A stretch of 64,000 nt of DNA from Rhodococcus sp. Z13 (GTDB lineage Bacteria; Actinomycetota; Actinomycetes; Mycobacteriales; Mycobacteriaceae): assembly GCF_025837095.1 (NCBI RefSeq), contig NZ_CP107551.1, forward strand, positions 248,001-312,000, written 5' to 3'. The translations under genes were made by a program, and so were the position numbers. Of the stretch, positions 1 through 64,000 are shown in pieces; positions within the stretch are counted from its first letter, which is position 1; the number at the start of each line of letters is the position of its first letter. Under the pieces are notes generated by a model that ran no database searches, had not been told where the DNA came from, and saw nothing but the letters and a program-made list of their open reading frames with translations.

Positions 1-425
1 CGTGGGCCGGGAGCCGTCAGGGCATCCTCCACCCGGGTCGCGGCGACGATCGGGTCCTCGTGCTCCCACACCCGCACCACCGTCCAGCCGGCGGCCCGCA
101 GCCGCGTGTCGGTGTCCCGGTCGCGCCGCACGTTCGCGGCGAGCTTCGCCGCCCACCACTCGGCGTTGTTCTTGGGGTGGGTCGCATGCAGGGGGCAGCT
201 GTGCCAGAAGCATCCGTCGACGTAGACAGCGACCCGGAGACGGGGGAAGAGCAGATCGGCTCGTCGCCGCATCCCGGGCAGGGGAGCCTTGTCTACGAAG
301 AAACGGCGGCCGCGACGATGCAGTTCCTTGCGCAGCGCCACCTCGGGCGCGGTGTCGCGTCGACGCTGCCGGCTCATCCGCGCGCTCGTGCGCGGATCGG
401 TCGGAGGTCGATCGGCCGCTGCCAT
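1..425 (-). CDS. vsr: Very short patch repair endonuclease (Vsr), cut by the window edge
   Basis: Vsr nicks 5' of the T in T:G mismatches left by deamination of 5-methylcytosine, so that the mismatch is repaired back to C:G. The reading frame starts at the ATG at 425 and runs off the left edge after 141 codons. Visible family features are an N-terminal basic stretch (SRQRRRDTAPE), a central D-L-L-F-P-R-L-R-V-A-V-Y-V-D-G-C-F-W-H block with the conserved Asp and the CFWH motif, the PKNNAEWW segment and a late W-x-V-V-R-V-W-E strand. It begins 8 nt after the stop of the upstream methyltransferase, so the two are almost certainly co-transcribed. This Dcm/Vsr pairing is the classical arrangement. 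The C-terminus is outside the window, so whether the protein is intact cannot be judged. Confidence 0.9.
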   Translation of the reverse strand, partial: MAAADRPPTDPRTSARMSRQRRRDTAPEVALRKELHRRGRRFFVDKAPLPGMRRRADLLFPRLRVAVYVDGCFWHSCPLHATHPKNNAEWWAAKLAANVRRDRDTDTRLRAAGWTVVRVWEHEDPIVAATRVEDALTAPGP

Positions 426-433
426 CGTGGCCT

Positions 434-1597
434 CTAGGCCGCCACCCGCGGGAAGCCGCCCATGCGTTCGAGGTGGTTCTCCACGTCCTCGAGGAAACCG
501 GGCAGGAACCGGAGATTGCCGGAGCGGGCCCGTCGCAGGAAACCGGCGGTCGCGCGGGCGGACAGCAACCTCGCGTCGAGGAGGAAACCACCCAGGTCCT
601 CGTAGGGTGCCTGAACCGGCCACTGCGACTCGTGGACCCGGAAGGCGCGACGGTTCATGCCCCACGCCGCGGTCGGCCAGGGGTCGCCGGGCACGAGAGG
701 GCTCTCGTGATCGGAGGCGTACTCGATCGGGTTGTTCAACCGATGACCCACCCACGACGCCATCCGCACACTCACGGCATTGCCGACCAGACGCCAGCGG
801 TGCCCGGAACGGACGCCGGGGGCCTCCGTTGCGGGAGCCGTCCAGCCGGCCTCGAAGCCCTGGAGACGTTCGGCGTCGGTGAGGCCGGGGGTGACGATCT
901 CACCGGAGGGCAGGCGCACGGCGGGCGGGCTGGCGATACCGAGGGTCGAACCGCCCTTGAGGGTGGGCACGGCATTGACCGCCCAGCCCAGGCCGCGCAC
1001 GCCCTCGGTCCAGTAGAAACCGCACGGATACAGATCGGGGTTGCCCTCGGCGGGCATGCCGGCGTCCTCACCGAACAGCACCGCGCGGGGATCCTCGGTG
1101 CGCGACGCGAGCATGAGGACCCGGTGCCGACGCTGGGGAAGACCGAACGCGCGCGCGTCCACGACGCGATAGGCCCACGCGTAGCCGAGGTCCTCCAGCG
1201 CGTGGGTGATGTGCCGCATGGCGGCGCCGCGGCCGAGCTGGAGCATGAACGGCACGTTCTCTATGACGAGCCAGCGCGGACCGTTCTTACGGCGGACGAG
1301 ACGGAACACCTCGTCGACGAGACCCGACTTCGAACCGGTGATGCCGGCGGTGCGGCCCGCTTGGGAGAGGTCTTGGCAGGGGAAGCCGGCCGCGACGAGT
1401 TCCGTGTCGCGGGGGAGGGAACGCAGACGCGTGACGTCCGCGTGTAGAGGGATGTCGGGGAAGCGCGTGCGCAGGACCGCCTGCGCGCCCGGTTCGATCT
1501 CGCAGAGGAGCTCCGTGTTCCATCCGTGACGACCGAGCCCGAGCTCGAGCCCGCCGATCCCGGCGAACAACCCCACCATGTTCCCCGTCGACGTCAC
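434..1597 (-). CDS. DNA (cytosine-5-)-methyltransferase
   Basis: This enzyme transfers a methyl group from S-adenosylmethionine to C5 of cytosine in a specific DNA site. The 387-residue protein has the family motifs in order: FAGIGG (motif I, about 11-16), GFPCQDLSQAG with the catalytic Pro-Cys (about 71-81), ENV (motif VI, about 113), QRRHRVL (motif VIII), a target-recognition region, RLQGF (motif IX) and VGNAVSV (motif X). I chose the GTG at 1597 because GAGGAAGGG lies about 5 nt upstream; the ATG at 1579 is too far from it. The downstream gene is vsr. No restriction enzyme gene is visible, but the region left of vsr is outside the window, so it could be an orphan enzyme or part of a restriction-modification system. 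The recognition site cannot be read from sequence. Confidence 0.93.
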   Translation of the reverse strand: MTSTGNMVGLFAGIGGLELGLGRHGWNTELLCEIEPGAQAVLRTRFPDIPLHADVTRLRSLPRDTELVAAGFPCQDLSQAGRTAGITGSKSGLVDEVFRLVRRKNGPRWLVIENVPFMLQLGRGAAMRHITHALEDLGYAWAYRVVDARAFGLPQRRHRVLMLASRTEDPRAVLFGEDAGMPAEGNPDLYPCGFYWTEGVRGLGWAVNAVPTLKGGSTLGIASPPAVRLPSGEIVTPGLTDAERLQGFEAGWTAPATEAPGVRSGHRWRLVGNAVSVRMASWVGHRLNNPIEYASDHESPLVPGDPWPTAAWGMNRRAFRVHESQWPVQAPYEDLGGFLLDARLLSARATAGFLRRARSGNLRFLPGFLEDVENHLERMGGFPRVAA

Positions 1598-2167
1598 GGC
1601 ACCCTTCCTCGCTCAACTCCTCGATGAACGTTACTCGAGAAGTGGGACGATCCGTGAGCGGACGCGACGAGTGCCACGATGATGGGCCGCCCGGGGCACC
1701 CCGAACCGCCTTTCGATGCGTAGAAACGTGTCCTGACCTGGCGATTTGGTTTTCTGCGTCATGTTCGCGTAACTTATTCCAGGTCAGAGCGACACGGACA
1801 CCGACCCGGACCGCGAGGTACGGGACAACGAGGTTGGACGAAGGCGCCTGCGAATTTCACTGGTTCGAAACCTTCTGGTAAGGTTTTGAGCCGTGCCCGA
1901 GAGCCGCGAGGCCCTCGGATGAACAGTCACCCCGGAGTGAACGGGCCGAAAGGTTCGGGATCGATGGTGTGTGCGTGTTCTTTGAGAACTCAACAGTGTG
2001 CCGATGAATGTCAGTGCCAAATTTTTTTTGGTGCAGCCACTTCTAGCGGAGTGGTTGTTTGCTGGTCGTCTCGTTCTTCCGTCTGGGGCGATCGGTATTT
2101 GAGTTTTTACGCTAGTGATTTGGCTCTACGCTTATGGCTGATTACCCCTTCGGGGGGATCGAGAGTC
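1598..2167 (+). promoter_or_regulatory. rrn operon promoter and leader region (570 bases without a gene)
   Basis: This gap holds the control region of the ribosomal operon. Two candidate sigma-A promoters can be read. One is TTGGTT (1746-1751), an 18-nt spacer and TAACTT (1770-1775). The other is TTCACT (1856-1861), a 17-nt spacer and TAAGGT (1879-1884). An inverted repeat TGACCTGG/CCAGGTCA (1734-1741, 1779-1786) brackets the first. A TTTGAGAACTCAA leader element at 1981-1993 resembles the boxA-containing leader of mycobacterial rrn operons and is echoed in the 16S-23S spacer. Small open frames here look like noise. Promoter positions are inference. Confidence 0.6.
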
Positions 2168-7120
<4,953 letters not shown>

Positions 7121-7218
7121 TACGCGTCCACTGTGCGGTATCTGAAACAGCACACACATCAGATGTCGGGCCCGGCGGTGTTCGGGTGGTCGATTCTGGT
7201 GCGTGAAGTTTCATAGAG

Positions 7219-7337
7219 TTACGGCGGCCATAGCGACAGGGAAACGCCCGGTCCCATTCCGAACCCGGAAGCTAAGCCTGTCTGCGCCGATGGTACTGCA
7301 CTCGACAGGGTGTGGGAGAGTAGGACACCGCCGAACA
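7219..7337 (+). rRNA. rrf: 5S ribosomal RNA
   Basis: A 119-nt 5S rRNA begins TTACGGCGGCCATAGCG and ends GGACACCGCCGAACA. It carries the conserved CCGAACCCGGAAGCTAAGCC loop and closes through GGCGGC/GCCGCC-type terminal pairing. It is the last gene of the operon, about 100 nt after 23S. Confidence 0.96.
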
Positions 7338-7345
7338 CCCGTTAC

Positions 7346-7377
7346 CGGAGACCCCCGACATCAGTCGGGGGTCTCCG
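7346..7377 (+). terminator. rrn operon intrinsic terminator
   Basis: A perfect 14-bp stem (CGGAGACCCCCGAC at 7346-7359 with its complement at 7364-7377) closes a 4-nt loop and is followed by TGTTTTCC. It sits 8 nt after 5S. The remaining gap to 7515 shows no gene. Confidence 0.92.
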
Positions 7378-7515
7378 TGTTTTCCGGGGTGGTGCGGGCC
7401 GGATAACGTACGCCGGCCCATCGCATTCGAATTCCCGGAGAGATACCGCGAGACGCTGCTTCCCGGTGCTCGGAATGCACCGGGAAGCAGCAGAGAAGAA
7501 CGATGAGCGCGGAAT

Positions 7516-8676
7516 CTACGGGCGCGAGGCCTTCGGACGCGCCACCGGCCGCGGCAGCGCACGCGTCAGACGCGGCGCCCAACCGTGCGACGGCCACCGC
7601 TTCAGACCGAGACGATCCGGCGTCACACGCGTGTTGACGAACTTCTCCTCCAACTCGGCGTCAGCCTCCCCGACGAACCGGTACAGGATCGTGCCGCCGT
7701 TCTCCTCGCTGCGGCCCGCAGCCTCCCATCCGGTGGCGCGGTAGACCGCGCGCACGATGTTGTCGGCGACCACCACGATGGGAAGCCCGTCCACCCCGCG
7801 AGCAGCAGTGCCGGCGGGCCAGGGCTTCGACGCCAGTTCCCGCACCGCTTCCGGTGAGGCCTTCTTCGCCTCGTTGATGCGCAGCACGACGCAGGGCGTC
7901 GGCAGTTCGGGTGCGGGCGCCGCCGAGTACTGACGCACCAGCTCGGCGATGGGCACGGCGGTGCGGTCGGCTTCCGACTCCTCGGTCGTTCCCGCCAGGT
8001 TGGTGAGCACACACTCACCGCGGTGCGGCTCGACCAGACCCAGCGCGGCGATGACGGCCTCGGCGGTGACCGCCGCGGTGTGGTCGGCGTCGGACCTGGG
8101 GTTCAGCGCGTCGGAGACGACGTAGTGTTCCACCGCGTAGCCCGCCTCGTAGATCGCCTTGATGCGACGCAACGCGGCCTCGGTCTCCGGGGTGGACAGC
8201 GGAGCCTTCTCACCGGATTCGGTGAGCTTGTCGTTCTCGCCGAGCGCCGTCCACACGAGGGTGAAGATGCGATTGCCCCGGCCGGCCCCCACGTAGAAGA
8301 TGCTGCGGTCCCGGGGATCGAACAGGGCGTAGACGTAGGAACCGAGCTGGTCGGTGACGTTCTTGGGGAGCAGCTTCGGAGTGGGTGCGCGATCGTCGAC
8401 CTTGCGCACGAGGGCGCGCAGGACGGTCAGCCGGAGAGCGACGGGGACCTGCCCGGCCGAGCCGCCGAACAGTTCGCGGTTGGCGGCATCCACCGAGCCG
8501 AAGGTACGCCCGATGTGCCGGCTGAGCGCGCCGAGTGCGGTGGTGAACTCCTCTAGTCTCTGGCGTGGATCGTCCGCGGTGTCCGGCAACTCGTTGCTGG
8601 TCAGGAACATCTGGATCTCGGGAGATTCCAGCAGAGTTTGGGCAATGTTCGGAGGAACTGTCCACACGGTGCGCAT
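7516..8676 (-). CDS. GIY-YIG (LEM-3-like) domain protein of unknown role
   Basis: The 386-residue protein has a helical N-terminal region (1-105), then a segment with the hallmark GSYVY (112-116) and FYVG (127-130) followed by GRGNRIF. This matches the GIY-YIG nuclease fold, especially the LEM-3-like type in which the motif reads YVYALxD...FYVG. An Arg and an Asn lie where this subgroup has RG and N. The C-terminal 140 residues (RINEAKKAS..., VVVADNIVRAVYRATGW, FVNTRVTP) form a second domain I cannot name. If catalytic, it would cleave DNA; that is inference from the fold. It stands alone, pointing towards the rrn terminator, with its start 114 nt from the next gene. I expect cytoplasmic location because there is no signal or membrane segment. 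Confidence 0.7.
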   Translation of the reverse strand: MRTVWTVPPNIAQTLLESPEIQMFLTSNELPDTADDPRQRLEEFTTALGALSRHIGRTFGSVDAANRELFGGSAGQVPVALRLTVLRALVRKVDDRAPTPKLLPKNVTDQLGSYVYALFDPRDRSIFYVGAGRGNRIFTLVWTALGENDKLTESGEKAPLSTPETEAALRRIKAIYEAGYAVEHYVVSDALNPRSDADHTAAVTAEAVIAALGLVEPHRGECVLTNLAGTTEESEADRTAVPIAELVRQYSAAPAPELPTPCVVLRINEAKKASPEAVRELASKPWPAGTAARGVDGLPIVVVADNIVRAVYRATGWEAAGRSEENGGTILYRFVGEADAELEEKFVNTRVTPDRLGLKRWPSHGWAPRLTRALPRPVARPKASRP

Positions 8677-8790
8677 AAGGCGACTCTAGGCCACACCGCA
8701 GCCCGGAGCGCCGCTCCGCAGTGACTGGGCGCGCTGGTGGATGCCGTGGATGCGCCCGGGGTGCCGGTACGACCGATAGGCTCCCGATCC

Positions 8791-9822
8791 GTGACCACGG
8801 TCGTACCTCGCTCCCGTGCCCGGATGTTGCGGGACACCACGTCGTCCGCCCAGGTCGAGGCGCTGCTGATCCTGGCCGTCGCGACCGTTCTGGTGACCCG
8901 CCTGTACCTGCATCTGACGGGCTATCCGCAGGTCGGCGGAGCCAACCTCCACATCGCGCACGTGCTGTGGGGCGGGTTGCTGATGGTGATCGCGCTGTTC
9001 GTGTCGCTCACCTTCATCGGCCGCGGCCCGCACCGGGCGGCGGTGCTCCTCGGCGGGATCGGTTTCGGTCTGTTCCTCGACGAGGTCGGCAAGTTCGTCA
9101 CGAAGACCAACGATTACTTCTACAAGCCGGCCGTGGCGATCATGTACGTCGTGGTCGTGCTGTTGCTGGTGCTGAACCGCACGATCCATTCGCGTCGCGG
9201 GCTGACCACCGACGAGTACCTGACCAACGCGGCGTTGACCGTGACCGAGGGCCTGGCGCGGGGCGTCACACCGACCGCCCGCGACCAGGCGATGGTGCAG
9301 CTCGACCGTGCCCGGGAGGGCGGTGCCGACCCGGTGGTGGTCGGGCAGATAGAGGCGTTGCTGGAGCGATGCCGGGAGGCACGGCCGTCCTCGTCGGTGC
9401 TGGTGTCGGCGATGCCCCTGCGGATGCCGGAGCGGTTGCAGGGCATCCGCGGTGTCCGCGTCGCCGCGGCTCTGCTGACCGTCTTCTCCATCGGCATCCT
9501 GCTCAACGCCGCCGTCACCCTCGAACGCGACCTCGCGGCGCGGTCCGCCGATCTGATGACGCTGATCCAGCTGGTCGCCTCAGCGGTCACCGTGCTGCTG
9601 TGCGTGACGGGGTCGATCGCGTTGCGGCGCGACTACCGGTGGTCGATACGGGCCCTGCGCGCAGCCGCGTTGATCACCGTGTTCGTCGTCGACGTCATCG
9701 ACTTCGCGATCGAGGAGTTCGGGGCGCTCGTCAACGTCGCGGTGGGGGCGGCGGCCCTGTCGGTCTTCTCCCACTACCAGCGACAGGTCTCCCGCCACGA
9801 GGCGTTGGCGGATACGGCCTAG
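8791..9822 (+). CDS. Multi-pass membrane protein, unknown function
   Basis: I do not recognise this 343-residue protein. About six or seven hydrophobic segments are visible: roughly residues 20-40, 55-75, 80-100, 110-130 and three more between about 225 and 315. A hydrophilic loop of about 80 residues (TARDQAMVQLDRAREGG...) sits in the middle. The GTG at 8791 is preferred over an upstream ATG because a -10 hexamer TAGGCT ends 8 nt before it, the leaderless pattern common in this window. It points away from the GIY-YIG gene and is followed by the glycolipid-binding-fold gene 62 nt downstream. No functional residue pattern is evident. Confidence 0.75.
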   Translation: MTTVVPRSRARMLRDTTSSAQVEALLILAVATVLVTRLYLHLTGYPQVGGANLHIAHVLWGGLLMVIALFVSLTFIGRGPHRAAVLLGGIGFGLFLDEVGKFVTKTNDYFYKPAVAIMYVVVVLLLVLNRTIHSRRGLTTDEYLTNAALTVTEGLARGVTPTARDQAMVQLDRAREGGADPVVVGQIEALLERCREARPSSSVLVSAMPLRMPERLQGIRGVRVAAALLTVFSIGILLNAAVTLERDLAARSADLMTLIQLVASAVTVLLCVTGSIALRRDYRWSIRALRAAALITVFVVDVIDFAIEEFGALVNVAVGAAALSVFSHYQRQVSRHEALADTA

Positions 9823-9884
9823 TCGCAGAGTGAATCGCGGCACCAGCACCCCCTGCGTACGCTTCGTCGCCTACGGTATACAGC

Positions 9885-10484
9885 GTGAGCATCCCAGCTT
9901 CTGATGTCACGGGCTCCGCGTCGACCTGGCCTGCCCTTCTGACCTGGCAGGCCGTCGATGCGCCTCGGATGGAATCGGTGCGAGTGCAACTGTCCGGGCG
10001 CCGAATCAAGGCGTCGGGGCGGATCGTCGGCGCCGAGTGCGCGGAGCATCCCGCCTTCAGCGCGTCCTACGACCTCGTGACCGACGAGAACGGGGTGACG
10101 CGACGCCTGTCGGTCCGCACCACGCAGGCGGCGGGAGAGCGTCACATGTCCCTCACCCGCTCGGGTGAGGGCATCTGGATGACCGACAACGGCACCGACC
10201 ACCACCGCTCCGCGTTCGGCGGTGCGCTGGACGTGGACGTCGTGTTCAGCCCGTTCTTCAACGCCCTGCCGATCCGCCGCTACGACCTGCAGCTCGGGGC
10301 CGACGACGTCGAGGTGCCGGTGGTGTACCTCAATCTCGTCGACCTGCGGGTCGAGGAGGCCACCGTCGTCTACAGCAGCGCGTCCGACGGCATCCACGTG
10401 CTCTCGCCGGTGGCGTCGTCATCGGTGACGGTGGACGAGGACGGCTTCGTGCTGGAGTACCGCGGTCTCGCCAAGCGGATCTAG
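9885..10484 (+). CDS. Putative glycolipid-binding domain protein (PF06475-like)
   Basis: This 199-residue soluble protein resembles the 'putative glycolipid-binding' family, known from Pseudomonas PA1994-type structures and widespread in actinobacteria. Supporting features are the opening LTWQAVDAPRMESVRVQL, the central SLTRSGEGIWM and the VVFSPFFNALPIRR block, in which an aromatic/Pro strand precedes a buried charged pair. The molecular role of the family is not established; lipid binding is predicted from its fold. A -10 hexamer TACGGT ends 7 nt before the GTG at 9885, so the mRNA is probably leaderless and the gene has its own promoter. Confidence 0.75.
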   Translation: MSIPASDVTGSASTWPALLTWQAVDAPRMESVRVQLSGRRIKASGRIVGAECAEHPAFSASYDLVTDENGVTRRLSVRTTQAAGERHMSLTRSGEGIWMTDNGTDHHRSAFGGALDVDVVFSPFFNALPIRRYDLQLGADDVEVPVVYLNLVDLRVEEATVVYSSASDGIHVLSPVASSSVTVDEDGFVLEYRGLAKRI

Positions 10485-10496
10485 GCAGAAGCGGAT

Positions 10497-11831
10497 CTAG
10501 GCAGAGGATTCCACCGCCATGGCCACGGCGAGAGCCGTGGACTCGGCGGGATGGCTGCCGTGTCCGTGGGTGCCGCCGGTGAGCCCCACGATCTGCAGGC
10601 CGACCGGGCAGCTGTCGCCTTCCGGTGCGGGCACCGAGATCGCCGGCACCCCGAGGACGCTGAACGGGATGCAGCGCTGCAGCAGGGGTGCGCGCAGTTC
10701 CACCGGATCGCTGGTCAGCGGAGCCGACCGGACACCGGTGGTGACCGTGATCAGGGCGTCCAGCTTCTCCACGGTCCGCAAACGGTGCACGACCTCGCGC
10801 CGCAGTCTCCCGGCCGCGCGGGCCGCCCGGACGTACTCGTGGGCGAGACGGTCGCGCTGTGCGGCCAGCAGAGCGGCCGTGGGGGTTCCGTAGCGGCCGG
10901 GGTCGGCCTCGAACCACTCCCGGTGCGTCTCGTAGGCCTCCGAGCCCGTGACGACCGGATACACCTCGAGCATCTCGTCGGTCTCCGGCAGCTCCACGTC
11001 CACGAGGCGGGCCCCGAGGTCGGACAGGGTGCGGCAGGCGGTCTCGACGGCTTCGGCGAACACAGGGTCGGTCTGCTCCCAGATCCCGCCGCGCAACCGG
11101 CCGATGCGCAGTTCGGAGACCGGGGTGCGCAGGTGGGCGATGCCCGGCAACGCACCCCAGGCGAGCGACGCGTCCAGCGCGTCGCCGGTGAGCAGGCCGA
11201 TGTGGTCGAAGGTCGTCGACAGGGGGAACACGCCCTGTTCGGGCAGCGCCCCGAAACCGGGCTTGAATCCGACGATCCCGCACAACGCCGCCGGGGTGCG
11301 GACACTGCAGCCGGTGTCGGTGCCCAGCGCCACCGGCACGATCCCGCGCGCGACCAGCACGGCCGAACCCGACGACGACCCACCACTGATCAGGCTCGGA
11401 TCGTGCGGATGCGCTGCGGGCCCGGACGCGTTGACCAGACCCGTCGGGCCGTAGGCGAACTCGTGCAGGTGTGTCTTCGCCACCACGATCGCGCCGGCCT
11501 CGCGGAGCTTCTCGACGATGCGGGCATCGCGCCGGGCCGGGGGAGCGTCGGCGAGCACCGCGCTCCCGCACCGGGTGGGGAAGCCGGCGACGTCGATGTT
11601 GTCCTTCACCGCGACCGCCACGCCGTGCAGCGGTCCGATCCAGTTCCCCGCCGAGATCTGCTCGTCGGCCAGCGCGGCCGCCTCGAGTGCTGCCGCGTCG
11701 TTGCGGGCGGCGACGGCGTTCTCCCAGGGAGTGCCGGTGAGGGCGTCGAGTTCGGCCAGCACCGAGCGGACGTGCTCGGTGGACGTCGTCCTGCCGGTGG
11801 TCAGCGCGGAGGCGGTGTCGCGCAGGTTCAT
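10497..11831 (-). CDS. Amidase-signature family hydrolase
   Basis: The 444-residue protein belongs to the amidase signature family, which uses a Ser-cisSer-Lys triad to hydrolyse amides. The catalytic Lys is in AVKDNID (about residue 75), the cis-Ser in the GGSSSGS loop (about 150) and the nucleophile Ser in GTDTGCSVR (about 173). The usual Gly-Gly before that Ser is Gly-Cys here, but the Ser is kept. The substrate cannot be inferred; GatA is unlikely without GatB/GatC nearby. The ATG at 11831 overlaps the stop of tyrA as ATGA, so translation is coupled to the prephenate dehydrogenase gene. Confidence 0.87.
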   Translation of the reverse strand: MNLRDTASALTTGRTTSTEHVRSVLAELDALTGTPWENAVAARNDAAALEAAALADEQISAGNWIGPLHGVAVAVKDNIDVAGFPTRCGSAVLADAPPARRDARIVEKLREAGAIVVAKTHLHEFAYGPTGLVNASGPAAHPHDPSLISGGSSSGSAVLVARGIVPVALGTDTGCSVRTPAALCGIVGFKPGFGALPEQGVFPLSTTFDHIGLLTGDALDASLAWGALPGIAHLRTPVSELRIGRLRGGIWEQTDPVFAEAVETACRTLSDLGARLVDVELPETDEMLEVYPVVTGSEAYETHREWFEADPGRYGTPTAALLAAQRDRLAHEYVRAARAAGRLRREVVHRLRTVEKLDALITVTTGVRSAPLTSDPVELRAPLLQRCIPFSVLGVPAISVPAPEGDSCPVGLQIVGLTGGTHGHGSHPAESTALAVAMAVESSA

Positions 11832-12775
11832 CGCGCCCACACCCGGCCTTTCCGTCCGGCCTCGCGGAAGGTCTCGATCCAGCCCTCGTCGCCCGGCTGT
11901 GTGCCGGTGATCGGGTCGCGTCGCCGCTGTTCGTAGCGCTGCCGGGCGGCGTGACCGGCGCGGGTGAGCTCGGAGGTGCTGCCGGCCGCGAGCTGCTCCC
12001 GGGCCGCCGACAGCACCCGCAGGGTCTCGTCGAGCACGTCCAGCAGGGCGACGGCGTTGCCCTCGCACATCGCATCCACCAGCGCGGGGGCGGTGGCCGC
12101 GACGCGGGTGCCGTCCCGGAATGAACCGGCGGCCAGACCCAGCGCGAGGTCGCCGCCCTCGGCGCCGGACAGCGCCAGCGCCTCCGCGAGCACATGGGGG
12201 AGATGCGAGATCCGTGCGACCGCCGCGTCGTGCTCCCGCGATTCGGCGGGGACCACGACGGAACCACAGTCGAGGGCCAGTTCGGCGACCTGCCGCCACG
12301 CCTCGGGGTCGGTGCCGTCGTCGACGGTCACCACCCATACCGCGTCGCGGAACAGGTCGGCGTCGCCGGCGGTCCAGCCGGATTCGGCGGTGCCGGCCAT
12401 CGGGTGACCGCCGACGAAGCGGCGGGAGAGCCCGTGTGCGGCGACCGCCGCCGCGACCTGTGCTTTCACACTCACCACGTCGGTGAGCGTGACGTCGGGT
12501 GCGTGCTCGGCGATCGCCGCGAGGATGCCGTCGACCGCCGGCATCGGCACCGCGATCACCACGAGGGCGTCGTTCTCGGCGGCGCGGCGGAGAGTCGCGG
12601 TGAGGTCGGTGGATGCGTCGAAACCGTCGGCGACCGCGCCTTCCACGGCTTGCGACGAGCGGTTCCAGCCGAAGGCCTGCCGTCCCGTCGCCACCGCCGC
12701 GCGGAGGAGCGACCCTCCGATCAGACCGAGGCCGAGGACACAGACGGGCGGGGTGGACGGCTCTGAACTCACCAC
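11828..12775 (-). CDS. tyrA: Prephenate dehydrogenase
   Basis: TyrA oxidatively decarboxylates prephenate to 4-hydroxyphenylpyruvate with NAD(P)+, the committed step to tyrosine. The 315-residue protein begins with a Rossmann motif GLGLIGGS (about 15-22). It continues with the conserved TDVVSVK and the GGHPMAGTAESG block that contains the catalytic His and substrate-binding residues, and then the helical C-terminal dimerisation domain. There is no fused chorismate mutase or ACT domain. The start at 12775 faces the tRNA-deaminase-associated gene across a gap of about 60 nt. The amidase gene follows with an ATGA overlap. Confidence 0.93.
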   Translation of the reverse strand: MVSSEPSTPPVCVLGLGLIGGSLLRAAVATGRQAFGWNRSSQAVEGAVADGFDASTDLTATLRRAAENDALVVIAVPMPAVDGILAAIAEHAPDVTLTDVVSVKAQVAAAVAAHGLSRRFVGGHPMAGTAESGWTAGDADLFRDAVWVVTVDDGTDPEAWRQVAELALDCGSVVVPAESREHDAAVARISHLPHVLAEALALSGAEGGDLALGLAAGSFRDGTRVAATAPALVDAMCEGNAVALLDVLDETLRVLSAAREQLAAGSTSELTRAGHAARQRYEQRRRDPITGTQPGDEGWIETFREAGRKGRVWAR

Positions 12776-12838
12776 ATCAGGTTGACATATCGCCTACTGG
12801 GCTTCATTCACCGGACGGAGCCGACTACCGTTGCGCCC

Positions 12839-13399
12839 ATGGCTGCACAGCGTGTAGGGAAAAAGAGCCCTTCCGTGAATCCGAGCGGAAAGTCCGCCGT
12901 CGGTTCCAGTGACGACCTCGACGGCTACGCCGTCGCCGTGACCCGCGAGGACGGCCGTTGGAAGTGCCGGGCACTGTCCGGGGCCGCCCTGACGAGTCTC
13001 GACACCGCGGTCACGGAACTGAGGGAGCTGAGAAGCTCCGGCGCAGTGTTCGGTCTGCTGAACGTGGACGACGAGTTCTTCGTGATCGTGCGTCCCGCAC
13101 CCGTCGGGAACGGGCTGTTGCTGTCGGACGCGACGATGGCCGTCGACTACGACATCGCAGCCGACGTCCTCGACGCCCTGAACATCGAGATCCCCGACAT
13201 CGACCCCGACGAGCTGGACGAGATCGAGCCGTGGGAGGAAGGCGACCTCGGCATCCTCGCCGATCTCGGTCTGCCGGAACCGGTGCTGTCGGTGATCCTG
13301 TCGGAGACCGACCTGTACCCGGACGAGCAGATCGAGGAGATCGCGGAGCGTCTCGGTTTCGACGACGTGCTCGCCAAGACGTTGGGCTCGCTCCGTTAG
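12839..13399 (+). CDS. tRNA adenosine deaminase-associated protein
   Basis: This 186-residue acidic protein is the actinobacterial partner commonly encoded directly before tadA. Its C-terminal half is very acidic (DIDPDELDEIEPWEEGD). It may assist or regulate the deaminase, but its biochemical role is not known to me. The ATG at 12839 is preferred to an upstream in-frame start because TACCGT (12826-12831) lies 7 nt before it, giving a leaderless transcript. Its TAG stop is followed at once by the ATG of tadA, so the two form an operon divergent from tyrA. Confidence 0.85.
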   Translation: MAAQRVGKKSPSVNPSGKSAVGSSDDLDGYAVAVTREDGRWKCRALSGAALTSLDTAVTELRELRSSGAVFGLLNVDDEFFVIVRPAPVGNGLLLSDATMAVDYDIAADVLDALNIEIPDIDPDELDEIEPWEEGDLGILADLGLPEPVLSVILSETDLYPDEQIEEIAERLGFDDVLAKTLGSLR

Positions 13400-13876
13400 A
13401 TGGGGCTGCGCGAGGACGAGGAGCTCATCAGGGTCGCGTTGGAAGCCGCTGCTGCCGCGCCCGCCGGGGACGTCCCGGTGGGCGCGGTGGTGTTCGGGTC
13501 CGACGGCCGCGAGCTGGCGCGGGCCGCGAACTCCCGTGAGGCGACCGGTGATCCGACGGCCCACGCCGAGGTCCTGGCGTTGCGGGCCGCCGCGAAGGTG
13601 TACGGGGACGGCTGGCGGCTCGAAGGCGCGACCCTGGCCGTGACCCTGGAGCCGTGCACGATGTGCGCGGGTGCGCTGGTGTTGTCCCGGGTGTCGCGGG
13701 TGGTCTTCGGGGCGTGGGAGCCGAAGACGGGAGCGGTGGGGTCGTTGTGGGACGTCGTGCGCGACCGTCGGCTCACTCACCGTCCCGAAGTGCGGGCCGG
13801 GGTGCTCGAAGCCGAGTGTGCGGCCGTGCTCGAGGAGTTCTTCCGGGAGCAGCGAGGCTCCATTTCGGAGCTCTGA
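13400..13876 (+). CDS. tadA: tRNA-specific adenosine deaminase
   Basis: TadA converts A34 to inosine in the anticodon of tRNA-Arg(ACG). The 158-residue protein has the zinc deaminase motifs HAE (55-57, His ligand and catalytic Glu) and PCTMC (85-89, the two Cys ligands). The length is normal for the family. Its ATG abuts the stop codon of the preceding gene with no gap, so expression should depend on that gene's translation. tRNA-Ser(CGA) lies 46 nt downstream but has its own promoter. Confidence 0.95.
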   Translation: MGLREDEELIRVALEAAAAAPAGDVPVGAVVFGSDGRELARAANSREATGDPTAHAEVLALRAAAKVYGDGWRLEGATLAVTLEPCTMCAGALVLSRVSRVVFGAWEPKTGAVGSLWDVVRDRRLTHRPEVRAGVLEAECAAVLEEFFREQRGSISEL

Positions 13877-13909
13877 CCAGGCGATTTCAGGATGAGGTGT
13901 GCGATCCGC

Positions 13910-13915
13910 TAGAGT
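13910..13915 (+). promoter_or_regulatory. -10 box of the tRNA-Ser(CGA) promoter
   Basis: TAGAGT lies 7 nt before the first base of the mature tRNA. A weak TTCAGG at 13886-13891 could be the -35 with an 18-nt spacer. The position implies a very short 5' leader. Confidence 0.6.
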
Positions 13916-13922
13916 CGACAAC

Positions 13923-14013
13923 GGTGGCGTGACCGAGCGGCCGAAGGAGCGCGCCTCGAAAGCGCGTGACGGGTAACCCCCGTCCGTGGGTTCAAATCCC
14001 ACCGCCACCGCCA
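13923..14013 (+). tRNA. tRNA-Ser (anticodon CGA)
   Basis: The acceptor stem is GGTGGCG paired with CGCCACC. The anticodon arm reads GCGCGC-CTCGAAA-GCGCGT, so the anticodon is CGA, decoding UCG. A long variable arm (GACGGGTAACCCCCGTC) confirms class II serine identity. The T arm is GTGGGTTCAAATCCCAC. The CCA end is encoded at 14011-14013. Confidence 0.97.
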
Positions 14014-14014
14014 G

Positions 14015-14050
14015 AGGGCCCCTCACCTGTTCATCCAGGTGAGGGGCCCT
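14015..14050 (+). terminator. Intrinsic terminator after tRNA-Ser(CGA)
   Basis: A perfect 15-bp stem (14015-14029 with 14036-14050) closes a 6-nt loop and is followed by TTCTCT. It starts 2 nt after the encoded CCA. Confidence 0.93.
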
Positions 14051-14156
14051 TTCTCTGTCCGCTCCCCGGAGACGTCTTCCGCCCGCAACGTAACTCTGGT
14101 TGTGTAGCGGTCGATAGGCGCGGTAAAGGTTTGTCGATGGAAAGGTAAAGCGGAAT

Positions 14157-14918
14157 ATGACGACTCCTGCCGGGTGGTATCCGGACCCCGAAGGTTCCGG
14201 GCAGCTCCGATGGTGGGACGGGCAGCAGTGGACGTCGGCGCTTCAGGCCGCGCCGCCTTTCCCGCCTTCCGATGCGCCCACCCAGGTGTTCTCGGCCGTG
14301 GGGTCGGAGCCCGGTGGCGGTCGGCCGGGAAGTGGTGATCGCAAGAAGTGGCCGTGGATCGCCGGTGCGGCTGCGGTGCTGCTCGTCGTCGTCGCGGTCG
14401 TCGGGACCGCCGGGAACTCCTCCGACGAGACGTCGACGGCCCAGGTGACCAGCACGACGAGCGCGGCTCCCGTCACCACGACGACCACGGCGACGACGAC
14501 GACCACGCCGCGGTCCACGACCGTCACCCCGACACCGTCGACCACGGCGACGACCCTCACCGAGACGGTGACGGTTCCGGCGACCCTCGAGACCCGCACC
14601 ACGACGCGGACGTCGTCGAACTCCGGGATGACGATGGCGCAGAGCAACGCGGTGCGCTCGGCACAGGACTACCTGAGTTTCTCGGCCTTCTCACGCTCGG
14701 GTCTGATCGAACAGCTCGAATACGAGGGCTACTCGACGGACGACGCGACGTTCGCGGTGGACTACGTGGACCCCGACTGGAACGAGCAAGCCGCGAAGTC
14801 GGCCGAGATGTACCTGGAGTTCGCCGCCTTCTCGCGTCAAGAACTGATCGAGCAGCTCGAATACGAGGGCTTCACCCCCTCGCAGGCGGAGTACGGGGTC
14901 TCCCGGGCCGGCTACTGA
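14157..14918 (+). CDS. DUF2510 / Ltp-domain membrane-anchored surface protein
   Basis: The 253-residue protein has four parts. A DUF2510 motif at the N-terminus ([21 protein letters not shown]) is followed by one transmembrane segment near residues 65-85. Then comes a Thr-rich linker of about 70 residues, consistent with a stalk outside the cell. The C-terminus carries two tandem Ltp-type repeats ([22 protein letters not shown] and a second copy ending [14 protein letters not shown]). Ltp domains occur in surface lipoproteins, including the superinfection-exclusion lipoprotein of Streptococcus thermophilus phage TP-J34. A role in phage exclusion here would be only inference, and no lipobox is present. 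GAAAGG precedes the ATG. A long hairpin follows the stop. Confidence 0.82.
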
Positions 14919-14933
14919 CCCCGGTGGTTCCGC

Positions 14934-14989
14934 CTTCGGGGAGGTCGTGCACGGATTTCCGCGAATACGCGCACACAACCTCCCCGAAG
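14934..14989. terminator. Bidirectional hairpin between convergent genes
   Basis: A 12-bp perfect outer stem (CTTCGGGGAGGT at 14934-14945 with its complement at 14978-14989) encloses a 32-nt loop that can itself pair in part. It lies between the Ltp-domain gene and the convergent TetR gene, whose last codons reach 14991. Confidence 0.6.
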
Positions 14990-14990
14990 T

Positions 14991-15530
14991 TCAGTCGGTG
15001 CGGGTCAGTCTGCGGACCACCGCGAGCAGGTCGTCGACGTCCTCGGGGGGCGTCGTACTCGTCTCGCCCGACATCGCGGCGCGGTAGTAGAGACCGTCGC
15101 CGATGAGCGCGACCGCGCGGGCCGTCGCGTGGTCACCGATCTCCTCGGCGAGGGCGTCGAACCAGCCCTGATGGATCCGTTGCAGGGCCTCGCGGGCGCG
15201 CGGGTTCGCGGTCTGGCTCAGGCGGGTCAGGGCGACGCCGGCGCGGTCGAGCGGGGTGTCGGTGAAGACCGAGGTGCGGATGTAGTACTCCACCGGGCCC
15301 TCGGGTGCGGCGCGCATGAGGTCGACGTCCTCGGCCGCGAGCTTCTCGACGTGCTCGGCGAGGCCCTCGACGAGGGCGTCCTTGGTGGGGAAGTGGTAGA
15401 GCAGGCCGCCCTTGGAGACACCTGCGGCGGCGGCGACGGCCTCCAACGTCGCGGCGCGTTCGCCCTGTTCGAGCAGGATCGTCACGAAGGCGTCGAGGAG
15501 TTTGGCGCGAGCGGCGGGAGCGGGGGGCAC
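14991..15530 (-). CDS. TetR family transcriptional regulator of the adjacent efflux pump
   Basis: The 179-residue protein has an N-terminal helix-turn-helix (LEAVAAAAGVSKGGLLYHFPTKDALV, about residues 28-52) typical of TetR repressors and a helical ligand-binding domain. It is divergent from the DHA2 transporter gene, with a 32-bp dyad and a 12-bp palindrome in the 88-nt gap, so it most likely represses both genes until a ligand binds. The start is the GTG at 15530. The C-terminal domain gives no ligand clue. Confidence 0.9.
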   Translation of the reverse strand: MPPAPAARAKLLDAFVTILLEQGERAATLEAVAAAAGVSKGGLLYHFPTKDALVEGLAEHVEKLAAEDVDLMRAAPEGPVEYYIRTSVFTDTPLDRAGVALTRLSQTANPRAREALQRIHQGWFDALAEEIGDHATARAVALIGDGLYYRAAMSGETSTTPPEDVDDLLAVVRRLTRTD

Positions 15531-15536
15531 GACGCC

Positions 15537-15582
15537 GATCGTACGATCATCGTTACCGTACCGTCCAGCTGGTACAGTAACG
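15537..15582. promoter_or_regulatory. Operator region for the TetR/MFS pair
   Basis: Two dyads are visible. GATCGTACGATC (15537-15548) is a perfect 12-bp palindrome. CGTTACCGTACC at 15551-15562 is matched at 11 of 12 positions by the complement of 15571-15582, with 8 nt between the arms. Both lie between the divergent starts. Confidence 0.72.
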
Positions 15583-15618
15583 ACGGTTGGATCCCGACTC
15601 CCCGAAAGCTCGATATTC

Positions 15619-17181
15619 GTGGCGACCTCCGCGCCTCATTCCGAACTCGCCTCGCCGGCCCCGAAGGCCGACGCCCGGCACTGGGCTGCCCTCGCGGTGC
15701 TCATGCTGCCGGTACTCCTCGTCTCGGTGGACAACACGGTTCTCGCCTTCGCGCTGCCGGAGATCTCGGCGGCGCTGCAACCGACCGCCACCCAGCAGTT
15801 GTGGATCGTCGACATCTACCCGCTGGTGCTGGCCGGTCTGCTCGTCCCGATGGGCAGCCTGGGCGACCGCATCGGCCGCCGGCGACTGTTGCTCGTCGGC
15901 GCGACCGGCTTCGCCGCGATCTCGGCTGCCGCGGCCTGTGCGCCCTCGGCCGAGTGGCTCGTCGCGGCCCGCGGTGCCCTCGGCATCTTCGGTGCGATGC
16001 TCATGCCGTCCACAATGTCGTTGCTGCGCAACATCTTTCTCGATGCCGGTCAGCGGCGACTCGCCATCGCGATCTGGGCGTCGTGCTTCGCCGCCGGCGC
16101 GGCGCTCGGCCCCGTCGTCGGTGGTTTCCTGCTCGAACACGCGTGGTGGGGTGCGGCCTTCCTGCTCGCCGTGCCCGTGCTGATCCCGCTGCTCGTGCTC
16201 GCTCCGATCTTCGTGCCCGAATCGAAGGACCCGAGCCCGGGCCGCATCGACGTGGTGAGCATCGCCTTGTCCATGCTCGCGATGGCCCCGATCGTGTTCG
16301 CCGTCAAGGAGTTCGCGCACGACGGGTTCGGTCCCGTCGTGGCGGTCGCGGCGGCGATCGGTGTGGCCGCGACGGTGACGTTCGTGCGACGGCAGCTCGG
16401 CCGCCCGGATCCGATGCTCGACGTCCGCCTCTTCACCGTCCCCACCTTCTCCGGGGCGGTGGCGGTGAACCTGTTGTCGGTCATGTCCCTGGTCGGCTTC
16501 CTGTTCTTCGTCTCCCAGCACCTGCAGCTCGTGATCGGGCAGAGCCCGATGCAGGCCGGGCTGAGCCTCGTGCCGGGTCTGGCCGTGATGGTGGTCGCGG
16601 GGATGTCGGTGGTCGCGGTGGTGCGATGGGTGCAGCCGTCGGCGGTCGTCGTCGCCGGGCTGCTGGCCTCCGCGTCCGGCTACGCCCTGGTGTTCCTGTT
16701 CGCCTCGCCCACGGCGGTGACCCCGATCATCGTTGCGTTCGCCGTGCTCGGTGCGGGTATCGGTGCGGCCGAGACGTTGTCGAACGACCTCATCGTCTCG
16801 AGCGTGCCCGCGACGAAGGCCGGTGCGGCCTCAGCGGTCTCCGAGACGGCCTACGAGATCGGCGCGGTGCTCGGCACGGCGGTGCTCGGCTCGATCCTCA
16901 CCGCCTCCTACCGGACCCACCTGGAGTTGCCGGCCGGGCTGGATGCGGGTCGGACGGAGGCCGCCCGGCAGACGCTCGGCGGAGCCCACGCCGTCGCCGA
17001 GACCCTGCCCACCGGATCCGCGGACGCGTTGCTCGCGGCGGCGGGGGAGGCCTTCGACAGCGGCGTCACGATCACCTCGCTCGTCGGCGTCGTGCTCATG
17101 GTCGTCTCGGCGGTCGTCGCGTGGCGCACCCTCTCCGAGCACCGGAACGACGGACCCCACGGAGAAGCCGAGATGGTTTAA
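15619..17181 (+). CDS. DHA2-family (QacA/SmvA-like) MFS drug efflux transporter
   Basis: The 520-residue protein is a 14-helix proton-driven multidrug antiporter of the cytoplasmic membrane. Visible signatures are the SVDNTVLAFALPEI segment in helix 1 with the D-x-T-V-L-x-A-L-P motif of the DHA2 group, W-I-V-D-I-Y-P-L in helix 2 and the GDRIGRR motif A in the loop after it. I chose the GTG at 15619 because an upstream in-frame start would read through the operator and into tetR. The divergent TetR gene is the likely repressor. Substrates cannot be assigned from sequence. The YceI gene follows 9 nt after the stop. Confidence 0.9.
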   Translation: MATSAPHSELASPAPKADARHWAALAVLMLPVLLVSVDNTVLAFALPEISAALQPTATQQLWIVDIYPLVLAGLLVPMGSLGDRIGRRRLLLVGATGFAAISAAAACAPSAEWLVAARGALGIFGAMLMPSTMSLLRNIFLDAGQRRLAIAIWASCFAAGAALGPVVGGFLLEHAWWGAAFLLAVPVLIPLLVLAPIFVPESKDPSPGRIDVVSIALSMLAMAPIVFAVKEFAHDGFGPVVAVAAAIGVAATVTFVRRQLGRPDPMLDVRLFTVPTFSGAVAVNLLSVMSLVGFLFFVSQHLQLVIGQSPMQAGLSLVPGLAVMVVAGMSVVAVVRWVQPSAVVVAGLLASASGYALVFLFASPTAVTPIIVAFAVLGAGIGAAETLSNDLIVSSVPATKAGAASAVSETAYEIGAVLGTAVLGSILTASYRTHLELPAGLDAGRTEAARQTLGGAHAVAETLPTGSADALLAAAGEAFDSGVTITSLVGVVLMVVSAVVAWRTLSEHRNDGPHGEAEMV

Positions 17182-17190
17182 GTTTCCACC

Positions 17191-17877
17191 ATGCGAAAAC
17201 TGGTGTGGGCGCTGGTCGCCGTCGTGGTCGTGGCTCTGCTCGGCTTCTTCGTTGCCCCATGGGTGTACGGAACGTTCATCGCGGAGGACGATGCACCCGC
17301 CGCGACGGTCTCCACCGAGGGCGCCGAAGCCGCGACCGGAACGCTCGACGGTGAGTGGGCCGTCGTCGCGGGCACCGGCCCCAACCGCACCGCCGCCGGC
17401 TACACCGTGCACGAGATCCTCCGCGGCGCCGACGTCACCGTCGTGGGCAGCACCGACCGGGTGACCGGTGCGGCGACCATCGTCGACGGGAGCCTCACCG
17501 CCGCCGAGGTCGTGGTGGAGGTCGACGGCATCACCACCGACAGCGGTCAGCGCGACAACCAGTTCCGCACCCGGGTGATGGACACCGCGAACTTTCCGAC
17601 GGCGACCTTCCTCCTCACCGAACCCGTCGACCTGTCCTCCGTGCCCACCGACGGCACGACCGGCACCGTCACCGTGACCGGCACGCTCACCCTGCGCGGC
17701 GAGGAGCGTCCCGTGACGGTCGACGTCGAGGTGCTGCGCAGCGGCGAGGACATCGTCGCCTCGGGCAGCGTGCCCACCACCTGGACGGACTTCGGTGTGG
17801 AGCCCCCGGACCTCGGGTTCGTGACGGTCGACGACGCGGGCAGCGTCGATTTCCTCGTCACCCTCGAGAAGCAGTGA
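17191..17877 (+). CDS. Membrane-anchored YceI family protein
   Basis: YceI proteins are lipocalin-like beta-barrels that bind isoprenoid or other amphiphilic lipids; the exact role of this one is unknown. The 228-residue protein has an uncleaved-looking N-terminal transmembrane segment (LVWALVAVVVVALLGFFVA, about 4-22). The barrel follows, with the family landmarks DGEW, a YTVHEIL strand, the DSGQRDNQFRTRVMDTANFPTATF stretch (about 121-144) and TLRGEERPVTVDVE. The barrel should sit on the outer face of the membrane. It follows the MFS gene by 9 nt and may be co-transcribed. It converges on the sterol desaturase-like gene with only 9 nt between stops. Confidence 0.9.
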   Translation: MRKLVWALVAVVVVALLGFFVAPWVYGTFIAEDDAPAATVSTEGAEAATGTLDGEWAVVAGTGPNRTAAGYTVHEILRGADVTVVGSTDRVTGAATIVDGSLTAAEVVVEVDGITTDSGQRDNQFRTRVMDTANFPTATFLLTEPVDLSSVPTDGTTGTVTVTGTLTLRGEERPVTVDVEVLRSGEDIVASGSVPTTWTDFGVEPPDLGFVTVDDAGSVDFLVTLEKQ

Positions 17878-17886
17878 CCTCCGCGG

Positions 17887-18840
17887 TCACGCCCGGGACG
17901 GCGTGACCTTCTCGGAGCCGGTGGTCGCGCTGCCGCCGGTCCGCGGGGTCCATCCGGGCGGCCCGAAGACGTAGCCCAGTTTGTCGCGAAGGGTGCCCGC
18001 GTTACGCCAGTCGCGGGCGATCGCCCGGTACTCGTGCGTCTGCAGGTCCCAGATGTTGAAGGTGCCCACCGGCTTGGTGAGGCCGTAGGTGGGCCGGTGT
18101 TCCTCTTCCTTGAAGGTGCCGAACATCCGGTCCCAGACGATGAGGATCCCCGCGTAGTTCTTGTCGAGGTAGTCCGGATCGGAGCCGTGGTGCACCCGGT
18201 GGTGCGAGGGCGTGTTGAACACGAACTCGATCGGCGGGGCCAGCTTGCCGACCCGTTCGGTATGGACGAAGAACTGGTAGACGAGGTTGAACGAGAACCC
18301 GACGAACACCATCCACGGCGGTACGCCGAGCAGCGGCAGCGGCAGCCACATGAGGATCTCGCCGCTGTTGTTCCACTTCTGCCGCAGCGCGGTGGCGAAG
18401 TTGAAGTACTCGCTCGAGTGATGCGCCTGGTGGGTGGCCCACACGAGCCGCACCCGGTGTGCCATCCGGTGGTACCAGTACCAGAGGAAGTCGATCCCGA
18501 ACAGCAGGATCACCCAGGTGTACCAGGCGTCGGCAGGCAGATGCCACGGCGCGACGTAGACCCACAGTGCCGCGTACCCGACCAGCGCCAGCACCTTCCA
18601 CAGGGCACTGGTGACGATCGAGATCAGGCCCATCGACAGGCTGGCCCGTGCGTCGCGCATCTCGTAACCGCCGCGTGGCGGACGGACGCGTCCGTCGGGA
18701 CCGGGTTCGACGTGCTCGAGGGTGCGTGCCGCGACCCATTCCAGGATCAGGAAGGTCAGGAAGGCGGGAATCGCCAGCGTCACCGGGTCGTGCAGCGGTT
18801 CGAGCAAGGACTCCCACGACCGCACCAGGGTCTCCCACAT
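17887..18840 (-). CDS. Sterol desaturase / fatty acid hydroxylase superfamily protein
   Basis: This integral-membrane di-iron enzyme family hydroxylates or desaturates lipids. The 317-residue protein has about four or five membrane segments and the His clusters HRMAH, HQAHHSSE and HHRVHHG in the expected order and spacing for a di-iron site, plus a later H. The ATG at 18840 is chosen because GAAAGGG lies 7 nt upstream; an in-frame GTG at 18870 has no such site. The substrate is unknown. The Rrf2 regulator gene is divergent from it across a 155-nt gap and is the obvious candidate regulator. Confidence 0.88.
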   Translation of the reverse strand: MWETLVRSWESLLEPLHDPVTLAIPAFLTFLILEWVAARTLEHVEPGPDGRVRPPRGGYEMRDARASLSMGLISIVTSALWKVLALVGYAALWVYVAPWHLPADAWYTWVILLFGIDFLWYWYHRMAHRVRLVWATHQAHHSSEYFNFATALRQKWNNSGEILMWLPLPLLGVPPWMVFVGFSFNLVYQFFVHTERVGKLAPPIEFVFNTPSHHRVHHGSDPDYLDKNYAGILIVWDRMFGTFKEEEHRPTYGLTKPVGTFNIWDLQTHEYRAIARDWRNAGTLRDKLGYVFGPPGWTPRTGGSATTGSEKVTPSRA

Positions 18841-18995
18841 CGCGACACCCTTTCGGATAGGTGTGAACAACGGTCCACATTACCCGCGGTGTGTTCGGGA
18901 TCACCAGCCCCGTCGGTGGCCTGCGGGCTTCGGACCTTCACCCCTCTCCTGGTAGGAATTGAGGGTCCCGTCCGCAGCGTTGCGAGAGGCCTGGC

Positions 18996-19460
18996 ATGCA
19001 CATCACCGCAAGGGTCGACTACGCCGTGCGGACCCTGCTCGAACTCGCGGCGATCGACGACGCGCGCCCGGCGAAGGCGGAGACCCTCGCGACCGCCCAG
19101 TCGATCCCGCACAAGTTCCTCGAGGCGGTCCTCGCGGATCTGCGCCGCGGCGGACTGGTCCGCAGCCGCCGGGGCCCGGAGGGTGGTTACTGGCTCGCGC
19201 GCCCGGCGGCGGAGATCTCCATCGCGGACGTGATCCGCACGGTCGAGGGCCCCCTGGCGTCGGTGCGCGGGGAGCGGCCCGAGAGTGTCGCCTACACCGG
19301 TGTGGCCGAGAAACTGCAGGACGTGTGGATCGCGGTGCGGGTGAACCTGCGGGCGGTGCTCGAGGAGGTCTCGCTCGCGGACGTCGTCTCCGGACGCCTG
19401 CCGGGCTTCGTGGAGGACCTGACGAAGGATCCGGGTGCCTGGGAGCGCCGGCAGGTGTGA
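18996..19460 (+). CDS. Rrf2 family transcriptional regulator without cysteines
   Basis: The 154-residue protein has the Rrf2 winged-helix pattern from its first residue (MHITARVDYAVRTLLELA, then KFLEAVLADLRRGGLVRSRRGPEGGYWLARP). The family includes IscR, NsrR and CymR. IscR and NsrR hold an Fe-S cluster through three Cys residues; this protein contains no Cys at all, so it must sense something else, or act through a partner as CymR does. It is divergent from the sterol desaturase-like gene. GAGAGG precedes the ATG, and TAGGAA at 18953-18958 could be a -10 box. Confidence 0.88.
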   Translation: MHITARVDYAVRTLLELAAIDDARPAKAETLATAQSIPHKFLEAVLADLRRGGLVRSRRGPEGGYWLARPAAEISIADVIRTVEGPLASVRGERPESVAYTGVAEKLQDVWIAVRVNLRAVLEEVSLADVVSGRLPGFVEDLTKDPGAWERRQV

Positions 19461-19499
19461 CGCCGGCAACGTATGCCGCGGCCGTGTGAGGCGAAACAT

Positions 19500-19541
19500 G
19501 AAATTGCACATCTCTGCAAAGTTTCAGAGATCTGCAATTTC
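19500..19541. promoter_or_regulatory. Operator of the TetR/MMPL operon
   Basis: A near-perfect dyad pairs 19500-19516 with 19525-19541 at 16 of 17 positions around an 8-nt centre. It ends 2 nt before the -10 hexamer TAACGT (19544-19549), which lies 6 nt before the GTG of the TetR gene. A repressor bound here would block RNA polymerase, so autoregulation is likely. Confidence 0.8.
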
Positions 19542-19555
19542 TGTAACGTAGTGGA

Positions 19556-20149
19556 GTGACCACTGCTCCAGGCCTGCGCGACCGCAAGAAGGCCGCCACC
19601 CGCGCCGCTCTTGCGAACGCCGCGGCGGAACTCGCCCGCGACCACGGCCTGCACGCTGTGACCGCGGACGCGATCGCAGCCCGCGCAGGCGTCTCGACCC
19701 GCACCTTCCACAACTACTTCGCGAGCAAGGAAGAAGCGTTCCTCGTCCACCTCGAGACGAGGGTCGAGGAGTGGATCGAACTGCTCCGCGACCGCCCGCG
19801 GGACGAGCACATCCTCGACTCGCTGCTCGAAACCGCTCTGGCGATCGTGTGCAGTTCCGAATGGCAGTTCGACGAGATCGTCGCGTGCATCGCCTTCATC
19901 GAGGAGGGCAACGTGCTCTCGGCGCACCGGATCGAGGTCGAACGACGCTCGTCCCGGAAGCTCATCGAGATCATCGCCGAGCGCACCGGCACCGACCCCG
20001 TCACCGATCTCCGGCCGTCGCTGCTCAACTACGCCGCGATGGGGGCGATGCGGGCCGCGATGGAGATGTACCTGGAGGGCAGTACGGGACGGTCGGCCGA
20101 GGATCTCGTGCGCGACGCGTTCACGCAGCTCCGCCGCGGGTTCCCGTAG
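19556..20149 (+). CDS. TetR family regulator upstream of the MMPL transporter
   Basis: The 197-residue protein carries a TetR-type helix-turn-helix (VTADAIAARAGVSTRTFHNYFASKEEAF, about 36-63) and a helical effector domain with an MftR-like C-terminus. Its own promoter is overlapped by a 42-bp dyad, and the MMPL gene starts 55 nt downstream in the same direction. The parsimonious reading is a self-repressing operon regulator that releases on binding a substrate of the transporter. The transcript is probably leaderless, with -10 TAACGT 6 nt before the GTG. Confidence 0.9.
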   Translation: MTTAPGLRDRKKAATRAALANAAAELARDHGLHAVTADAIAARAGVSTRTFHNYFASKEEAFLVHLETRVEEWIELLRDRPRDEHILDSLLETALAIVCSSEWQFDEIVACIAFIEEGNVLSAHRIEVERRSSRKLIEIIAERTGTDPVTDLRPSLLNYAAMGAMRAAMEMYLEGSTGRSAEDLVRDAFTQLRRGFP

Positions 20150-20204
20150 GCACCCGCACCACCCACCCCCATCCCCGCAACATCCGACAGAGAAAGGGTG
20201 CCCC

Positions 20205-22547
20205 GTGGCGACCTACCTGTATCGGCTGGGCAAGTTCGCCTACCGGCGAAAAGGCGCAGTCCTGTCCGTATGGATCGTGATCCTCGTGCTCTTCGGAGTG
20301 GGTGCGGCGACGCTGGCCGGTCCCACGACCGACTCGTTCTCGCTGCCGGGCACCCCGGCCCAGAAGACGCAGGACCTGATGGCGGAGCGTTTCCCCTCCG
20401 CCGACGATCCGATGAACGCGCTCAGCGCCCGCTACGTCTTCGCCGCGCCGGAGGGGCAGACGCTCGACGAGCCCGCCAACATGGCCGCCGTCGACGAGGT
20501 GCTCGCCGCGATCCGCGGCATCGACAAGGTCTCCGCGCCGGCCAAGGTCGACCCGGCCACCGCCACGCCCGAGGAACAGGCCGGTGCCCTGGTCAACCCG
20601 GTGCTCGCCGACGCCGGTCTCGTCGAGCAGATGAAGGCCGCCGGGGCGGAGCAGGGCCTGCCCGAGGAGGCCGCGCTCGCGAACGCCGCCGCGCTGTCGC
20701 CGCTGAGCGCCGACCGCACCGTCGGCTTCGTCACCGTCCCCTTCGACGGTGGGATCACCGACGTCGACGACACGATGCGCGAGCAGATCGCCGCTGCCGC
20801 GGAGGTCGGCCGGGACGCCGGGCTGACCGTCGAGGTCAGTGGCACCGCCGCCGCCGAGATGGAGACCCCGGGTGGTTCCTCCGAGCTGATCGGCATCGTC
20901 ATCGCCGCGATCGTCCTCACCCTGACCTTCGGCTCGCTGGTCGCCGCGGGCCTGCCGCTGATCACCGCGCTGGTCGGTGTCGGTATCGGCAGCATGGGCA
21001 TCACCATCGCCACCGGTTTCGCCGACCTGAGCTCGATGACCCCGACGCTCGCGATCATGATCGGCCTGGCCGTCGCGATCGACTACTCGCTGTTCATCGT
21101 CTCCCGGTTCCGGCACGAGATCACCGTCACCGACGACCGCGCCGAGGCCGCGGGCCGGGCCGTGGGCACCGCCGGTTCCGCCGTCGTCTTCGCCGGCCTG
21201 ACGGTCATCATCGCCCTGGCGGCGCTGAGCGTCGTGGGCATCCCGTTCCTGTCCGCCATGGGGTACGCTGCGGCGTTCACCGTGTTCATGGCCGTGCTGA
21301 TCGCCATCAGCCTGCTGCCCGCCGTGCTGTCGCTGTTCGGCGAGAAGGTCTTCGCCGGCCGCATCCCCGGCCTGAAGTCCACCGACGCCGAGGGCGACTC
21401 GGACACCCCGCGCGCCGCGGTGAAGTTCGCCGGCCTGCTGACCCGCCGCCCGCTGGTGCCGCTGCTCGTCGGTGTCCTGCTGCTCGGTGCGCTGGCCCTG
21501 CCCGCGACCGCGCTGCGCCTGGCACTGCCGACCGAGGCGACCGGCGATCCCGCGACCAGCGCCCGCAAGGCCTACGACCTGGTCGACGAGGGCTTCGGCC
21601 CGGGCCGCAACGGCCCGCTGATCGTCGTCGCCGACGCCCGCGACGCGAACGTCGAGGCGCCGGTGGCGTTCGGGGCGGTCGTCGCCTCGCTCACCGAGCA
21701 CGACGAGGTCGTCAACGCGCAGATCGTGGCGGTCGACGAGGCGGGCGACACCGCCCAGATCCTCGTCACCCCGCGCAGCGGCCCGAGCGACGAGGCCACC
21801 ATGGAACTCGTCGACTCCATCCGCGGCGAGGAGGCGCAGCTGCAGGACGAGTACGGCGTCTCCTACGGCATCACCGGCCAGACCGCACTCGAGGGCGACA
21901 TCTCCGAGAGCCTGCAGAGCGCGCTCGTGCCGTACCTCGCGGTCGTGGTGGGCCTCGCGTTCATCCTGCTCATGCTGGTGTTCCGTTCGATCCTGGTGCC
22001 GCTCACCGCGACGCTCGGGTTCCTGCTCAGCGTCCTGGCCACCTTCGGTGCGACCGTCGCGGTGTTCCAGGAGGGCTGGGGCGGCCTGATCGCCAACCCG
22101 CAGCCCATCGTCAGCTTCATGCCGATCTTCCTGATCGGTGTGGTCTTCGGTCTGGCCATGGACTACCAGGTGTTCCTGGTGACGCGTATGCGTGAGGAGT
22201 TCGTGCACGGCGCGTCCGCGAAGGACGCGGTGGTCGCCGGCTTCGGTCACGGTGCCCGCGTGGTCAGCGCCGCTGCGATCATCATGATCTCGGTGTTCGC
22301 GGCCTTCATCGCCGAACCGAACTCGCTGATCAAGTCGATGGGCTTCGCGCTCGCCGCCGCCGTCTTCTTCGACGCCTTCGTCGTCCGCATGGTGATCATC
22401 CCGTCGGTGATGGCGCTGCTCGGCGACAAGGCGTGGTGGCTGCCGAAGTGGCTCGACCGGGTCCTTCCCAACGTCGACGTCGAGGGCGAGAAGCTCACCC
22501 GCGAACTCGCCGCCGACTCCGCCGGCTCGGAAGCCGCGCGGGTGTGA
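20205..22547 (+). CDS. MMPL family (RND superfamily) transporter
   Basis: The 780-residue protein is a proton-driven membrane exporter of the MMPL group, which moves lipids or drugs. It shows two homologous halves, each a helix, a large extracytoplasmic domain and a helical bundle. The proton-relay Asp-Tyr pairs are visible as AIDYSLFIVSRFR in the first half and AMDYQVFLVTRMRE in the second. The length is typical of the shorter actinobacterial MMPL proteins. The start is the GTG at 20205 behind AGAAAGGG. It is the target of the preceding TetR gene. A 14-bp hairpin follows the stop. Confidence 0.93.
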   Translation: MATYLYRLGKFAYRRKGAVLSVWIVILVLFGVGAATLAGPTTDSFSLPGTPAQKTQDLMAERFPSADDPMNALSARYVFAAPEGQTLDEPANMAAVDEVLAAIRGIDKVSAPAKVDPATATPEEQAGALVNPVLADAGLVEQMKAAGAEQGLPEEAALANAAALSPLSADRTVGFVTVPFDGGITDVDDTMREQIAAAAEVGRDAGLTVEVSGTAAAEMETPGGSSELIGIVIAAIVLTLTFGSLVAAGLPLITALVGVGIGSMGITIATGFADLSSMTPTLAIMIGLAVAIDYSLFIVSRFRHEITVTDDRAEAAGRAVGTAGSAVVFAGLTVIIALAALSVVGIPFLSAMGYAAAFTVFMAVLIAISLLPAVLSLFGEKVFAGRIPGLKSTDAEGDSDTPRAAVKFAGLLTRRPLVPLLVGVLLLGALALPATALRLALPTEATGDPATSARKAYDLVDEGFGPGRNGPLIVVADARDANVEAPVAFGAVVASLTEHDEVVNAQIVAVDEAGDTAQILVTPRSGPSDEATMELVDSIRGEEAQLQDEYGVSYGITGQTALEGDISESLQSALVPYLAVVVGLAFILLMLVFRSILVPLTATLGFLLSVLATFGATVAVFQEGWGGLIANPQPIVSFMPIFLIGVVFGLAMDYQVFLVTRMREEFVHGASAKDAVVAGFGHGARVVSAAAIIMISVFAAFIAEPNSLIKSMGFALAAAVFFDAFVVRMVIIPSVMALLGDKAWWLPKWLDRVLPNVDVEGEKLTRELAADSAGSEAARV

Positions 22548-22556
22548 CGACCTGCG

Positions 22557-22587
22557 GGGCGGTCACGGACCCGGTCCGTGACCGCCC
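22557..22587 (+). terminator. Hairpin after the MMPL gene
   Basis: A perfect 14-bp stem (22557-22570 with 22574-22587) encloses a 3-nt loop, 9 nt after the MMPL stop. No T-run follows, so it may be a weak or Rho-assisted terminator. Confidence 0.65.
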
Positions 22588-22635
22588 GCCCGTCGATGAA
22601 CCGTCCCGTCCGAGCCCGCAGGTAGCGTGATGCCC

Positions 22636-24363
22636 ATGTTGCTACGGCTGTTGCGCCGCTTTCTGGCGCCGTATCGGGGTGCCCTGCTTGCAGTGGTGCT
22701 CCTGCAGCTCGTCGCCACCGGGGGGATGTTGTTGCTGCCGAGCCTCAACGCCGACATCATCGATCGGGGCGTGGCGGTCGGGGACGTCGGTTACATCACC
22801 CGCACCGGCATGACGATGCTCGGCATCAGCGCCGTCGAGATCGCGGCGTCGATCGGTGCGGTGTACTTCGCGGCGCGCGCCGCCATGGGGTTCGGCCGCG
22901 ACGTGCGGCTCGCGCTGGTGCGCAGCGTGGGCCGGTTCTCCGCCCGCGAGTTCGGCACCTTCGGTGCCCCGTCGCTGATCACCCGCAACACCAACGACGT
23001 CCAGCAGGTCCAGATGCTCGTGCTGGTGACCTGCACGATCGTGGTGACCTCCCCGATCATGGCGTTCGGCGGTGTGATCATGGCGCTGCGCGAGGACGTG
23101 GGCACCTCGCTCGTGCTCGTCGTCGCGATCCCGGTGCTGATCTTCACGATGGTCACGCTGATCGCGCTCATGCTGCCCGGCTTCCGGGTGATGCAGACCC
23201 GCATCGACGTCGTCAACCGGGTGCTGCGCGAGCAGATCACCGGTATCCGGGTGATCCGCGCGTTCGTCCGCGACGAGACCGAACGTGGCCGCTTCGACGT
23301 CGCCAACGACGACCTCACCGCCACCGCGCTGCGTCTGGGGCGGGTCAACGCCGTGCTGTATCCGGCGGTGCTGCTCATCTCCAATGTGAGCACCGTGGCG
23401 GTGCTGTGGGTGGGTGGGCACCGCATCGCCGACGGGCAGATGGAGGTCGGCTCGATCACCGCGATGATCACCTACATCGCGCAGATCCTCATGGCCGTGC
23501 TCATGACGGCCTTCGTCGCGATCCTCGCGCCCCGCGCGTCGGTGTGCGCCGAGCGCATCCTCGACGTCCTCGAGACCGAACCGACCGTCACCGCCCCGGC
23601 CGACCCGGTCCGCGGGCTGCCGCCTCGCGTCACCCTCGAACTGCGTGAGGCCGGCTTCTCCTATCCGGGTGCCGACGCCCCCGTGCTCAGCGGGGTGTCG
23701 TTCCTCGCCGATCCCGGCTCGACCACCGCGATCATCGGTGGCACCGGATCGGGCAAGAGCACCCTGATGCGGCTCGTGCCCCGCCTGATCGACGTCACCG
23801 CCGGCCAGGTCCTCGTCGGCGGCGTCGACGTGCGCGCCCTCGACCCCGAGGAGCTGCGTGCGCGGATCGCCGTGGTCCCGCAGAAGGCCTATCTGTTCTC
23901 CGGCACCGTCGCCGACAACCTCCGGTACGGCCGCGCCGACGCCACCGACGACGAACTGTGGCACGCCCTCGAGGTCGCGCAGGCCGCCGACTTCGTGCAC
24001 CGGATGCCCGAGGGGCTCGGCACCGTCCTGTCGCAGGGCGGCACCACCGTCTCCGGTGGGCAGCGGCAGCGGCTCGCGATCGCGCGGGCCCTCGTCCGCC
24101 GGCCCTCGATCTACCTGTTCGACGATGCGTTCTCGGCGCTCGACCCCGCCACCGACGCCCGGCTGCGCGCCGCGCTCGAACCCGAGACCCGCGACGCCTG
24201 CGTCCTCATCGTCGCGCAGCGGGTGTCGACGGTGCAGGACGCCGACCGCATCGTGGTGCTCGACAACGGCGTCATGGTCGACGTGGGCAGTCATCTCGGT
24301 CTGCTCGGCCGTTGCGAGACCTACGCCGAGATCGTCGAATCGCAGAGGATGGCCACGCTGTGA
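22636..24363 (+). CDS. ABC exporter half-transporter with degenerate ATP site (subunit 1)
   Basis: The 575-residue protein has six membrane helices followed by an ATPase domain. It carries Walker A IIGGTGSGKST (about 365-375), signature VSGGQ and Walker B IYLFDD. The residue after the Walker B Asp is Asp instead of the catalytic Glu (FDDAFSALD), the hallmark of the non-hydrolysing site in heterodimeric exporters such as TmrAB and BmrCD. I chose the ATG at 22636 because TAGCGT (22623-22628) ends 7 nt before it; two earlier in-frame starts exist. The partner gene overlaps the stop by 4 nt. The pair should form one drug or lipid exporter in the cytoplasmic membrane. Confidence 0.9.
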   Translation: MLLRLLRRFLAPYRGALLAVVLLQLVATGGMLLLPSLNADIIDRGVAVGDVGYITRTGMTMLGISAVEIAASIGAVYFAARAAMGFGRDVRLALVRSVGRFSAREFGTFGAPSLITRNTNDVQQVQMLVLVTCTIVVTSPIMAFGGVIMALREDVGTSLVLVVAIPVLIFTMVTLIALMLPGFRVMQTRIDVVNRVLREQITGIRVIRAFVRDETERGRFDVANDDLTATALRLGRVNAVLYPAVLLISNVSTVAVLWVGGHRIADGQMEVGSITAMITYIAQILMAVLMTAFVAILAPRASVCAERILDVLETEPTVTAPADPVRGLPPRVTLELREAGFSYPGADAPVLSGVSFLADPGSTTAIIGGTGSGKSTLMRLVPRLIDVTAGQVLVGGVDVRALDPEELRARIAVVPQKAYLFSGTVADNLRYGRADATDDELWHALEVAQAADFVHRMPEGLGTVLSQGGTTVSGGQRQRLAIARALVRRPSIYLFDDAFSALDPATDARLRAALEPETRDACVLIVAQRVSTVQDADRIVVLDNGVMVDVGSHLGLLGRCETYAEIVESQRMATL

Positions 24364-26249
24364 CGACTCCCGAGGCCGCCGCTCCGTCCCGTCTGCGCAC
24401 CGTCGGCCGGGTGCTCGGCATGCTGCACCCGCACCGCTACGCCGTCTACTCGGTGCTGCTGTCGGCCCTGCTCGGTGTGGTGAGCATGTCGATCGCACCG
24501 TTCGTGCTCGGCCGCGGCACCGACATCATCTTCGACGGCGTGATCGGCATGCAGCTGCCCGCCGGTCTCTCCAAGGAGCAGGCGGTCGCGGAACTGCGCG
24601 CCGACGGCCGCGACCGGTTCGCCGACATGGTCTCCGGCATGGACGTGCTGCCGGGTGCGGGCATCGACTTCACGGCGCTCGGCCGCACCCTGGTCATCGT
24701 GCTCGCGCTGTATCTGCTGTCGTCGGGCCTGATCTGGATCGCCGCCTACGGTCTCAACGAGATCGTGCAGCGCGTCGTGCGCGACATGCGTGCGAGCGTC
24801 GAACGCAAGATCCATCGGCTGCCGCTGCGCTATTTCGACACGCATTCGCGCGGCGACCTGCTCAGCCGGGTCTCCAACGACATCGACAACGTCGCCGCCG
24901 GTATGCAGGAGTCCATCTCACAGCTGGTCCTGGCGGTGATGACCCTGCTGGGGCTCGTGGTGATGATGCTGATCATCTCCCCGCTGCTGGCGCTGATCGC
25001 GATGCTGATCATCCCGGCCTCGGTGGTGGTGACGATGCTGGTGGCCCGCCGTTCCCGCAAGCACTTCGCGGCGCAGTGGGAGACCACCGGCGCGCTCAAC
25101 GGGCAGATCGAGGAGGCCTTCACCGGGCACGAGCTCATCACCGCCTACGGCCGTACCGAGGAGGTGCAGCGCCGCTTCACCGAGACGAACGAGTCGCTGT
25201 ACCAGGCGTCCTACCGCGCCCAGTTCGTGTCGGGTCTGGTGATGCCGTTCGTGACCTTCCTCGGCAACATCGGCTACGTCGTCATCGCGGTGCTCGGTGG
25301 TCTACGGGTCGCGTCGGGCACCGCGACGCTCGGCGACGTGCAGGCGATGATCCAGTACTCGCGGCAGCTCACCCAGCCGCTCGCGCAGATCGGCGCGATG
25401 GTCAACCTGCTGCAGTCCGCGGCGGCGTCCGCGGAGCGGGTGTTCGCGGTGCTCGACGAGCCGGAGGAGGAACCGGAGGCGGCGGTGCCGACGATGCCGT
25501 GGAGCCGTCACGGTCTCGTCGAGTTCGAGGACGTCTCGTTCTCCTACGTCCCCGACCGGCCGCTCATCGAGAACCTGTCGTTGCGCGCCGAGCCGGGCCA
25601 GATGATCGCGATCGTCGGCCCCACGGGCGCCGGCAAGACCACCCTCATCAACCTGATCCTGCGGTTCTACGAGGTCGATTCGGGACGCATCCTCGTCGAC
25701 GGTGTGGACATCAGGGACATGTCCCGAGACGAACTGCGTTCGCGCATCGGCATCGTGCTGCAGGACACCTGGCTGTTCGGCGGCACCATCCGCGAGAACA
25801 TCGCCTACGGCAATCCGGACGCCACCGAGAACCAGATCCTCTCGGCGGCGCGGATGAGTTACGTCGACCGGTTCGTGCGGGCCCTGCCCGAAGGTTACGA
25901 CACGATCATCGACGAGGAGAGCGGCGGCAGCCTCAGCGCCGGTGAACGCCAGCTGATCACGATCGCGCGGGCGTTCGTGTCGAAGCCGTCGATCCTCATC
26001 CTCGACGAGGCCACCAGTTCGGTGGACACCCGCACCGAACTGCTCGTCCAGGAGGCCACGGCCCGGCTGCGCGACGACCGCACCAGTTTCGTCATCGCCC
26101 ACCGCCTGTCCACCATCCGCAACGCCGACCGCATCGTGGTCATGGAGGACGGGCGGATCGTCGAACAGGGCACGCACGAGGCGCTGCTCGAGGCGGACGG
26201 GGCGTACGCGCGGCTGTACGACGCGCAGTTCAAGGCGCTCGTGGACTGA
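24360..26249 (+). CDS. ABC exporter half-transporter with canonical catalytic Glu (subunit 2)
   Basis: The 629-residue protein has six membrane helices and an ATPase domain with Walker A IVGPTGAGKT (about 419-428), a variant signature LSAGE and Walker B ILILDEA with the catalytic Glu. The His switch is in AHRLS. Compared with subunit 1 it has an extra 60-residue insertion after the first helix (GMQLPAGLSKEQAVAEL...). Its GTG overlaps the stop of subunit 1 as GTGA, so the two are made in equal amounts. Opposite departures in the two ATP sites indicate an asymmetric heterodimer. The substrate is unknown. Confidence 0.92.
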   Translation: MTTPEAAAPSRLRTVGRVLGMLHPHRYAVYSVLLSALLGVVSMSIAPFVLGRGTDIIFDGVIGMQLPAGLSKEQAVAELRADGRDRFADMVSGMDVLPGAGIDFTALGRTLVIVLALYLLSSGLIWIAAYGLNEIVQRVVRDMRASVERKIHRLPLRYFDTHSRGDLLSRVSNDIDNVAAGMQESISQLVLAVMTLLGLVVMMLIISPLLALIAMLIIPASVVVTMLVARRSRKHFAAQWETTGALNGQIEEAFTGHELITAYGRTEEVQRRFTETNESLYQASYRAQFVSGLVMPFVTFLGNIGYVVIAVLGGLRVASGTATLGDVQAMIQYSRQLTQPLAQIGAMVNLLQSAAASAERVFAVLDEPEEEPEAAVPTMPWSRHGLVEFEDVSFSYVPDRPLIENLSLRAEPGQMIAIVGPTGAGKTTLINLILRFYEVDSGRILVDGVDIRDMSRDELRSRIGIVLQDTWLFGGTIRENIAYGNPDATENQILSAARMSYVDRFVRALPEGYDTIIDEESGGSLSAGERQLITIARAFVSKPSILILDEATSSVDTRTELLVQEATARLRDDRTSFVIAHRLSTIRNADRIVVMEDGRIVEQGTHEALLEADGAYARLYDAQFKALVD

Positions 26250-26343
26250 TCACCGGACCGGCTCCGGCACGGCCCGCGCGGACTTCTGCGCGCCGTGACG
26301 AAAACCGTTCCCCTCGCGGCGTTGACGCGGCACACTCCGGTGC

Positions 26344-27552
26344 ATGACGAGCCTGATCGGGGACGCTGCACCGGCACCGACAGCGCCGGCGGGGCCTGCG
26401 CGAGTCGACGAGACCACCGCGGCGGGACGCATCCTGCAGGAGCTGCGTCGGGGCGGTCCGGCGACCCGCACGATGCTGGCCACGGCCACCGGGTTCTCCG
26501 CGTCCACCGTCAACCGGGCGGTGGCGGAACTGCTGGCCTACGAACTGCTGTGCGACCGGCCCGATCTCGCTCCGCGCGGGCGGGTGGGCCGCCCCCACGT
26601 GCCCGTCGACCTGAACGCCGACCGGTTCGTGCTCGCCGGTGCTCACGTCGGTGTCCGCGACACCCTCGTCGTGGCGGGAGACCTGTGGGGCAGGGAGCTG
26701 CGCCGCACCACCTTCCCCACCCCCTCGCGACCGGACGAGCTGTTCACCCGGATCGGGGAGACGATCCGCGCCCACGAGCGAGTCCTGCCGGAGCGGGTTC
26801 CGGTGCGCGCCGGGCTGGCGGTCGGCGGCCGGTACGACCGCAGCCGGGGGATCGTCGACCACTCCCGGCTGGGCTGGGCACAACTGCCCGTCGACGCGCT
26901 GTTCGGGTCGGTGGTAGCCACGCCGTACACGGTGGTGCCGCAGGTCGAGGCGATGGCGGAGGTCGAGTACCGGCGTTACGAGGCGACCTTCCGGCACCGC
27001 CCCGCGAGCTGGCTGTACGTCTACGCCCGCGAGACGGTGGCGGTGGCGTGGCTGGTGGACGGGGTCGCGCGGTCGTCCGTCGACGGACCGGGCACCGTCG
27101 CGCATCTGCCCACCGAGTGGCGGGTGCAGTGCGAGTGCGGCCGGGTCGGGTGTCTCGAGGCCGCGGTGGCCGACAGCACCGTCGTCGACATCGCGGTGCG
27201 GTCGGGTGTGCTGCCCGCCGTGGACGGCATCGGGTCGGTGTACGCGGCGGCGGAATCCGGCAACCGGGTGGCGGCCGAATTGCTCCGGCACCGGTCGCAG
27301 GTGCTCGGCCGGGCGGTGGCGCTGGTGCGCGACATCGTCAATCCGGAGGTGGTGACGGTGGGCGGGCAGGCGTTCACCCGCTACGCACCGGCCCGCGCCC
27401 ATGTGCTCGACGGCTATCGCCGGTCGTCGTCGTATCGGGATGTGCCGCTGCGGTTCTCGGACCACGGCGACGAGATCCAGTCCGCGGCGGGGCTGAGTGC
27501 GGCGTCGAGTGCGGTGTTCACCGACCCGATCGGGGCGCTGCAGGCGGTGTGA
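26344..27552 (+). CDS. ROK family transcriptional regulator
   Basis: ROK proteins combine a winged-helix DNA-binding domain with a sugar-kinase-like domain and usually respond to sugars. The 402-residue protein has the N-terminal helix-turn-helix (ATRTMLATATGFSASTVNRAVAELLAYEL, about 40-68). The kinase-like domain follows, with a zinc-binding CECGRVGCLE motif (about 263-272) and the later VVTVGGQAF glycine strand. The ATP-binding DxGxTK motif is poorly kept (GAHVGVRDTLV), which suggests a regulator and not a kinase. It stands alone between the ABC exporter and the convergent lysG, so a target is not obvious. Confidence 0.87.
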   Translation: MTSLIGDAAPAPTAPAGPARVDETTAAGRILQELRRGGPATRTMLATATGFSASTVNRAVAELLAYELLCDRPDLAPRGRVGRPHVPVDLNADRFVLAGAHVGVRDTLVVAGDLWGRELRRTTFPTPSRPDELFTRIGETIRAHERVLPERVPVRAGLAVGGRYDRSRGIVDHSRLGWAQLPVDALFGSVVATPYTVVPQVEAMAEVEYRRYEATFRHRPASWLYVYARETVAVAWLVDGVARSSVDGPGTVAHLPTEWRVQCECGRVGCLEAAVADSTVVDIAVRSGVLPAVDGIGSVYAAAESGNRVAAELLRHRSQVLGRAVALVRDIVNPEVVTVGGQAFTRYAPARAHVLDGYRRSSSYRDVPLRFSDHGDEIQSAAGLSAASSAVFTDPIGALQAV

Positions 27553-27582
27553 GGCTGCACCCGACGGTCGGCGTCCCGAACG

Positions 27583-28479
27583 TCAATGCCCCGAAGGCCG
27601 GTGCAGGATCTCGCCGGCGGTCCGCCGCACCGCGTCGGTGAGGGCGTCGAGCACGGGGGAGTCCAGCCGCCACCGCTGCCAGTAGAGCGGCACGTCGAGT
27701 GGATCGTCGGGGGTCAGGTGCACCAGGTCGGTGGTGTCGGCGACCATCGCGTCGGGCAGCATCGCCCAGCCCAATCCGAGCCGCGCGGCCTCGACGAACT
27801 CCACCGCACCCGGGACGTAGTTGCGCGGCGGGTTCATCCGCCGGCGGGTGCGCCTGCGGACGAAGCGGTCCTGCATGTCGTCCTTGCGGTCGAAGGTGAG
27901 CATCGGTGCGTCCTTCAGCGCGGCGGCGGTCATGCCGTCGGGGAACCACCGTTCGGCGAAGTCCACGCTCGCCATCGCGTGATAGCGCATGGCACCGAGT
28001 TTCTCGGAGGTGCAACCCTGCACCGGTTCGGGGACGGAGGTCACCGCCGCCATCGCGGTGCCGTCGCGCAGCAGGTCCGTCGAATGGAACTCGTCCTCGC
28101 GGTGCAGTTCGAACAGGGCCCGGTAGCGCACCGGCATCCGCGCGAGGGCGCGCAGCATCCAGGTGGACATCGAATCCGCGTTGACGACAAGAGGAATCGT
28201 GGTGTAGTTGCCCTCCGTCGCAGCCAGCCCGAGTTCCTCCGAGGTGTCCTGCTCGAGCCGCGCCACCTGCCGGGCGAGACGCATCACCACCTCGCCGGCC
28301 GGGGTCGCGGTCACGGGTCGGGTCCTCCGCAGCAGCACCTGCCCGACGTGTTGTTCGGGCGACTTGATTCGCTGACTCACCGCGGAGGGTGTGACGCGGA
28401 GAACAGCGGCCGCACCCTCGAAAGTTCCCTCGTCCAATACCGTTGCGAACGTGCGCAGTTGAGCGAAGTCCAGGTCCAT
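27583..28479 (-). CDS. lysG: LysG/ArgP-type LysR regulator of lysine export
   Basis: LysG activates lysE when cytoplasmic lysine, arginine or histidine rises, as shown for Corynebacterium glutamicum. The 298-residue protein opens with a LysR helix-turn-helix (LRTFATVLDEGTFEGAAAVLRVTPSAVSQRIK, about 8-39), and an effector-binding domain follows. The ATG at 28479 fits the family start; longer frames run antisense through lysE. It is divergent from lysE across 72 nt, the standard lysEG layout, which supports the assignment over other LysR roles. Confidence 0.92.
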   Translation of the reverse strand: MDLDFAQLRTFATVLDEGTFEGAAAVLRVTPSAVSQRIKSPEQHVGQVLLRRTRPVTATPAGEVVMRLARQVARLEQDTSEELGLAATEGNYTTIPLVVNADSMSTWMLRALARMPVRYRALFELHREDEFHSTDLLRDGTAMAAVTSVPEPVQGCTSEKLGAMRYHAMASVDFAERWFPDGMTAAALKDAPMLTFDRKDDMQDRFVRRRTRRRMNPPRNYVPGAVEFVEAARLGLGWAMLPDAMVADTTDLVHLTPDDPLDVPLYWQRWRLDSPVLDALTDAVRRTAGEILHRPSGH

Positions 28480-28551
28480 ATCAAGAAACTCTAATGCAGC
28501 TTCAGTAAAACCAACTGTTCTTACGGAGCCGGTCTTCCTAACGTCTACGCC
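28480..28551. promoter_or_regulatory. lysG/lysE divergent control region
   Basis: The 72-nt gap is AT-richer than its surroundings (AACTCTAATGCAGCTTCAG at 28488-28506), as expected for a LysG site. The lysE -10 hexamer TAACGT (28539-28544) ends 7 nt before the lysE ATG, giving a leaderless mRNA. No good -35 is seen, which is consistent with an activator-dependent promoter. Confidence 0.6.
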
Positions 28552-29154
28552 ATGTCCCTCGTCGTCGCCGGTTTCGTCACAGGTCTGTCCCTCATCGTCG
28601 CCATCGGTGCGCAGAACGCCTTCGTCCTGCGCATGGCCATCGCGCGACGATACGTGCTGCCCGTGATCGCGATCTGCGTGCTCTCCGACGCGATCCTCAT
28701 CACCGCCGGCATCGCCGGGATCGCGACGATCCTGGACCGCGCACCCGGCGCGATCGACGTGATCCGCTGGACCGGAGCGGCATTCCTCATCTGCTACGGG
28801 CTCTTCGCGGCGCGGCGTGCCCTGAAGCCGTCGGCGCTGTCCGCCGCACCGGGCGGTGCCGTCACCATCGGTGCAGCCCTGCTGACCTGCCTCGCGCTGA
28901 CCTGGCTCAATCCCCACACCTATCTCGACACCGTGCTCATGCTCGGCTCGGTGGCCAATCACTACGGCGATCCGGGACGCTGGTGGTTCGGCGCCGGCGC
29001 GATCACCGCGAGCATCGTGTGGTTCACCGCGCTCGGCTACGGCGCCCGCTATCTGCGCGCCTGGTTCGCGAAGCCGTCCTCGTGGCGCATCCTCGACGGC
29101 GGTGTCGCGGTGCTCATGCTCGGTCTCGGCGCGGGACTCGTGGCGTCGGCCTGA
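28552..29154 (+). CDS. lysE: L-lysine/L-arginine exporter LysE
   Basis: LysE exports basic amino acids and protects cells from peptide-derived excess. The 200-residue protein has the family signature GLSLIVAIGAQNAFVLR (about 11-27) in the first helix region, about six hydrophobic segments and the conserved LTWLNPHTYLDT block (about 117-128). Pairing with divergent lysG confirms the assignment. Its last 41 nt overlap the 3' end of the convergent CDF transporter gene. Confidence 0.95.
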   Translation: MSLVVAGFVTGLSLIVAIGAQNAFVLRMAIARRYVLPVIAICVLSDAILITAGIAGIATILDRAPGAIDVIRWTGAAFLICYGLFAARRALKPSALSAAPGGAVTIGAALLTCLALTWLNPHTYLDTVLMLGSVANHYGDPGRWWFGAGAITASIVWFTALGYGARYLRAWFAKPSSWRILDGGVAVLMLGLGAGLVASA

Positions 29155-30034
29155 CGGCGCGATCCGGTTCGAGGTGCGTGAACACCACGACCCCCGGCAG
29201 GGCCTCGGCGAGATCGGCCTCGATACGATCGAGCAGGTCGTGCCCGGCCCGCACCGTCCAGTCGCCCGGCACCCGCACAACCAGGTAGACGAACCGCTGC
29301 CGTCCCGACTCGCGGGTGCGCGGTGGCAGGATCGTCACCGTCCCCGATTCGCGGTAGCGGTCGAGCACGGCGTTCACAGCCGCCACGTCCTCCGGCGGCA
29401 GCACCGCGTCGAGCATCCCCACGACCGCCTGCCGCACCAGACCCAGACCGATCCGCAGGATGTTCAGCGCGACGAGGATCGCCACGATCGGGTCGAGCAC
29501 CGTCCATCCGGACACCGCGACCAGCGCCACCCCGATCAGCACCCCCACCGATGTCCACACGTCCGTCAGCAGGTGCTTGCCGTCCGCGACCAGCGTGATC
29601 GACCGGTGCGCGCGGCCCTGCCGTATCAACACCAGCCCCACGACCAGGTTGAGCAGCGACGACGCCGACGCCAGCACCAGGCCCAGTCCCGCCTCCGTCA
29701 CCGGCTGCGGGCTCAGCAACCGCTCCACCGACGTCCACAGGATCGCCGCCGCGGCGGCGAAGACCATCGTCCCCTCGACCGCCGCCGACAGGTACTCGGC
29801 CTTGCCGTGCCCGAAGTCGTGGTTGGCGTCGGCCGGTTTCGCCGCCAGCCGCAGTGCCGCGAGGCCGACGAGGGCCGCGACGAGGTTGACCCCGGACTCG
29901 AGGGCGTCCGACAACAGACCGACCGACCCGGTGATCCACGCCGCTGCAACCTTGAGCAGCATCGTGGCGAGCGCCGTCGCCACCGACAGCAGCATGAACC
30001 GCGTCAGCAGCCGGTGCTGCGGCGAGGTCGCCAC
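29114..30034 (-). CDS. Cation diffusion facilitator (CDF) family metal transporter
   Basis: CDF proteins export divalent metals such as Zn, Fe, Mn or Co in exchange for protons. The 306-residue protein has about six membrane helices, the helix-2 metal-site region LLSDALESGVN (about 39-49), the HDFGHGKAEYL loop (about 72-82) and the helix-5 site DGKHLLTDVWTS (about 148-159), then a cytoplasmic C-terminal domain. The GTG at 30034 lies 4 nt after the stop of the flavin-fold gene, so they share an operon. Metal specificity cannot be read with confidence. Confidence 0.9.
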   Translation of the reverse strand: MATSPQHRLLTRFMLLSVATALATMLLKVAAAWITGSVGLLSDALESGVNLVAALVGLAALRLAAKPADANHDFGHGKAEYLSAAVEGTMVFAAAAAILWTSVERLLSPQPVTEAGLGLVLASASSLLNLVVGLVLIRQGRAHRSITLVADGKHLLTDVWTSVGVLIGVALVAVSGWTVLDPIVAILVALNILRIGLGLVRQAVVGMLDAVLPPEDVAAVNAVLDRYRESGTVTILPPRTRESGRQRFVYLVVRVPGDWTVRAGHDLLDRIEADLAEALPGVVVFTHLEPDRAVRPTPRVPRRDRA

Positions 30035-30038
30035 GGGG

Positions 30039-30458
30039 TCAGCGCTTGACGAGGGCGAACTGCCGTCCGGTGACCTCGTGCGCCGTCAACGCCACGTAGT
30101 CGTACTTCGGGGTCGGCACCCACGGCGCGAGCCCCAGGGCGTCGAGCCTCGCCGCGTCGTCGAAACTCTGCAGGATCCGGGCCTGCCCGTGCAGCACCAC
30201 GCTCCACGCCGCGTCCTCACGGATCTCGTCGACCTCGAACGCGACCTCCCGGTGCACCGCCAGTTCGGAGAGCTTGCTGCCCGGCCCGCTGCGGAAGTAC
30301 ACCGTGCGGTCGTCCGCCACGAAGTTGACGGGATAGATCTCCGGCCGTCCGTCCACGACGGTGACGAGACGACCCACCCCGCCCGAGGCGAGCAGTTCCC
30401 AGCACCGGTCCTCCTCGAGCGTGACGACCGGATCGTCGACGTTCGGGTTCTCGCTCAT
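30039..30458 (-). CDS. Pyridoxamine 5'-phosphate oxidase-like flavin-fold protein
   Basis: The 139-residue protein belongs to the split-barrel FMN/F420-binding group. Supporting segments are ECW-like LEEDRCWELLASGGVGRLV, RPEIYPVNFVADDRTVYFRSGPGSK (about 45-69) and SVVLHGQARIL. Family members reduce quinones or other small molecules or bind heme or F420; the substrate here is unknown. The ATG at 30458 follows GAGGAGGGAAC closely. It is divergent from the P-type ATPase gene and leads the operon that continues into the CDF transporter, which suggests a shared stress or metal response. Confidence 0.88.
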   Translation of the reverse strand: MSENPNVDDPVVTLEEDRCWELLASGGVGRLVTVVDGRPEIYPVNFVADDRTVYFRSGPGSKLSELAVHREVAFEVDEIREDAAWSVVLHGQARILQSFDDAARLDALGLAPWVPTPKYDYVALTAHEVTGRQFALVKR

Positions 30459-30592
30459 CGCGTTCCCTCCTCGGAAGTGATGTGGCATCCGCCCTGCGGT
30501 CCCTCCAGAACATCACGAATCCGCTTCCGGCGCAGGGGAACGCTCCGGCGGTTACGGTGGGGTCGGCCCACCCTCGCACCGCAGGAGTGCCG

Positions 30593-33334
30593 ATGTCCTC
30601 ACAGACCGCAGCGACCACCCCGGGATGGCACACTCGGGAGGCGACGGAGGTCGCCCGTGCGTTCGGCGTCGACCCGCAGCGGGGACTGAGCGCGACCGAG
30701 GTCGAACGGCGCCGCGCCGAGCACGGCCCCAACCTCCTCGAAGAGGCGCCGCGGCCACCCACCTGGCGGCGACTGCTCGCCCTGCTCGCCGACCGGATGA
30801 CCCTCGTGCTGGTCGTGGCGGCGGTGGTCAGCGCCACCGTCTCCCGCGAATGGGAGACCCCCGTCGTCATCTTCGCGGTGATCGCCCTCAACACCGTGCT
30901 GAACTACGTGCAGGAGTCCCGGGCAGAGAACAGCCTGCAGGCGCTGCGCACGATGTCGGTGTCCACCAGCCGCGTCCTGCGCGACGGCCGCACCGTCGAG
31001 ATCCCGCGGGCCGAGCTGGTGCCCGGCGACGTCGTGCTCGTCGAAGCGGGGGACACCGTCCCGGCGGACGGGCGTCTCGTCACCGCGGTCCGGCTGCAGG
31101 TCGCCGAGGCCGTGCTCACCGGGGAGTCGCAGCCCGTCGACAAGCAGGCCGAGATCGTCGCCGATCCGGACGCCCTGCTCGGTGATCGCTCCGACATGCT
31201 GTTCATGAACACCGAGATCACCCGCGGCCGTGCCACGATGCTCGTCACCGGAACCGGGATGCGCACCGAGATGGGGGCCATCGCCGCCCTTCTCGAATCG
31301 GCCGGGGTCGAACGCACACCCCTGCAGCGGCGCATCGGGCAGCTCGCGCAGACCCTGACGATCGTCGCGATCGTGACGGTCGCGGTGGTGTTCGCCCTCG
31401 GGCTGCTACGGGGACAGTCGTGGTCGGATCTGCTGGTCACCGCGGTGTCGCTGGCGGTGGCGACGATCCCCGAGGGACTCACCGCGGTCGTCGCGTTCAC
31501 CCTCGCGATGGGTGCCTCCCGGCTCGCCGCGCGCGGCGCGATCGTCAAACGGCTCGCGGCGGTGGAGACGCTCGGCAGCACCACGCACATCTGCACCGAC
31601 AAGACCGGCACCCTCACCCTCAACGAGATGACGGTCCAGCGGCTGCTCGTCGCCGGCCGGACCTTCCGCGTCACCGGCACCGGGTACGGCACCGACGGCA
31701 AGATCCTCGTCGGCGACGGCCTGCCCGCACCGGATCTCACCGAGGCGCTGCTCGGCATGAGTCTGTGCAACGACGCGTCCGTGCGCAACGGCACGCTCGT
31801 CGGCGACCCCACCGAAGGTGCCCTCGTCGTGCTCGCCGAGAAGGGTGGCATCGACGTCGACGGGGTCCGCACGGCGTTGAGCCGGATCGCGGAGGTGCCC
31901 TTCGATTCCGACTACAAGTACATGGCCACCTTCCACACCCTGCCCGCCGGTGGCTACCGCTGCTACGCAAAGGGTGCCCCGGGGGTGCTGCTCGAACGCG
32001 CCGCGGCGGTCACCGGTTCCGGCGGGACGGTCCCGCTCGACGACGCCGCGCGGGGGCGGATCCGGCAGGCGGTGGAGGCCCTGGCGTCGGAGGGGCTGCG
32101 CACCCTCATGATCGCCGGCCGCGACCTCGACGCCGTGCCCCGAGGAGACGCGGAAGCGCTGCAGCAGAAGGTGTCCGGGCTGACGGTCCTCGCGGTCGTC
32201 GGCATCGTCGACCCGCCGCGTACCGAGGCCGAGAACGCCATCGCCTTTGCGCACGAGGCGGGGATCTCCGTGCACATGATCACCGGCGACCATCTGGTGA
32301 CCGCCTCGGCGATCGCCGGGGAACTCGGTATCCGCGGCGCGGCCGCCTCCGGCGCCGACCTCGACGGCCTATCCGACGACGAACTGCGGCAGCGGGCAAA
32401 GGAATTCGGTGTTCTCGCGCGGGTCTCTCCCGAACACAAGATCCGCTTCGTCGAGGCGTTGCAGGCCGACGGGCAGATCGTCGCGATGACGGGCGACGGC
32501 GTGAACGACGCTCCCGCCCTCGAGCAGGCGGACATCGGTGTCGCGATGGGCATCACCGGCACCGACGTGTCCAAGAGCGCCGCCGACATGATCCTCACCG
32601 ACGACAACTTCGCGACGATCGTCGCCGCGGTCGCCGAGGGCCGCGGAATCTACGACAACATCGTCAAGTTCGTGAAATTCCAGCTCACCACCGCGTGGGG
32701 GTTCGTCCTGGTCTTCCTGACCGCGGGGGCGCTCGGACTGGCGGGCGGCGCACCCTTCAGCGCCCTGCAGATCCTGTGGGTGAACATCATCATGGACGGC
32801 CCGCCCGCGCTGTCCCTCGGCGTCGACCCCGCCGAACCCGACGCCATGAAGCGGCCGCCGCGTCCCGCGCGGGAAGCCCTGCTCGACCGGCCGCGGGTGC
32901 GGCGCATCCTCGGTCTCGGGGTGGTGATGACCGCGGGCACCATCGCCGTCCTGCACTTCGGGCCCGAACTGTTCCCCGGCAGTGCGGCCGATCCGCTGTT
33001 CGCCACCACCCTCGCGTTCACGACCTTCGTCTTCTACCAGGTCTTCAACCTGTTCAACGTGCGCTCGAACCTCGGGTCGGTGTTCTCGGCGCAGACATTC
33101 ACCAACCACACCGTCTGGATCGCGATCGGCGCCGTGATCGCCCTGCAGATCTGCGTCGTGCAGCTCGGGGCGCTGCAGGGTGTCATGGACACCACCTCGC
33201 TCACCTCCGAGCAGTGGCTGTTCGCGGTCGCGGTCGGCTCGACGGTGCTGTGGGTGGACGAGGCCGGCAAGTTCGTGGCGCGCCGCCTCGAGGCCCGGCG
33301 CACTGCCCGGGCGATCGCGCCCGCGCTCACCTGA
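30593..33334 (+). CDS. P2-type cation-transporting ATPase (CtpF-like)
   Basis: The 913-residue protein is a P-type ATPase of the Ca2+/Mn2+/Na+ (type II) class in the cytoplasmic membrane. It has an N-terminal cation-ATPase domain, the actuator motif LTGESQPV (about 174-181), a helix-4 ion site AVATIPEGL, the phosphorylation motif DKTGTLT (about 336-342), the hinge TGDGVNDAPALEQADIG (about 632-648) and four C-terminal helices. The PEGL motif separates it from heavy-metal P1B pumps. GCAGGAG precedes the ATG. In the 134-nt gap to the divergent flavin-fold gene, GGTGGG/CCCACC (30556-30572) may be an operator. Ion specificity is uncertain. Confidence 0.92.
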   Translation: MSSQTAATTPGWHTREATEVARAFGVDPQRGLSATEVERRRAEHGPNLLEEAPRPPTWRRLLALLADRMTLVLVVAAVVSATVSREWETPVVIFAVIALNTVLNYVQESRAENSLQALRTMSVSTSRVLRDGRTVEIPRAELVPGDVVLVEAGDTVPADGRLVTAVRLQVAEAVLTGESQPVDKQAEIVADPDALLGDRSDMLFMNTEITRGRATMLVTGTGMRTEMGAIAALLESAGVERTPLQRRIGQLAQTLTIVAIVTVAVVFALGLLRGQSWSDLLVTAVSLAVATIPEGLTAVVAFTLAMGASRLAARGAIVKRLAAVETLGSTTHICTDKTGTLTLNEMTVQRLLVAGRTFRVTGTGYGTDGKILVGDGLPAPDLTEALLGMSLCNDASVRNGTLVGDPTEGALVVLAEKGGIDVDGVRTALSRIAEVPFDSDYKYMATFHTLPAGGYRCYAKGAPGVLLERAAAVTGSGGTVPLDDAARGRIRQAVEALASEGLRTLMIAGRDLDAVPRGDAEALQQKVSGLTVLAVVGIVDPPRTEAENAIAFAHEAGISVHMITGDHLVTASAIAGELGIRGAAASGADLDGLSDDELRQRAKEFGVLARVSPEHKIRFVEALQADGQIVAMTGDGVNDAPALEQADIGVAMGITGTDVSKSAADMILTDDNFATIVAAVAEGRGIYDNIVKFVKFQLTTAWGFVLVFLTAGALGLAGGAPFSALQILWVNIIMDGPPALSLGVDPAEPDAMKRPPRPAREALLDRPRVRRILGLGVVMTAGTIAVLHFGPELFPGSAADPLFATTLAFTTFVFYQVFNLFNVRSNLGSVFSAQTFTNHTVWIAIGAVIALQICVVQLGALQGVMDTTSLTSEQWLFAVAVGSTVLWVDEAGKFVARRLEARRTARAIAPALT

Positions 33335-33466
33335 CGGTCCGGCGGGATGGTGCAACTCACGCCGCCACGGCTGGGGCCGGGGGCCCCGCCTGCACCACAA
33401 TGGACGCTGCCCCGGGGCACACGACCGTCGGTTCCGGGAACACCCACGATCGAAGGTTCCCTCCCG

Positions 33467-35937
<2,471 letters not shown>

Positions 35938-35941
35938 GCCG

Positions 35942-36670
35942 TCACGCGTAGGTGGGTTCGCGCTTCTTGACGTACGCGATGACGCGGTAGGTCACGGGCA
36001 GCACGACGATCTCGACGAGGGTCTTCCACAGGAAGCCGACGAGCACGTAGTTCACGAAGTCCGCCCAGGTCGCGATGCCGATGACACCCGCGGCGATCGA
36101 GCAGAAGATCAGGGTGTCGGCGAACTCGCCGACCACCGTGGACCCGATCAGGCGCGCCCACAGGTGCTTCTCCTTGGTGCGTTCCTTGATGCGCACGAGG
36201 ACGTAGGCGTTGAGCAACTGTCCGACCACGTAGCCGGCGAGGCCGGCGAGCAGCATCCGCGGCACCACGCCGAGCACGGTCTCGAAGGACTCCTGACCGG
36301 CGTAGAAGTCGGCGGCGGGGAGCTGCTGGGTGATCCAGAAGCACAGCGCCGACAGCGCCACCGCCCCGAAGCCGTAGAACACGGCGCGGCGGGTGGCCGC
36401 GAAGCCGTACACCTCGCTGAGCACGTCGCCGAGGATGTAGGCCAGCGGGAACAGGAAGAACCCGCCGTCGGTGATGATCGGCAGGATCTGCAGCGGGCCG
36501 AGGGAGAACTCCGCGCTCTCGAAGAAGGCGATGCCCTTCGTCGCGCAGATGTTGGAGATCATCAGCACGGCCGTGAACAGCACCAGGATCCCCGGATAGG
36601 AGCTGCGGCCCACGTGCGCGAACGCCACGTGGTCGGTGGTCGGGGTGGTGGTCGGTCCGTGCTCTGTCAC
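35942..36670 (-). CDS. Queuosine precursor transporter (YhhQ/VUT family)
   Basis: YhhQ-type proteins import queuosine precursors such as preQ0, preQ1 or queuine. The 242-residue protein has about six membrane helices and the family motifs NICATKGI, TDGGFFLFPLAYILGDVLSEVYGF (about 67-90) and the later EFADTLIFCSIA. The GTG at 36670 is preferred; an in-frame TTG at 36682 is possible. It is convergent with tgt (4-nt gap), and gluQ lies about 2 kb away. This context supports a true queuine-salvage role. A dyad with GCGAAGTT/AACTTCGC arms lies upstream of its start. Confidence 0.92.
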   Translation of the reverse strand: MTEHGPTTTPTTDHVAFAHVGRSSYPGILVLFTAVLMISNICATKGIAFFESAEFSLGPLQILPIITDGGFFLFPLAYILGDVLSEVYGFAATRRAVFYGFGAVALSALCFWITQQLPAADFYAGQESFETVLGVVPRMLLAGLAGYVVGQLLNAYVLVRIKERTKEKHLWARLIGSTVVGEFADTLIFCSIAAGVIGIATWADFVNYVLVGFLWKTLVEIVVLPVTYRVIAYVKKREPTYA

Positions 36671-36701
36671 CCGGATATCCAAGCACTACCGCGCGCGGAT
36701 C

Positions 36702-36738
36702 GCGAAGTTGCGGACCCTCCGTACGCTGCGAACTTCGC
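36702..36738. promoter_or_regulatory. Inverted repeat upstream of the queuosine transporter gene
   Basis: GCGAAGTT (36702-36709) and AACTTCGC (36731-36738) are perfect 8-bp arms 21 nt apart. The right arm is part of a near-palindrome, GCGAACTTCGC. The position 30-70 nt before the start suits an operator. The binding protein is unknown. Confidence 0.45.
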
Positions 36739-36746
36739 ATACACGA

Positions 36747-36780
36747 CGAACGGGCCCCGTCCGAGGACGGAGCCCGTTCG
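36747..36780 (-). terminator. Terminator hairpin downstream of the RDD gene
   Basis: A 15-bp stem with one mismatch (CGAACGGGC/GCCCGTTCG outer arms) spans 36747-36780, starting 11 nt after the RDD gene's stop on the minus strand. It also separates that unit from the queuosine transporter promoter. Confidence 0.7.
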
Positions 36781-36790
36781 TGGGTGCGGG

Positions 36791-37381
36791 TCAGGACCTG
36801 ACGACCCGCGTGCCGCCTGCGAAGACGTCGTGGAATCCCTGTCTGCTCGGGTTCTGCCCGATGGTGACGGCGATTCCGATGCAGACGATCAGATAGATCA
36901 GGTCCGCCACCCATCCCAGGAGCGGGACACCTGTGAGGATCTGCAGCGCCTCGAACGCATTGCGCTTGGCGGCCTGCTCGAAGGTGGGACGGCCCCCATC
37001 GGGTGCGACGACCGACAGGCCGAGGAGCTTCTTCCCGGGCGTCGTTCCCCGAGTCGACTCGAAGTACGTCCAGTACCCGAACGCGACGGCACCCGTCAGC
37101 GCCGACATCAGGAGGTCGTAGACGAAGCTGTGCGTCGAGAGGGCCACCACGAAGGTGAGAAGTCCCATCGGGAGACCCACCACGAGCGAATCGAGCATGC
37201 GTGCGCCCAGGCGTGGCAGCAGCCCGGCGGGAGTCCTGCCACCGAATCCCTGGTCGCCGAATCCCCGGTCGCCGAAGCCCTGGCCGGGAAAGCCGTAGGG
37301 GCCACCCTGCGGCGCACCGTACCCGGGCCCGTCCGGGAGGTGGGGGTTCTGCGGAGGTGGTGGGTATCCGTCCGTCGTCAA
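36791..37381 (-). CDS. RDD family membrane protein with Pro/Gly-rich N-terminus
   Basis: The 196-residue protein has a disordered Pro/Gly/Gln-rich N-terminus of about 50 residues (repeats of GFGDxGFGD), then an RDD domain. The latter shows the Arg-Asp pair in RLGARMLDSLVVG, about three membrane segments and the TPGKKLLGL motif. RDD proteins may act in ion transport; the role is unproven. AGGAGG lies 9 nt before a TTG at 37381, which I take as the start; an ATG at 37402 is possible but overlaps a 22-bp hairpin. The DUF4013-like gene is upstream in the same direction. Confidence 0.83.
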   Translation of the reverse strand: MTTDGYPPPPQNPHLPDGPGYGAPQGGPYGFPGQGFGDRGFGDQGFGGRTPAGLLPRLGARMLDSLVVGLPMGLLTFVVALSTHSFVYDLLMSALTGAVAFGYWTYFESTRGTTPGKKLLGLSVVAPDGGRPTFEQAAKRNAFEALQILTGVPLLGWVADLIYLIVCIGIAVTIGQNPSRQGFHDVFAGGTRVVRS

Positions 37382-37405
37382 ATCGTCTCGCCTCCTGTTC
37401 ATGAT

Positions 37406-37458
37406 CGAATACGGCAACGCGCCACGGTACAGAGTGCCGTGGCGCGTTGCCGTATTCG
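37406..37458 (-). terminator. Perfect 22-bp hairpin between two membrane protein genes
   Basis: Arms 37406-37427 and 37437-37458 pair perfectly around a 9-nt loop. It follows the stop of the DUF4013-like gene by 18 nt and ends just before the AGGAGG of the RDD gene. There is no T-run, so it could terminate, stabilise or process the message. Confidence 0.7.
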
Positions 37459-37476
37459 GTTGTGTCGACGAGCAGG

Positions 37477-38400
37477 TCAGGGAGCGACCGGACCGCCGGT
37501 GGTGACGCGGTAGGCATAGGTGACGGCGATGATCGAGACCGGGACGCTGACCAGCAGGCCGAGACCGCACAGCAGGGCACCGACCAGGTTGATGCCGAGC
37601 AGCGCGAGGGCCAGCAGCAGCAGCGTGCCGGCGTTCGACTTGATCGCGTTGAAGCTCGACTTGATCGCGGTGACCGCGTCCTGGTTGCGGTCGATGACGA
37701 ACTGCATCGTCCACCAGGTCAGGAAGGCGAACGCCAGGCCGGGGATGATGCACAGGAACAGGCCGATCGTGGTGCCGATACCCACGAGAAGACCCGCGAC
37801 GATCACGGCGCCGATGGGGCCGATCTGCAGGAACGTGCCGAAGGCGGGCTTCTGTCCGTCCGTCTCGGCCAGCGCCCCGCGCACGAAGGCGGCCTGGATC
37901 AGGTAGCCGACGATGGTCGTGACGACGGTGCCGATCGCGTTGGTCGCCGAGAACGAGGCGCTGAAACCGTTGTCGTCGGGCGTGAAATCGAAACCGTTGA
38001 AAATGCCGCTGATCAGGGCCTGGATGATGAAGGCCGCAACCATGAACAGGATCCACACACCGGCGTTGCCGCTGAACTTGGCCCAGCCGTAGGAGAGTGC
38101 ATCACCCACGCTCAGCCGGCTCGTCGGCGCCGGACCGTAGCCGCCCGCGCCGTACGCCCCGCTCGCCCCGTACGCCCCAGGCGGAGGCGGGTAGTTACCG
38201 GGCGGCGGCGGGTAGCTGCCCCCGGAAGGCGGCGGGGTGTATCCGCCGGACTGCGGCGGAGGGTAGTTGCCCGGAGGCGGGTAGCTGCCACCGGAGGGCG
38301 GCGGGTAGCTACCACCCGAGGGCGGGGGGTAGTTGCCGGGCGGGGGATAGCCACCCGGATTCTTGGGGTCCTGGTTCGGGTCGGAGCCGCCGGTGGTCAT
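37477..38400 (-). CDS. DUF4013-like multi-pass membrane protein with Pro-rich repeats
   Basis: The 307-residue protein starts with about 95 residues of low-complexity repeats built on GGSYPPP and GNYPPP, likely cytoplasmic and disordered. About six hydrophobic segments follow (from WILFMVAAFIIQALI near 120 to VSIIAVTYAY near 295). The pattern resembles DUF4013/glycerophosphoryl-diester-phosphodiesterase-associated membrane domains found throughout actinobacteria. I cannot assign a function. GAGAGGC precedes the ATG. The Pro-rich N-terminus shared with the following RDD protein suggests a common partner, which is inference. Confidence 0.8.
   Translation of the reverse strand: MTTGGSDPNQDPKNPGGYPPPGNYPPPSGGSYPPPSGGSYPPPGNYPPPQSGGYTPPPSGGSYPPPPGNYPPPPGAYGASGAYGAGGYGPAPTSRLSVGDALSYGWAKFSGNAGVWILFMVAAFIIQALISGIFNGFDFTPDDNGFSASFSATNAIGTVVTTIVGYLIQAAFVRGALAETDGQKPAFGTFLQIGPIGAVIVAGLLVGIGTTIGLFLCIIPGLAFAFLTWWTMQFVIDRNQDAVTAIKSSFNAIKSNAGTLLLLALALLGINLVGALLCGLGLLVSVPVSIIAVTYAYRVTTGGPVAP
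38190..38385. repeat. Degenerate tandem repeats coding for GGSYPPP/GNYPPP
   Basis: The DNA for the Pro-rich N-terminus above contains imperfect repeats of about 24 and 33 nt in frame. It is a coding low-complexity region, not a spacer array. Confidence 0.75.
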
Positions 38401-38534
38401 GAAGTGCCTCTCGCCGGTAGGTCTGATCTTGTCTTCCAGGGGAGAGTACGTGCACCACACCGGATCTGCACCCTTGACACGACCGTCGGAGCGCCCCGTT
38501 CCGAATCGGAACCGCTGAACGGATTGTCCGATTC

Positions 38535-39452
38535 TCAGGACGGGACGAACACCCAGGGGTCGCGGGGCAGCCGCACGGGATTCCAGCGGTCCAGCAGCAA
38601 CTGCATCGAGACGGGCTCACCCGGGTCCGCCAGACGCAGCGACACCGCGATCGTGCCGAGCACGTCGGCCGGGGTGTCTCCGAGCGCGATCCGGTCGGCC
38701 ATCGTCACGGCACCGTCGCGCTTGGCGAGGCGTTTGCCCTCGGCGTTGAGCGCCAGCGGGACGTGGGCGTAGACCGGCACCGGCAGGCCGAGCAGGTGGG
38801 CCAGATAGGCCTGCCGCGGGGCGGAGGTGAGCAGGTCGTCGCCGCGTACCACCTGGTCGATGCCCTGCGCGGCGTCGTCGACGACGACGGCCAGGTTGTA
38901 GGCGGGCTTGCCGTCGTTGCGGCGCAGGACGAGGTCGTCGACGATGCCGGTGAAGTCGCCGTGCAGCAGGTCGTGGATGGTGTACCACTCCTCGGTGGCC
39001 CGCAGCCGGATCGCGGGTGCCCGGCCCGACTCGCGTTTCTCCGCCCGCTGGGCCTCGGTCAGATCACGGCAGGTGCCCGGATAGGCGCCCGCCGGCGCGT
39101 GGGGAGCGGAGGTCGCCTCGAGGATCTCGCGGCGCGTGCAGTAGCACTCGTAGGTCAGGCCCGCGTCGTGCAGACGGTCGATCGCCTCGTCGTACAGGCG
39201 GGTGCGGCGGGACTGGTGCACCACCCGGTCGTCCCAGACCAGGCCGAGGGCCTCGAGATCGGCGAGCTGACGCTGCTCGGCACCGGGCCGCACCCGGTCG
39301 AGGTCCTCGACACGCACGAGGAACCGGCGGTTCGTGGACCGCGCGAACAGCCACGCCAGGACCGCGGTGCGCAGATTGCCGAGGTGCAGATCGCCCGAGG
39401 GGCTGGGCGCGAAACGACCCGCTCCGGCCACGTCCTCGTCCGAAATCGACAC
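38535..39452 (-). CDS. gluQ: Glutamyl-Q tRNA(Asp) synthetase
   Basis: GluQRS activates glutamate and attaches it to the cyclopentene diol of queuosine-34 in tRNA(Asp), without needing tRNA for activation. The 305-residue protein is a truncated GluRS-like enzyme. It has the class I HIGH-type motif [10 protein letters not shown] (17-26), a zinc site with Cys103, Cys105, Tyr124 and Cys128, a KMSKS-like KRLAKRD (about 245) and no anticodon-binding domain. The short length separates it from discriminating GluRS. With tgt and the transporter close by, it completes a queuosine salvage and hypermodification set. Confidence 0.93.
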
Positions 39453-39461
39453 CCGTGAACT

Positions 39462-40388
39462 CTAACGAGCGGACGCCGGCGCACCGTCACCGGCGGGTCT
39501 GCCCAGCAACGCCGCCCGCTGCGCGTGGGCGACCTCCCGGATCGCGGTGACGACCGCGCCCACCTCCGGGCGGCGCAACGTCTCCGTCCGCGCGACCAGC
39601 CAGTAGGTGAGCCGCGCCTCGACCTCGGTCGGCAGGAGACGGACCAGATCGGGGTGCCGGTCGGCCATGAAACAGGGCAGCAGTCCCAGCCCCGCCGCCG
39701 CGCGGGTCGCCTCGACGTGCACGAACACGTTCGTCGAGCTCACCGAGTCCTGCATGGCCGGGGCGAGCCGACGCGCGGCGTCGAGGTCGTCGACCTGCAG
39801 CATCGAGTCGATGAAGTAGACCAGCCGGTGGTTGCGCAGGTCGCGCACCGAGGCGGGGCTGCCGTGCGCGGCGAGGTACTCCCGCGAGGCGTACAGGCCG
39901 AGGGTGTAGTCGGCGAGGCGGTGCGCCTCGGCGCGGTGCACCTGCGGCTGCCCCACGACCACCTCGACGTCCATCCCGGAACGCTGCTGCGACGCGCGCC
40001 GGGTGGTCGCGACGATCTCCACGGTGATCCCCGGATGCCGCTGCCGGACGAGCGCACCGGCCGGGGCGGCGATGTAGGCGCTGAACCCGTCGGTGGCCGA
40101 CACCCGGACCACACCCTCGAGGCGGCGCTGGCCGCCGGGATTGCCGAGACCGCGGATCGCGGACTCGATGCGTTCGGCGGCGGCGAGCGCGTCCCGGCCG
40201 AGGTCGGTCAGCTCCCATCCGCCGGCGGAGCGGGTGAGCACGCGCCCGCCGAGGCTGCGCTCGAGGGCGGCGATGCGCCGCGAGATGGTCGTGTGGTTGA
40301 CGCCGAGCTCGTCGGCGGCGCTGGTGAACCGGCCGCTGCGGCCCACGGCGAGCAGGACGAGGAGGTCGTCGGCCGACGGAACGTTCAT
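39462..40388 (-). CDS. LysR family regulator of the MHS transporter/SDR operon
   Basis: The 308-residue protein has a LysR helix-turn-helix (LLVLLAVGRSGRFTSAADELGVNHTTISRRIAALE, about 9-43) and an effector domain. The ATG at 40388 is preferred over an upstream start at 40427, which would lie inside the operator-like dyad. It is divergent from the MHS transporter gene, the typical layout for a LysR activator and its target. The co-inducer is unknown, perhaps a short-chain hydroxy acid if the neighbouring dehydrogenase is correctly read. Confidence 0.9.
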   Translation of the reverse strand: MNVPSADDLLVLLAVGRSGRFTSAADELGVNHTTISRRIAALERSLGGRVLTRSAGGWELTDLGRDALAAAERIESAIRGLGNPGGQRRLEGVVRVSATDGFSAYIAAPAGALVRQRHPGITVEIVATTRRASQQRSGMDVEVVVGQPQVHRAEAHRLADYTLGLYASREYLAAHGSPASVRDLRNHRLVYFIDSMLQVDDLDAARRLAPAMQDSVSSTNVFVHVEATRAAAGLGLLPCFMADRHPDLVRLLPTEVEARLTYWLVARTETLRRPEVGAVVTAIREVAHAQRAALLGRPAGDGAPASAR

Positions 40389-40397
40389 GTGTGCAGT

Positions 40398-40418
40398 TTT
40401 GCAGATCTGCTCTGCGAA
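40398..40418. promoter_or_regulatory. LysR-type operator candidate
   Basis: TTTGCAGA (40398-40405) and TCTGCGAA (40411-40418) are inverted at 7 of 8 positions around 5 nt, with the T-N11-A spacing typical of LysR boxes. It lies just upstream of the regulator's start. An inner GCAGATCTGC is a perfect palindrome. Confidence 0.6.
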
Positions 40419-40511
40419 TCGCGTCATTGTTTACGCAGATGTGCGCACGGATACTCGGCGTATGCGATTGCGAGTGGTCCCCATCACAGACGAGGTCGGG
40501 AGGGTGCAGGG

Positions 40512-41897
40512 ATGAGCGTCGATCAGGCACGAACGGACGGGCCGGAGAGTTCGTCCTCCGCCCTGCGGAGGGTCGTCGGTGCGTCCATGGCGGGCACCGT
40601 CGTCGAGTGGTACGAGTTCTTCCTCTACGGCACCGCCGCCACCCTCGTCTTCTCGAAGATCTTCTTCCCCGAGGGCGGCAACGAGCTCGACGCGATCATC
40701 GCGGCCTTCGTCACCTACGCGGTCGGCTTCGTCGCCCGGCCCCTCGGCGGCATCGTCTTCGGGCACTTCGGAGACCGCTTCGGCCGCAAGCAACTGCTGC
40801 AGACCAGCATCATCATGGTCGGCGTCGCGACCTTCCTCATGGGCTGCCTGCCGACCTTCGGTGCCATCGGATACTGGGCCCCGGCGCTGCTCGTGACGCT
40901 CCGGTTCGTCCAGGGCTTCGCGGTCGGCGGCGAATGGGGTGGCGCGGTGCTGCTGGTCGCCGAGCACAGTCCCGACCGGTCGCGCGGATTCTGGGCCTCG
41001 TGGCCGCAGGCCGGTGTGCCGATGGGCAACCTCATCGCCACGGTCGTCCTGCTCGTGCTCACCACGACGCTGCCCGAATCGGCCTTCCTGTCGTGGGGCT
41101 GGCGCGTCGCGTTCTGGTTCTCGGCCGTCATCGTGCTGATCGGCTACTACATCCGCACCAAGGTCACCGACGCCCCGATCTTCCTCGAGGCGCAGCAGGA
41201 GGCCGAGAAACTGAAGGAGACCTCCTTCAACGTCTTCGAGGTGCTCAAGCGTTACCCGCGCGGCGTCTTCACCGCGATGGGCCTTCGGTTCGCCGAGAAC
41301 GTCATGTACTACCTCGTCGTCACCTTCTCCATCACCTACCTGAAGGTCGTCGTCCACGCCGACACCAGCCACATCCTGTGGTGGATGCTCGCCGCGCACG
41401 CGGTGCACTTCCTGGTGATCCCGGTGGTCGGGCGGCTCTCGGACCGCCTGGGACGCAGGCCCGTCTACATGATCGGCGCCGTCACCGCGGGGGCGTGGGG
41501 TTTCCTCGCCTTCCCGATGATGGACACCGCCAACAGCGCGCTGATCGTCGCGGCCATCGTCATCGGCCTGGTCTTCCACTCCTTCATGTACGCCGGGCAG
41601 CCCGCGATCATGGCGGAGATGTTCCCGACCCGCATGCGGTACTCGGGTGTCTCCCTGGGCTACCAGGTCACCTCGATCGTCGCCGGGTCGCTCGCGCCGA
41701 TCATCGCGACCGCGCTGCTCAGCCGCTACGCGTCGTCGGTGCCGATCTCCTTCTACCTGCTCGCGTCGTCGCTCGTGACGATCGTCGCGGTGGTCGTCGC
41801 CCGCGAGACCAAGGGTGTCTCGCTGCGCGACATCGACGCCGCCGACGCCGAGGCCGTCGCCCGGGAGAAGACCGTCACCGATCGGGTGTCGGCATGA
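40512..41897 (+). CDS. MHS family metabolite:H+ symporter (MFS)
   Basis: The 461-residue protein belongs to the metabolite:H+ symporter group (ShiA, KgtP, ProP relatives). Family marks are GTVVEWYEFFLYGTAA in helix 1, GHFGDRFGRK (motif A), RFVQGFAVGGEWGGA in helix 4 and GRLSDRLGRRPVY in the second half. It probably imports an organic acid or similar solute. The ATG at 40512 follows GCAGG. Its stop overlaps the start of the dehydrogenase gene as ATGA, so transport and oxidation of the solute are likely linked. Confidence 0.92.
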   Translation: MSVDQARTDGPESSSSALRRVVGASMAGTVVEWYEFFLYGTAATLVFSKIFFPEGGNELDAIIAAFVTYAVGFVARPLGGIVFGHFGDRFGRKQLLQTSIIMVGVATFLMGCLPTFGAIGYWAPALLVTLRFVQGFAVGGEWGGAVLLVAEHSPDRSRGFWASWPQAGVPMGNLIATVVLLVLTTTLPESAFLSWGWRVAFWFSAVIVLIGYYIRTKVTDAPIFLEAQQEAEKLKETSFNVFEVLKRYPRGVFTAMGLRFAENVMYYLVVTFSITYLKVVVHADTSHILWWMLAAHAVHFLVIPVVGRLSDRLGRRPVYMIGAVTAGAWGFLAFPMMDTANSALIVAAIVIGLVFHSFMYAGQPAIMAEMFPTRMRYSGVSLGYQVTSIVAGSLAPIIATALLSRYASSVPISFYLLASSLVTIVAVVVARETKGVSLRDIDAADAEAVAREKTVTDRVSA

Positions 41898-42631
41898 GAG
41901 CCCGCCGCGCACTCGTGACCGGCGGCGCCGGCGGGATCGGCGCGGCCTGCGCCCGGACCCTCGCCGACGCCGGGATGCACGTCACCGTCGCCGACGTCGA
42001 CGAGGTCGCCGCCAAGGCCGTCGCCCACGAGATCGGCGGGGAGGCCTGGGGCGTGGACCTGCTCGACACCGACGGGCTCGACGGGCTCCGTCTCGACGTC
42101 GACGTCCTCGTCAACAACGCCGGCATCCAGGTGGTCCGGCCCGTGGAGGACTTCGCGCTCGCGGACTTCCGCCGCATCCAGACCCTCATGGTGGAGGCGC
42201 CCTTCCTGCTCGTGAAGGCGGCGCTGCCCGGGATGTACGAGCGGGGATTCGGCCGCATCGTCAACGTCTCGTCGGTGCACGGCCTGCGCGCCTCGGCGTT
42301 CAAGGCCGGCTACGTCACCGCCAAGCACGGTCTCGAAGGGCTGTCCAAGGTGGTCGCGCTCGAGGGCGGGCCGAAGGGCGTGACGAGCAACTGCGTCAAC
42401 CCCGGCTACGTGCGCACCCCGCTGGTCGAGCGGCAGATCGCCGAACAGTCCCGTGTGCACGGTATCCCGGAGGACCGGGTGCTGTCCGAGGTGCTGCTCA
42501 CCGGCCAGGCCGTGCCGCGGATGGTCGAACCGGAGGAGGTTGCCTCGCTCGTCGCCTGGCTGGCCTCCGACGAGGCGGGCATGGTGACCGGCGCGTCGTA
42601 CACGATGGACGGCGGCTGGTCGGCCCGGTAG
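41894..42631 (+). CDS. SDR oxidoreductase, likely 3-hydroxybutyrate dehydrogenase
   Basis: The 245-residue protein is a classical short-chain dehydrogenase. It shows the NAD-binding TGGAGGIG (about 9-16), NNAG (about 75-78), catalytic Ser in VNVSSVHG, YVTAKHG (Tyr-x-x-x-Lys) and the C-terminal MDGGWSAR. The SSVHGLRAS and AKHGLEGLSKV segments resemble 3-hydroxybutyrate dehydrogenases, which oxidise D-3-hydroxybutyrate to acetoacetate. Translational coupling to the MHS transporter supports uptake and oxidation of a short hydroxy acid. The substrate call is moderate; other hydroxy acids or sugars are possible. Confidence 0.85.
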   Translation: MRARRALVTGGAGGIGAACARTLADAGMHVTVADVDEVAAKAVAHEIGGEAWGVDLLDTDGLDGLRLDVDVLVNNAGIQVVRPVEDFALADFRRIQTLMVEAPFLLVKAALPGMYERGFGRIVNVSSVHGLRASAFKAGYVTAKHGLEGLSKVVALEGGPKGVTSNCVNPGYVRTPLVERQIAEQSRVHGIPEDRVLSEVLLTGQAVPRMVEPEEVASLVAWLASDEAGMVTGASYTMDGGWSAR

Positions 42632-42644
42632 TCCCGGGGGCGGG

Positions 42645-43229
42645 TCAGTGCACGTCGGCGCCGGCGAGCGCGAGCTGGACCTGCGTGTGCAGGGCGTGGG
42701 TGAGGTACTCGCGCGGATACAGCTCGGGGCTCGCCGCAGCGTCGAGCGCGAGTCCGTTGACCGCGGCGAGCAGCAACGCCGCGCGGGTCTCCGCGTCGGG
42801 TGTGCCGGCCTCGAGCAGCAGGCGGGAGATGCCGGTGCGGATCGTGAACAGGGTGGCGCTGCGGACGGCGCTCAGCGACGGGGAGGTCACCGCCCGCACG
42901 GTGAACGCCGACATCACGTGGACCTCGTTGCCGCGCGTCTCGTCGAGCGGCAGCAGCTGGCTGAGTGCCGCGAACAGGGTGCGTCCCGGATCGATGTCCG
43001 GGTCGACGTTGCTCAGCCGGTTCAGGACCCGGTCCGCGAGGGTGCGGAACGAGAACGCGAGCATCTCGTCCTTGGTGGGGAAGTGGTGCTGTACCGCACC
43101 GATCGACACTCCCGCCTCGTTCGCGACCTCGCGCACGCTGGCCGCGTCGAGACCGCTGCGTGCGGCCACCTCGAGGAGTGCCGCAGCGAGCCTCGTGGGG
43201 CTGGTGGTGGCGTAGGGACGCGTCCGCAT
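42645..43229 (-). CDS. TetR family transcriptional regulator
   Basis: The 194-residue protein carries a TetR helix-turn-helix (ASVREVANEAGVSIGAVQHHFPTKDEML, about 30-57). The ATG at 43229 is preferred over a start 9 nt earlier because TACGGT lies 7 nt before it. Upstream is a doubled CGTACG palindrome that may be its operator. It converges on the SDR gene and lies between that operon and DUF1275, so its target is not clear. Confidence 0.88.
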   Translation of the reverse strand: MRTRPYATTSPTRLAAALLEVAARSGLDAASVREVANEAGVSIGAVQHHFPTKDEMLAFSFRTLADRVLNRLSNVDPDIDPGRTLFAALSQLLPLDETRGNEVHVMSAFTVRAVTSPSLSAVRSATLFTIRTGISRLLLEAGTPDAETRAALLLAAVNGLALDAAASPELYPREYLTHALHTQVQLALAGADVH

Positions 43230-43256
43230 GTGATGCACCGTAGCCGAGCTACCCAG

Positions 43257-43270
43257 CGTACGAGCGTACG
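43257..43270. promoter_or_regulatory. Doubled CGTACG palindrome, candidate TetR operator
   Basis: CGTACG occurs at 43257-43262 and 43265-43270, 2 nt apart, 15-28 nt upstream of the TetR -10 box (43242-43237, read leftward). It falls in the -35 region, where a repressor would block transcription. Confidence 0.5.
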
Positions 43271-43307
43271 GGGATGGTCGTTTTGTCCCCTTCCGGGCAG
43301 TGGGCCG

Positions 43308-43973
43308 TCAGGCGTCGGTGGCGAGGGCATCGGAGGGGAGCAGTCTGACCGCGACCGTCAGCGCCGCCGCGAAGGCCGCCGCGATCCACAGGGCGTGCAG
43401 CCCGATGGCCTGATGGGCGAACGCGCCGATCACGGCGCCGGTCATCAGCCCGCCCCACAGGCCCAGATAGGGCAGCCAGCTCCAGCGCGGCCCGCCGAAG
43501 AAGGCCGCGGCGACACGCTGCCCGATCTTCACCAGCGCACCGGTCATGTAGGTCAGGGCCACGGTCGTCTCACCCCCGCGGCGGAACACCGAGTTCTCGG
43601 TGCCCATCGCGAGGGTCATAGCGATCACCGCCACCGCGGTCCAGCCCAGGAATTCGCTCACCGCGCCCACTGTGAGCAGGGCTGTCACGGTCACGAGCAC
43701 CGCGGTCTTGCGCGTGCGCCGGTCGTGGTCGGTGAGCTCGGCGACGACACTGCCGAGGATCACACCGAGCACGAACACGGCGATGATCCCGCCGATCAGA
43801 CCGACCGTGCCCCACGCGCTCTGCGACGCGCCGACGGCAAGGCGGGTGGAGTTGCCGCTCATGAACGACACGAACACTCCGCCGAGTGTGATGAAACCCA
43901 AAGCGTCGACGAAACCGGCCAGTGACGAGAGCGCGATCGCGACACCCTGGAGTTGCTTCCCGTATCCGACCAC
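43308..43973 (-). CDS. DUF1275 (YoaK-like) membrane protein
   Basis: The 221-residue protein has six hydrophobic segments and the family marks GFVDALGFITLGGVFVSFMSGNSTRLAVG (about 20-48) and the repeat-like ALTYMTGALVKIGQ in the second half. Function is unknown; some relatives are suggested to be small-molecule exporters. The GTG at 43973 has TAGGAT ending 7 nt upstream, so the transcript is probably leaderless. It is divergent from the HNH lipoprotein gene and precedes the TetR gene in the same direction. Confidence 0.88.
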   Translation of the reverse strand: MVGYGKQLQGVAIALSSLAGFVDALGFITLGGVFVSFMSGNSTRLAVGASQSAWGTVGLIGGIIAVFVLGVILGSVVAELTDHDRRTRKTAVLVTVTALLTVGAVSEFLGWTAVAVIAMTLAMGTENSVFRRGGETTVALTYMTGALVKIGQRVAAAFFGGPRWSWLPYLGLWGGLMTGAVIGAFAHQAIGLHALWIAAAFAAALTVAVRLLPSDALATDA

Positions 43974-44128
43974 GCGATCGATCCTAGGAACCGCACGTCA
44001 CGGTGTCGGGTGCCGGGCGGCGTGGACTTCGACACACTCGGGGTTGCGGATTGTGGTCTGTAACAGGGCCGAGTCTCGGGGGCGATGACCAGGGAGCACC
44101 GACCCCCGTTCTCAGGAGTTCTTCGTCG

Positions 44129-45202
44129 ATGTCGTTCTCCCCTTTCCCGTCCCGGTTGCGCACGCTCGCCGTGGCGACGGTCGCAGGTCTCGCCCTCGTG
44201 GGGTGCGACGCCCCGGAGGAGGAGGCGGCACCCTCGCCACCTTCGCCGGTCGTGACGTCCGCCCCTACCGCGACCACCACGTCGACGACCGCCCCCACGA
44301 CCACCACCGCCGATCCGACGACGGACGGTGGGGCCGCTCCCGCGGACCCGTCGGCGATGTCGGCGGCCCTCGCGCAGCTGGAGACCCTGCCGGTCAAGGG
44401 ACGCGCTCCCAGGACCGGGTACAGCCGTGACCAGTTCGGGCCGGCCTGGACCGACGACGTGCGGGTGGAGTTCGGCGGCAACGGCTGCGACACCCGCAAC
44501 GACATCCTGCGTCGCGACCTCGTCGACATCGTCTTCCGGCCCGGCACCCGCGACTGCACCGTCGAGTCCGGGATCCTGCACGACGCCTACACCGGCAAGA
44601 CCATCGAGTTCACCCGCGGACCGGACACCTCGTCGGCGGTCCAGATCGACCACATCGTCGCGCTCTCGGACGCCTGGCAGAAGGGTGCCCAGCAGCTCGA
44701 CGCCGGCACCCGCATCGACCTCGCGAACGACCCGCGCAACCTGCAGGCGGTCGACGGGCCCACCAACCAGCAGAAGAGCGACGGCGACGCCGCCACCTGG
44801 CTGCCCCCGAACCGGGCCTACCGCTGCACCTACGTCGCGCGGCAGATCGAGGTCAAGGCGATCTACGGGCTGTGGGTGACGCAGGCCGAGCACGATGCGA
44901 TGGTGCGGGTCCTCACCGACTGCGGCGCCGCCACTCCCGCCGTGGCCGTCCCGACGACGACCGTGCGCTCCACCACCCTCACGGCCCCGTCCCCGGTGCC
45001 CGTGCCGCCAGCACCCGCCCCGGTACCCGCCGCGACGACGCAGCCGCCCGCGCCGGCTCCGGCTCCGGCTCCGGCTCCGGAAGGGGAGTACTACCCGAAC
45101 TGCAAGGCCGCGAGGGCGGCGGGCGCCGCCCCGCTGTACGCCGGGCAACCGGGCTACCGCGCGAAGCTGGACGGGGACGGCGACGGCATCGCCTGCGAAT
45201 AG
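44129..45202 (+). CDS. Secreted HNH nuclease-like lipoprotein with excalibur domain
   Basis: The 357-residue protein has a signal peptide with lipobox LALVGC (Cys at 26), so it should be anchored outside the membrane. A Thr/Pro-rich linker of about 45 residues follows. The nuclease domain carries the DHIVALSDAW motif and NLQAVDGPTNQQKSD (about 175-215), the beta-beta-alpha metal fold of the DUF1524/GmrSD C-terminal group. A Pro-rich linker then leads to an excalibur calcium-binding domain (NCKAARAAG...DGDGDGIACE, last 37 residues). An extracellular nuclease for nutrient DNA or competition is inferred. CAGGAG precedes the ATG. A strong terminator follows. Confidence 0.88.
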   Translation: MSFSPFPSRLRTLAVATVAGLALVGCDAPEEEAAPSPPSPVVTSAPTATTTSTTAPTTTTADPTTDGGAAPADPSAMSAALAQLETLPVKGRAPRTGYSRDQFGPAWTDDVRVEFGGNGCDTRNDILRRDLVDIVFRPGTRDCTVESGILHDAYTGKTIEFTRGPDTSSAVQIDHIVALSDAWQKGAQQLDAGTRIDLANDPRNLQAVDGPTNQQKSDGDAATWLPPNRAYRCTYVARQIEVKAIYGLWVTQAEHDAMVRVLTDCGAATPAVAVPTTTVRSTTLTAPSPVPVPPAPAPVPAATTQPPAPAPAPAPAPEGEYYPNCKAARAAGAAPLYAGQPGYRAKLDGDGDGIACE

Positions 45203-45232
45203 TCCGGCACCCGCAGAAGGGGCCCGGAAATG

Positions 45233-45273
45233 CGGAAAGCCCCGTGGGACTGTGCGTCCCACGGGGCTTTCCG
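45233..45273. terminator. Bidirectional terminator, HNH gene versus tRNA-Ser(GGA)
   Basis: A perfect 17-bp stem (45233-45249 with 45257-45273) closes a 7-nt loop. It lies 30 nt after the HNH stop and directly after the CCA end of the convergent tRNA. On each strand, a run of four purines or pyrimidines (AAAG/CTTT) at the stem base serves in place of a T-tract. Confidence 0.9.
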
Positions 45274-46947
<1,674 letters not shown>

Positions 46948-46990
46948 CGCACCCGCCCCGCAGGGCCGGGATGTGAGTTTGTTCCCAGCC

Positions 46991-47033
46991 TGTGGACAAA
47001 GCTGTGCACAACACGTGGACGGACGGTGGACAA
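46991..47033. promoter_or_regulatory. Cluster of DnaA-box-like 9-mers
   Basis: Three same-orientation 9-mers match the complement of TTGTCCACA: TGTGGACAA (46991-46999, perfect), TGTGCACAA (47003-47011, one change) and GGTGGACAA (47025-47033, one change). A weaker CGTGGACGG lies between the last two. They sit in the 217-nt gap between aspC and the next gene, upstream of its promoter. Confidence 0.6.
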
Positions 47034-47083
47034 CTTCCGTCATCCCTGGTCACGTCTCTCCACCTGCGCCGTACCGCACCGGA

Positions 47084-47111
47084 TTGCTTTCCCCTGCAGA
47101 ACTGACATACT
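47084..47111 (+). promoter_or_regulatory. Candidate promoter of the unknown membrane protein gene
   Basis: TTGCTT (47084-47089), a 16-nt spacer and CATACT (47106-47111) form a plausible sigma-A promoter, about 50 nt before the start at 47165. Confidence 0.5.
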
Positions 47112-47164
47112 GCCGGTTCAGGGTCGCCGCAGCCGGTGCGGCGGGTTCGGAAGTGGTGAGTGTG

Positions 47165-48595
47165 ATGGCAGACCGCGCTCTCGCGAAGTCCGGAGTCGGC
47201 GTCTCGACCGTCGGTTTCGTCACGGGGTGTGTCGGTGTTCTGAAGGTGTTCCTCCTGGCGCTCGACGTCGACGCCGCGCCCGAACCCCCGCCGCGGGAGC
47301 CGGCCGTCGGGGGGACCGAGCCGTTCCTGCCCGCCCGCATCCGTGAGCACTCCGACTCGGGGCACGGTGTCCGTCCACCGAGCATGCTCGCGTTCCGGCA
47401 CGTCGTCGACCGCACACGGCCGGAGCTCACCTTCGGGGTCCCCACCGGTGTGCTGCGCACGGACCCGTACTCCGCGCGGCCGTTCGTCGGACGTCCCGCC
47501 GCGTGCGTGTCGCTGTGGGACGTGCCCGGCCACGGTCTCGTGCTGGCACTCGAGGCACTCACGGACGACAGCGCACCGATGATCGACTGGCGCAGCGACC
47601 CGCTGCAGAACCGTGACGGCGCCGGCTTCGAGGCGGTGCTCGACGAGTTCCTCGCCCCCTTCGACCTGGCCGGACGGGCGAGCCTCGACGATCTCTTCCC
47701 CGGGCTCGGCCGGCAGCTGTACGTGCAGGCGACCTGGAAGCCCGTGCGCGAACTCGTCGTCCACCGGCACCGCGGGGTCGGTGATCGGGAGATCGTCGAG
47801 GGCCTGCTCGTGGAGGTGGTCTCGAACGGCGGGGAGCGGGTCCACTCGCTGGTGGACGGTCCCCGCACCGGCTCCGACGCCCGTGCCGCGGCCCGGTCCT
47901 GGGGTGTGCTGTGGGGCTGGGACCGGGTCCCGCTGGTGGACCGGCCCGTGCAACCCGGCGCGGCCATCGCGGTGCGCGAGGATTCGAGCGCGGTGCTGTT
48001 CGACCTCGAGGCGACTGCCCCGGGCACCGACGACGCCGGGCACGGCACCGGCGAGATGATCTACGGGCTCGTGCCGTGGGTGGCCGTGCGGGCACGCGCC
48101 TCCGCCGACTACTGGAAGACCCTCGAACATCTGCGCAGCCCCGAAGGTCTCACCGGTGACCGGCTCGCCGACGCACTCGAAGACATCGCCGCGATGCAGG
48201 CCCGCCGGATGGAACGGACGCTGCTGCGCAAGGAATCGATCCATGACGACCGGCTCCACTCGTGGACCCGGCCCACGCAGCTGCGGGCGCTCCTGGCGCG
48301 GCGCGTCGCCGACGAGATCGACACGCTCGACGCCGAACTCGCCACCGCCGTCGACGTCATCGAACACGCGATGCTGCGCAGTGCCGAACTGCGTGGGGCC
48401 CGCCACACCCGGCTGGCGCAGGGCTGGTCGGCGGCCGGTGCGGTCATCGCGGTGGTGGCGCTGTTCGCCGCGCTGGCAGCCGTGCCCGACACCTCCGAGC
48501 CCACCCTGTTCGAACACTGGGCGCACGCCCTCGCGCTGGCGGTGGCCCTCACCCTCGGCGTCGTCCTGGCGGTGGGGGTGTGGCGCAGGCCCTGA
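47165..48595 (+). CDS. Unknown protein with two C-terminal membrane helices
   Basis: I do not recognise this 476-residue protein. The first 410 residues are mainly hydrophilic, apart from a short hydrophobic stretch near the N-terminus (VGFVTGCVGVLKVFLLAL, about 16-33). Notable blocks are ACVSLWDVPGHGLVLALE, SWGVLWGWDRVPLVDRPV and IYGLVPWVAVRARASADYW. A helical stretch rich in Arg and Glu (about 355-410) could be coiled coil. It ends in two membrane helices (about 420-442 and 451-472) joined by a short acidic loop and a basic tail, a CorA-like end topology without a GMN motif. ATG 47165 or the GTG 9 nt earlier could be the start. It follows a DnaA-box cluster. Confidence 0.65.
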   Translation: MADRALAKSGVGVSTVGFVTGCVGVLKVFLLALDVDAAPEPPPREPAVGGTEPFLPARIREHSDSGHGVRPPSMLAFRHVVDRTRPELTFGVPTGVLRTDPYSARPFVGRPAACVSLWDVPGHGLVLALEALTDDSAPMIDWRSDPLQNRDGAGFEAVLDEFLAPFDLAGRASLDDLFPGLGRQLYVQATWKPVRELVVHRHRGVGDREIVEGLLVEVVSNGGERVHSLVDGPRTGSDARAAARSWGVLWGWDRVPLVDRPVQPGAAIAVREDSSAVLFDLEATAPGTDDAGHGTGEMIYGLVPWVAVRARASADYWKTLEHLRSPEGLTGDRLADALEDIAAMQARRMERTLLRKESIHDDRLHSWTRPTQLRALLARRVADEIDTLDAELATAVDVIEHAMLRSAELRGARHTRLAQGWSAAGAVIAVVALFAALAAVPDTSEPTLFEHWAHALALAVALTLGVVLAVGVWRRP

Positions 48596-48647
48596 CCCCG
48601 GGTCCACGCGTGGCGACCGACGCGGCACACAGGGCATGATCGTCCCC

Positions 48648-49229
48648 ATGGCATCGACGTTGCACCTGGTCGGAGATCCGGACGCCGACGCACTGCTCGC
48701 GGGGAATCCGCTGGCGCTGCTCATCGGCATGCTGCTCGACCAGCAGGTTCCGATGGAGACCGCGTTCGCGGGGCCCAAGAAGCTCGCCGACCGGCTCGGC
48801 GGTCTCGACGTGCACCGCATCGCCGAGGCCGATCCCGACGAGTTCGTCGCGGTGTGCGCGCAGCAGCCGGCCGTCCACCGGTTCCCCAAGTCGATGGGGC
48901 AGCGCATCCAGGCGTTGTGCGCCGCGATCGTCGACGAGTACGACGGCGACACCGCCGCGTTGTGGACCTCCGGCGACCCCGACGGCAAGGAAGTGCTGCG
49001 GCGGCTGAGGAAGCTCCCCGGCTTCGGCGACCAGAAGGCGCGGATCTTCCTGGCGCTGCTCGGGAAACAGATCGGGGTACGGCCCGCAGGGTGGCGCGAG
49101 GCCGCCGGGGACTACGGCGTGGAGGGTTCGCGCCGTTCCGTCGCCGACGTCGTCGACGAGCAGACCCTGCGCGAGGTGCGCGAGTTCAAGAAGTCCGTGA
49201 AGGCGGCCGCCAAGACTGCGAAGAAGTGA
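48648..49229 (+). CDS. HhH-GPD family base-excision DNA repair protein
   Basis: The 193-residue protein is a short helix-hairpin-helix glycosylase-like protein seen across actinobacteria. It shares the LLIGMLLDQQVPMETAFAGP opening of the group and a hairpin with LRKLPGFGDQKARIFLALLGK (about 122-142), including the conserved Gly and a Lys where bifunctional glycosylases have their catalytic residue. The damaged base it removes is not known to me. The ATG at 48648 is preferred over one at 48636 because CATGAT (48635-48640) would be the -10 box 7 nt before it. The protease gene starts within its stop codon. Confidence 0.85.
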   Translation: MASTLHLVGDPDADALLAGNPLALLIGMLLDQQVPMETAFAGPKKLADRLGGLDVHRIAEADPDEFVAVCAQQPAVHRFPKSMGQRIQALCAAIVDEYDGDTAALWTSGDPDGKEVLRRLRKLPGFGDQKARIFLALLGKQIGVRPAGWREAAGDYGVEGSRRSVADVVDEQTLREVREFKKSVKAAAKTAKK

Positions 49230-50005
49230 TGCGTCGCGCGTTCGTGATCGGTTGTGCGAGCACACTTCTCGGGATGTTTGCGGCGGGCACGGCGTCGGCC
49301 GGGGGAGGGGACGACCGGATCGTCCTGCGTCCCGGCGACGGCATCACCTTCTCGGCCGAGCCCGCCCCGGGTTGGTGCTCGGTCGCGGCCATCGGGCACG
49401 ACGCCGGCGGGCGGCTCGTCGCCGTCACCGCCGGGCACTGTCGCCAGACGGGCTCGTCGCCGATCTGGAAGGTCGACGAACAGCATCGCGGACCGATCGG
49501 AACCGAATCCGAGGTCGCCGGCACCGGATCGATCGACCTGCTGGGGATGCCCACCGACGAGATCGCCGACTACGCGGTGCTCGTGCTCGACGAGACCCGG
49601 GTACGCGGCTCCAACACGTCGGCCCCCAACGACCGGAACGAGCGCGTCGTCCTCACCTCGATCGGCGGTCTCGACGGCGGCGCAGCGATCGTCGGGAGAC
49701 AATGCGCCGCGGGCCGCAGCACGTCGGTGGCGTGCACGATCGCGGACGAGGTGCTCGTCGGCGAGGACCTGCTGGCGTCGTCGTTGCTCATGCGGCCCGG
49801 CGATTCGGGCGGCCCGCTGGTGCGCACCGACACCGGGGAGTGGATCGGCCTGTCGGTGGGGTACCGCTTCGACGACACGACCCTGCCGGACATCCCGCTG
49901 GAGGCTCCGCGGTGGGGCATCTACCAGCGCGCCGACCGGATCGTCGCCGAACTCGACGAACGCGGAGGGGTCGGCGCGGGCTTCCGTCTCGTGGTCGAAC
50001 CCTGA
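49229..50005 (+). CDS. Secreted trypsin-like serine protease (S1 family)
   Basis: The 258-residue protein has a signal peptide (AFVIGCASTLLGMFAAGTASA, cleavage near 24-25) and a chymotrypsin-fold domain with His in VTAGHC (about 68-72), Asp in DYAVLVLD (about 111-118) and Ser in RPGDSGGPL (about 190-198). Two Cys pairs may form disulfides outside the cell. It should be exported and active in the cell envelope or medium; its substrate is unknown. Its ATG shares one base with the stop of the repair gene (TGATG), so translation is coupled although the functions look unrelated. Confidence 0.9.
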   Translation: MRRAFVIGCASTLLGMFAAGTASAGGGDDRIVLRPGDGITFSAEPAPGWCSVAAIGHDAGGRLVAVTAGHCRQTGSSPIWKVDEQHRGPIGTESEVAGTGSIDLLGMPTDEIADYAVLVLDETRVRGSNTSAPNDRNERVVLTSIGGLDGGAAIVGRQCAAGRSTSVACTIADEVLVGEDLLASSLLMRPGDSGGPLVRTDTGEWIGLSVGYRFDDTTLPDIPLEAPRWGIYQRADRIVAELDERGGVGAGFRLVVEP

Positions 50006-50029
50006 CCGACCCCTGCTTCGACCCGCTCG

Positions 50030-51136
50030 TCAGAGTTCGCGGAAACGCGGAATCAGGTGCTCCGCAACGTTCTTCGCCTCATCGATCAGCGGCCACCCGG
50101 CCAGGATGAGAGTGGTCAGGCCCGTCGCGTCACGCAGGGCGCTCACGTGCCCGGTGATCTCGTCGGGGGTGCCGACGTAGTAGACGGCCGACGAACCCGT
50201 CGCGAAGATGTCCAGCGGCGACCAGGCGGTGATACCCGCGTAGAGACCGTCGCCGAGATACAGGTCCTCCGGTTCCGGCAGCCTGCCGGCGTTGATCGTG
50301 TCGACCCAGCCCTGCCGCTGCGCGTCGCGGGCGGTGAAGGTCTTCAGGTCCTGCTTGCCGTGCGTGCGGCGGCGGACCGCCTTGTCGAGCACGTCCTGGA
50401 TCTGCTCGATCCCGGCCTTCTCGAACAGGGCGCGGAAGCGGTCCATCGCCTCGCCCCGGGTCGGGCGGACGATCACACCGGAGAGAGCACCGAAGTCGGT
50501 GAACTCGCGTCCCTCGGCGGCTGCGGCGTCGCGGGCCACGGTGAACTTGTCCTTCACGAAGGAGGTCTCGCGCAGCATCACCAGATAGGCGTCGAGAACC
50601 TTGCCGGCGTTCTGCAGGCCGGCGGGGGAGTCGCCGGTGCCCCACAGCGGCACCGAGTGGTTCGCCGGGGCATCGATGCGCAGCGGGGTGTTCGGGAAGT
50701 TCGACTCGGTGCCCTCGGCGTAGATGCGACGGAAGTCCGCCCAGTACTGCTCACCGAGCTCGTAGCGCCGGTCGTGCTCGACGTTCATGTCGTACTTGGT
50801 GAGGATGTTCTCGCGGCCGTTGACCGAGTTGATCATCAGCCGGCCGCCGCTGAACGCGTCGAAGGTCAGGGCCTTCTCGGCGAGCAGCCGCGCCGGGGTC
50901 ATGTTGGCGTAGATCGCGACGAGGAACTTCATCCGGGTGGTGTGCGCCGCCGCCCAGGTCGCCGAGACGAACGGGTCGTTCGGCCAGGTGGCGACGAGCG
51001 CGCCGTCGAAACCGCCCTCGTCGATGGCCTTCGCCAGCGCGATCTGACGCTGCCCGTCCACGGGGTAGAGCCCGCCGGGGCTCCAGGGGAAGTCACCGTC
51101 GGCCTGGGTGAGGTACCAGAAGGTCTTGATCGCCAT
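50030..51136 (-). CDS. LLM-class FMN-dependent monooxygenase (alkanesulfonate monooxygenase-like)
   Basis: The 368-residue protein is a bacterial luciferase-like monooxygenase of the SsuD/SfnG group, which uses FMNH2 and oxygen to split C-S bonds in sulfonates or sulfones. Family marks are FWYLTQADGD at the N-terminus, MKFLVAIYANMTPARLLAEKALTFDAFSGGRL (about 69-100), NSVNGRENI and the C-terminal TLILAGWPLIDEA. Its ATG shares one base with the stop of thiM (TAATG). The position after sseA and thiM suggests sulfur or thiazole salvage. A flavin reductase is not seen nearby. Confidence 0.88.
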   Translation of the reverse strand: MAIKTFWYLTQADGDFPWSPGGLYPVDGQRQIALAKAIDEGGFDGALVATWPNDPFVSATWAAAHTTRMKFLVAIYANMTPARLLAEKALTFDAFSGGRLMINSVNGRENILTKYDMNVEHDRRYELGEQYWADFRRIYAEGTESNFPNTPLRIDAPANHSVPLWGTGDSPAGLQNAGKVLDAYLVMLRETSFVKDKFTVARDAAAAEGREFTDFGALSGVIVRPTRGEAMDRFRALFEKAGIEQIQDVLDKAVRRRTHGKQDLKTFTARDAQRQGWVDTINAGRLPEPEDLYLGDGLYAGITAWSPLDIFATGSSAVYYVGTPDEITGHVSALRDATGLTTLILAGWPLIDEAKNVAEHLIPRFREL

Positions 51137-51981
51137 TACTTCGTGTCCTTCGTGGGGAGTGCGAACGGCTCGACGCGGGCGCGCTCACGCAGCGTGTCCG
51201 CGTCCACCGTGTAGAGCGCGTCGAGATAGGCCACCGCGAACGAGCCCGGTCCCGAGGAGTTCGCCTCGGCGATCTCGGCGGCGACCGCGACGTGGGTGTG
51301 GGCTGCGGCGAGACCGATCAGCGGGGTGGAGGCGACGGCGAGATAGGCCGCGACCAGGCCGCCGAGCGAGCAGCCGGTGGAGGTCACGCGGGGCAGCATC
51401 GCGCTGCCGCCGGCGATGCGCAGACCGACGAGGACGCCCTCACGGTCGCGGCCGACGAGATGGTCGACGGGACCGGAGGCGGAGACCGCCTCGGCGCGGT
51501 CGAGCAGGGCGAGCGCGGCGGGAACGGCGGCGGCCGACTCGTCGGCGCTGTCCACGCCGCGGGTGTCACCGCCGAGTCCGGCGAGCGCGATGATCTCCGA
51601 GGCGTTGCCGCGGATCGCGGTGGGCCGGTACTGCAGCAGGTCGGCGGCGAGCGAGGTGCGCCAGGCGAGGCCACCGACGCCGACGGGGTCGAGCACCCAG
51701 GGGGTGCCGGCCTCGTGTGCTGCCTCGGCGGCGCGGGTGAAGGCGACGGCCGTCTCGTCGGAGGGGGTGCCGAGGTTGACGAGGACACCGCCCGCGATGC
51801 GCGCGAAATCGCCTGCCTCGTGGGGGTTGTCGATGTGGGCGTTGCTGGCGCCGGCGGCGAGCAGCACGTTGGTGAGGAAGTTCGCCGAGACGATGTTGGT
51901 CAGCGAGTGCACCAGGGGTGTCTTCGCGCGGAGCGCGTCGAGGGTGGTGGCGATCTCGTCGACGATGGGGGTGGTGGTCAC
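51136..51981 (-). CDS. thiM: Hydroxyethylthiazole kinase
   Basis: ThiM phosphorylates 4-methyl-5-(2-hydroxyethyl)thiazole for thiamine salvage. The 281-residue protein keeps the ribokinase-like layout with TPLVHSLTNIVSANFLTNVLLAAGAS (about 19-44), DPVGVGG (about 97-103), GNASEI in the ATP site and TGCSLGG (about 195-201) with the conserved Cys. No ThiE, ThiD or TPP riboswitch is visible nearby. It lies between sseA (60 nt upstream) and the LLM monooxygenase gene (1-nt overlap), an unusual setting that ties it to sulfur handling. The start is GTG 51981 behind CAGGAA. Confidence 0.9.
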   Translation of the reverse strand: MTTTPIVDEIATTLDALRAKTPLVHSLTNIVSANFLTNVLLAAGASNAHIDNPHEAGDFARIAGGVLVNLGTPSDETAVAFTRAAEAAHEAGTPWVLDPVGVGGLAWRTSLAADLLQYRPTAIRGNASEIIALAGLGGDTRGVDSADESAAAVPAALALLDRAEAVSASGPVDHLVGRDREGVLVGLRIAGGSAMLPRVTSTGCSLGGLVAAYLAVASTPLIGLAAAHTHVAVAAEIAEANSSGPGSFAVAYLDALYTVDADTLRERARVEPFALPTKDTK

Positions 51982-52041
51982 GGAAGTTCCTGTCTGGAGA
52001 AGGGAATCGGGCCTGGTCGGGTCAGGAACGCGGACATCGCA

Positions 52042-52938
52042 TCATGAGCCGCCCTCCCCTTCCGTGAGCGTGGTCATCGGCAGGGCGGGATCGGCCGTCC
52101 ACTCCTCGAGGGAACCGTCGTAGACGGTGATCTCCTCGTGTCCTGCCCGCACCAGGGCGAGGGCGAGCAGACAGGCGGAGACCCCGCCGCCGCAGTACAG
52201 GATCAGGGGCTTCGACGCGCCGGCGAGGACCGCGTCGGCGCGCCCGGCGACCTGTTCGACCGGGCGCAGCAGTCCCTCGTCGAGAAGGCTCTTGGCCGGC
52301 AGGTTGCGGCTGCCGGTGATGTGGCCGCGGCGGGCGTAGCGGGTGGTCGCGGTGCCGGCGAACTGCTCGGCGTCGAGGGCGCAGACCAGGCTGCCGGGGG
52401 CGTCCCCGGTGACCACGGCGAGCACGTCCTCGCGGTCGCGCCACAGGCCGCGGTCGGTCGGTCCGGTGCGGACCGGGGCGGCCGGACGCGCGGGCGTGTC
52501 GCCGGTCTCGACGGGCAGACCCAGGGCGGTCCAGCGGGCGAAGCCACCGTCGAGCACGCGGGCCCGGACACCGATGTTGCGCAGCATCCACCACAGACGC
52601 GACGCCCAGGTGGTGCCGCCCTCGTCGTAGACGACGATCTCGGCGTCGGGGGTCACGCCGAGCTCGGCGAGGGCCGCGGCGAGGGCGTCGGGGGTGGGGC
52701 GGGTGAAGTGCAGGCGGGCGTTCGGTGCGCTGAAACCACCGAGCAGATCGGCGTGGAGGGAGCCGGGGATGTGGGCCTCGCGCCAGATGCCGTGACCGGA
52801 TTCGGGCCGGTAGTCGCCGTCGAAGCGCGGCTTCGGGAAGGCCACGGTGGCATGCAGGACGGTGAAGGCGTCGAGATCGCGGGCCAGTTCCTCGGCGCCG
52901 ATCAGTACCTGTTCGTCTGCGGCTGCCGGCTGGTGCAC
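52042..52938 (-). CDS. sseA: Rhodanese-type sulfurtransferase, 3-mercaptopyruvate-like
   Basis: The 298-residue protein has two rhodanese domains. The second holds the active Cys in LILYCGGGVSACLLAL (about 250-265). The CGGGVS loop resembles the CGSGVT loop of 3-mercaptopyruvate sulfurtransferase, not the CRxGxR loop of thiosulfate rhodaneses. It would move sulfane sulfur from 3-mercaptopyruvate or thiosulfate to an acceptor. The GTG at 52938 follows GAGAGGACGAGGAA; longer frames read antisense through the GntR gene. It leads the sseA-thiM-LLM operon and is divergent from that regulator. Confidence 0.9.
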   Translation of the reverse strand: MHQPAAADEQVLIGAEELARDLDAFTVLHATVAFPKPRFDGDYRPESGHGIWREAHIPGSLHADLLGGFSAPNARLHFTRPTPDALAAALAELGVTPDAEIVVYDEGGTTWASRLWWMLRNIGVRARVLDGGFARWTALGLPVETGDTPARPAAPVRTGPTDRGLWRDREDVLAVVTGDAPGSLVCALDAEQFAGTATTRYARRGHITGSRNLPAKSLLDEGLLRPVEQVAGRADAVLAGASKPLILYCGGGVSACLLALALVRAGHEEITVYDGSLEEWTADPALPMTTLTEGEGGS

Positions 52939-53061
52939 TTCCTCGTCCTCTCGTCGTTTCCGACAAGCGACGCTAAACGACGAAAAACGTATACGCAAGT
53001 ATCCGAATGTGAACGATGGCATAATCGGCGCACGTATCCGCACACGCATCGGAGGATGTAC
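52939..53061. promoter_or_regulatory. sseA/GntR divergent control region
   Basis: The 123-nt gap is AT-rich for this genome. CATAAT (53020-53025) is a good -10 for the GntR gene, and TAGCGT on the minus strand near 52974 could serve sseA. A CGTATACG palindrome (52988-52995) and related GTATCCG copies are candidate GntR half-sites. No TPP riboswitch core was seen. Confidence 0.55.
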
Positions 53062-53751
53062 ATGACCGAGCAGGACGCTGCGGCGGACCTGGAGAGCTCG
53101 CTTCTCGTCGAGTCGCCGACCGGCCGCGACGACCAGACCTCCAAGCAGTATCTGCGGCTGCGCTCGGACATCCTGGCGGGCAAGTTCCCGCAGGGTACGG
53201 CCCTGCACGAGACCCAGCTCAGCGAGACCTACGGGGCGTCGCGCACCCCCATCCGCGAGGCCCTCAACTGGCTCGCGCACGACGGGCTGCTCGAGCGCGC
53301 GACGCGCGGCTTCCGGGTGCGGTCGGGAACCCCCGAGGACGTGATCGAGATCTACGCCGCACGCATCGCGCTCGAATCCGAGGCCGCCGGCGCCGCCGCG
53401 ATCCGGCACACCGATCTGGACATGGCCCGCCTCGAGCGGCTGCACGACTCGTGTTGTTCCGCGGCCGACGACGAGTCCGTCCGGGTGGGGAACTTCCGGT
53501 TCCACGAGGCCCTGTGGCAGGCAGCCCACAACGCCACCATCACGGCGCTGCTGGTCCGCCTCACTACTCAGTTGCGTATCTACGACTCCGGGCCGCCGTC
53601 CAACTACGGTGAGCCGGACCTCCTCAACGAGGAGCACGCGCAGATCCTCGAGGCGCTCCGCGCGCGGGACGAGGCCGCGGCCCGCGAGCACATGCGGGCG
53701 CACCTCGAACGCAGCCGCGAGCAGCGCATCCATCTCTTCGCCCGCGGCTGA
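53062..53751 (+). CDS. GntR family regulator with FCD domain
   Basis: The 229-residue protein has a GntR winged helix (LRLRSDILAGKFPQGTALHETQLSETYGASRTPIREALNWLAHDGLLE, about 31-78) and a helical FCD effector domain with a metal-site pattern (RFHEALWQAAHN, about 150-161). FCD regulators usually sense carboxylic acids. GGAGG at 53051-53055 abuts an ATG at 53056 but is 6 nt from the ATG at 53062, which I choose. It is divergent from sseA and likely controls the sulfur/thiazole operon. Confidence 0.9.
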   Translation: MTEQDAAADLESSLLVESPTGRDDQTSKQYLRLRSDILAGKFPQGTALHETQLSETYGASRTPIREALNWLAHDGLLERATRGFRVRSGTPEDVIEIYAARIALESEAAGAAAIRHTDLDMARLERLHDSCCSAADDESVRVGNFRFHEALWQAAHNATITALLVRLTTQLRIYDSGPPSNYGEPDLLNEEHAQILEALRARDEAAAREHMRAHLERSREQRIHLFARG

Positions 53752-53769
53752 GCGGGATCGGCCGCGGGG

Positions 53770-54438
53770 TCAGTCCTCCGGGGTGGTGGGGGTCCCGTCG
53801 CCGGGAGTGACGGCGTCGCCCGCCAGGATCCGGTAGACGGACCGCCGGGCCTCGACCAGTACCGCGTGGGCCGCGGCCGCGTCGGCGTCGGTGCCGTTCA
53901 CCGCCACCGCGCGCACCGCGTCCTGCAGTTCCCGCAGCGCTCCGCGCAGGTCGGGTCCCGCCGCGTCGCGGGTGTGGCCGGCGAAGGGATCGCCCACGCC
54001 GTTCTCCGGGTCGTCGAGGTAGGCGCGTCCGGCCTCGGTCAGCGACGCGAGCTTGCGGCCGCCCTCCTTCTCGACCGTGACGAGTCCCTCGTCCTCGAGC
54101 TGGGAGAGGGTGGGGTAGATCGCGCCCGGGCTCGGGCGCCAGGCGCCGCCGGTGCGTTCGGCGACGGCCTCCATCAGCTGGTAGCCGTGCATGGGTTCGG
54201 TGGCCAGCAGCCGCAGGACCGCGGCCCGGACGTCGCCGCGCTGGGCACGTCCGCGCCGGCCGCCCCGATGACCGGGTCCGCCGTGGCGGGGATGGGGGAA
54301 GGGGCCGTCGCCGTGGGGGTGCGGCCCGCGTCGGCGCGGGCCGTCCGGCCGGAAGGGGCCGCCGGGAAGAGTCCGTTCGATCCTGTCGCGGCGGGTGCTG
54401 TGGGGACGGGGGCCGTGGGGATGTCCGTGGTTTCGCAT
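53770..54438 (-). CDS. PadR family regulator with His-rich N-terminal extension
   Basis: The 222-residue protein has a PadR winged helix (VRAAVLRLLATEPMHGYQLMEAVAERTGGAWRPSPGAIYPTLSQLEDEGLV, about 70-120) and a helical C-terminal region. The first 65 residues are rich in His, Gly, Pro and Arg (HGHPHGPRPH, HPHGDGPFPHPRH), an extension that could bind metal ions or nucleic acid. GAGGAGAA lies 7 nt before the ATG at 54438. A dyad with ATATCG ends overlaps its promoter, suggesting autorepression. No partner gene is obvious. Confidence 0.87.
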   Translation of the reverse strand: MRNHGHPHGPRPHSTRRDRIERTLPGGPFRPDGPRRRGPHPHGDGPFPHPRHGGPGHRGGRRGRAQRGDVRAAVLRLLATEPMHGYQLMEAVAERTGGAWRPSPGAIYPTLSQLEDEGLVTVEKEGGRKLASLTEAGRAYLDDPENGVGDPFAGHTRDAAGPDLRGALRELQDAVRAVAVNGTDADAAAAHAVLVEARRSVYRILAGDAVTPGDGTPTTPED

Positions 54439-54458
54439 CTGTCGTTCTCCTCTGTTGT

Positions 54459-54498
54459 CGATATGTTGAAGATAGATCTCGATATATCGTTTAGTCAA
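54459..54498 (-). promoter_or_regulatory. PadR promoter with overlapping operator dyad
   Basis: On the minus strand TTGACT (54498-54493), an 18-nt spacer and TATCTT (54474-54469) form a strong promoter. CGATATGTTGA (54459-54469) and TCGATATATCG (54479-54489) are inverted at 9 of 11 positions around 9 nt, covering the spacer and -10. Confidence 0.75.
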
Positions 54499-54592
54499 CG
54501 GTACGGTGACGCTCATCCCGTGAAGGCGTGGTTCGGGGAAACTCCGTGGACCGAGCGTCCTGCCTGTCGGTCGCCGCCGGTAGGCTCGGCGC

Positions 54593-56827
54593 GTGGCTCT
54601 GTACCGGAAGTATCGACCCGCGACCTTCGCGGAAGTGGTGGGGCAGGAACACGTCACCGTGCCCCTCAGCACGGCACTCGACACGGGCCGCATCAACCAC
54701 GCCTACCTCTTCTCGGGTCCGCGCGGCTGCGGCAAGACGTCCTCCGCCCGCATCCTGGCGCGCTCGCTCAACTGCGAGCAGGGCCCCACCTCGACGCCCT
54801 GCGGCACCTGCCGTTCGTGCGTGTCGCTCGGGCCGGGCGGCGCCGGCAACCTCGACGTCACCGAACTCGACGCCGCGAGTCACGGCGGTGTCGACGACAC
54901 CCGCGAACTGCGCGACCGCGCCTTCTACGCGCCCGCCGAGTCGCGGTACCGCATCTTCATCATCGACGAGGCCCACATGGTCACGACGCAGGGTTTCAAC
55001 GCCCTGCTCAAGATCGTCGAGGAACCGCCGGAACACCTCATCTTCGTGTTCGCGACCACCGAGCCCGAGAAGGTGCTGCCCACCATCCGGTCGCGCACGC
55101 ACCACTATCCCTTCCGTCTGCTCGCCCCCACGGCGATGCGCGGCCTGCTCGAGAAGATCTGCACGCAGGAGAGCGTCCCGGTCGAGGATGCCGTCTATCC
55201 GCTGGTCATCCGCGCGGGCGGGGGCTCGCCCCGCGACTCGCTGTCGGTGATGGATCAGCTCCTCGCGGGCGCCGGACCGGAGGGCGTCACCTACGAGCGG
55301 GCGCTGTCCCTGCTCGGCGTCACCGACGTCGCCCTCATCGACGAAGCCGTCGACTCCCTCGCCGCCGGCGACGGAGCGGGCCTGTTCGGCACCGTCGAGA
55401 AGGTCATGGACGCCGGGCACGACCCGCGCCGCTTCGCCGTCGACCTGCTCGAGCGGTTCCGTGACCTCATCCTCATGAAGTCCGTGCCCGACGCCGCCGA
55501 ACGCGGCCTCGTGGACGCTCCCGGCGACGTCCTCGAGCGGATGCGCGACGAGGCGACCCGGCTCGGTCCCGCGGCGCTGACCCGCTACGCCGAGATCGTG
55601 CACGCCGGACTCGGCGAGATGCGTGGCGCGACCTCCCCGCGCCTGCTGCTGGAAGTGATGTGCGCGCGCATGCTGCTCCCCGCCGCGTCCGAGGCGGAAA
55701 GCGCTGTGCTGCAACGCATCGAGCGACTCGAACAGGGCATCACTGTGGCTCCCGCCGCGGGAGCGCGCCCGGCGGCGGATCCCGCGGCGGCGCCGATCTC
55801 TCCGGACGAGCCGGCTGCGCGTTTCCAGCGCCCCTCGCAGCGGCGCGCCGCGGAAGCGCAGCCCGCCCAGGCGCAGTCGGCACCCACTCAACCGGCACCC
55901 ACGCAACCGGCACCCACGCAACCGGTTCCGAGCGAAACCCCCGCGCCGCGTGAGGAAGTCGCGCCCGCTCCGCCTGCCGAGACCGTCGCCCCCACGCCGC
56001 CGGCTCCCGCTCCGGAGCCGGAGAGCGCTCCCGTCGCCGAACAGGCTGCACCGCAGGAGGTGCCGCCGCCCGCCGTGGAGAAGGCTCCGCAGCGCCCCGC
56101 GTCCCCGCCGCCCGCCGAGGAACCCGTCCCGGCACCTGCTGCGGCCGGACCCGACGCCGCGGCGATGCGCGGTGTGTGGTCGGAGGTGCGCGCCAAGGTG
56201 CGTGAACGCAGCCGCACCGTCGAGGTGATGCTCTCGGGCGCCACCGTCCGCACGATCGAAGGCAACCGGGTGGTGCTGGTACACGATTCGGCTCCCCTGG
56301 TGAAGCGGCTCGCAGACCCGCGCAACGCGACGGTCATCGCCGACGCCCTGCGCGACGTGTTCGGGATCGAATTCGAGGTCACCTGCGTCCACGGCCCCGC
56401 CGCGCCCGCCGCGCAACCGCGCACCCAGCAGGCGCAGCGCAGCGACCGGCCGTCCGGCCAGCCGCGGTTCTCCCGGCCGAGCCGCGCGAAGAAGGCGGAG
56501 CCGAGTGCGCCCGCCGAAGCGCCCGCCGGCCCGCCCCGGCAGCAACCGGAACCCTCGCCTGCACCGACCTTCACGCGCCCGTCGGCGAGCGCCCCGGACG
56601 ACATCCCGCCGCCCGACGGCCCCGATCTGCCCGACGATCCCGGCCCCGAACCGGATCCGTACTACGACGTGCCACCCGATCCGTCGCAGATGACGGAGGA
56701 GGAAGTCGAGGAGATGTTCGCGGAGGCCGCGACGCCGGGCGATCCGTCGACGCGGCGCGATCCCGAGGAGGTCGCGCTCGAACTGCTCCGCGACGTGCTC
56801 GGCGCGAAACCGCTCGACGAGAAGTAG
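54593..56827 (+). CDS. dnaX: DNA polymerase III subunits gamma and tau
   Basis: DnaX is the clamp-loader ATPase and, as tau, links core polymerases to the helicase. The 744-residue protein has Walker A GPRGCGKTS (42-50), a zinc site Cys61, Cys70, Cys73, Cys76, the FIIDEAH box (about 122-128), sensor 1 and helical lid domains to about residue 370. A Pro/Ala-rich tether and a C-terminal tau-like domain with a conserved LARDVLGAK-type end follow. The tether holds three copies of a QPAPT repeat. The GTG at 54593 has TAGGCT ending 6 nt upstream. A hairpin follows the stop. I see no clear programmed frameshift slip site. Confidence 0.95.
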   Translation: MALYRKYRPATFAEVVGQEHVTVPLSTALDTGRINHAYLFSGPRGCGKTSSARILARSLNCEQGPTSTPCGTCRSCVSLGPGGAGNLDVTELDAASHGGVDDTRELRDRAFYAPAESRYRIFIIDEAHMVTTQGFNALLKIVEEPPEHLIFVFATTEPEKVLPTIRSRTHHYPFRLLAPTAMRGLLEKICTQESVPVEDAVYPLVIRAGGGSPRDSLSVMDQLLAGAGPEGVTYERALSLLGVTDVALIDEAVDSLAAGDGAGLFGTVEKVMDAGHDPRRFAVDLLERFRDLILMKSVPDAAERGLVDAPGDVLERMRDEATRLGPAALTRYAEIVHAGLGEMRGATSPRLLLEVMCARMLLPAASEAESAVLQRIERLEQGITVAPAAGARPAADPAAAPISPDEPAARFQRPSQRRAAEAQPAQAQSAPTQPAPTQPAPTQPVPSETPAPREEVAPAPPAETVAPTPPAPAPEPESAPVAEQAAPQEVPPPAVEKAPQRPASPPPAEEPVPAPAAAGPDAAAMRGVWSEVRAKVRERSRTVEVMLSGATVRTIEGNRVVLVHDSAPLVKRLADPRNATVIADALRDVFGIEFEVTCVHGPAAPAAQPRTQQAQRSDRPSGQPRFSRPSRAKKAEPSAPAEAPAGPPRQQPEPSPAPTFTRPSASAPDDIPPPDGPDLPDDPGPEPDPYYDVPPDPSQMTEEEVEEMFAEAATPGDPSTRRDPEEVALELLRDVLGAKPLDEK
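55874..55926 (+). repeat. 15-nt tandem repeat inside dnaX
   Basis: CAACCGGCACCCACG occurs twice in full (55889-55903, 55904-55918) with partial copies on each side, coding for QPAPT in the flexible tether. Confidence 0.85.
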
Positions 56828-56830
56828 GGC

Positions 56831-56865
56831 GGTGCTGCCGGCTGCAGTTCTGAACCGGCAGCACC
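56831..56865 (+). terminator. Hairpin after dnaX
   Basis: GGTGCTGCCGG (56831-56841) pairs with CCGGCAGCACC (56855-56865) over 11 bp, starting 4 nt after the stop codon. No T-run follows. Confidence 0.65.
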
Positions 56866-56899
56866 TGACCGGGCGCGGCTACCGGCCGACCGGGCCCGG

Positions 56900-57510
56900 C
56901 TTGCAAGGGGCCATACCCGTTTGCACGGCGAGGTATTCGGGTTCCGTCGGTCCGGGCGGTGTTCGGCCGGGTCCACGGACGACCGCGCGACCTCCTGCAG
57001 GCGGGCGAGATCGTCGGGATGCAGATCGGTGCGGGCGGTCACCGCGTCGAGAACCATGCGGATCTGGCGTTCGAGAACGGGGACGTGTTCGGGTCGTCCC
57101 GCGTCGCGGACGTGTTCGGTGAGCATCCGCAGGACCCGGACCAGCGCGATCGCCACGTGCACCTGATCGGCGCAGACACGGCGGATCTCGTCGAGGGCGT
57201 GCTCGATGTACTCCTCGGCGGAGAGCAACCAGGGACGTACCGGTACCCGGCCCTCGTCGCCGCGCACGGCCACCTCCGGCACCGGAGCGACGAGCCACGC
57301 CGCATCGGACTCCCCAGGCGCAGGACGACCTCCACGGCGGTCGTGGGGTCATTGACCGCGGACTGAGGCACGCAGGGCGATGTCGAGCAGCCGGCGCAAC
57401 CCGAAGTCGAAGTCCTGCTGCATGGTGCGGCCGTCGGTGATGTCCACCGTGGCCGGCAGCCGGGCGCGGACCCGGTCGGCGTCGGGCGGCGCCGGACGGA
57501 CGCAACCGGG
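56900..57510 (-). pseudogene. Decayed C-terminal remnant of a DUF2254 membrane protein gene
   Basis: Read leftward from about 57510, one frame gives VRARLPATVDITDGRTMQQDFDFGLRRLLDIALRA and then meets a stop. A second frame continues as SAVNDPTTAVEVVLRLG. The first frame then resumes as ESDAAWLVAPVPEVAV and runs on through RPWLLSAEEYIEHALDEIRR to about 56900. Joined, these match the cytoplasmic end of DUF2254 membrane proteins (GIRQLVDIALRALSPGINDPTTA, then HLHYLGEIR-like helices). Two frameshifts about 45 nt apart and the absence of the N-terminal membrane half show it is not functional. Frames on the other strand in this gap look random. Confidence 0.75.
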
Positions 57511-57594
57511 GGCAACGGCGCGGGACGCCGGGTCACGGTCCGCGGCCTGTTTCCGTGAACCGCCGAGTCCACCCCGGCAACGGAAGGGGGAGCG

Positions 57595-57600
57595 TACGGT
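57595..57600 (+). promoter_or_regulatory. -10 box of the 37-residue membrane protein gene
   Basis: TACGGT ends 7 nt before the ATG at 57608, the same leaderless arrangement seen at several recognised genes in this window (for example 9885 and 43229). Confidence 0.6.
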
Positions 57601-57607
57601 CGAGGAC

Positions 57608-57721
57608 ATGGTCGTCCTCCTGTACGAGATCGCGCTCGTCGCGGTGTCCGTGCTGATCGCCTGGTTCTCGATCTACGTGATCTACCGGCTGGTCAGCGAC
57701 GACGCCACGACCCGCCACTGA
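57608..57721 (+). CDS. Single-span membrane microprotein, 37 residues
   Basis: The frame starts MVVLLYEIALVAVSVLIAWF and ends DDATTRH. It is almost entirely one membrane helix (about 2-29) with a short charged C-terminal tail. Three signs support a real gene. A TACGGT -10 box is placed for leaderless transcription. The composition is strongly hydrophobic, with ordinary GC-rich third positions. A perfect 11-bp terminator stem begins 15 nt after the stop. Function is unknown; such proteins often modulate a larger membrane partner. It lies between the DUF2254 remnant and the convergent DUF2231 gene. An upstream in-frame extension to 57380 crosses the remnant on the other strand and is unlikely. 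Confidence 0.65.
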   Translation: MVVLLYEIALVAVSVLIAWFSIYVIYRLVSDDATTRH

Positions 57722-57735
57722 CCCGAGCCCACCCG

Positions 57736-57761
57736 CTCCGCCGTCCCGAGGGACGGCGGAG
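57736..57761. terminator. Bidirectional hairpin between convergent genes
   Basis: CTCCGCCGTCC (57736-57746) pairs perfectly with GGACGGCGGAG (57751-57761) across a 4-nt loop, between the 37-residue protein gene and the DUF2231 gene. Confidence 0.75.
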
Positions 57762-57783
57762 GGATACCGGCGACGTCCTGGGG

Positions 57784-58344
57784 TCACGCCCCGGCCTGCA
57801 CCGCGGCGTCCGCCTCGGGACCGGCCTGCCAGCGGAACACCCCGCCGCCCTGGGCGTAGGACAGGTGACCGCCGAGCGCCCCACCCGCACCGACCGCTCC
57901 CATATCGAGCAGACCCCACAGCGTGGCGGCCCGATCGGATCCGCGGGTGCGGAGCACATAGGACGTCAGGAAGCAGTCGATCGCCACCGCGTTCGAGACG
58001 GCGTGCACCGCCCCGACCCGCCGTTGGCGGACGTCCTGCAGGGCGGAGAAGTCGGCGTAGCCGGTCACCACCGTCGGGAGGGCGGCGAGCAGACCGATGC
58101 CCACGAGACGCCGCGAGGCGTCCCGCTGCCCGCGCATCAGGTCGAGCAGCAGCGCCCCGCTCCACATCCCGATGGGCACCGTGACCAGCACGGGATGGAC
58201 CGGGTGACCCAGCCAGGACCCGCGCAGCAGCCCGTCCACCTTCCGTCCCTCGAGCAGCCCCCGGACGGTGCGGGCGACGGCCGCGGCGGGGCCGTCCACC
58301 CGGTCGAGGGATTCGACGGCGCGCAGAATTCGATGCACGTTCAT
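57784..58344 (-). CDS. DUF2231 family membrane protein
   Basis: The 186-residue protein shows the DUF2231 pattern: GHPVHPVLVTVPIGMWSGALLLDL (about 51-74) with two conserved His residues, further membrane segments around 85-105, 115-135 and 145-165, and a LGGHLSYAQG ending. The His residues could bind heme or metal; the role is unknown. The ATG at 58344 is preferred over a GTG at 58362 because TATGCC sits 6 nt before it as a possible -10. It is downstream of the RidA gene in the same direction, 41 nt away, but probably has its own promoter. Confidence 0.83.
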   Translation of the reverse strand: MNVHRILRAVESLDRVDGPAAAVARTVRGLLEGRKVDGLLRGSWLGHPVHPVLVTVPIGMWSGALLLDLMRGQRDASRRLVGIGLLAALPTVVTGYADFSALQDVRQRRVGAVHAVSNAVAIDCFLTSYVLRTRGSDRAATLWGLLDMGAVGAGGALGGHLSYAQGGGVFRWQAGPEADAAVQAGA

Positions 58345-58385
58345 GACGGGGGCATACCCCACGGCGGCGATCAGGAATCCGCAGC

Positions 58386-58862
58386 TCAGGAGACCGCGGC
58401 GGTGAGAGCGATCTCGACCGGCGCATCTCCCGGCAGGGTGTGGACGCCGATCGCGCTGCGCGCGGGCAGGTTCTCGGGGCCGAGCTCACGTTCGATCACC
58501 TCGGACGCTCCGTCCGCAACCGTGGACAGGGCTGTGAACCCGGGCGCCGTGGCAACGTAGACCACCATCTCGACGGGCCGGAACCCACGGCCGGCGGGGA
58601 GCGCCGAACGCACCGCGGCGAGCGCGTTCCCCACGGCGAGGGCGGCCGCGGACCGGGCGTCCTCGACGGACACCTCCGCCCCCACTCGGCCGGTGAGGAC
58701 CAGGACCCCGTCCCGCCGCGGTGTCATCCCGGCGGTGCGCACCGTGCCGTTCGCATACACGGCGGGCACGTACCGGCCCTGGGGAACGGGGGCGGAAACA
58801 TCCTGGACGGCTTCAGAGTTCGACACGACACCAGAATTCGACACGACATCAGAATTCGACAC
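58386..58862 (-). CDS. RidA/YjgF family protein with repeated N-terminus
   Basis: RidA proteins hydrolyse reactive enamine/imine intermediates to ketones and ammonia. The 158-residue protein has the YjgF core with RYVPAVYANGTVRTAGMTP, GNALAAVRSALP and a C-terminal GDAPVEIALTAAVS; the usual catalytic Arg of the archetype (as in RSAIGV, about 137) is present. The first 18 residues are three copies of a 6-residue unit (SNSDVV, SNSGVV, SNSEAV) encoded by an 18-bp repeat. The GTG at 58862 overlaps the GGT stop by 14 nt; other GTGs inside the repeats could be used. It ends the Rieske/GGT operon. Confidence 0.85.
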   Translation of the reverse strand: MSNSDVVSNSGVVSNSEAVQDVSAPVPQGRYVPAVYANGTVRTAGMTPRRDGVLVLTGRVGAEVSVEDARSAAALAVGNALAAVRSALPAGRGFRPVEMVVYVATAPGFTALSTVADGASEVIERELGPENLPARSAIGVHTLPGDAPVEIALTAAVS

Positions 58863-58867
58863 CGAGC
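58814..58867. repeat. 18-bp tandem repeat at the GGT/RidA gene junction
   Basis: Units at 58814-58831, 58832-58849 and 58850-58867 share CAGA(A/G)TTCGACAC with a variable end. The middle and last units are nearly identical over 14 nt. The array contains the RidA start and the GGT stop. Confidence 0.85.
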
Positions 58868-60450
58868 GCCACTCCTTCCTGTCTGGGATCGCTGCCGCCG
58901 AGCAGCACCCCGCGCTCGTCGAGCGAGACGACCTGGGCGCTGCCGTCGGCGCCGAACGCGTCGAGCGTGGTCACCCGGTGGCCGCGTTCTGCGAGGGAGG
59001 ACCGGATCTCCTCGGGGACACGCTCCTCGATGCGCAGTTCCGTCGGTTGTCCCAGGACGTCGGCGTCGGAACCGGGGAAGACCGTGAACCGGGGCGCCGA
59101 GACCGCCTGCTGGGGATCGAGTCCGTGATCGAGCAGGTGCGACAGCAGCTGGAAGTTCCACTGCACCTGACCGTCTCCACCCGGGGTGTTGCCGACGTGC
59201 TTCAGTTCCCCGGCGCTGTCGGTGACGATCCATGCGTTGAGGGTGTGCAGGGGCTTGCGTCGTGGCGCCACCTCGTTGGGATGCCCGTCCATCAGATAGG
59301 CGCCCCGGCCGAGCCGGTTGTTGAGCACGATGCCCGTGCCCGGCACCGTGAACTTGGCGCCGAAGGTGAAGGCGAGGGAGTGGATGAACGAGACCGCGCG
59401 GCCCTCGGCGTCCACGGCGACCAGTGAGGTCGTGTCCCCACCCGACACCGTGAACGCCCCGACAGGACTTCGGTTCTCGAGCCGGGCACGGCCCGCCGCG
59501 ATGTTCGCCGGGGTCAGTGCACGGTCGGCCCCGTCGTTGTCGGAACCGCACCAGCGCAACCGGTCCTCGAACGCGATCGTCGCGGCCCGGGCCATCCGGT
59601 CGACGGCGGTCGCGCCGAGCCACTGTTCGGAGGCCAGTACGCCGTCGGACAGGGCGGCCTGCTGCAGCACCATCCACCCGGGGGTCGGCAGTGGGGTCTG
59701 ATGGACGGTCGCGCCCGCATAACTGCCGGTCAGGGCGGCTTCGACGGCGACCTCCGCGCCGGCCTGCCATTCGTCGCCCGTGAACGGGGCGCCCCCGGCC
59801 TGCAGCGCGGCCACACACCGCTCGGCGAGGGAGCCCGCGTAGAAGGACTTCGGGTCCCGGGCGAGGACGCGGATCGTGTCGGCGAGATCGCGCTGGGGGA
59901 GTCGTTCACCCACGTGCGGCACCGTCCCGCCGGGGGTGTACACGCTCGCCAGCCCGGCGTCCCCGTGGATCGCGGTGAGGGCCGTCCGCACGTCGGTGCG
60001 GGTCTTCGCCGAGCAGGGCAGACCCCTCTCGGCGAGCCGGGCGGCGGCCTCCCACAGCTCCGGCAACGGCCGGCTCGCCCCGCGGGCGTGCAGGGCGGAC
60101 AGCGCGGCGGGGGCACCCGGAACGGCGACGGCCAGCGCCCCGTCGAGCGGGATGGCGTCGAATCCGCGTTCGCGGTAGAACGCGGAGGTGCCACCGTCGG
60201 GGCCGTAGCCGCTGCCGTTGACCGTCCAGACCGTACCGTCGGGATCGCGGACCACCGCGAAGGCGTCACCGCCGATACCGCACTGGCCGGGCAGCGTCAG
60301 CCAGGTCACCGCGGCCATCGCCAGCGCGGCGTCGACGGCGTTGCCCCCGTCGGCCAGGACCCGCGCTCCCGCCTGGCTCGCGAGCGGATGACTCGAGGCG
60401 ACCATGCCTCCCGTCGCGAGGGCGGGGGGTCGCAGCGCCTGCGCGCTCAT
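58849..60450 (-). CDS. Gamma-glutamyltransferase family hydrolase, cytoplasmic
   Basis: The 533-residue protein is an N-terminal-nucleophile hydrolase precursor of the gamma-glutamyltransferase/acylase family. It opens with GGMVASSHPLASQAGARVLADGGNAVDAALA and has the self-processing Thr in GGDTTSLVAVDAEG (Thr about 342), followed by GTGIVLNNRLG and NTPGGDGQVQWNFQ near the C-terminus. No signal peptide is present, unlike exported glutathione-degrading GGTs, so it likely acts on an intracellular gamma-glutamyl or acyl substrate. Its ATG overlaps the stop of the small Rieske gene as ATGA. The last codons run into an 18-bp repeat shared with the RidA gene. Confidence 0.88.
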   Translation of the reverse strand: MSAQALRPPALATGGMVASSHPLASQAGARVLADGGNAVDAALAMAAVTWLTLPGQCGIGGDAFAVVRDPDGTVWTVNGSGYGPDGGTSAFYRERGFDAIPLDGALAVAVPGAPAALSALHARGASRPLPELWEAAARLAERGLPCSAKTRTDVRTALTAIHGDAGLASVYTPGGTVPHVGERLPQRDLADTIRVLARDPKSFYAGSLAERCVAALQAGGAPFTGDEWQAGAEVAVEAALTGSYAGATVHQTPLPTPGWMVLQQAALSDGVLASEQWLGATAVDRMARAATIAFEDRLRWCGSDNDGADRALTPANIAAGRARLENRSPVGAFTVSGGDTTSLVAVDAEGRAVSFIHSLAFTFGAKFTVPGTGIVLNNRLGRGAYLMDGHPNEVAPRRKPLHTLNAWIVTDSAGELKHVGNTPGGDGQVQWNFQLLSHLLDHGLDPQQAVSAPRFTVFPGSDADVLGQPTELRIEERVPEEIRSSLAERGHRVTTLDAFGADGSAQVVSLDERGVLLGGSDPRQEGVALGVEF

Positions 60451-60803
60451 GCCGAGCGCATCCGGCGACGGCGGGGACCTTCCGGGGGTTCGCTCGGATC
60501 GATGCCGACGAAGATCTCGCCGTCTCGTTCCTCGCACGGATAGGTCTTGATCGGCTCGGTGGCCGGCGGGCAGATCGGCTCACCCGTCTCGAGATCGAAA
60601 GCGCTTCCGTGGCAGGAGCATCCGATTCCGTCCTGCACGAGCTTGCCGGACGACAGCAGGCAGTCGAGGTGGGAGCAGTAGTTCGACGTCGCGTACGCCT
60701 TGCCGTCCAGGCGGGAGATCGCGAACTCGTAGTCGTCGGCGTAGAACCGGCGGACGATGCCTTCGGGCACCTGCCCGGATCGGGCCACTCGCTTGAACTC
60801 CAT
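60447..60803 (-). CDS. Rieske [2Fe-2S] ferredoxin-like protein (second copy)
   Basis: The 118-residue protein is a single Rieske domain with Cys43-x-His45 and Cys62-x2-His65, and an extra Cys pair (Cys48, Cys64) nearby. Such proteins carry electrons to oxygenases or act as small oxygenase subunits. It ends in an unusual Pro/Arg tail (PEGPRRRRMRSA). GGAGGAAAG precedes the ATG. It sits between the aldehyde dehydrogenase and GGT genes and differs clearly from the ferredoxin at 63513. One of the two may serve a second redox step. Confidence 0.88.
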   Translation of the reverse strand: MEFKRVARSGQVPEGIVRRFYADDYEFAISRLDGKAYATSNYCSHLDCLLSSGKLVQDGIGCSCHGSAFDLETGEPICPPATEPIKTYPCEERDGEIFVGIDPSEPPEGPRRRRMRSA

Positions 60804-60844
60804 GGTCTTTCCTCCAGGCATGTGTGGTGGGTGTCGGGTCGTGG

Positions 60845-62293
60845 TCAGGCGTCGGGGGAGAGGTAGACGGTCTTCTCGGACTGGTAGAACTGCATGAGCG
60901 TCGGCCCCGCCTGTTCCTTGAACGTCTGGGTGCTCGACTGCTTGTAACCGCCGAAGGGGGCGTTCATGGCCATCCCGGTCGTGGGCTGGTTGACCTTGAC
61001 CAGGCCGGTCCGCGAGCCGGCGACGAATCGCTGTGCGTCCGCAAGGTTCTTCGTGACGATCGCGGCACTCAGCCCGAAGGCGGTGTCGTTCGCCAGGCGC
61101 AGCGCCTCGTCGAAGGAACCGGCGCGCTGGAAGGCCAGTAGCGGGCCGAAGATCTCGTCGGTCAGCAGCCGCATCCCGGGGGTGGTGTCGGCGAAGATCG
61201 TGGGCCGCACGAAGAACCCCTTCGTCGACGCCTCGCTCCGGGTGCCGCCGCACACGAGCCGGGCACCCTCGTCGACACCGATCGCGACGTAGGCGAGGAA
61301 CTTGTCGAGCTGGCCACGGCTGGCGAGGGGGCCCATCGAGATCCCTGCCTCCGCGCCGTTGCCGACGGTCAGCTGCTCGGCCCGGGCGACGACCTTCTCG
61401 AGCAGCGCGTCGTGGATCTCGTCCACCGCGACGACACGGCTGGTTCCGGTGCAGGCCTGACCCGACAATCCGAAGGCGCCCTTGATGATCAGGGCCGCTG
61501 CGGCGTCGAGATCGGCATCGGCGAGCACGACGACGGGGTTCTTGCCGCCCATCTCGAGCTGGACCCGCCGGTCGGGACCGACGGCCGCATGGATCCGCCT
61601 GCCCACCTCCGTGGACCCGGTGAACGTCACCGCCGCGACCCGCTCGTCACCGGCCACCGCGGCACCGGCCTTGCCGTCGCCCTGGACGAGGGCGATCGCC
61701 CCGGCGGGCAGACCGCCGGCGAGCAGGGCCTCGACGAGACGCTGTCCCATGAGCGGGGTGATCTCGGACGGCTTGAACAACACGGTGTTCCCGGCTGCGA
61801 GCGCGGGACCGAGCTTGCGGGAGGGGATGTTGAGCGGGAAGTTCCAAGGGGTGACGGCACCGACGATCCCGATCGGCTCGCGCACCGTGTACACCAGGGT
61901 GGAGCCGGGCGCCGGATAGGTCGCGCCCGTCGACCGGAGGGCCTCACCGGCGTAGAAGCGCAGGTTGAGCGGGGTCCGGCTCACCTCCATGGTGGCCTCG
62001 GCGCGGGTCTTGCCCTCCTCGCGGATCAGCTCCTCGACGAGGTCTGCGGCCCGGGCCTCCAGATGGTCGGCGGCGGCCTCGAGAATCGCGGCGCGACGCT
62101 CGGGCGGGGTGGCGGCCCACTCCGGGGCGGCCTTGTCCAGGGCGTCGACGGCGTTGCGCACGTCGATGGCATCGGAGTCGGGGAAGGTGCCGACGAGATC
62201 GGAATCGTCGGCGGGATTGCGCCTTTCGAAGACGGCTCCCGAAGCCGCCGGCACCCAGGCGCCGTCGACGAAGTTCAGTCCGGTGACGCTCAT
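60845..62293 (-). CDS. Aldehyde dehydrogenase (semialdehyde dehydrogenase-like)
   Basis: The 482-residue protein is an NAD(P)-dependent aldehyde dehydrogenase with the structural TPWNFPLNIPSRKLGPALAAGNTVLFKPSE block, catalytic Glu in LEMGGKNP (about 247), catalytic Cys in GQACTGTSR (about 281) and EIFGPLL. The overall pattern resembles 2-oxoglutarate-semialdehyde dehydrogenases, though that substrate is not proven. It overlaps the FAD reductase stop as ATGA and would oxidise an aldehyde made by the pathway's oxygenase or amine-handling step. Confidence 0.9.
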   Translation of the reverse strand: MSVTGLNFVDGAWVPAASGAVFERRNPADDSDLVGTFPDSDAIDVRNAVDALDKAAPEWAATPPERRAAILEAAADHLEARAADLVEELIREEGKTRAEATMEVSRTPLNLRFYAGEALRSTGATYPAPGSTLVYTVREPIGIVGAVTPWNFPLNIPSRKLGPALAAGNTVLFKPSEITPLMGQRLVEALLAGGLPAGAIALVQGDGKAGAAVAGDERVAAVTFTGSTEVGRRIHAAVGPDRRVQLEMGGKNPVVVLADADLDAAAALIIKGAFGLSGQACTGTSRVVAVDEIHDALLEKVVARAEQLTVGNGAEAGISMGPLASRGQLDKFLAYVAIGVDEGARLVCGGTRSEASTKGFFVRPTIFADTTPGMRLLTDEIFGPLLAFQRAGSFDEALRLANDTAFGLSAAIVTKNLADAQRFVAGSRTGLVKVNQPTTGMAMNAPFGGYKQSSTQTFKEQAGPTLMQFYQSEKTVYLSPDA

Positions 62294-63516
62294 GCGGGCT
62301 CGACCTCCTCGTACATCTCCCACAGATCGGTGTCCTCGTCGGCGAGGAGGTTCGCGTCGACCCGGCGGCCGACGAGTTCGCGGGCGGCCATGATGTCCTC
62401 GCCGCGGTCCATCGCGAAGGCCGCGGTGAGCACGTCCCCGGCGAGATAGAAGATCGAGAACTCGCCCGAATCGGTGTCGCCGCGCACGACGAGCTCGGTG
62501 GTGCCGACGGTGGTGCCGGTGAACTGGATGTTGCTGTCGTACTGGTCCGACCAGAACCAGTGCGGGTCGTCGGAGAGGGAGGTGCGGCCGACGATGGTGT
62601 CGGCGACGACCGCGGCCTGCCGGTTCGCGTTGTCGGAGTGCTCGACGCGGATGTGCCGGCCCTCGCGGGGAGAGAAGCGGTTCGCGACGTCCCCGGCGGC
62701 GTAGACGTATCCGGTCGAGGCGCGACCGCCGGCGTCGACCACGACGCCGTTGTCGACGGCGAGTCCACTGGCGGCCGCCACCTCGGTGTTGGGCACGATG
62801 CCGATCCCGACCACCACGGCGTCTGCCTCGATCACGTCGCCGGTGGTGGTGATGATCCGGACCCCGGCGTCCGAGGTCGTCACCGAGGCGACCCCGGTGC
62901 CGGTGCGCAGGTCGACGCCGTTGCGGCGGTGCAGATCCGCGCAGAGGGTCCCGGCCCGTGCGCCGAGGACGTTGCCGAGCAGATTCGGGGCCTGCTCGAG
63001 CACGGTCACGGTCACCCCCAGTGCCCGTGCGGTCGCAGCGATCTCGAGCCCGATGAAGCCGCCGCCGACGACGGCGAGGGACGAACCTGGAGTGAGCCGC
63101 GCGGCGAGCGCGGTCGCATCGTCGAGGGTGCGGAGGTAGTGGACCAGATCGGGACGCGTGCCGGTGGTGGCGAGGGTGCGCGGCCGGCCGCCGGTGGCGA
63201 GGACGACCGCGTCGGCGGCGATGCTGCCGCCGTCGAACTCGACGATGCGCGCCGTGGTGTCCACGCGCCGCACCGTGATCCCGGTGCGGATGTCGATGTC
63301 GTTGGCCTCGAGCCATTTCGGGGTCAGCAGCGCGAGCGACCCGGCCGGCTCCCGGCCGGCGAGGAACGCCTTCGACAGGGGAGGCCGCTGGTAGGGAGCG
63401 TGGGGTTCGTCGCCGAGCAGGACGATGCGTCCGTCGAATCCGCGGCGGCGCAGGGTGCGGGCGGCGACGGCGGCGACCTGGCCGGCGCCGACGGTGACTA
63501 CGGTGCGAACGGTCAT
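62290..63516 (-). CDS. FAD-dependent ferredoxin reductase (Rieske oxygenase type)
   Basis: The 408-residue protein passes electrons from NAD(P)H through FAD to a ferredoxin. It has an FAD Rossmann motif VGAGQVAAVAA (about 8-18, the third Gly replaced by Ala), LLGDEPHAPYQRPPLSK (about 35-51), an NAD motif VVGGGFIGLEIAA (about 150-162), GYVYAAGDVA (about 272-281) and a reductase C-terminal domain. AAGGAG lies 8 nt before the ATG at 63516. The ATG overlaps the ferredoxin stop as ATGA, the classic order for an oxygenase electron chain. Confidence 0.92.
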   Translation of the reverse strand: MTVRTVVTVGAGQVAAVAARTLRRRGFDGRIVLLGDEPHAPYQRPPLSKAFLAGREPAGSLALLTPKWLEANDIDIRTGITVRRVDTTARIVEFDGGSIAADAVVLATGGRPRTLATTGTRPDLVHYLRTLDDATALAARLTPGSSLAVVGGGFIGLEIAATARALGVTVTVLEQAPNLLGNVLGARAGTLCADLHRRNGVDLRTGTGVASVTTSDAGVRIITTTGDVIEADAVVVGIGIVPNTEVAAASGLAVDNGVVVDAGGRASTGYVYAAGDVANRFSPREGRHIRVEHSDNANRQAAVVADTIVGRTSLSDDPHWFWSDQYDSNIQFTGTTVGTTELVVRGDTDSGEFSIFYLAGDVLTAAFAMDRGEDIMAARELVGRRVDANLLADEDTDLWEMYEEVEPA

Positions 63517-63890
63517 GCCGTGCACTCCTTTCCGGAGTTCTGCGCGTCGCGTCGTGGGGTGGGGTCAATGTGGACGGTGTCGTCGCGCACGAGGACGGGA
63601 TAGGTCGGCTGGCAGAGGTCCTGGTCCTCCTCGTAGCCGGTCTCGAGGTCGAACTGCCACTGGTGGCCGGGGCAGATGACACGGCCGTGGAGGAGCGTGC
63701 CCTTCGTCAGGGAACGATCCTGATGGACGCACAGGTCGGCGAAGGCGTAGATGCGGTCGTTCGCGTGGAACAGGGCGATCGCGACACCATCGACCTCCAC
63801 GCGCACCTTGCGGCGCCGGGTCACCTCCTTCACGGTCGCGACGGCGACCCAGGTCTGCGGGGCGGCGGTATCCGTGGTCTCGGTGGACAT
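63513..63890 (-). CDS. Rieske [2Fe-2S] ferredoxin
   Basis: The 125-residue protein has the Rieske ligands Cys54-x-His56 and Cys73-x2-His76 (CVHQDRS, CPGHQWQFDLETG) and no redox-domain fusion. It would carry electrons from the adjacent FAD reductase to an oxygenase. AAGGAGAAAC precedes the ATG. A 12-bp hairpin lies between it and the next upstream gene, which is cut by the window edge. Confidence 0.92.
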   Translation of the reverse strand: MSTETTDTAAPQTWVAVATVKEVTRRRKVRVEVDGVAIALFHANDRIYAFADLCVHQDRSLTKGTLLHGRVICPGHQWQFDLETGYEEDQDLCQPTYPVLVRDDTVHIDPTPRRDAQNSGKECTA

Positions 63891-63914
63891 GTTTCTCCTT
63901 CGCTCGTGTGCGGC

Positions 63915-63949
63915 GGGGAGCGGAAGACGTTGCGCGGCTTCCGCTCCCC
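63915..63949 (-). terminator. Intra-operon hairpin upstream of the Rieske ferredoxin
   Basis: GGGGAGCGGAAG (63915-63926) pairs perfectly with CTTCCGCTCCCC (63938-63949) around 11 nt. It follows the stop of the truncated gene by 11 nt. It may attenuate or process the operon message. Confidence 0.65.
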
Positions 63950-63960
63950 ACACATCGGGA

Positions 63961-64000
63961 TCAGGCGGACGCCAACTCCAGGTCGGGTGCGACGTAGGTG
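63961..64000 (-). CDS. 3' end of a gene cut by the window edge, probably the oxygenase
   Basis: Only the last 12 codons are visible, reading TYVAPDLELASA and then a TGA at 63963-63961. The tail alone does not identify the product. Its position directly before a Rieske ferredoxin and its reductase makes an oxygenase component, either a Rieske alpha subunit or a P450, the likeliest content; this is inference. Confidence 0.45.
   Translation of the reverse strand, partial: TYVAPDLELASA

Follow-up and report, generated by a model that had tools for sequence, protein, structure and literature searches.

A gene set with a haem-oxygenase-like diiron protein as a candidate catabolic module in Rhodococcus and other soil bacteria

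The Rut pathway comprises an oxygenase, an amide hydrolase, a reductase and a permease unrelated to the one described below, the first two being a RutA-type LLM flavin monooxygenase and a RutB-type isochorismatase-fold hydrolase. In the Puu putrescine and Ipu isopropylamine pathways, an aldehyde dehydrogenase (ALDH) and a hydrolase follow an oxidation step, as they would in the gene set reported here. In the Rut operon, whose pathway yields a semialdehyde, there are also a divergent regulator and a Rid deaminase with a catalytic Arg (PMC8113886). Haem-oxygenase-like diiron oxidases/oxygenases (HDOs) number >10,000, of which about a dozen are validated, and the family is tied to natural-product biosynthesis; a 2026 review singles out new ways of deorphanizing HDOs as key, and the HDOs named in its available text are all biosynthetic (PMC13108848).

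The right edge (58386-64000) of the window, i.e., the whole 64,000-nucleotide stretch of Rhodococcus sp. Z13 DNA analysed, carries an operon whose gene spacing and gene names, the latter all with Pfam backing, agree with an earlier note on this DNA, except that the note spoke of five genes and itself listed six. From Rieske1 through the reductase, ALDH, Rieske2 and the GGT-like gene to the RidA-like gene, the junctions are ATGA (-4), ATGA (-4), +41 nt, ATGA (-4) and -14 nt. The GTG start was used for the RidA-like protein, and the true start may be further in. The operon runs on beyond position 64000 with genes for the HDO and a GlcG/HbpS protein, next to which are genes for a divergent PucR regulator, an MFS protein and a permease (Table 1).

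Table 1 Genes of the module at the right edge of the window and beyond it (window position = L009 position + 58000, where L009 denotes this locus's own coordinates).
Feature	Window position	L009 position	Strand	Remarks
RidA-like (Rid family) imine/enamine deaminase	58386-58862		-	158 aa counted from GTG; PF01042, 51 bits
GGT-like, GGT-fold Ntn amidohydrolase	58849-60450		-	533 aa; PF01019, 312 bits
Rieske2, Rieske-type [2Fe-2S] protein	60447-60803		-	118 aa; PF00355, 64.9 bits
Aldehyde dehydrogenase (ALDH)	60845-62293		-	482 aa; PF00171
FAD-dependent ferredoxin reductase (HcaD/AndAa type)	62290-63516		-	408 aa; PF07992, PF14759
Rieske1 ferredoxin	63513-63890		-	125 aa; PF00355, 57.3 bits
HDO gene, 3' end (last 40 nt)	63961-64000		-	inside window
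HDO, whole gene	63961-64680	5961-6680	-	239 aa; PF14518, 124.8 bits
GlcG/HbpS	64743-65192	6743-7192	-	outside window
PucR regulator, divergent		7513-9168	+	outside window
MFS protein		9190-10560	-	outside window
Permease without Pfam family		10935-12521	+	outside window

The grouping of these genes is far beyond chance, the same set recurs across Actinobacteria, and the genes at the window edge form the end of a set common to many soil bacteria. Rhodococcus jostii and Cupriavidus metallidurans CH34 each have a version of this module. The best 80 of 494 stretches were compared, and 61 full-length loci (~10 kb on each side) remained once 19 shorter ones were dropped. All 11 genes were present in 52 of the 61, in varying order (matches >40 bits, partial matches at contig ends included). 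HDO, Rieske1 and reductase were adjacent and in that order in all 61, and the window's own gene order, which the earlier note had proposed to look for in other genomes, recurred in 37. Among 201 genomes of the family, an HDO orthologue occurred in 18 (a 19th match was only 25% identical); Rieske2, the permease and GlcG (at least 81%) were found in the same 18 genomes, and the GGT-like protein in those plus one. The pairwise identities of RidA (r 0.52), GlcG (0.63) and ALDH (0.68) correlated only moderately with those of the HDO, and some members may therefore have been exchanged. No substrate link could be drawn from the taxonomy of module carriers.

The oxygenase that the earlier note expected to the right of position 64000 is encoded directly upstream of Rieske1. 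It is an HDO, not the P450 or Rieske enzyme that had been proposed for the oxygenation step, and neither of those types was detected in those genes of the 14-kb right flank that were analysed with Pfam. Its metal ligands (E85, H92, E148, H179, D183 and H186) are kept in 83/83 sequences, in agreement with the HDO rule of three His and three carboxylate ligands for the two metals (PMC13108848). The best of five structural models (pLDDT 81.2; the others ≤61.3) has the haem-oxygenase-like alpha7 fold and is weak at residues 74-87, the stretch holding E85. A Foldseek search with this model retrieved CtCADD (TM 0.86 by target), PqqC, UndA and BesC (TM ~0.7); by sequence, the protein is closer to CADD/PqqC than to BesC. 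It scores 95.7 bits against TIGR04305 (cut-off 200), and the group has a mean pairwise identity of 87% over 60 loci.

Among proteins with solved structures, p-aminobenzoate synthases are nearest in sequence, and the HDO shares with CADD and NePabS the fold, the ligand set and the closest sequence family. It differs from them in its catabolic-type operon, its Rieske electron chain and the sacrificial positions, which are Tyr27 and Lys152 in CADD (PMC11965152) and Ser29 and Gln158 here in 83/83 sequences, ruling out a p-aminobenzoate synthase identity. These relatives, like the biosynthetic roles of the HDOs named in the review, would suit a biosynthetic cluster for a small cofactor or natural product. 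Such a cluster is quite unlikely given the missing sacrificial residues, the scattered distribution (18/201 genomes) and the gene content: by Pfam and with the GGT fold aside, 0/11 genes encode a synthetase, ligase or transferase, and a permease of importer type together with ALDH, Rid, hydrolase and PucR has a catabolic flavour.

The Cys/His cluster ligands are present in all 79 Rieske1 and all 74 Rieske2 orthologues, and the FAD reductase scores 349.1 bits against NF042949 (cut-off 450). Given its place between HDO and reductase in 61/61 full-length loci, Rieske1 is likely the electron donor of the HDO. Not every locus has the Rieske chain: plant-type ferredoxins with a BenC-like reductase take its place at three Burkholderiales loci (L138-L140), from a sample of seven plasmid records, and L151 has a plant-type ferredoxin, and therefore the constant part is only some 2Fe-2S chain, whose link to the HDO we infer from gene order.

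The earlier note had suggested a possible gamma-glutamyl amine pathway, in which an amine glutamylated by a ligase would be oxidised by the oxygenase chain and the ALDH before the GGT-like protein freed the glutamate. The co-occurrence of an oxygenase, an ALDH, a GGT fold and a RidA fits this route, and the hydrolase does, as had been stated, appear to lack a signal peptide (by eye, its N-terminus, MSAQALRPPALATGG, shows no hydrophobic signal-like stretch). The N-terminal catalytic Thr of the small subunit (T340/T341) is kept in 67/69 orthologues, the other two being gapped. The gamma-glutamyl-binding residues, Arg114, Asp433 and Ser462/Ser463 of E. coli GGT, have given way in every orthologue with sequence at these positions (66-67/69) to others, namely Ser at Arg114 (67/69), Arg at Asp433 (R382; 67/69), His or Asn at Ser462 (62 and 4 of 69) and Thr at Ser463 (66/69), with gaps in the rest. 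Another GGT of the same genome (L141) retains the Arg, the Asp and the Ser-Ser pair. The GGT-like protein also misses the TIGR00066 equivalog cut-off (235.7 bits against 357.85).

A search at E 1e-40 detected no GGT in four module-bearing genomes (those of L111, L114, L124 and L136), and that of L137 has only paralogues of 31-37%; the only clear GGT replacement found in the five genomes was a gene of dienelactone hydrolase type next to the module of L137. The right flank has no glutamine-synthetase-like ligase nearby, as the four PF00120 genes of the genome all lie >1.2 Mb from it in either direction. Unlike the Puu and Ipu pathways, the module has no linked ligase, has lost the gamma-glutamyl site and uses a diiron oxygenase. 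Because the GGT-like protein keeps the catalytic Thr but has lost the binding residues, we give the gamma-glutamyl route hardly any chance. A further likeness is to PDB 5hft, presumably the KpHpxW oxamate amidohydrolase, which the PDB gives as gamma-glutamyltranspeptidase. It shares the GGT fold and the P-[LF]-H-T-L-N and G-G-D-G-Q motifs, and has Ala at the Asp433 position, where the module protein has Arg (R382). No paper on 5hft was found among the HpxW matches listed in the open-licence PMC literature.

The ALDH is nearest to alpha-ketoglutarate semialdehyde dehydrogenase families, scoring under every NCBIfam cut-off seen (NF052305, 502.9 bits against 750). An alpha-ketoglutarate semialdehyde dehydrogenase was the best family for five of seven module ALDHs, the other two (from L104 and L121) giving no NCBIfam row at 1e-110. 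Cys281 is kept in 76/77 sequences and Arg159 in 75/77. The proposal of an imine-clearing RidA is supported: R135, equivalent to the Arg105 tied to imine deaminase activity in the RutC paper (PMC8113886), is retained in 68/68 orthologues. Rid and an ornithine-cyclodeaminase-type (OCD) protein were mutually exclusive in 87 loci (70 with Rid only, 4 with OCD only, 0 with both and 13 with neither), the four OCD-only loci representing two lineages, not four independent cases; the OCD protein was found in Burkholderiales, Caballeronia included, and in a single distant genome of the same phylum.

Only the HDO is more conserved within the module than GlcG, which matches the formaldehyde sensor EfgA (E 9.8e-18). 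BesC releases formaldehyde and ammonia (PMC13108848), and with the fold match to BesC these features would fit a BesC-like C-C cleavage, in which the HDO frees both products from the side chain of an amino acid, GlcG binds the formaldehyde in the manner of EfgA, and Rid and ALDH handle the rest. We regard this as unlikely, since the HDO sequence is closer to CADD/PqqC, PduO, NahX and a haem-binding protein are among the GlcG relatives of solved structure, no formaldehyde dehydrogenase was found in the genes analysed with Pfam or NCBIfam, and the amidohydrolase is left unexplained. A module for detoxification or stress (haem, oxidative or xenobiotic) instead of growth would accord with haem sensing by the GlcG relative HbpS, and with the MFS protein, whose nearest families are efflux pumps at scores below cut-off. 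It is very unlikely, as ALDH, Rid, hydrolase and importer-type permease exceed the needs of detoxification and the HDO bears diiron ligands. Riboflavin/lumichrome catabolism was also considered and rejected: the available text of PMC12746152 shows a Rieske dioxygenase route and mentions no diiron, haem oxygenase, gamma-glutamyl or RidA.

The permease gave a sole, chance-level Pfam match at E up to 10; in structure comparison, its fold is nearest to the MleN, TRAP SiaQM, INDY and YdaH/MtrF carriers. Its relatives adjoin an amidase at two loci (L147 and L113) and an isochorismatase-type hydrolase at another (L148). A further relative (41-47% identical) lies in a cluster on plasmid p1 of Arthrobacter sulfonylureivorans (L153) that, like the module, has an amidase, an ALDH and a Rid-family gene, and that differs from it in having an LLM flavin oxygenase and CoA enzymes and no HDO or GlcG match.

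The gene content supports the overall catabolic look of an oxygenase chain noted earlier, and the pathway looks degradative for a nitrogen-containing acid. On balance, we favour an inducible, O2-dependent catabolic module under PucR control, centred on the HDO and Rut-like in its logic. The basis for this is gene content, co-inheritance, the HDO fold and ligands, the HDO-Rieske1-reductase trio of Actinobacteria and the lost gamma-glutamyl site, that is, sequence, model and distribution. The anion-carrier-type permease would import a nitrogen-containing carboxylate. The FAD reductase and a Rieske ferredoxin would relay electrons from NAD(P)H to the HDO, which would oxidise the substrate with O2, opening or splitting it. 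The GGT-fold hydrolase would then cut an amide bond, Rid (or the OCD-type protein where it takes that place) would strip the resulting imine/enamine nitrogen, and the ALDH would convert a carboxylate-bearing semialdehyde to a dicarboxylate. PucR would control the gene set, and we guess from the kinship with EfgA that GlcG may be a binder of some reactive aldehyde or other intermediate.

This order of oxygenation, amide hydrolysis, imine removal and semialdehyde oxidation would follow that of the Rut uracil pathway, the oxygenase and the amidase each being of another kind. Like RutA-G, the module has an oxygenase, a putative amide hydrolase and a permease, a Rid bearing the catalytic Arg, a divergent regulator and a predicted semialdehyde product. 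It differs in having an HDO for the flavin monooxygenase, a GGT fold for the isochorismatase-fold hydrolase, a dehydrogenase for the reductase and an unrelated permease; by Pfam, neither a RutA-type LLM flavin monooxygenase nor a RutB-type isochorismatase hydrolase is among the operon genes. More tentatively, and with somewhat less than even confidence, the HDO could be a ring-opening or C-C/C-N-cleaving oxygenase in the degradation of an N-heterocyclic or amino carboxylic acid from soil. In Actinobacteria it would draw on a Rieske ferredoxin/reductase chain of its own, and the next enzyme would be an Ntn amidohydrolase in which a carboxylate site has replaced the gamma-glutamyl amino-group site (Asp to Arg).

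No paper on this gene set or on a catabolic HDO was found among the matches listed in the open-licence PMC literature and, as the available text of the review names only biosynthetic HDOs (PMC13108848), a catabolic HDO appears new. If true, the proposed module would show how an HDO obtains electrons in the cell, would point to functions for a GlcG/HbpS protein and for a transporter family that lacks a Pfam model, and would caution against annotating the hydrolase as a gamma-glutamyltransferase. With a conserved HDO group and its genome-fixed partners present in many culturable soil bacteria, growth and induction screens could reveal the substrate and the reaction.

The right flank of the window was read over 14 kb on a 20-kb stretch spanning the window end (L009), in a genome that is one contig of 4.53 Mb. 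The six minus-strand genes of the earlier note (first Rieske protein, FAD reductase, aldehyde dehydrogenase (ALDH), second Rieske protein, GGT-like hydrolase and RidA-like protein) were confirmed in the sequence, as were their overlaps. The oxygenase that the note had sought beyond the edge was found upstream in the same operon, as a haem-oxygenase-like diiron oxidase (HDO). With four further genes, these make up an 11-gene module. In three Rhodococcus stretches (L058–L060) the HDO is 99–100% identical to that of strain Z13. By eye, an 18-nt unit (VVSNS-like) seems to be repeated imperfectly, three times in all, at the start of the RidA gene (58809–58862), overlapping the end of the GGT gene, and the true RidA start may lie downstream of the annotated one.

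Module genes right of the window end (L009 position + 58000 = window position)
Feature	L009 position	Window numbering	Placement	Length	Annotation
HDO			70 nt before the first Rieske gene	239 aa	PF14518; scores under the cut-off of CADD and PqqC models
GlcG/HbpS protein			62 nt before the HDO gene	149 aa	
PucR-type regulator			divergent from the operon; MFS protein, then permease, come after		
Permease	10935–12521	68935–70521		528 aa	no family match in Pfam or NCBIfam

To profile the module elsewhere, 84,980 species genomes were scanned for HDO relatives, and the module proteins were mapped on the best 80 of 494 stretches. Counts rest on the 61 loci with about 10 kb on each side (19 shorter loci were excluded), with mechanical gene calls and presence defined as a match above 40 bits; partial matches where a contig stops were counted, as were ALDHs of a more distant type. 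All 11 genes were detected in 52 of the 61 loci, a figure that overstates conservation in the wider family since the best 80 stretches represent the closest relatives. The remaining nine lacked one to three of GlcG, GGT, RidA, MFS, ALDH, PucR and permease in the stretch examined. HDO, the first Rieske protein and the reductase are contiguous and in that order in every locus (61/61). The gene order of the window, which the earlier note had proposed looking for in other genomes, is the commonest arrangement (n = 37); in the others (e.g., in Blastococcus, Nocardioides, Streptomyces, Pseudonocardia and Actinomadura), GlcG, PucR and MFS are relocated, or GGT, RidA or ALDH stands ahead of HDO. A protein cluster, c10 (e.g., L076:3524-4252), occurs near the module in 37 of 84 clustered loci; the single member analysed with Pfam belongs to the DUF1275 membrane proteins.

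Across the phylum, 60 of 396 genomes had an HDO match at E 0.001, and only the genome of Z13 and G231 (76%) exceeded 31% identity. Among 201 family genomes, HDO orthologues (83–100% identity) were present in 18, a 19th match reaching only 25%, and the second Rieske protein and the permease were present in those same 18; because the genomes are related, no probability is given for this co-occurrence. GlcG (at least 81%) follows the same distribution, with 11 further genomes at 50% or below, and 10 of the 15 same-genus genomes listed carry the module. The GGT-like gene occurs in the 18 HDO genomes and in G134, where it stands alone (L150:5103-6995), the rest of the module being absent; its neighbors match, by eye, genes flanking the whole Rhodococcus opacus module (L065), and it is likely a remnant of a module deletion. 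Over 60 loci, pairwise identities correlated with those of HDO at r = 0.85 for both the first Rieske protein and GGT, and more weakly for the second Rieske protein (0.73), ALDH (0.68), GlcG (0.63) and RidA (0.52).

The six metal ligands of the HDO show no variation among the 83 module sequences, three of which come from Burkholderiales, nor when 22 module proteins are aligned with 13 distant HDO-like ones. According to PMC11965152, p-aminobenzoate synthases consume a tyrosine and a lysine (Tyr27 and Lys152 in CADD); all 83 module HDOs carry Ser and Gln instead. The AlphaFold2 model (pLDDT 81; four other models, at most 61; residues 74–87, with ligand E85, below 50) matched CtCADD with a TM-score of 0.86 by target length, and also PqqC, UndA, BesC and HrmI. 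About a dozen HDOs are validated and the family is tied to natural-product biosynthesis, as far as the consulted text of a 2026 review goes (PMC13108848). A term search of its main text returned no catabolic HDO and no "ferredoxin", and where Rieske appears there it concerns other subjects; a redox partner, MboB, is nonetheless named in section 4. In the actinobacterial loci the electron chain comprises the first Rieske protein and an HcaD-type reductase, plus the second Rieske protein somewhere nearby, whereas Cupriavidus and Caballeronia (L138–L140) have plant-type ferredoxins with a BenC-like reductase, and stretch L151 has a plant-type ferredoxin instead of the Rieske chain. Thus, a 2Fe-2S chain is constant and its type varies.

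Rid proteins without the key Arg show no deaminase activity, according to PMC8113886, and this Arg is present in 68 of 68 RidA-like module sequences. In Cupriavidus, Caballeronia and L151, the HDO-ALDH-GlcG set comes with an ornithine-cyclodeaminase-type protein (OCD) and no Rid. Across 87 loci, 70 had Rid only, four (from two lineages) OCD only, none both and 13 neither; this last group consists of 11 loci on short contigs together with L137 and with L153, where HDO is absent. As Rid and OCD both act on imines, the pathway likely has an imine intermediate. The ALDHs of five loci (L009, L113, L138, L139 and L151) best matched alpha-ketoglutarate semialdehyde dehydrogenase families, always below cut-off; those of L104 and L121 gave no family match at 1e-110. 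The Arg of the xRK motif, a carboxylate contact in semialdehyde dehydrogenases of this kind, is present in 75 of 77 sequences.

Both catalytic Thr residues are conserved in 67 of the 69 GGT-like orthologues (two gapped). The gamma-glutamyl site, formed by Arg114, Asp433, Ser462 and Ser463 in Escherichia coli GGT, reads Ser, Arg, His (Asn in four) and Thr; all of the E. coli-type residues (Arg, Asp, Ser-Ser) are retained in another GGT of the Z13 genome (G000:C1:3403671), which shows that such a comparison does recognize a GGT having them. Asp is replaced by Arg in all 67 readable module sequences and, by eye, in the GGT-like protein of L151 (29% identical). Since this Asp holds the substrate's amino group in GGTs, the Arg suggests that a carboxylate may be bound there instead. 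The module enzyme shares two short motifs, P-L-H-T-L-N and G-G-D-G-Q, with 5hft, presumably the oxamate amidohydrolase HpxW. Eight genomes were searched for a GGT at E 1e-40: four that carry the module (L111, L114, L124 and L136) had no match, and the genome of L137 had only paralogues (31–37%); the enzyme may therefore act at pathway entry or on one branch. Outside the window but in the Z13 genome, a GS-like gene (PF00120) adjoins another GGT-like gene (G000:C1:3618662-3621920), in whose product the Arg and Ser-Ser signature is likewise missing; this pair is a better candidate than the window's operon for the gamma-glutamyl-type pathway raised in the earlier note.

The permease model (pLDDT 78) has a predicted anion-carrier-like fold, its nearest folds being MleN, TRAP SiaQM, INDY and YdaH/MtrF, most of which carry anions; the scores are modest (three matches at E ≤0.001, highest TM 0.60). 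A second copy (46–49% identical) occurs in 8 of the 18 module genomes; of three examined (L147–L149), two have an amidase beside them (L149 by sequence likeness) and one an isochorismatase-type hydrolase. A permease relative also lies on the conjugative plasmid p1 of Arthrobacter sulfonylureivorans (L153), in a cluster with genes for an LLM oxygenase, an amidase, an ALDH and a Rid-family protein. The logic of this recurrent combination is similar to that of the Rut uracil pathway.

On balance, we lean towards a catabolic HDO module, proposed to be a route degrading a nitrogen-containing carboxylic acid. With clearly lower confidence, its steps may follow a Rut-like order, in which the acid would be taken up and opened or cleaved by the O2-dependent HDO, followed by amide hydrolysis, imine removal and semialdehyde oxidation.
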